Shown here: piece by piece, positions 1 through 21,604 of the stretch | Numbering within the stretch: the first letter of the stretch is position 1 | How the letters are laid out: every line of letters begins with the position of its first letter | NCBI GenBank assembly: GCA_037147175.1 | Contig: JBAWVS010000047.1 | Span: 1-21,604, forward strand | DNA: 21,604 nucleotides | From: a bacterium | Lineage (GTDB): Bacteria; Cyanobacteriota; Vampirovibrionia; Gastranaerophilales; UBA9971 | Direction of reading: 5' to 3' | Program-made: the position numbers and the translations under genes | Notes under the pieces: generated by a model | The model's database searches: none | Told to the model about the DNA's origin: nothing | What the model saw: only the letters and a program-made list of their open reading frames with translations

Positions 1-132
1 TTCTTCAAGACGTGAAAAAAGAAAATTTGTTCTAAACTTTTAACTTAACTGAACACTAGGTGTTAAAACTTCTGAATTACTAAATTTTGATTAATGACAG
101 CTTTATTTTAAAAGATTTGCAGGAAAGTTTTT

Positions 133-166
133 AAATAAAGTTTGATATTTATAGGTTATAATAATA
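133..166 (+). repeat. 34-bp direct repeat, copy A (possible promoter)
   Basis: This stretch matches 3935-3968 at 33 of 34 positions (the difference is g versus a at position 22 of the repeat). It contains TAAAGTTT (136-143) followed by TATAAT (157-162), and the first MNT gene starts 28 bp beyond TATAAT. TAAAGTTT equals the sigma-28 -35 consensus and the following GGTTATAA (154-161) shares five of eight bases with the -10 consensus GCCGATAA, so a promoter is plausible. TAAAGTTT is expected about three times by chance in a window this AT-rich. It could also be the edge of a duplicated or inserted segment. Confidence 0.55.
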
Positions 167-189
167 TTTATAATTTTGAGGTTATTATT

Positions 190-510
190 ATGCCTGATAG
201 AAACATCATAGATAAAATTATAAACGCTGTTTTAAAAGTCTTAGTTCCTGATAAAATTATTTTATTCGGTTCTCAAGCTCGTGGAGATGCAAGACCGAAC
301 AGCGATTATGATATTTTGGTCATAAAATCGGGTATAGAAAACGGTTCAAAAATTGAAGGCGATATTTATGAAAAACTATTCTATGAAGATTTTTTAGCTT
401 CCGTTGATGTCCTTGTAGCGACACCTGAAATAGTTGAACAATATAAAGACTCTTTAGGGTGTGTTTTAAAACCCGCATTAAAAGAAGGTATATTAATTTA
501 TGGCGGATGA
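190..510 (+). CDS. MNT-domain nucleotidyltransferase (antitoxin-like), first copy
   Basis: This 106-residue protein is a minimal nucleotidyltransferase of the MNT (KNTase-like, MntA) type. The active-site signature is complete: G27-S28, ten residues, then D39-x-D41, with a third acidic residue D73 in the next strand (VDVLVA). In known MNT/HEPN pairs such as MntA-HepT, the MNT partner neutralises the HEPN toxin by adding AMP to a tyrosine. A TTG start at 142 is possible in frame, but I chose the ATG at 190 because the residues before it are encoded by the AT-rich 34-bp repeat and look non-coding. No strong ribosome binding site is visible at either. A second MNT gene and a HEPN gene follow on the same strand. 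The family is clear; the antitoxin role is inferred from the neighbours. Confidence 0.85.
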   Translation: MPDRNIIDKIINAVLKVLVPDKIILFGSQARGDARPNSDYDILVIKSGIENGSKIEGDIYEKLFYEDFLASVDVLVATPEIVEQYKDSLGCVLKPALKEGILIYGG

Positions 511-576
511 TTAAGGTCTTAAATAACTTTAAAAATCATATATAATTAATGAATAAAGAAACAGGATTATAAAAAA

Positions 577-891
577 ATGTCTGATAAAAAATTAGAACAA
601 ATCATCAATAGAATTCTTCAGGTTGTTATTCCTGATGAAATATTCCTTTTTGGCTCTCAGGCAAGAAATGAAGCAACCTCAGAAAGTGATTATGATTTGC
701 TGATAATAAAATCAGAAATTGACAATATACTTAGATTAGAGCAAAAAATATATAGAAACATGCTTGGCATAAAGGCAAACGTGGATATAATAGTCAGAAC
801 ACCTTCTTTGCTTGTTGAAAATAAGCAGATATCAGGTTCTTTTACAAAGAATATTTTAAAAGACGGTGTTTTAGTTTATAAAAAATCGTAA
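577..891 (+). CDS. MNT-domain nucleotidyltransferase (antitoxin-like), second copy
   Basis: This is a second minimal nucleotidyltransferase, 104 residues, with the same layout as its upstream neighbour: G26-S27, ten residues, D38-x-D40, and D70 in the third strand (NVDIIV). All catalytic positions expected for metal-dependent nucleotidyl transfer are present. The two MNT proteins are clearly related (both have FGSQAR and SDYD) but diverged, so this is an old duplication or two independent arrivals. The gene ends 12 bp before the HEPN gene, whose binding site begins straight after this stop codon. This copy is therefore the likelier direct partner of the HEPN protein. Confidence 0.87.
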   Translation: MSDKKLEQIINRILQVVIPDEIFLFGSQARNEATSESDYDLLIIKSEIDNILRLEQKIYRNMLGIKANVDIIVRTPSLLVENKQISGSFTKNILKDGVLVYKKS

Positions 892-903
892 CGGAGAAGT
901 TTT

Positions 904-1299
904 TTGGACAATAAAACTAAAGCTAAGCAATTTATAAAAAGAGCAAAAAGCAATTTAATCAGAGGAAAAGAAACTTCTTATCTTGATTTAAAAGAAATTG
1001 CGATAGAAGACTTATGTTTTGACTTACAGCAGTCAGCAGAAAAATCATTAAAAGCGGTATTAACTTTTTACGGTATAGATTATCCTTTTTCACATAAATT
1101 GAATATTCTTATTGATTTGTTGGAAGAAAATTCTGTAGAAATACCTGAATTTGTTAAAGATTCCGTAATTTTGAATGCGTTTGCCGTTGAAGCAAGATAT
1201 GACGATGTTTTGCATTTAACAGAGGACGTTCATAAGGAATCTGTTGAAATAACAGAAAATGTTTATAATTGGGCTGAAATAATAGTAAATGAAAAGTAA
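904..1299 (+). CDS. HEPN-domain protein (possible ribonuclease toxin of an MNT/HEPN pair)
   Basis: This 131-residue helical protein fits the HEPN family (PF05168 type). The middle carries the typical conserved helix with D36, QQSAEKSLKA (42-51), then H64-K65 and the leucine-rich LNILIDLLEE segment. Near residue 98 is R-YDDVL-H (R98, H104), which satisfies the R-x4-6-H spacing of catalytic HEPN RNases. Many MNT-linked HEPN proteins of this type lack an active motif, so RNase activity is uncertain. The start is a TTG at 904, supported by GGAGAAG at 893-899 with normal spacing and by alignment of the helical domain from its first residues. The preceding gene ends 12 bp upstream, so the two are probably co-transcribed and translationally linked. 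Confidence 0.8.
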   Translation: MDNKTKAKQFIKRAKSNLIRGKETSYLDLKEIAIEDLCFDLQQSAEKSLKAVLTFYGIDYPFSHKLNILIDLLEENSVEIPEFVKDSVILNAFAVEARYDDVLHLTEDVHKESVEITENVYNWAEIIVNEK

Positions 1300-1306
1300 G
1301 AAATTT

Positions 1307-1337
1307 CTTGTGTAAACCTTGTGTAATTCTTGTGTAA
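1307..1337 (+). repeat. Three 9-bp direct repeats on an 11-bp period
   Basis: CTTGTGTAA occurs three times, at 1307-1315, 1318-1326 and 1329-1337, each exactly 11 bp from the last, so about one helical turn apart on the same DNA face. Such phased short repeats are typical of arm-type binding sites of tyrosine recombinases or of operator arrays. They lie about 110 bp upstream of a tRNA 3'-end remnant, which favours an attachment-site arm. Confidence 0.6.
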
Positions 1338-1445
1338 TAAATCTCCTTTTGATAAGTTTTGACACAAAATGACTAATCCCGTAAATCCAATCACATCAAA
1401 GAAAACAGCAAATTCAATCAAGCTGAATCAAACGCTTAAAACGCT

Positions 1446-1487
1446 CTCATAATCCCTTGGTCGAAGGTTCGAATCCCTCCGGGCCCA
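1446..1487 (+). repeat. tRNA-Met-like 3'-end remnant (probable attachment site), copy 1
   Basis: The sequence runs from a CAT anticodon loop (CTCATAA) through the variable region (GGTCG), a T-loop (GGTTCGAATC) and the acceptor 3' strand ending CGGGCCCA. No matching 5' half exists upstream: there is no D-arm, the left side of the anticodon stem does not pair, and the T-stem has one A-C mismatch. Integrases of phages and islands that use tRNA genes typically leave just such an anticodon-to-3'-end copy at the far end of the element. I therefore read it as the right boundary of an element lying to the left. The rest of 1300-1709 holds the phased repeats, two hairpins and no convincing gene. Confidence 0.65.
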
Positions 1488-1501
1488 TTAATAAGTTTCA
1501 A

Positions 1502-1555
1502 CAGAGCCATTGGGCTCTGATAGCAATGGATACAAGCCGCCGTAACGGCGGCTTT
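1502..1555 (+). other. Tandem hairpins downstream of the tRNA remnant
   Basis: Stem 1 is CAGAGCC/GGCTCTG (1502-1508 with 1513-1519). Stem 2 is AAGCCGCC/GGCGGCTT (1534-1541 with 1547-1554), followed by only a weak T run. CCATTG (1507-1512) can instead pair with CAATGG (1524-1529), which is incompatible with stem 1. This may be the old tRNA terminator region or a terminator for the MNT/HEPN genes. A reading frame crossing it is spurious, since its first residues are translated tRNA sequence. Confidence 0.45.
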
Positions 1556-1709
1556 CGTGTATTCATAATAAAAAGAGATCTATCAAGAGAGGATTTTTGC
1601 GATATTTACAGAGGAAATTACCGAAAATTCTCTTTGTGATTTTTTGGAAGCCAATGTTTTTTAAAATAAAAAAACAAAAATATTAACAATAAAAAATTGA
1701 ATGTATAGA

Positions 1710-2915
1710 TTATAAATAACTCACAGGTATTATTGTGACATCTTTATTCAAAGGCAAATAATTATTGGAAAAGCAAATTATAGCACCCTGTCCTTTTGGC
1801 TTTGAAATTGAGTCCAGCACAGAAAAGTTTTTAATATCTTTAGTTGAAGGATTCGCACTCTTTTTTATTTCGATTGGATATAATTTTCCATTTTCTTCTA
1901 TTAAAATATCAATTTCTTTTTTTTCTTTATCTCTATAGAAATAAATCTGAATTTGTTTTCCGTTGTGCCAGTAGCTTTTTATAATTTCTGATACTACATA
2001 GGTTTCAAAAATAGCTCCGCTCATTGCACTTGTTTCAAGAGTTTCTGAAGTGTTCCAACCCGTTAAATAGCAGCAAAGGCCAGTATCCAAAAAATATAAC
2101 TTAGGGGTTTTAATTGCTCTTGAGGTTATATTGTTGTAATAAGGCTGTAATAAATAAATTAAGCCTGAAGTTTGTAAAATGGAAATCCATGATTTTATAG
2201 TATTCTGGCTAACACTAACATCGCGGGCAATATCAGCATAATTGAGTAACTGACCTGTTCTTGCCGCAGCAACCTGCAAAAATGTGATAAACTTCTGTTC
2301 ATCAGAAATTTTTAACAAATCTCTCACATCCCGCTCAAGATAAGTTCTTAAATAAGAAGAATAAAACAACCTCCTATCAACATCCTCTCTGGCATATAAA
2401 GCAGGATAGGAGCCTTTTAAGATAATTTCATATACGGATTTTAAATCTAAATCCGCAACTTTTTCAAGGTTATTTGCAGGCAAAAAAGGCTGCTGAATGG
2501 GTTTATTAAACTTTTCCCCCTGCGACAAACCCTGTAAATCCAGAATAGCTACTCTTCCTGCCAAAGATTCGGAAATGTTTTTCATCAAATGAAATTGCTG
2601 TGAGCCTGTAAGCCAAAACATGCCTGTTCTTTTTTCTTTATCCGCAATCATTTTGATATAAGAAAAAAGTTCTGGGGCATACTGAACTTCATCAATCAAT
2701 AAAGGAGCCTGATATCTCTGAAAAAACATGGCAGGGTCGTTTTTTGCCAACAACCTTATTTGTGGGTCATCAAGCGTTACATAAGCTCTATCTTCTACAG
2801 AACTATGTTCTAAAAGAGTAGTTTTACCAACTTGTCTTGGACCTGTAATAAAAATGACAGGGAAGGTTTTACTCGCAGCTTGTAGAAATTTGGATAATGT
2901 TCTTTTAAAATACAT
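1710..2915 (-). CDS. AAA ATPase with C-terminal DUF4143 (AAA_14 family)
   Basis: This 401-residue protein belongs to the widespread AAA_14/DUF4143 ATPase family. The Walker A motif GPRQVGKT is at residues 25-32 and Walker B LLIDE at 72-76. A sensor-like TGSQQF segment follows, then a central helix-turn-helix-like part. The DUF4143 domain has FLDTGLCCYLTGW, GAIFETYVVSEI and a nuclease-like core, EIDILIEENG...PIEIKK near the C terminus, which resembles a PD-(D/E)xK fold. Length is usual for the family. Its cellular role is unknown; members are abundant, often laterally transferred and sometimes linked to toxin or defence loci. AAGGAAGA precedes the ATG at good distance. A perfect 22-bp inverted repeat lies 20 bp upstream of the start. 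The gene stands alone, transcribed against its neighbours. Confidence 0.9.
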   Translation of the reverse strand: MYFKRTLSKFLQAASKTFPVIFITGPRQVGKTTLLEHSSVEDRAYVTLDDPQIRLLAKNDPAMFFQRYQAPLLIDEVQYAPELFSYIKMIADKEKRTGMFWLTGSQQFHLMKNISESLAGRVAILDLQGLSQGEKFNKPIQQPFLPANNLEKVADLDLKSVYEIILKGSYPALYAREDVDRRLFYSSYLRTYLERDVRDLLKISDEQKFITFLQVAAARTGQLLNYADIARDVSVSQNTIKSWISILQTSGLIYLLQPYYNNITSRAIKTPKLYFLDTGLCCYLTGWNTSETLETSAMSGAIFETYVVSEIIKSYWHNGKQIQIYFYRDKEKKEIDILIEENGKLYPIEIKKSANPSTKDIKNFSVLDSISKPKGQGAIICFSNNYLPLNKDVTIIPVSYL

Positions 2916-2935
2916 TTCACATCTTCCTTGTCTTT

Positions 2936-2982
2936 AAATTATCGACTAATATGCAATGCTATTGCATATTAGTCGATAATTT
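2936..2982. promoter_or_regulatory. Perfect 22-bp inverted repeat upstream of the ATPase gene
   Basis: Arms at 2936-2957 and 2961-2982 are exact reverse complements around a 3-nt centre (GCT). The core half-site is ATCGACTAATATGCAAT. A further partial half-site, TAGTCAATAAT (2988-2998), repeats TAGTCGATAAT (2970-2980) 18 bp away. The element ends 20 bp before the ATPase start, so it could be a repressor operator or, if transcribed, a 5' hairpin next to the ribosome binding site. The rest of 2916-3091 shows no gene. Confidence 0.7.
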
Positions 2983-3091
2983 CGCTTTAGTCAATAATAT
3001 GTTGTTTTGATAAAACTACACTTAAATACTTGATATTAGCGCAAAAGCAAGCTATACTTGACTTATAAGGTTAAAATGGGATAAATCTTTC

Positions 3092-3123
3092 TTTGGTCGA
3101 AGGTTAGAATCCAGCCGGGCCCA
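3092..3123 (+). repeat. tRNA-Met-like 3'-end remnant, copy 2
   Basis: TTTGGTCGAAGGTTAGAATC followed by CAGCCGGGCCCA repeats the 3' part of copy 1 (1446-1487), matching through the variable region, T-loop and acceptor strand. It is more decayed: the T-loop reads TTAGAAT instead of TTCGAAT and the T-stem does not pair. No 5' half of a tRNA precedes it. With copy 1 it brackets the ATPase gene in direct orientation, as expected for tandem integration scars at one tRNA locus. Confidence 0.6.
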
Positions 3124-3152
3124 TTTTTTATTTTAAGATATACTTGAATTTC

Positions 3153-3178
3153 AGCCATCTGTCTAAGATGGTTTTTTT
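3153..3178 (+). terminator. Intrinsic terminator after tRNA remnant copy 2
   Basis: CCATCT (3155-3160) pairs with AGATGG (3166-3171) around a 5-nt loop, followed by seven T (3172-3178). It lies 30 bp past the acceptor end, which is where the native terminator of the tRNA gene would be. Confidence 0.7.
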
Positions 3179-3195
3179 GTGCAAATTTTCTTTAT

Positions 3196-3213
3196 GTGTA
3201 ATTTTGGTGTAAT
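3196..3213 (+). repeat. GTGTAAT repeats on an 11-bp period
   Basis: GTGTAAT occurs at 3196-3202 and 3207-3213, again 11 bp apart, and shares GTGTAA with the triple repeat at 1307-1337. It lies 73 bp right of tRNA remnant copy 2, whereas the triple repeat lies left of copy 1. It may be the other arm of a recombinase attachment site. Confidence 0.4.
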
Positions 3214-3260
3214 CATTCCGAGAAGTGCAGGGAATTAGGGGATTTTGAGGGATAATAACT

Positions 3261-3629
3261 CTACCCATAAACACTTGTATTGCAATTTGGGCAAAAATTC
3301 TCGGTTTCTACATATTTTGTTTTACCTTTGCTACACGTTATATAATTTTCTTTGCTAAGTTCTTTATAATCTCTAACAACTTCTTTTTCTTCAGAGGCTT
3401 TATTTAAAAGGTCTCTAATATCTATTAGCAGATATAAAACAAATGATGAAACAATTGTAGTTATTATTATTGAAAAAGCTGACATCAGCGCAACAAGAAA
3501 CGGAAGACCATAATTATCTTTGTTTGAAATAAATATACCAGCCAAAACAATAAGCAAAGAAAAGCCTATCGAAGTATAAACAGAAATACCAAGGATTTTT
3601 CTTCCGCATTTAATTATAAAATTTTTCAT
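3261..3629 (-). CDS. Small membrane protein with C-terminal cysteine cluster, unknown function
   Basis: This is a 122-residue protein that I do not recognise. It has two strongly hydrophobic stretches: about residues 14-35 (SVYTSIGFSLLIVLAGIFIS) and, after a short NKDNYG loop, about 42-71 (PFLVALMSAFSIIITTIVSS onward). The cytoplasm-like tail is charged and ends with one Cys and a C-x2-C (ITCSKG ... FCPNCN), a three-cysteine set that resembles half of a zinc ribbon. I placed the start at the ATG ending at 3629 because GAGGTGG lies just upstream; a GTG 33 bp further up has no such site. It stands between tRNA remnant copy 2 and the esterase gene and is transcribed away from the latter, so it is probably accessory. 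Confidence 0.6.
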   Translation of the reverse strand: MKNFIIKCGRKILGISVYTSIGFSLLIVLAGIFISNKDNYGLPFLVALMSAFSIIITTIVSSFVLYLLIDIRDLLNKASEEKEVVRDYKELSKENYITCSKGKTKYVETENFCPNCNTSVYG

Positions 3630-3934
3630 AAGCCACCTCAAATTTACTTTTTGAATTTGCACTTATTTTATCAAAAATTGTCAAAATCCGTAAATATTTT
3701 TCGTAAAATGATTTAAAACCTTCTCCCTGCGCTTTATAGTGCAGTAGAAACAGGAAAATTCTTGTAGATATTGATTTTTGGGCTCTGTTGAATTTGACTT
3801 AACATACAGGAAATTGAAAAAATTAATCGAAATTTATTAAATCTTTAAAGGGAAGACTACGCAACAATTTAGAGCTTTTCAGAGAAATAATCATTTGTGT
3901 TTAAGCCATTTTGAAAGATATAAACGAAAATTTA

Positions 3935-3968
3935 AAATAAAGTTTGATATTTATAAGTTATAATAATA
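3935..3968 (+). repeat. 34-bp direct repeat, copy B (possible promoter)
   Basis: This copy matches 133-166 at 33 of 34 positions and carries the same TAAAGTTT (3938-3945) and TATAAT (3959-3964) elements, here 34 bp before the esterase start. Apart from it, 3663-3934 shows nothing beyond a weak hairpin (CTGCGC/GTGCAG, near 3726-3743), and no gene. Confidence 0.55.
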
Positions 3969-3998
3969 ATTAATAAGAAAATTGTTAAGAAGGTTGCT

Positions 3999-5030
3999 AT
4001 GAAGCAAACAAAATCCATCATTTTATTTGTTAGTTTAATAATTATAGGAATAGTAATATTTCAATTACAATTTATTTCCAATAAAGACTCAAATTATCAT
4101 GACGATAAGGATATGATAAAAAAAACAGTCAATGTAAATGATGAGCAAAGGATTTTTTTCGTTTATTTGCCTGAAATTTACAGAAAAAAAATACAAAAAT
4201 ATCCTGTTGTTATTGTTTTTAGCGGCTCAACATGTAATGCAAGCAGAATACGAAATTATACAAAGTTTAATGACTTTGCGGAAAAAAAGGGAATTATAGT
4301 TGTTTATCCTGAATATGCAGGAAATTCTAACAGGGCGTTAAATCTTTTCGATGAGAGTCCGTTAATTTACAGGATTTTGAATAAGTTTCTAAAAATTAAT
4401 ATGGATTGGGATTTAGGGTCTGCTGAAAAAAGTAAAGATATTGAATTCAGCTCTAAATTGATTGATTTTATGATTAAAAATTATAAAGTTGATGAATCAA
4501 GAATTTATGCGACAGGATATTCAAGCGGCGCAGAAATAAATTATTTACTTGCCTGTACTATGCCTGATAAAATTGCGGCTATTGCACCGGTTTCAGGAAA
4601 TATGAGAAAATCTTACGCTGAAGGATGCAAGAAAATTAAACCTGTTCCTGTTTTATTAGTGCATGGAACCGAAGATATTTTTGAAAAATGGGGAGGAATC
4701 CCTGCAGCAGGAATGCTTTCTGTTGATGAGACACTAAAATTCTGGAAAACACAAAATAAATGTTCAGGCAGGGAAAAAGAAACTGTCTTTCCTCATAAAA
4801 ATGCTGCTGAAAAGAAAACAACAGCAAAATTATACGAAAATGAATTTTGTAAAAATAACTCAGAAGTTTCTCTCCTTAAAATTGAGGGAGGCGGTCATAC
4901 CTGGCCTGGTTCACCGACAAGTGTGAGAATAGAAAAATTTCTTGGAAAAACTAATTATGATGTGGAAGGCAATTATATAATCTGGAATTTTTTCAGTAAA
5001 CACAGGTTAAGTAGTAATATTAGGAAGTAA
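3999..5030 (+). CDS. Secreted or membrane-anchored esterase, PHB-depolymerase/LpqC-like alpha/beta hydrolase
   Basis: The product has 343 residues. It begins with a short basic end and one hydrophobic segment (about 5-25), a signal peptide or membrane anchor, so the enzyme works outside the cytoplasm. The body matches the COG3509-type esterases related to polyhydroxybutyrate depolymerase and feruloyl esterase: nucleophile elbow GYSSG (173-177, Ser175), acid candidate Asp226 in HGTED, and His300 in GGGHTWPG. The order Ser-Asp-His and the GHTWPG motif are typical of this family. Several cysteines in the exported part could form disulfides. The substrate cannot be read from sequence; short polyester or plant-wall ester bonds are known for relatives. 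It has its own upstream region with the 34-bp repeat, and no operon partner is evident. Confidence 0.85.
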   Translation: MKQTKSIILFVSLIIIGIVIFQLQFISNKDSNYHDDKDMIKKTVNVNDEQRIFFVYLPEIYRKKIQKYPVVIVFSGSTCNASRIRNYTKFNDFAEKKGIIVVYPEYAGNSNRALNLFDESPLIYRILNKFLKINMDWDLGSAEKSKDIEFSSKLIDFMIKNYKVDESRIYATGYSSGAEINYLLACTMPDKIAAIAPVSGNMRKSYAEGCKKIKPVPVLLVHGTEDIFEKWGGIPAAGMLSVDETLKFWKTQNKCSGREKETVFPHKNAAEKKTTAKLYENEFCKNNSEVSLLKIEGGGHTWPGSPTSVRIEKFLGKTNYDVEGNYIIWNFFSKHRLSSNIRK

Positions 5031-5156
5031 GACTCCATTTCTCTTTCTCCATAATATATTTGTGTAGAAACAGATGAAGATAAAAAATAAATTTTACAAC
5101 TGCAAAATATATCTGCTATGCTTTTAATACTGGGTATTTTATATTTGGAGAAGGAC

Positions 5157-5441
5157 ATGGCAAGAAATAAAGTAACAGAATTTAAATTAATTCAGCAAAT
5201 AGTAGGCAAAAATTTCGGTGCTGTTAATATCTTATGCGCCTGCGCCGATAAAGATCGTTTTGATATTGTGGAGTTCATTAGAGACTTGAACAAACACAAC
5301 TCTAACGATGCTATAAGCCCTGAAATGATAGAAAAATTGTATAAAGAAAAGTGTAACAGCAATATAGATGAATTTATTGCTATTATTGACAAACAATTCA
5401 AAGCCGCTAAACAAATGCGCAAGTTCTTTGATTTTCAATAA
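5157..5441 (+). CDS. Hypothetical protein, 94 residues
   Basis: I do not recognise this protein. It is small, soluble and helical, with many charged residues. It has two cysteines close together (CACADKD) near residue 29, a segment rich in Asp and Asn, and a lysine-rich C-terminal helix (DKQFKAAKQMRKFF). An in-frame upstream ATG at 5118 exists, but I chose the start at 5157 because GGAGAAGG sits at 5147-5154, directly before it. It lies between the esterase gene and the metal-transport module with its own 126-bp and 347-bp flanks, so it is probably a single-gene unit. Codon composition looks normal for the window, which supports a real gene. Confidence 0.6.
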   Translation: MARNKVTEFKLIQQIVGKNFGAVNILCACADKDRFDIVEFIRDLNKHNSNDAISPEMIEKLYKEKCNSNIDEFIAIIDKQFKAAKQMRKFFDFQ

Positions 5442-5477
5442 AGTAATACTTGATATACTGTAAAGTTTGAACTTTAA

Positions 5478-5483
5478 TATAAT
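5478..5483 (+). promoter_or_regulatory. Candidate -10 box for the metal-transport operon
   Basis: TATAAT lies at 5478-5483, preceded by TAAAGTTTGA (5461-5470), which also occurs in both copies of the 34-bp repeat, and by TTGATA (5450-5455) at too long a spacing. Transcription from here would give a leader of about 300 nt before the NRAMP start, covering the paired structures listed next. No fully standard -35 element at 17 bp is visible. Confidence 0.35.
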
Positions 5484-5552
5484 TAAGAGCCGCTCTTGCT
5501 AAAATATTAAAATTAATATATATAAGCTTTTAAGGCTCGTTTAGGGACTGCG

Positions 5553-5785
5553 GTTAAAATCATAAACGGCTTGTTTGACAAGGCGGTTCTGATTTTAACA
5601 AGACAGCTTCTAAAAGAAGGTCAGACAATTAAGGAAATTTTTATGGATAGTGACAGTAGCAGGCAAGCGGAAACTAAATAGTTGCTTAGCGATTAAATTT
5701 CTATTATCTATCCTTAATTGATTTATTAGATGTTTTTCGCCGGAGCGACTAAAAAAGAATTATAGTCGGTATAAGAGGCGAAAAA
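5553..5785 (+). ncRNA. Structured 5' leader, candidate cis-regulatory RNA of the NRAMP operon
   Basis: Three long perfect stems follow one another in this 347-bp gap. Stem A pairs 5553-5562 with 5590-5599 (GTTAAAATCA/TGATTTTAAC), with an imperfect extension around CTTG...CAAG inside. Stem B pairs 5626-5635 with 5711-5720 (CAATTAAGGA/TCCTTAATTG) and encloses a bulged hairpin at 5663-5690. Stem C pairs 5733-5741 with 5777-5785 (TTTTTCGCC/GGCGAAAAA), with an inner stem CGACTA/TAGTCG. Stem C takes in part of the ribosome binding site AGAGG (5774-5778), so it could switch translation of the transporter. I do not see the conserved M-box or yybP-ykoY motifs. A 47-codon open stretch without a start (5526-5681) overlaps it, so a gene remnant is the alternative. 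Confidence 0.5.
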
Positions 5786-5788
5786 TCT

Positions 5789-7072
5789 ATGAAAATTTTT
5801 TCAAAATTATATTATGAATACAGAAGAATCCTGAAAATAATAGTTCTGTATCTGATTATTTCAGGACCGGGAATTGTTGTCATGGTCGCAGATAACGATG
5901 CCGGAGGAATTACAACTTATGCGGCAACAGGAGCAAAATACGGATACAGCCTTATCTGGTTTTTGCTTTTGCTTATTCCTGTTGCATATTTTGTGCAGGA
6001 AATGACAGTAAGGCTCGGTGCTGTTACAAAAAGAGGACATGCTGAATCTGTTTTTGATGCATTCGGTTCTTTTTGGGGATGGTTTTCTTTAATAGACTTA
6101 ATGATAATAAACTGGCTGACTCTGGTTACTGAATTTATCGGAATGACGGCTGCTTTAAATATTTTTGGAGTTCCGCCCTACATTACAATAATAAGCGTGT
6201 GTGTTCTTATGGGAATAATGGTTCTTAACGGAAGATACTGGACATGGGAAAAAATTTCACTTGCGTTTTGTGCCTTAAATTTAATTTATATTCCAAGTGC
6301 CTTTATGGTTCACCCGTCAATTTCCAAAATTTTTCATGAAGGATTTATTCCTCATTTACCTGCAAGTGGATTAAATAGCGAGTTGTTTTTCTTTTTAATG
6401 GCAAACATCGGAACAACAATCGCTCCCTGGATGCTGTATTTTCAGCAGAGCGCCGTTGTTGATAAAGGAATGAGAGAAAAAGATATCCCCTGGGGCAAGT
6501 TTGATACCGCAGTCGGGTCAATTTTGACGGTAGCCGTTGCGATTTTTATTGTAATTGTTACAGGCGCGGTTCTGTTCAAACCGCCATTCGGTGTGGATAT
6601 AAGCAGTGCAGCTGAGGCCGCCTTAAAATTAATGAACACAAACAAATATGTCGGAACTTTTCTGGCCATAGGTTTATTTAATGCCGGACTTTTAGGCGCA
6701 ATTTGTATTTCACTTGCAAGTTCATGGGCTTTCGGTGAAATATTCGGATGGGCGCATTCTCTAAATAACAAAATTAAGGAAGCTCCATGGTTTTATGCAA
6801 ATTATTTTATTACTTTAATAACTGCCGGTCTTGTTGTATTAATTCCAAAGGCTCCGCTGGTGCTTATTACTCTTTTTGTACAGGTAATTGCCGTTACACT
6901 CCTTCCTGCGGCACTTGTTTTCCTTCTATTGTTATTAAATGATAAGAAAACAATGGGTGAATATAAAAATTCCATGCTCCAGAATATTATCGGAACGACT
7001 ATTGTGGTTTTGATAATTATTTTATCGACGCTTTACGCAATAAGTACATTATTTCCCCATTTGTTTAAATAA
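5789..7072 (+). CDS. NRAMP-family divalent metal transporter, probably the magnesium-type (NRMT-like) subgroup
   Basis: This 427-residue protein has about eleven hydrophobic segments and belongs in the inner membrane. It aligns with NRAMP/MntH from GPGIVV (26-31). In the first transmembrane helix the metal-binding DPGN is replaced by DAGG (37-40). In the sixth helix the usual Met-Pro-His stretch reads A212-P213-W214 within TTIAPW, so the metal-selecting methionine is alanine and the histidine is tryptophan. As I recall, loss of the Asn and Met ligands marks NRAMP-related magnesium transporters, which carry a larger, hydrated ion. The downstream MgtE_N/CBS gene points the same way. Manganese or iron import by a divergent MntH cannot be excluded. 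A structured leader precedes the gene, and the next gene starts 15 bp after its stop. Confidence 0.85.
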   Translation: MKIFSKLYYEYRRILKIIVLYLIISGPGIVVMVADNDAGGITTYAATGAKYGYSLIWFLLLLIPVAYFVQEMTVRLGAVTKRGHAESVFDAFGSFWGWFSLIDLMIINWLTLVTEFIGMTAALNIFGVPPYITIISVCVLMGIMVLNGRYWTWEKISLAFCALNLIYIPSAFMVHPSISKIFHEGFIPHLPASGLNSELFFFLMANIGTTIAPWMLYFQQSAVVDKGMREKDIPWGKFDTAVGSILTVAVAIFIVIVTGAVLFKPPFGVDISSAAEAALKLMNTNKYVGTFLAIGLFNAGLLGAICISLASSWAFGEIFGWAHSLNNKIKEAPWFYANYFITLITAGLVVLIPKAPLVLITLFVQVIAVTLLPAALVFLLLLLNDKKTMGEYKNSMLQNIIGTTIVVLIIILSTLYAISTLFPHLFK

Positions 7073-7087
7073 TTCAGGAGTTATATA

Positions 7088-7306
7088 ATGCTTAACAAAA
7101 TACAAATATTTAAAAAACAATTTAAAAAACTGCGTAAGAATTTTTATGAGCAGCATTTTGAAAGAATAATTGAAATCAATGAAAAATATGCCAATCCCAG
7201 CCTGGCAATGTCTCCAACCGTTAGATTTGCGCTGGTTGCTTTGAGATTTTACCTCCTTTTTATAGTAGGGTTGCTTATTTATAAATTTATTACGTTAATT
7301 TATTAG
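7088..7306 (+). CDS. Small single-span membrane protein, unknown function
   Basis: This 72-residue protein sits between the NRAMP gene and the PRC/MgtE_N/CBS gene, 15 bp after the first and 14 bp before the second, so it is almost certainly co-transcribed. The first half is strongly basic (KIQIFKKQFKKLRK) and probably helical, followed by a charged linker. One transmembrane helix fills the C-terminal part (about residues 46-71, FALVALRFYLLFIVGLLIYK). AGGAG lies upstream of the ATG at normal distance. I do not know a family for it. By position it may tether or link the soluble regulatory protein to the transporter; that is inference. Confidence 0.65.
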   Translation: MLNKIQIFKKQFKKLRKNFYEQHFERIIEINEKYANPSLAMSPTVRFALVALRFYLLFIVGLLIYKFITLIY

Positions 7307-7320
7307 GATATTATGGAAAA

Positions 7321-8607
7321 ATGACTAACGAAAATTTACCAAACGCAGAACAATCGGGATATTCTTTTTTTCTGAGCGATATTATAGGAAGAAAAGTGAT
7401 TTTTAACGGGAAAAAAATCGGGAAACTCGAGGATATTGCAATATTTGAAACGGAAACAATACCGGAAGCCACTCATTTTATTATAGGGCGTTCTTTTGGC
7501 TATCAATCTTTAATGGTTCCATGGAAAAAAATTGCAGAAATCACAAACGATGAAATTATTATTGATATCGAAGATCTTGAAAGATATGAAAAAGAACCGA
7601 TGGAATCACAGGTTCTGTTAAAAGATCATATTATGGATAAAAAAGTTCTCGATATGGATGATAATGAGTTGGAAGTTGTTTATGACGTTAAACTTGTTAT
7701 GAGAAACAACAAATTATACGTAACAGAAGTTGATTCCAGCAAATACGGTTTTCTGAAAAGACTGGGTTTAAAATGGCTGGTTACTTTTATTTACTCACTC
7801 GCAGATAAAATTAAAACTGATACAATCCCCTGGACTTATGTTCAGCCGCTGCCGGAAAACATAAGCAGTTTTCAGGGAAATGTTAAACTAAAAGTTTTAA
7901 AAGAAAAACTGCTTGATATCCACCCTGCTGATTTGGCTGATATACTCGAAGAACTCGAGCCTGATCAAAGGCTTGCACTTTTTAGCGAGCTGGATACAGA
8001 ACATGCTTCAGATACATTAGAAGAAATAGAACCAAGAGTGCAAAGAGATTTGATTTCATCTCTGGACAAAGAAAAAACCGTTGAACTTATTAATGATATG
8101 ACCCCCGGGCAGGCAGCGGACATTCTGGCTGTTTTGCCTACCAATGAAGCAGATGATATCTTAAACTTAATTGCTTTGCATGACAAAGAAACAGCACAAA
8201 AAATTGAGCTTATTTTAGACAAACAAGACGAAAAAATCTTGCACTTTGCCACTTCCCACTTTTTTAAATTTTCTCCAACTGCTACAGCCAACGAAGCTAT
8301 AGAAATTTTTCACAATGAAGCTAAAAACAAAGACGTAATAATGTATCTTTATATAGTGGATGAAGAAGAAAAACTGGTGGGAGTCTGTGATATTAAAGAA
8401 TTACTTCAGGCAGAATCGGAAGATAAGCTTGAAGATATAATGACAACTCATGTCATAAGCTTAAATACAGAGAATACCTTGATTGAAGCCTCAAGAATGT
8501 TTTCAAGGTATCTATTTAGAGCTATTCCTATAATAGATGAAAACGAAGTTATACTTGGTGTGATTCCGTATCGAGATATAATAAACTTAGACCATCGTTT
8601 TATTTAA
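7321..8607 (+). CDS. PRC-barrel, MgtE_N and CBS-pair protein (soluble magnesium-sensor-like)
   Basis: The 428-residue protein has no transmembrane segment. Residues about 15-85 form a PRC-barrel-like domain (LSDIIGRKVIFNGKKIGKLE) and about 97-160 a second, weaker one. Residues about 190-290 match the MgtE N-terminal superhelical repeats (HPADLADILEELEPDQRLAL, then TPGQAADILAVLPTNEADDI). Residues about 305-425 form two CBS motifs (TATANEAIEIFHNEA; IMTTHVISLNTENTLIEASR). MgtE uses exactly this N plus CBS unit to close its channel when cytoplasmic magnesium is high, but here the MgtE channel domain is absent and an NRAMP transporter lies upstream. I infer that it gates or regulates that transporter. 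The next in-frame methionines lie well inside the PRC domain, so the ATG at 7321 is used; AGGA precedes it by about 11 bp. Confidence 0.88.
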   Translation: MTNENLPNAEQSGYSFFLSDIIGRKVIFNGKKIGKLEDIAIFETETIPEATHFIIGRSFGYQSLMVPWKKIAEITNDEIIIDIEDLERYEKEPMESQVLLKDHIMDKKVLDMDDNELEVVYDVKLVMRNNKLYVTEVDSSKYGFLKRLGLKWLVTFIYSLADKIKTDTIPWTYVQPLPENISSFQGNVKLKVLKEKLLDIHPADLADILEELEPDQRLALFSELDTEHASDTLEEIEPRVQRDLISSLDKEKTVELINDMTPGQAADILAVLPTNEADDILNLIALHDKETAQKIELILDKQDEKILHFATSHFFKFSPTATANEAIEIFHNEAKNKDVIMYLYIVDEEEKLVGVCDIKELLQAESEDKLEDIMTTHVISLNTENTLIEASRMFSRYLFRAIPIIDENEVILGVIPYRDIINLDHRFI

Positions 8608-8629
8608 GGCATAATATTAAGTTTTATTA

Positions 8630-8673
8630 ATTGAATAGCTATTTTTTATATACGAAATAGCAATTTTTTCAAT
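8630..8673 (+). terminator. Intrinsic terminator of the metal-transport operon
   Basis: GCTATTT (8638-8644) pairs with AAATAGC (8655-8661), followed by AATTTTTT. Outer bases ATTGAA (8630-8635) and TTCAAT (8668-8673) extend the symmetry. It lies 23 bp past the stop codon of the CBS-protein gene. Confidence 0.7.
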
Positions 8674-8699
8674 ACGGATGTTTTTATATATGTACAAGG

Positions 8700-8821
8700 A
8701 CAAAACAAAACAAACACAACACACTACCTCAAATAAAAGCTTAAATTTCAATAAATAAAACCTTTTACCTACCACACCTACCTTCCCCTTTCCCTTCCTT
8801 ACCTACAAAAACAAATTTTAA
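8700..8821 (+). other. Nearly G-free, C-rich tract
   Basis: Across these 122 bases there is one G (8739). The second half is a pyrimidine run, with CCTTCCCCTTTCCCTTCC at 8781-8798. C-over-G bubbles of this length are the hallmark of Rho-utilisation sites, and it lies between two intrinsic terminators. The complementary strand reads GGAAGGGAAAGGGGAAGG, which could fold as a two-tetrad G-quadruplex. No gene is visible in it. Confidence 0.5.
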
Positions 8822-8848
8822 GACAGCTTCAAAACTGTCTATTTTTTT
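8821..8848 (+). terminator. Second intrinsic terminator
   Basis: AGACAG (8821-8826) pairs with CTGTCT (8835-8840) around an 8-nt loop, followed by A and seven T (8842-8848). It would stop read-through from the metal-transport operon towards the transposase remnant. Confidence 0.7.
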
Positions 8849-8877
8849 GCAAATTTCATTAGTATAATATGCCCATA

Positions 8878-9500
8878 AATCAGGACAGAAAAAATCAAAT
8901 TTATTCGTTTTAGAATAGAAAAGGAAACAGATTTATGACAAAATTCTTTCAATCTATGCCAAAGGAATGTCCAAAGAGGCAATTAATTCAAATATTGAGG
9001 ACCTCTACAAATTCTCTGTTTCAAAAGAACAAGTTTCAAGGGTAACTGACAAAATCCTTCCCATCGCAAAAGAATGGCAAAATAGACCTCTTGATAGCTT
9101 TTACACTGTCATTTTTCTTGACGGAATGAGCTTTGATATTAGAGAAAACAGAAGTTATCACAAAAAGACGGTTTACGTCATTATCGGAATTAGAATTGAC
9201 GAAAGAAAAGAGCTCTTTGGCTTGTGGATAGGTGAAAATGAAACATCCAAATATCGTAAACCAATATCAAATGATTTAAAGGCCGGAGGCGTTCACGATA
9301 TTCTAATAGCTTGTGTTGACGGGCTTAACGGATTTGAACAGGCAATGAATTCTGTTTCTCCTTTGACTAAAACCCTGTGTGGTATTGTTCATATTATTCG
9401 AAATTGCACACGTTATATGAATTACAAAGCCATAAAAGCCTTTTGCTCTGATATGAAGCCAATTTACAAGGCAGTTAATGAAGAATCCGCACTTCTTTAA
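8878..9500 (+). pseudogene. Decayed IS256-family (Mutator-type) transposase fragment
   Basis: The longest intact stretch (177 codons from the ATG at 8967) aligns with the centre of IS256-type transposases: YAKGMSKEAI (partly upstream of the ATG), VSRVTDKILP, EWQNRPLD, the first catalytic Asp in FLDGMSFDI, AVY-like TVYVIIGIRIDERKELFGLW, GENE, and the second Asp in ILIACVDGL, then IVHIIRN. Family members have about 400 residues; this one lacks roughly the first quarter and the whole C-terminal part with the catalytic Glu, so it cannot be active. Homology continues upstream in two frames (DRKNQIYS near 8881, then KQIYDKILSIYAKG before 8967), with a stop and a frameshift between. It ends 4 bp from the flgL stop codon, tail to tail, without damaging flgL. 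Confidence 0.85.
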
Positions 9501-9504
9501 AAAT

Positions 9505-10440
9505 TTACATATATGTCAGTAATGACGGCTGAATTATCTTTGCGCTTACTTGAAGCGAGACATCAAGCGCTGTTTGCTGAAACTGCAAATCAGATATAGT
9601 CTTTGCCATGTCAATATCTTCAGCTCCTGATTTAATTTTTGTAAGATTTATCTGGTCATCCTGAAGAGCTGTTTTTATTGTATCCAGCCTGTTAGAAGTC
9701 CCTCCTAATTGAGCCTGTGTATTAGTAATTGTTTGTAAACTACTGTCAAACTCATCTAGTTTTGCTCTTATTACACCCTGATCAGGATTTGCTGCTCCAA
9801 GTTCAGTGCTTAAAGTTACAAGGGTTTTTAAAAGACCACTCCCTGTTATGGTTCCACCGGAAGTATAATATTCCCCAAAAATCTTATCACCGGTTACATT
9901 AATAGGTATTGCAACACCATCACTTGCTTCAGCCTTTCTATCAGCTGTGCCGCTAACAGAACCGGTATATTTCATTTCTCCCGTGGCAGGAACAGTAAAG
10001 GGAGCAGTATTCGTTTGAAGCCCTCCAAAGATATAAGTTGTTCCGTATTTTGTGTTTCCAAGATCTTTAACCTGTTCAATTATTTGTTTTATTTGTGCGT
10101 TTATAGCTTGTAGTTCATCGGAACCCGCTGTTGAACTTGATGCCTGTACCGTTAATTCTCTTGCCTGCTGAACTGAATCTATTAAAGTTGTTAAAGTTGC
10201 GTCTGTTACATTAAGTTCAGACTGTGCATTATCTATATTTTTTATGTAATTATTTATTTTACCCAGGGAACTGTTTGTTGAAACAACTGAAATACCGGCA
10301 AGCACATCATCAGAGATTTTTGTTATTCTTTTTCCCGAAGAAATTTGTGTTTGCGTGTCAACCAATTTTGACCTGTTTGATAAAAGGTTTCTAATAACAC
10401 TATCACTGGTATAGCTGTTTGTAACTCTTGTATACTGCAT
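9505..10440 (-). CDS. flgL: Flagellar hook-filament junction protein FlgL
   Basis: FlgL (311 residues) is exported through the flagellar type III apparatus and forms the second junction ring, onto which flagellin assembles. The flagellin-like N-terminal helices are clear (SVIRNLLSNRSKLVDTQTQI followed by SSGKRI), as is the YIFGG segment near residue 140. The C-terminal helix (DLQFQQTALDVSLQVSAKII) runs to the usual end, so the protein is complete despite the transposase remnant 4 bp beyond its stop codon. It is the last gene of the operon, 56 bp after flgK. AGGGGTAGGA precedes the ATG. The intergenic sequence holds a C/G-rich hairpin (CCCCT/AGGGG, near 10467-10485) that may mark processing or partial termination. 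Confidence 0.95.
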   Translation of the reverse strand: MQYTRVTNSYTSDSVIRNLLSNRSKLVDTQTQISSGKRITKISDDVLAGISVVSTNSSLGKINNYIKNIDNAQSELNVTDATLTTLIDSVQQARELTVQASSSTAGSDELQAINAQIKQIIEQVKDLGNTKYGTTYIFGGLQTNTAPFTVPATGEMKYTGSVSGTADRKAEASDGVAIPINVTGDKIFGEYYTSGGTITGSGLLKTLVTLSTELGAANPDQGVIRAKLDEFDSSLQTITNTQAQLGGTSNRLDTIKTALQDDQINLTKIKSGAEDIDMAKTISDLQFQQTALDVSLQVSAKIIQPSLLTYM

Positions 10441-10496
10441 AAATCCTACCCCTTTTTTATTATCCCCTCAGAAAAACAGGGGGTTTCATTATTTTA

Positions 10497-12017
10497 TTAA
10501 CCTACCATGTTTATTATTGTTGTTAAAGTTTGACTAATAGTTGTCATAATCTTTGCCGAAGCCTCGTAAGAGCGTTGAAATCTTACCAGATCAGTTAATT
10601 CTTCATCAAGGTTAACTCCTGTCAAAGAGTCCCTTTTGGTTGTAATCTGCTGCAAAGTATTATCTTTTATATCATTGTTATCCTGAAGATTTTTTGATTG
10701 TGTACCCAGTTTTCCTACCATATTAGTAAGATATCCCTGTGTTGTGGTTCCGCCTAACCCGGCTAAGTCCTGTTTGTCTCTGACTTGAGCCATGTTAAGC
10801 GCATTACTTCCGTCTCCTGTGCTGCTTGAAATACTTGTTCCAATAGCAGCAGCTATCTGGTATGGGTCATTTACAAGTGTATCATTAACTTTTATATTCC
10901 CTGCCGTTATATTTAAAGTTGTATTTGCAGAATCAAGAAAAAAAGCACTCGGAGTATTGACAGATAATGTTTGCGGAGTAACGGAACTATTAATATATTT
11001 TCCGCCTGTTTGAACAGCATTCATAGCACTTGCAAATTGGGTTGCAAGTGTATTGAGTGCATCCATCTTGTCTTTTATTGTTAGTTTAGTGGAATCACTT
11101 CCTCCCATTTGGAGAATCGCACCTATTTTTCCTGATGTCATCAAAGAATAGGCATTGCTTGAAAAAGTGCTTCCTCCACTATTTTTAATCTGAACAACTG
11201 ACGGATTATTAACATCACCTGCTGTAATACTAAAAATTCCTTTTTGTTCTTTTCCGTTTACAAGTTCAACATTTCCTAGTGATAATGTTACGGTGTTATT
11301 TTTTTCGTTCGTTATATTTACGGGAATATATTCCGAAATTTTATCTAATAATTGATCTCTTTGGTCTAAAAGGGCGTTAGGCGTGATTCCCTGTGCTGTT
11401 GAAATATTAATTTTATCGTTTAAATTTGCTACTGCGCTTAATTTACCGTTTAAGTCATTTATATCTATACTTAATTTGCTTTGAGTAAGCGTATTAGGGA
11501 TGGCTGTATCCCCAACAAGACCTGTTCTCATATCCTGCATATTTGTATAAGTATTATTAAATTGAGTGGTTAAGGTTTGTGCATTTTGAATAACGCTGTT
11601 TCTAACTACATAATCATTTGGACTGGATGCTAACTGACTTAAACTGTTATAAAAATCATTTAATGCTGTATTTAATCCTGTATCTCCCAGTTGATTGACT
11701 GTATTTTCCAGCTGTACGGCATTGTCGCTATATTCTTTATAATAGTTTGCGTCTGTTGTTTCTTTTCTGAACGAATTATCGAGAAAAAGATCTCTGTTTC
11801 TTGAAATACTGTCAATAACAGCACCTGATCCGCTTTGAGAAGCATCTATAGGGTTTTCATAAGGAGATATGTTACTTGCTTGTGATATTTCGAGCCTTTG
11901 TTTGCTGTATCCGGCAGTATTCATATTTGAAACGTTACTGTTAATAATATCAATGGCAGCCTGATTTAATGTTAAAGCTCTTTGTGTATTGTATATCCCG
12001 TATAATGATGATGGCAT
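10497..12017 (-). CDS. flgK: Flagellar hook-associated protein 1, FlgK
   Basis: FlgK (506 residues) forms the first junction layer at the hook tip. The N-terminal rod/hook-family motif is present (IINSNVSNMNTAGYSKQRLE), with the LDNSFR and YNSLSQLASSPNDYVVR segments of the D1 region after it. The middle is variable and rich in Asn, Thr and Ser, and the C terminus has the matching helix VNLDEELTDLVRFQRSYEAS. Length is normal for low-GC relatives. GGGGAG lies upstream of the start. It follows flgN by 59 bp, the chaperone-client order found in many bacteria, where FlgN holds FlgK and FlgL before export. Confidence 0.95.
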   Translation of the reverse strand: MPSSLYGIYNTQRALTLNQAAIDIINSNVSNMNTAGYSKQRLEISQASNISPYENPIDASQSGSGAVIDSISRNRDLFLDNSFRKETTDANYYKEYSDNAVQLENTVNQLGDTGLNTALNDFYNSLSQLASSPNDYVVRNSVIQNAQTLTTQFNNTYTNMQDMRTGLVGDTAIPNTLTQSKLSIDINDLNGKLSAVANLNDKINISTAQGITPNALLDQRDQLLDKISEYIPVNITNEKNNTVTLSLGNVELVNGKEQKGIFSITAGDVNNPSVVQIKNSGGSTFSSNAYSLMTSGKIGAILQMGGSDSTKLTIKDKMDALNTLATQFASAMNAVQTGGKYINSSVTPQTLSVNTPSAFFLDSANTTLNITAGNIKVNDTLVNDPYQIAAAIGTSISSSTGDGSNALNMAQVRDKQDLAGLGGTTTQGYLTNMVGKLGTQSKNLQDNNDIKDNTLQQITTKRDSLTGVNLDEELTDLVRFQRSYEASAKIMTTISQTLTTIINMVG

Positions 12018-12076
12018 TTTATATTATTTCTCCCCTTTTTAACCCATAAATGCACTTAAAACAACTATGTTTTTTG

Positions 12077-12562
12077 TCAGGCTTCATGTTCTACAGAACT
12101 TAAATCAAAAAGTCTTTTACTTGTCTTTGTTGCTCCTTTTTTGTTATAGGCAGATCCTTCAGGGACAAGTGCATTTGCAATTATAACAATAGAATTTTCT
12201 ACTATTTTTAAAGAATGTTTTAAAAGTTCTATATTTATTGTGTTTTGTTTTTGAATGTTGGATAAAAGATTTTTTATTTTATCTCTAAGATTAGAAATTT
12301 TATTCGCCTGTTCTTTGTTTTCTATTCTTTCAATAATTTCTTTAAGTGTAGAATTGTCGGGATAAACAAGTTTTCTTTTTTCTTCCAGTTTTTCTACAAT
12401 ATAGTTGTATTTTTCAAGTTCTAAATCAACAATTCTGATTTTTTCTATATCACCGTTGATAAGATGCTGTTTTTTTCCGCTAATATATTCTTCGAGCTTT
12501 GAATAAGCTTCTATTTCCTGATTTAAAATTTTTTCAAGTTCATAAATTGAATTGGTATCCAT
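12077..12562 (-). CDS. flgN: FlgN-like flagellar export chaperone
   Basis: This is a 161-residue, almost entirely helical, charged protein with heptad-like leucine and isoleucine spacing. It starts ELEKILNQEIEAYSKLEEYI, a typical FlgN family opening, and the central KLEEKRK and ISNLRDKIKNLLSNIQKQN segments fit its coiled-coil body. FlgN binds FlgK and FlgL in the cytoplasm and delivers them to the export gate. Sequence conservation in this family is weak, so the call rests strongly on length, helical character and position directly upstream of flgK. GGGAGG precedes the ATG. Confidence 0.8.
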   Translation of the reverse strand: MDTNSIYELEKILNQEIEAYSKLEEYISGKKQHLINGDIEKIRIVDLELEKYNYIVEKLEEKRKLVYPDNSTLKEIIERIENKEQANKISNLRDKIKNLLSNIQKQNTINIELLKHSLKIVENSIVIIANALVPEGSAYNKKGATKTSKRLFDLSSVEHEA

Positions 12563-12587
12563 TTTTCTCCTCCCGATTTTTAAATTT

Positions 12588-12923
12588 TTATGCCGTATAA
12601 TCAGCTAAAAGACTTTTGCCGTAACTTAAAGCATTTTTTATGTCTTCATCTTGTATATCCTGATAATTATTTTTCCCTATAAATTCTTTGATTTCTCCTA
12701 TATGTTTTTTGTTTCTTTCTATAAAATCGTCATTATTAGCTTCTTCTGTTTGTTTTTTAATGCTTATATCCTGCGAAGAGATAGAAAGTTTTATATCTCC
12801 TTCATTAAACCCGCTTTTTAAAAGGTCTTTTTCTTTTGATAATTTGTTTGTGTTTTCAAAAGCCTGCTTTGCCCTGAAGGCCTGCATACTGCTTATGCTT
12901 GAACTGATACTTCCTACCGCCAT
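12588..12923 (-). CDS. FlgM-like anti-sigma-28 factor (divergent)
   Basis: The 111-residue protein lies just upstream of flgN, the usual place of flgM. FlgM binds sigma-28 until the hook is complete and is then exported, releasing late flagellar transcription. The N-terminal half is low in order-promoting residues and rich in Ser, Lys and Gln, as expected for an exported, unfolded protein. The C-terminal half (RNKKHIGEIKEFIGKNNYQD followed by IQDEDIKNALSYGKSLL) has the FlgM pattern of a basic helix, a turn with G/N-x-Y, and a final helix. Conservation is low, and another small secreted flagellar protein is possible. Start supported by AAAGGGA upstream; flgJ ends 15 bp before it. Confidence 0.55.
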   Translation of the reverse strand: MAVGSISSSISSMQAFRAKQAFENTNKLSKEKDLLKSGFNEGDIKLSISSQDISIKKQTEEANNDDFIERNKKHIGEIKEFIGKNNYQDIQDEDIKNALSYGKSLLADYTA

Positions 12924-12938
12924 AATATTTATCCCTTT

Positions 12939-13262
12939 TTATACTCTGTTTTTCATTTGTTCGTAAATTTGCTGTGCAAAACCGAATGATGTTCGAGGAT
13001 TTGAAGAAATATTTTTTGCAACTTCTTCATTCATCATCGATCTAAACATTTCTTCGCCTCTTCCACCTGAAAATTCTTCACTTTTTTCCACCGTTGAATT
13101 TAAAGTTTCAAGAAATTGAGTTATAAATACTGACTCAAAATCCTGTGCTGATTTTTTTAACTGTTCATCTGTTTTGTTGTTTTTATTGGCACCGGAAATT
13201 TCTTCCAGTTTTTTTCCTTGTATTCCAAACATTGTTGTTGTCATATCTACAGGGTTTATCAT
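12939..13262 (-). CDS. flgJ: FlgJ-type rod-binding (rod cap) protein, without muramidase domain
   Basis: These 107 residues correspond to the N-terminal rod-binding domain of FlgJ only. Recognisable parts are LKKSAQDFESVFITQFLETL (family motif A..FE..F...l) and GRGEEMFRSMMNEEVAKNIS followed by GFAQQIYEQM at the end. In enterobacteria FlgJ carries a second, peptidoglycan-cutting domain, which is absent here; a separate lytic transglycosylase is encoded at the start of the same operon. The protein helps rod subunits assemble in the periplasm. It has no signal peptide, consistent with type III export. It starts 2 bp after flgI ends, so translation is probably coupled. Confidence 0.88.
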   Translation of the reverse strand: MINPVDMTTTMFGIQGKKLEEISGANKNNKTDEQLKKSAQDFESVFITQFLETLNSTVEKSEEFSGGRGEEMFRSMMNEEVAKNISSNPRTSFGFAQQIYEQMKNRV

Positions 13263-13264
13263 TT

Positions 13265-14386
13265 TTAAATAATCTCCAAAGTTGCCTGCAAACTCCCTGC
13301 TTCTTTTAAAGCCTGAAGAATTGAAATTAAATCATAAGGAGTAACACCTATTGAATTCAACGCCCTTACGAGGTCGCTAAGGTTCGCATTTGAAGGAACT
13401 TCTATTACTCTTCCACCTTCTTTATTTATATTAATCTGACTGTTTGAAACAGCTTGAGTTGTTCCTCCCGTTGAAAGGGCTGTCGGTTGAGAAATTTCAT
13501 TTGTCGTGCTTACCGTTACAGTTAAATTTCCATGAGCAACCGCAGCAGGAAGAAGTTTTACGTTATTCCCTATAACTATAGTTCCTGTTCTTTCATTAAT
13601 TACAACTTTTGCAACAGCATCAGCACTTGGTAAAGTCAGGTTTTCAAGAATTGAAATAAAACTAATCCTGTCATCATTGTATTTATCAGGAATATTAATT
13701 TGTATTGTGCTTCCGTCTATCGCTTTTGCAGGAGCAATTGTTGAAGCTACAACTTTTGCAACTCTTGCTGCCATTGTAAAATCTGTTTTATTAAGAACCA
13801 GTTTAAGCCCTGCTTCATCTCCGATTTCAGAGGTTATGTCTCTTTCTATAATAGCTCCGCTAGGAATTCTTCCCGAGGTTGTTATGCTTGTTCTTGTCGA
13901 ACTTCCGTTTGAAGATACATCTGTTCCTCCTGTACTTATAGGTCCTTGCGCAACAGCTACAACTTCACCGTTAGGAGCTAAAAGCTGTGTTTGAATCAAA
14001 ACGCCGCCTTCCAGACTTTTGGCATCAGCCATAGATGAAACAAGAACATCAATCGTATCGCCGCTTCTGACAAAAGGCGGGATTATTGCTGTAACAATTA
14101 CGGAAGCAGTGTTGCCTTTTTTAATATCATCGGGTTTATCAATAACGGTTCCAAGGTTTTTTAACAAAGAAACGTTTGTAATCTGTGTTGATTTACTGTT
14201 ATCGCCTGTCCCGGGAAGCCCTACAACTATACCATAGCCGACAACCTGATTTTCTCTGATGCCGTCTATATGGGCAACATCTTTAAGTCTTACACTGTAT
14301 GCTTCTGCTTTACAGCCTGAGCAAATAAAACTTATTACAAGCAATACAATTAAAATTAATATTTTTTTGTTTTTCCAAACTACCAT
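13265..14386 (-). CDS. flgI: Flagellar P-ring protein FlgI
   Basis: FlgI (373 residues) forms the ring in the peptidoglycan layer that serves as bushing for the rod. A Sec signal (hydrophobic residues about 8-24, possible cut after AEA near 29) starts the protein. The signature region follows: VRLKDVAHIDGIRENQVVGY then GIVVGLPGTGD. Later parts include VIVTAIIPPFVRSGDTIDVL, the NERTGTIVIG segment and the C-terminal LVRALNSIGVTPYDLISILQ. Length is typical. A Cys at residue 25 in ICSGC lacks a proper lipobox, so lipidation is unlikely. GGGAG lies 10 bp before the start, next to the flgH stop codon. Confidence 0.96.
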   Translation of the reverse strand: MVVWKNKKILILIVLLVISFICSGCKAEAYSVRLKDVAHIDGIRENQVVGYGIVVGLPGTGDNSKSTQITNVSLLKNLGTVIDKPDDIKKGNTASVIVTAIIPPFVRSGDTIDVLVSSMADAKSLEGGVLIQTQLLAPNGEVVAVAQGPISTGGTDVSSNGSSTRTSITTSGRIPSGAIIERDITSEIGDEAGLKLVLNKTDFTMAARVAKVVASTIAPAKAIDGSTIQINIPDKYNDDRISFISILENLTLPSADAVAKVVINERTGTIVIGNNVKLLPAAVAHGNLTVTVSTTNEISQPTALSTGGTTQAVSNSQININKEGGRVIEVPSNANLSDLVRALNSIGVTPYDLISILQALKEAGSLQATLEII

Positions 14387-14400
14387 CTGTTTTTGTCTCC

Positions 14401-15024
14401 CTAGAATAAAACTTTCATAAATTTGTTTACTAAACCTTCCGAGTCTGAAGAAGAAGTTGTTCCTTTTCCCACAACCGCATATTGAAGATTTGCGACATAT
14501 TTTGAACTAACCTCCCCGCTGTTTGTAATAAATCTCGGATCAAGAACTCCGCTGAGTAAAATTTCCGCTTTTTCTCCAGAGTTTATTGCTGATTTTTTGC
14601 CTTGAATAACCAGATTTCCGTTTGGCAAAATCTGAACAACCTGCGCTGTTATAATATCGGTTGTTGTTGTTGTTCTTACCACTTTTGCAGAATTACCCGT
14701 TGTAGTGTTTCCGCCGTAACCATCAAGGCTTTTAAATTTATCTGTTTTAAACAAAGTGTTTAAAATCGGTGTAAAAGCATCTTTAGCAGAAGAAGTGTTT
14801 GCAATATCAAGCGTAACCTGGCTTGTTGCGGATGAATTTTCTTCAATCAATACGGTTATTACATCGCCTATGCTTTTAGCTTTTATGGTGTTGAATAAAG
14901 ATCTCGGCTGAGTGTAGTAAACACCCTGCGAAATTCCTGTTCTGAACAAAGATTCGGCAAAAACAGGAGTTGCTGCTGATAAAATTATTATCATTATTAA
15001 TATTTCTGATATTTTTCTTTTCAT
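14401..15024 (-). CDS. flgH: Flagellar L-ring protein FlgH
   Basis: FlgH (207 residues) forms the outer-membrane ring around the rod. Family landmarks are LFNTIKAKSIGDVITVLIEE and NSSATSQ near residues 43-70, AQVVQILPNGNLVIQGKKSA in the middle and GVLDPRFI in the C-terminal half. The N terminus is a normal Sec signal (hydrophobic 8-22) with a clean signal-peptidase I site, VFA then ESL (cut after residue 23). There is no lipobox cysteine, although most FlgH proteins are lipoproteins. The gene lies between flgA and flgI; a palindromic repeat separates it from flgA. Its presence shows that the host has an outer membrane. Confidence 0.95.
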   Translation of the reverse strand: MKRKISEILIMIIILSAATPVFAESLFRTGISQGVYYTQPRSLFNTIKAKSIGDVITVLIEENSSATSQVTLDIANTSSAKDAFTPILNTLFKTDKFKSLDGYGGNTTTGNSAKVVRTTTTTDIITAQVVQILPNGNLVIQGKKSAINSGEKAEILLSGVLDPRFITNSGEVSSKYVANLQYAVVGKGTTSSSDSEGLVNKFMKVLF

Positions 15025-15048
15025 AACCCTTAACCGACCTTTTCCCTT

Positions 15049-15088
15049 GTCATTGCAAACCCCTGTATAGGTGTGGCAATCTAAATAT
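15049..15088 (-). repeat. Palindromic interspersed repeat, copy 1
   Basis: TGTCATTGCAAACCCCTGTA then TAGGTGTGGCAATCTAAATA resembles copy 2 (18043-18086): both start TGTCATT(G/A)C and end TGGCAATCTAAATAT, with different hairpin-forming centres. The ends also pair with each other (ATTGC/GGCAAT-like). The flgA stop codon (15081-15083) lies inside this repeat. The pattern recalls small GTCATTGCGAG...GCAATC palindromes that are scattered through many bacterial genomes. Confidence 0.55.
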
Positions 15089-15788
15089 TAACCAGAACTA
15101 TGTTTTCGCTTATTATTTTTCCCATATAATCTTTTTTGTAATTATTACTTCTTACTTTTATATAATCCCCTATGCTTCCCTTATCTAAAGCTGTTGCCGG
15201 TATTGTTACCGAAACCGACTGTGTTTTAAAGATTACAGAAATAGGACTATCCTTTATTATTGCCGGAATGTTTTCTATATAATCAGAATCTATAACATCT
15301 CCCGGTTGATAATTTTTTTTCGAACTATATTTATACGGATTAAAGTTTTTTCCTGTAATGGTTTTGGGCAAACAGGTTATTTCTTTTTCTTCAAGAATGA
15401 CATTTGTTAAGGTATCTCCTCTTTTAATGTAATCATTTGCCACCCAAACTGTGTCATAAATATTTATTTTTGCCTGAACAACAAATGATTTGTATAATTC
15501 ACCGTTTACAAGAACGCTAACTCTGACCAGTGTTACTGGATTAAAAAACTTGAGGTTTATTTTTGATTCAATTTCAACCTTTCCATTTTTTCCTTCGTTT
15601 GTTTCTATTTGTTGATAAGGTAAATCACTTATTTCAACTGTTGTTTTTCTGTTTGATTTAAGCTGTTCTTCAACATCTTTTTTTATTTTTTCTTTTAAAA
15701 ACTTTGCATCTAAAACAGCGGCATTGGCTTTGATTGACAAAGCCAGAAAAATTAAAATTAAAATTGCTGTTTTAAAAAGTTTTTTCAT
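15081..15788 (-). CDS. flgA: FlgA, P-ring assembly chaperone
   Basis: FlgA (235 residues) is a periplasmic chaperone that helps FlgI polymerise around the rod. It begins with a Sec signal (hydrophobic 7-19, cut after ANA at about residue 23). The C-terminal part holds the SAF/FlgA domain: VWVANDYIKRGDTLTNVILE with paired beta strands, then NYQPGDVIDSDYIENIPAII, and ends with IPATALDKGSIGDYIKVRSN and the usual closing strand. Length is normal. Its start lies 4 bp after the flgG stop, with AGGA ahead of the ATG, so the two are coupled. The stop codon lies within an interspersed palindromic repeat. Confidence 0.92.
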   Translation of the reverse strand: MKKLFKTAILILIFLALSIKANAAVLDAKFLKEKIKKDVEEQLKSNRKTTVEISDLPYQQIETNEGKNGKVEIESKINLKFFNPVTLVRVSVLVNGELYKSFVVQAKINIYDTVWVANDYIKRGDTLTNVILEEKEITCLPKTITGKNFNPYKYSSKKNYQPGDVIDSDYIENIPAIIKDSPISVIFKTQSVSVTIPATALDKGSIGDYIKVRSNNYKKDYMGKIISENIVLVNI

Positions 15789-15792
15789 TTTA

Positions 15793-16578
15793 TTATCCTA
15801 AGTTATTCGCAACTTGCAGCATTTGATCCGCTGATTTGATTATTTTTGAATTTGCTTCAAAAGCTCTTTCTGCCTGAATAAGATTGGTTAATTCCTCAAC
15901 CACCTGAACATTTGACCCTTCGAGAAATCCCTGCTGTATAGAACCAAAACCTTCCTGATTTGCTGTTCCCTCTATAGCTTTTCCTGAAGCAGATGTTTCT
16001 GAATAAAGATTTTTGCCTATAGCTGATAAACCAGCCGGATTTGCGAATTTTGCAAGTCTTAATGTTCCAACTTCTGTTTGCTCTGTTGTTCCCGGAGTTG
16101 TAACAGAAATTTTTCCGTCAGGTGTTATTGTAATTTCTTGAGCATTAGTAGGAATTGTAACCTGCGGCTGAACAATAAAGCCATCACTGGTACATAATTG
16201 TCCGTTTCCGTCAATTTTCATACTTCCGTCTCTTGTATAAGCCGTTGTTCCGTCATCTCTTTGAACTTCTAAAAAGCCGTCACCTTCTATTGCAACGTCT
16301 AATTTGCCTCCTGTTGATTGAAAAGAACCCTCGCTAAAGTTTCTTAATGTTGCGGCTGCTCTTGTACCGAGTCCTATCTGGATACCTACAGGCTGGTTTG
16401 TTCCCTGAGCAATTTGAGCGCCGGGAGCTTTTATAGTCTGAGAAAGCAGATCCTGAAATTCTGATCTTACTTTTTTATATCCTGTTGTATTAACGTTAGC
16501 TATATTGTTGGAAATAACGTCAATATTTATTTGTTGTGCCATCATTCCTGTTGTTGCCGTCGTTAAAGCTCTTAACAT
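15793..16578 (-). CDS. flgG: Flagellar distal rod protein FlgG
   Basis: FlgG (261 residues) builds the distal rod that crosses the P and L rings. The N-terminal helix and rod signature are clear (ATTGMMAQQINIDVISNNIA, NVNTTGYKK). The central GDGFLEVQ and AYTRDGSM motifs follow, and the C-terminal helix EELTNLIQAERAFEANSKII ends with ADQMLQVANNLG. It has no signal peptide, as expected for a type III substrate, and its length is the usual 260 residues. AAAGGGGAG precedes the ATG. It lies 49 bp after the flgF gene. Confidence 0.96.
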   Translation of the reverse strand: MLRALTTATTGMMAQQINIDVISNNIANVNTTGYKKVRSEFQDLLSQTIKAPGAQIAQGTNQPVGIQIGLGTRAAATLRNFSEGSFQSTGGKLDVAIEGDGFLEVQRDDGTTAYTRDGSMKIDGNGQLCTSDGFIVQPQVTIPTNAQEITITPDGKISVTTPGTTEQTEVGTLRLAKFANPAGLSAIGKNLYSETSASGKAIEGTANQEGFGSIQQGFLEGSNVQVVEELTNLIQAERAFEANSKIIKSADQMLQVANNLG

Positions 16579-16627
16579 TTTTATCTCCCCTTTGTTTTTA
16601 TTATTTGAATTTTTATTTTAAAATGCT

Positions 16628-17416
16628 TTATTCTTTTACCCGTCCTACATCATTTACAGATTTTTCCAGAGTTGCTTCGGTTGTTTTTACTATTTTTGCG
16701 AGTGTTTCATAGGTTCTTGTTGCAGAAATCGTATTAATCATTGTTCCTATTACATTGGAATTTGAACCTTCTATAAAACCCTGATTCACCCTACTGGTTT
16801 GGGATTCAACAGGTTTTATATTGTCATTTGAAGTTTTGTATAAAGCATTTCCAACTGCGGTTAAATCTTCGGGGTTGTTAAATTCAACTATTTTTAATTT
16901 ACCCACTTCTTTTTTATCAAAAAATATTTTCCCGTCCTGAGTAACGTTTATTTTGTTAATACTGTTTGTGTTTGTATCAATCTTTATAGGTGCACCGCCA
17001 TCGCTTAAAACAGGATTTCCGTCTTTTGTAACGAGTGTTCCTTCCTCATTAAGAGAAAAACATCCGTTCCTTGTATAACAATCTCCATTATTGCCTCCGA
17101 CAGCAAAAAAACCTTTACCTTCAATGGCAAAATCAAGATTATTGTCTGTTTTTTTTATGCTTCCCTGTTGTAAATCAAGTATTGTTGAATCAAGAACACT
17201 TCCTGAACTTAAAGTTCCGATAACTTTGTTTGTATTCGAAAAACTTTTTTCTTCTTTATTTTTTTCACTTATATTTATATCGCTTATATTTTTAAACACT
17301 GGTATAAGCTCTTTAAAGCCTGCTGTATTGGCGTTGGCCAGATTGTTGGAAATAACGTCTATGTTGTATTGTTGTGCTATCATTCCTGATGCTGCTGCGT
17401 CTATACCACTGACCAT
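16628..17416 (-). CDS. flgF: Flagellar proximal rod protein FlgF
   Basis: This second rod protein (262 residues) has the family opening DAAASGMIAQQYNIDVISNN followed by LANANTAGFKE, a central GKGFFAVGGNNGDCYTRNGC part, and a C-terminal helix with GSNSNVIGTMINTISATRTY. It is less conserved than the downstream FlgG, and the order flgF-flgG-flgA is common, so FlgF is the best call. I chose the ATG ending at 17416: CGGGAG lies nine bases upstream, and only one base separates it from the stop codon of the transglycosylase gene. An ATG 18 bp further up would overlap that gene. Confidence 0.88.
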   Translation of the reverse strand: MVSGIDAAASGMIAQQYNIDVISNNLANANTAGFKELIPVFKNISDINISEKNKEEKSFSNTNKVIGTLSSGSVLDSTILDLQQGSIKKTDNNLDFAIEGKGFFAVGGNNGDCYTRNGCFSLNEEGTLVTKDGNPVLSDGGAPIKIDTNTNSINKINVTQDGKIFFDKKEVGKLKIVEFNNPEDLTAVGNALYKTSNDNIKPVESQTSRVNQGFIEGSNSNVIGTMINTISATRTYETLAKIVKTTEATLEKSVNDVGRVKE

Positions 17417-17417
17417 T

Positions 17418-18020
17418 TTATTCAACTCCCGCATTGTTCATGATTTTATTTACATAATTTTGAGTTTCTTTGTATGGCGGGACTCCGCCGTATTTTTGAA
17501 CTGCCCCCGATCCTGCATTATAAGCGGCTAAACCCAATTTTACCGAATCATATTTGTTTATAAGATTTTTAAGATATTTTGTTCCACCCGCTATGTTCTG
17601 TTCAGCATCAAATGGATTTCTAACCCCCAGACCTTTTGCTGTTGACGGCATTAACTGCATTAAACCTAAAGCTCCTACCGGAGATACCGCTTTTGAATTA
17701 AATCCTGATTCTTGTTTTACTACTGCTTTTACAAGGTTTTTATCTATGTTGTATTTTTGGGAATATTTATCAATTAAGTTTAAAATTTCTCCTTTTGGAG
17801 CACCGGGTGCTTCGGGTACGTCCGGCAGTTCTGTTGTGTTTGGAAGGCTTGAATCATCTTTATTAAAATAATTATCAAGATTGATTTTGTTATTTAATAC
17901 ATTTCCAAAAGACTGATCTGAAGAAGTATTAGCCGAATTATTTGTTCCAAAGAGTGAATTTAACCGACTTTCTATTTCTTGAACACGTCTTATAGTTGTA
18001 TCAATACTCGTTGTATCCAT
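17418..18020 (-). CDS. SLT-type lytic transglycosylase of the flagellar operon
   Basis: The 200-residue protein has a C-terminal goose-type lysozyme (SLT) domain from about residue 78: the catalytic Glu104 in VKQESGFN, then GALGLMQLMPSTA, FDAEQNIAGGTKYLKNLI and LGLAAYNAGSGAVQKYGGVP. It cuts glycan strands to let the rod pass through peptidoglycan. The first 75 residues are polar, Asn- and Ser-rich and probably disordered. No Sec signal is visible, so export by the flagellar apparatus is likely. It is the first gene of the operon, directly ahead of flgF, and replaces the muramidase half missing from FlgJ. The ATG follows GGGTAGG closely. Confidence 0.9.
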   Translation of the reverse strand: MDTTSIDTTIRRVQEIESRLNSLFGTNNSANTSSDQSFGNVLNNKINLDNYFNKDDSSLPNTTELPDVPEAPGAPKGEILNLIDKYSQKYNIDKNLVKAVVKQESGFNSKAVSPVGALGLMQLMPSTAKGLGVRNPFDAEQNIAGGTKYLKNLINKYDSVKLGLAAYNAGSGAVQKYGGVPPYKETQNYVNKIMNNAGVE

Positions 18021-18042
18021 CCTACCCGATCGTCCCCTTTTT

Positions 18043-18086
18043 TGTCATTACGAGGCTTACAAAGTAAGCTTTGGCAATCTAAATAT
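18043..18086 (-). repeat. Palindromic interspersed repeat, copy 2
   Basis: TTGTCATTACGAGGCTTACA, then AAGTAAGCTTTGGCAATCTA and AATA. The centre forms a perfect hairpin, GCTTAC/GTAAGC around AAA. Its ends match the repeat at 15049-15088. It lies between the flagellar operon start and the terminator at 18162-18187; the rest of 18021-18209 holds no gene and must contain the flagellar promoter, which I cannot place with confidence. Confidence 0.55.
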
Positions 18087-18161
18087 AATTTCCCACCTAT
18101 ATAAAGTTACAACATGTGATAAGCGTTCACATCCACCCCTAGATGTAAATAAGACGCACAA

Positions 18162-18187
18162 AAAAATACACCTCGCGGTGTATTTTT
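18162..18187 (-). terminator. Strong intrinsic terminator of the dnaN-recF-dciA operon
   Basis: AAAAATACACC (18162-18172) and GGTGTATTTTT (18177-18187) form an 11-bp perfect stem with a 4-nt loop. Runs of T on both strands make it work in either direction. It lies 23 bp past the DUF721 stop codon on the minus strand. Confidence 0.88.
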
Positions 18188-18209
18188 ATTTTAAACATTA
18201 TAAATTTTG

Positions 18210-18860
18210 TTATTTCTTGTATTTACAAGAAGGACAAAGATTTTCACCTTCGGGGGAATAATATTTTATAGTAATTCCACACTCCGAACATACGGGAAAA
18301 CCGTTATTTTTGCGCCATTCCTGTATTTTTAAATCTTTTATTATCGTGTTATACATTTTTTCTTTTAATTCTTCCGAATAAAAACTTTGATCCCCTAAAG
18401 ACTTTTTTATAGACAAAACAGCACTTTGTGAAAGTTCTATCCTGTTTAATTCTTCCTCTGTAAAATTCTTTTCTATTTTATAAAAATTTTTATTTTCTTC
18501 TTCTGTTTTTTGTTTTGTTTCTTTTTTTAATTCTTCCCATATTTTTGAATTAAACAAAATATCTTTTATATTGTAATTAAAGTCTTTTGCAACAACCTTT
18601 ATTTTTTTTATAATATCTTCTTTGAAAAAACTCAATTCCTGCGCTACAGCGGAAGAAGAAACGGCAACCGTCAATATATCCTCTCCCTGTCTTGATTGAA
18701 TATAAACAACTTTAGACGAATTTTGAAATTTTGGACCAACTATTTTTGACCATAATTTAGCAAATTCCTGTTGTTTAAGACCTTTATCTAGTCCCATTTC
18801 AACCATTACAGAGTTTAATACACTTTCTATGTTATTAAAATAATTATTCTTTTCCTTCAA
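18210..18860 (-). CDS. dciA: DciA-like (DUF721) replicative helicase loader candidate with zinc-ribbon tail
   Basis: The product has 216 residues. Residues about 8-105 match DUF721/DciA: IESVLNSVMVEMGLDKGLKQ, then LWSKIVGPKFQNSSKVVYIQ and LTVAVSSSAVAQELSFFKED. DciA proteins interact with and help load the DnaB helicase in bacteria lacking DnaC or DnaI. A lysine/glutamate-rich linker follows, and the last 30 residues carry two C-x2-C pairs (CSEC and CPSC), a zinc ribbon that is not part of the core family. The gene follows recF by 17 bp and ends the dnaN operon, next to the likely origin; that location supports a replication role. The helicase-loader assignment comes from family knowledge. Confidence 0.82.
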   Translation of the reverse strand: MKEKNNYFNNIESVLNSVMVEMGLDKGLKQQEFAKLWSKIVGPKFQNSSKVVYIQSRQGEDILTVAVSSSAVAQELSFFKEDIIKKIKVVAKDFNYNIKDILFNSKIWEELKKETKQKTEEENKNFYKIEKNFTEEELNRIELSQSAVLSIKKSLGDQSFYSEELKEKMYNTIIKDLKIQEWRKNNGFPVCSECGITIKYYSPEGENLCPSCKYKK

Positions 18861-18877
18861 AAAATTTACCTGCTTTT

Positions 18878-20029
18878 TTAAATAATCTTTCCTGATTCTA
18901 TATTATAAACAACAACTTCTTCAAGAAATTTTTCGTTAAAACCCGAAATATCTGTTGTTGTAATGATTGTTTGGGTATCCTCTTTAATTGATTTCAGCAA
19001 ATAATTTTGTCTGGTTTTATCGAGTTCCGCTAAAACATCATCCAAAAGCAAAATCGGACTTTCGCCTATAATATTTTTTACAAAATCAAGCTCAGAGAGC
19101 TTTAAAGCAAGCACAATAGTTCTTTGCTGACCCTGCGAAGCAAAACTTTTTGCCTCTATTTTGTTTATATAAAAAGAAACATCATCTCTATGAGGACCTA
19201 TAACTGTTTGAAACCTTGCTATTTCTTCATTTCTTTTTTTTTCAAAAGTTGTTTTATATTCTTCTAAAATATTTTCAGGAGAAATTATTTCATCTTCTCT
19301 TGCATTAAAATTACCTGAAACTGTTGAATTATACTCTAAAACAAGGTCTTCTTTTTCTTCCTGAGAAATGTTTTTATGTTTTAAATTAGCTATCTTTTGA
19401 ACTTCTTTGAGATATTTTTGCCTTAAATGAATAATATTGCTTCCTGAAACAGAAAGTTGTTCGTCAAAAACAGCTAAAGTATCCTGTTGTACTTTGTTTA
19501 AATGAAAATTGCCTTTAAATTCTTTTAATAAGTTATTTCTCTGCGTTTTAATCTTGTTGTATTTACCTAATCTGTCTTTGTAAGAAGGATAAATCTGGCT
19601 TATTGCATCATCTAGCCATTTTCTTCTATCTGAAGGTGTTCCTCTTAATAAAAGCAAGTCTGAAACACCAAAGTTTACAACGACAAGATTGCCTAAATAT
19701 TGGGAATAAGAAGATTTTTTTAATCCGTTAACTTTGATGAGCTTTTGTTTTGGCGGATTTATAAAAATGCTTAAATCAATATCTGTTTCGTTTTTAATTA
19801 ATTCTGCGCTTAAAAAAGAAGAATCACTTCCTTTTTTTATAACTTCTGAATCATTATTAGCTCTAAAAGAAGAAAGGGTGGCTAAATAATAAATACTTTC
19901 CAGTAAATTTGTTTTTCCCTGAGCGTTTTTACCTAAAAGTATTATTTTATTTCCTGAAAAATCTATTTCGCAGGAATCATAATTTCTAAAATTTATTAAT
20001 TTTAACTTTTTAAGAAAAATTTTTATCAC
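18878..20029 (-). CDS. recF: DNA replication and repair protein RecF
   Basis: RecF (383 residues from this start) is an SMC-like ATPase that helps load RecA at gaps. Walker A GKNAQGKT lies at residues 33-40, the ABC-type signature ASQGQQRTIVLALKLSE near 300, and Walker B PILLLDDVLAELD shortly after. LKLINFRNY near the N terminus is the standard opening. I used the GTG ending at 20029 because a purine-rich stretch (AAGGGGAGG) lies just upstream; a GTG ending at 20050 is also in frame but has no binding site and would add seven residues encoded by a low-complexity, palindromic segment. It follows dnaN, the usual order near bacterial origins. Confidence 0.94.
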   Translation of the reverse strand: MIKIFLKKLKLINFRNYDSCEIDFSGNKIILLGKNAQGKTNLLESIYYLATLSSFRANNDSEVIKKGSDSSFLSAELIKNETDIDLSIFINPPKQKLIKVNGLKKSSYSQYLGNLVVVNFGVSDLLLLRGTPSDRRKWLDDAISQIYPSYKDRLGKYNKIKTQRNNLLKEFKGNFHLNKVQQDTLAVFDEQLSVSGSNIIHLRQKYLKEVQKIANLKHKNISQEEKEDLVLEYNSTVSGNFNAREDEIISPENILEEYKTTFEKKRNEEIARFQTVIGPHRDDVSFYINKIEAKSFASQGQQRTIVLALKLSELDFVKNIIGESPILLLDDVLAELDKTRQNYLLKSIKEDTQTIITTTDISGFNEKFLEEVVVYNIESGKII

Positions 20030-20108
20030 CCTCCCCTTCTCTTCCCTCACAAGGGAGGAAATAAAAGAGTTTTAGGTTTACCCTTTATACTTTGTTTTTA
20101 ACTCGGTT

Positions 20109-21221
20109 CTAATTAACCTGAACAGGCATTATAAGGCAAAGAAAATCATCTTCACCATCCGGTTTAAACAAAGTACCTGCTAAAGCACCGTTAAGCTCTA
20201 TTAAAACTTTGTCTGAATCAACTACTTTAAGAAAATCCTGAATATATTTGTGATTAAAAGCTATATTTAATTCTTCTTCCGAATATTCAACATCTATTTC
20301 ATCGCAAGAATCTCCTAAATCAGGAGTATCAGCTGTTAATTTAAGTTTGTTATCGTTAAAATTCATTTTAACAATGTTTGTTCGTTCATTAACCATTGTT
20401 GAAGCTCTGTCTATAGCTTGATTTAATAAATTTTTATCTGCTATTGCTTTTATTTCATAATTTTTAGGAATTAATTGCTCATAAGCAGGATATTGTCCTT
20501 CTATAAGCCTTGATGTTATACATCTGTCTTTTAATTTAAACATAATCTGGCTATTTTTAACGGTTATAGAAACTGTTTTATCTTCAACACCGGATAAAAT
20601 TCCTGAAAATTCTTTTAAAGTTCTGGATGGAATAACCACCGCATAATCTTTTTGCTCTTTATTTTGTATATTTTCTTTTACTCTTGTAAGTCTGTTTCCG
20701 TCAGTTGCAGCCATTTCAAGATTGTTTCCGCTTGTTTTAAAGAAAACTCCGCTTAAAACATTATTTGTATCATAAGTTGCCGTTGCAAAAGTTGTTTGTT
20801 TTATTGCTTTAATCATTGGAATTATATCTATATTTATAAATTCTTCTGATTCAGGATATTCAATCTGAGGAAATTCGCTTGCTGAAATACCTTTAATATC
20901 AAATTTTGATTTGCCGCATTTAATTTCCATTAAATTATTATCTTCATTTAGATTAAAACTAACTGCTTCACTTGGTAATTTTGAAATTATTTCAAAAAGT
21001 TTTTTGGAAGGTAAAGTAATACTTCCTTTTTTTACAATAATTGAAGGAATATTTATTTCTATTGAAATATCAAGATCGGTTGCACAAAGCTTTAAGAGAT
21101 TTTCTTCTGTTGTTTCCATTAAAACATTTGATAAAACAGGCTGAATTCCACGAGAAGCTGCTGCTTTTCCAACTACATTTAATCCATTGTAAATAACATC
21201 TTTTTGAACTGTAAATTGCAT
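20109..21221 (-). CDS. dnaN: DNA polymerase III beta subunit (sliding clamp)
   Basis: DnaN (370 residues) is the ring-shaped processivity clamp. Three repeated clamp domains are evident: residues about 1-120 (MQFTVQKDVIYNGLNVVGKA, ending in CGKSKFDIKGISASEFPQ), about 128-245 (FATATYDTNNVLSGVFFKTS, TDGNRLTR, then VVIPSRTLKEF) and about 246-370 (LIEGQYPAYEQLIP, STMVNERTNIVKM, then NHKYIQDFLK). The C terminus LCLIMPVQ is the conserved end of the family. AGGAG precedes the ATG. Being the first gene beside the origin region, it probably has its promoter inside that region, as in many bacteria; no clear -35/-10 pair stands out. It heads the dnaN-recF-dciA operon. Confidence 0.97.
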   Translation of the reverse strand: MQFTVQKDVIYNGLNVVGKAAASRGIQPVLSNVLMETTEENLLKLCATDLDISIEINIPSIIVKKGSITLPSKKLFEIISKLPSEAVSFNLNEDNNLMEIKCGKSKFDIKGISASEFPQIEYPESEEFINIDIIPMIKAIKQTTFATATYDTNNVLSGVFFKTSGNNLEMAATDGNRLTRVKENIQNKEQKDYAVVIPSRTLKEFSGILSGVEDKTVSITVKNSQIMFKLKDRCITSRLIEGQYPAYEQLIPKNYEIKAIADKNLLNQAIDRASTMVNERTNIVKMNFNDNKLKLTADTPDLGDSCDEIDVEYSEEELNIAFNHKYIQDFLKVVDSDKVLIELNGALAGTLFKPDGEDDFLCLIMPVQVN

Positions 21222-21318
21222 AATATTTTTTATCTCCTAAAAAAGTGACTTTTGACAGTTTAATTTTTTATCCTATTTATATTTTACTTACTAAATAAAA
21301 TATATTAATTTATTAATT

Positions 21319-21330
21319 TAGTAGTAGTAG
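21319..21330 (-). other. DnaA-trio run
   Basis: TAGTAGTAGTAG on the plus strand is four consecutive trio units in the orientation used for single-strand loading of DnaA: it lies between a DnaA box and the A/T-rich unwinding tract, with the CTA units on the strand that reads away from the box. In Bacillus subtilis the same order (box, spacer, trio, A/T tract) defines the unwinding site. Confidence 0.7.
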
Positions 21331-21478
21331 AGGAGTCTAATTTCTGTAGAAAAGCGGTTAAACCATAGACTATACTTTAAAAAAGGTTGTAGAAAAACTG
21401 TCATGAGGTTGTATAATAGTTAAAAGTTTTATACATGTTCAAAAGTTTTATACATGTGTTTTCTACAGTGTTGAAAAG

Positions 21479-21511
21479 GTTTTAAACAAGTTTTAAACAA
21501 GTTTTGAACAA
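21479..21511 (+). repeat. Three 11-bp origin iterons
   Basis: GTTTTAAACAA occurs at 21479-21489 and 21490-21500, and GTTTTGAACAA at 21501-21511, in tandem without gaps. Each contains TTTT(A/G)AACA, which shares seven of nine bases with TTTTCTACA, so they look like low-affinity DnaA sites phased on one face of the helix. Confidence 0.65.
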
Positions 21512-21604
21512 GTGGTTAAATATTAAAATTTATTAAGTTTTTTTGAAATCACTGGCTTTTGTTTTATGAATCCACCTGCTGAATTTATGCTGATCATAAC
21601 TTAA

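Follow-up and report, generated by a model that had tools for sequence, protein, structure and literature searches.

The locus upstream of dnaN

The window, i.e. the whole stretch of DNA analysed here (21,604 nt), is an entire contig (C47) of its assembly (2.66 Mb, 109 contigs), and the nearest named relative of the genome is 'Cyanobacteria bacterium UBA9971'. From the origin side, the gene order on the minus strand is dnaN, encoding the DNA polymerase III beta clamp (20109-21221; PF00712, PF02767, PF02768), then an adjoining recF-like gene named from context and match (18878-20050; PF02463), and then, in the same gene row, dciA for the helicase operator (18210-18860; PF05258). The dnaA gene of this genome is not beside dnaN but sits on contig C5. 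No TTWTNNACA site was found in the 448 bp upstream of it, and autoregulation of dnaA via its own boxes was hence rejected.

Read on the dnaN-sense strand, the region upstream of dnaN starts with a DnaA box TTTTCTACA (21345-21353, minus strand), which we refer to as the unwinding box and which lies 251 bp from the contig end (21604). It is followed by a 14-nt spacer GAAATTAGACTCCT (21331-21344, minus strand), four DnaA-trios (21319-21330, minus strand; reading CTA in the dnaN sense and 3'-GAT-5' on the opposite strand), an A/T-rich tract of 93% A+T (21262-21318, no strand assigned) and finally dnaN. An earlier note on this sequence had described four tandem TAG units next to an A/T tract, in an order matching the basal unwinding system (BUS) of Bacillus subtilis, and our analysis bears out units, tract and order alike. 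The published BUS search rule asks for a DnaA box at most 16 nt away from at least three NAN trios (PMC8287927), and the window offers four CTA trios at a distance of 14 nt. The tract likewise corresponds to the A/T-rich unwinding element of a bacterial oriC. In family f1, a second conserved element (TTTAGTARGTAAAAT, by eye) occurs between the A/T tract and dnaN; its counterpart in the window is TTTAGTAAGTAAAAT (21281-21297, minus strand), which may be the dnaN promoter.

Counting the unwinding box, ten TTTTNNACA sites were found within the 383 bp upstream of dnaN (21222-21604); relative to that box, the other nine have offsets of 43, 82, 91, 101, 114, 124, 135, 146 and 157 bp. Three exact copies of TTTTCTACA within 123 bp, as the note had it, are indeed present: the unwinding box itself, a second copy at 21388-21396 (minus strand, offset 43), which is conserved in most relatives, and a third at 21459-21467 (plus strand, offset 114). 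The other sites are degenerate boxes, namely TTTTATACA on the plus strand at 21427-21435 (offset 82) and 21446-21454 (offset 101), and TTTTGAACA (21436-21444, offset 91) and TTTTCAACA (21469-21477, offset 124) on the minus strand, the latter two not common to relatives. Three repeats of 11-bp pitch (21479-21511, plus strand; offsets 135, 146 and 157) contain the boxes TTTTAAACA at 21480-21488, again TTTTAAACA at 21491-21499 and TTTTGAACA at 21502-21510.

This density is well above chance. In 5000 dinucleotide-keeping shuffles of the 383 bp, the observed counts were never reached for TTTTCTACA (3 observed, mean 0.015; 0/5000), for TTTTNNACA (10 observed, mean 0.58; 0/5000) or for (CTA)3 (2 observed, mean 0.006; 0/5000), and a box cluster above chance is what a bacterial oriC should show. 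A fourth TTTTCTACA copy of the window lies outside this region, at 12390. Genome-wide, 98 copies of TTTTCTACA compare with 89 of a reversed control pattern. The motif is thus not globally enriched, and no other triplet in the genome is as tight.

Conservation and spacing in relatives

The dnaN upstream regions of relatives likewise contain the box, the 14-nt spacer, the CTA trios and the A/T tract. Of 26 genomes of the same order, 24 have TTTTCTACA as the box preceding the trios and two have ATTTCTACA. Where the search recognised a clear box-trio module, the spacer measures 14-15 nt in the majority of the class members sampled. The trios of relatives read CTA, TTA or ATA, i.e. their bases drift while the register is kept. 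Some modules, above all in f2, f32 and f37, were overlooked or wrongly placed by the automatic regular expression and were identified by eye instead. With DnaN as a query against the genome contigs, one relative only was obtained.

Furthermore, the spacing of the whole array is conserved. In families f1, f3 and f4, offsets of 43, 54, 65, 82/83, 101, 114, 135, 146 and 157 bp recur, exact to the base in most of these genomes, and family f2 has a fixed set of its own (43, 55, 87, 116, 133 and 155 bp) with mostly TTA trios. Boxes at offsets 0-65 face dnaN, and in f1, f3 and f4 those at 82 bp or more mostly face away, which suggests that the boxes form two opposed DnaA arrays. The rigid array spacing, directly observed like the sequence and its conservation, is a new detail. 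So is the class-wide box: the note had suggested a lineage-specific box, one base off the cyanobacterial one, and the single-base difference holds, although the box is common to much of the sampled class and not confined to this genome.

The arrangement is not found everywhere. No box cluster and no trios were found upstream of dnaN in G034 (L027) and G029 (L029), so the origin location is not universal in the order; in these members, either the origin or dnaN has moved. Upstream of dnaN, no TTWTNNACA cluster was found in family f34 (L187-L191, L140-L142), and f36 (G111) showed neither boxes nor a clear skew switch there. In L010 (G009), a repeat-like, GC-rich insertion some 150 bp ahead of dnaN parts the unwinding region from the gene. 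In the relatives L033 (1131-4546) and L017 (2858-4113), the origin is flanked by dnaN and by a putative proBA-like pair, named from sequence, together with a small ORF without Pfam match. The last bases of the window are the end of this small ORF.

DnaA residue 433 and the sixth box base

The DnaA box consensus is TTWTNCACA and the cyanobacterial box is TTTTCCACA (PMC5043019, PMC4674748). At position 6, the window box has T in place of the cyanobacterial C, and all ten TTTTNNACA sites of the 383 bp lack C there. Among the publications searched, those containing TTTTCTACA together with DnaA were not about origins, as judged by title and abstract. Asp433 of DnaA (E. coli numbering) is reported to be highly conserved and to contact box position 7 (PMC8235120), which directly adjoins position 6. 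The note had proposed checking whether DnaA domain IV residues fit the altered box, and an altered DnaA does go with it: residue 433 of the own DnaA is Lys (Lys432 in its own numbering) instead of Asp. Among tabulated contact positions of DnaA, it alone is of a different kind in Cyanobacteriia and in the lineage of the window. Asp433 was present in all 30 sampled DnaAs of Cyanobacteriia and outgroups, and in none of those sampled from the window's class.

The bases follow a similar partition. Upstream of dnaN in 25 Asp genomes, C stands at position 6 in 79 of 86 TTWTNNACA sites, and in 35/36 sites of eleven genomes without residue scoring. For 14 Lys genomes of the own order, we counted 83 T, 34 A, 2 C and 2 G. 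T is found in 28/41 sites of f31, and T and A are mixed in f32 and f33. Where residue 433 is Arg (f37), the trios are preceded by TTATTGACA, with G at position 6, in 3/3 genomes; where it is Gln (G106), a skew-verified origin carries three TTATCAACA with A. Boxes in f8 (Thr433) resemble TTWCTTACA by eye. Two genomes are exceptions, G158 with Arg433 yet T at position 6, and G126 with Lys433 and TTTTAAACA before the trios. In f34, the DnaA recognition motif is RGNSA, with both Asp433 and His434 replaced. The association of residue and base is directly observed, and it suggests that residue 433 and box position 6 tend to change together across the group; that residue 433 caused the base change is what we infer.

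How often this happened was estimated by parsimony on a tree of DnaA sequences from which the recognition helix had been left out. Residue 433 needs five changes. Four of them we read as a basal change from Asp to Lys, two changes from Lys to Arg (one in f37, one in G158) and one from Lys to Gln in G106; the fifth hinges on where the tree is rooted and on how its basal branches are ordered. Residue and base move together in three of the four events read, with G106 on a long branch and of uncertain placement in the tree.

Alternatively, A/T mutation pressure alone might have altered the box, and Lys433 might merely coincide with it through common descent. The change from Asp to Lys and that from C to T each fall on one ancient branch, so that this pair alone provides no replication, and G158 kept T despite Arg433. 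However, base composition does not explain the pairing of residue and base: C is retained in AT-rich Asp genomes (35% GC), and T in GC-rich Lys genomes (56% GC). This control does not support A/T pressure as the only reason for the C-to-T change, and the changes to Arg with G in f37 and to Gln with A in G106 also speak against it. We regard such a coincidence as somewhat doubtful, if well worth considering. Residue and box changing together could amount to a natural code, Asp-C, Lys-T (or A), Arg-G and Gln-A, in which the sister class of cyanobacteria, itself non-photosynthetic, would have given up an Asp that is highly conserved elsewhere and repeatedly changed the specificity of its origins, initiator and boxes together each time. 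For this far-reaching version, we see the balance as even. The code is a hypothesis drawn from a small number of events. It makes chemical sense, in that Asp-C, Lys-T, Arg-G and Gln-A could plausibly pair in the major groove.

Probable origin function and known systems

GC skew was evaluated in relatives, as the own assembly consists of 109 contigs. In G020, of the same order, eight blocks left of dnaN range from -0.09 to -0.19 and 12 blocks right of it from +0.05 to +0.15. The switch is less clean in G031, also of this order, where 8/8 left blocks are negative and 6/8 right blocks positive, the two exceptions being near zero or slightly negative. G106, a complete single contig from another order and family of the class, shows one sign change at dnaN and a second one on the far side. 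With a box array above chance, rigid spacing and this directly observed skew switch in relatives, the dnaN upstream region is very probably, and in our judgement nearly certainly, an oriC with a basal unwinding system, one that is ordinary in kind.

The boxes lie directly upstream of dnaN and could instead only regulate its transcription or titrate DnaA, the true origin being elsewhere. The skew evidence comes from relatives of a genome in 109 contigs, and another box pair exists in this genome: the closest other TTTTCTACA copies stand at C1:134099/134112 (to 134120; locus L326, about 1600-1621), on the same strand at 13-bp pitch, intergenic and beside repeat-like sequence, and are perhaps a DnaA titration site. 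Against a merely regulatory or titrating cluster upstream of dnaN stand the preserved order of box, spacer, trios and A/T tract, the skew switches at the site in G020, G031 and G106, and the usual position of cyanobacterial oriC next to dnaN (PMC6323995, PMC4674748), so that we consider it very improbable.

The three 11-bp repeats, which the note had called iterons, exist as near-identical head-to-tail units, but as separate iterons of a Rep-type initiator, i.e. direct repeats distinct from DnaA boxes and accompanied by a rep gene, they are hardly credible and refuted in practice by offset alignment: each is a degenerate DnaA box, L008, L012 and L013 carry perfect TTTTCTACA in an 11-bp-pitch triplet at offsets 135, 146 and 157, from which it follows that the GTTTTAAACAA units are weakened boxes at fixed places, and no rep gene was seen among the window ORFs.

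Taken as an origin, the locus would work as follows. DnaA would bind TTTTCTACA at 21345-21353 and spread from this box onto the trios at 21319-21330, thereby opening the A/T tract toward dnaN. The fixed-distance boxes, some of them weak, would form a forward array (0 and 43 bp, extended by boxes at 54 and 65 bp in relatives) and an opposed reverse array (82, 101, 114, 135, 146 and 157 bp) that load the DnaA oligomer. Position 6 would be T and not C because the recognition helix of this lineage's DnaA has Lys432 where E. coli has Asp433. Binding, opening and loading are what we infer; in this explanation as a whole, with the stretch as the chromosomal replication origin, we are highly confident.

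In Escherichia coli oriC, the unwinding element is flanked by boxes of both strong and weak type that are arranged as two opposed groups. The window resembles it in this arrangement, and differs in spacing and sequence. Like the B. subtilis BUS (incC; PMC8287927, PMC10201434), it combines box, spacer, CTA-type trios and A/T tract, adjoining dnaN in the same polarity. In contrast to B. subtilis, its box is TTTTCTACA and not TTATCCACA, there is one clear box with a 14-nt spacer instead of a tandem pair, and dnaA does not adjoin. With cyanobacterial oriC it shares the position at dnaN, a box cluster, trios and, as in many cyanobacterial species, the separation from dnaA (PMC4674748, PMC6323995). 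It departs from the cyanobacterial TTTTCCACA type in T6 and Lys433 in place of C6 and Asp433, and Cyanobacteriia with a clear module have, unlike the window, a tandem box pair before the trios. Epsilonproteobacterial boxes (core TTCAC; PMC5043019) are likewise lineage-specific and tied to changes in DnaA recognition helix 5; there, however, T is strict at position 5 and Asp433 is kept, whereas here position 6 and residue 433 change.

The organism is a non-photosynthetic relative of cyanobacteria, and the site is most likely where copying of its chromosome starts. DnaA and its box are thought to be nearly fixed across bacteria, as many sites must match one essential protein. If residue and box did move together, in up to three steps, this would show how an essential initiator changes its specificity and would offer a direct swap experiment. 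It would also supply correct box motifs for origin finding in a group known mostly from metagenomes.

Elsewhere in the window, two features were noted by eye. A putative truncated transposase-like ORF (8967-9500) adjoins a flagellar gene cluster, and two nucleotidyltransferase-like ORFs and a HEPN-like ORF stand in a row (142-1299), an arrangement typical of MNT/HEPN toxin-antitoxin pairs.
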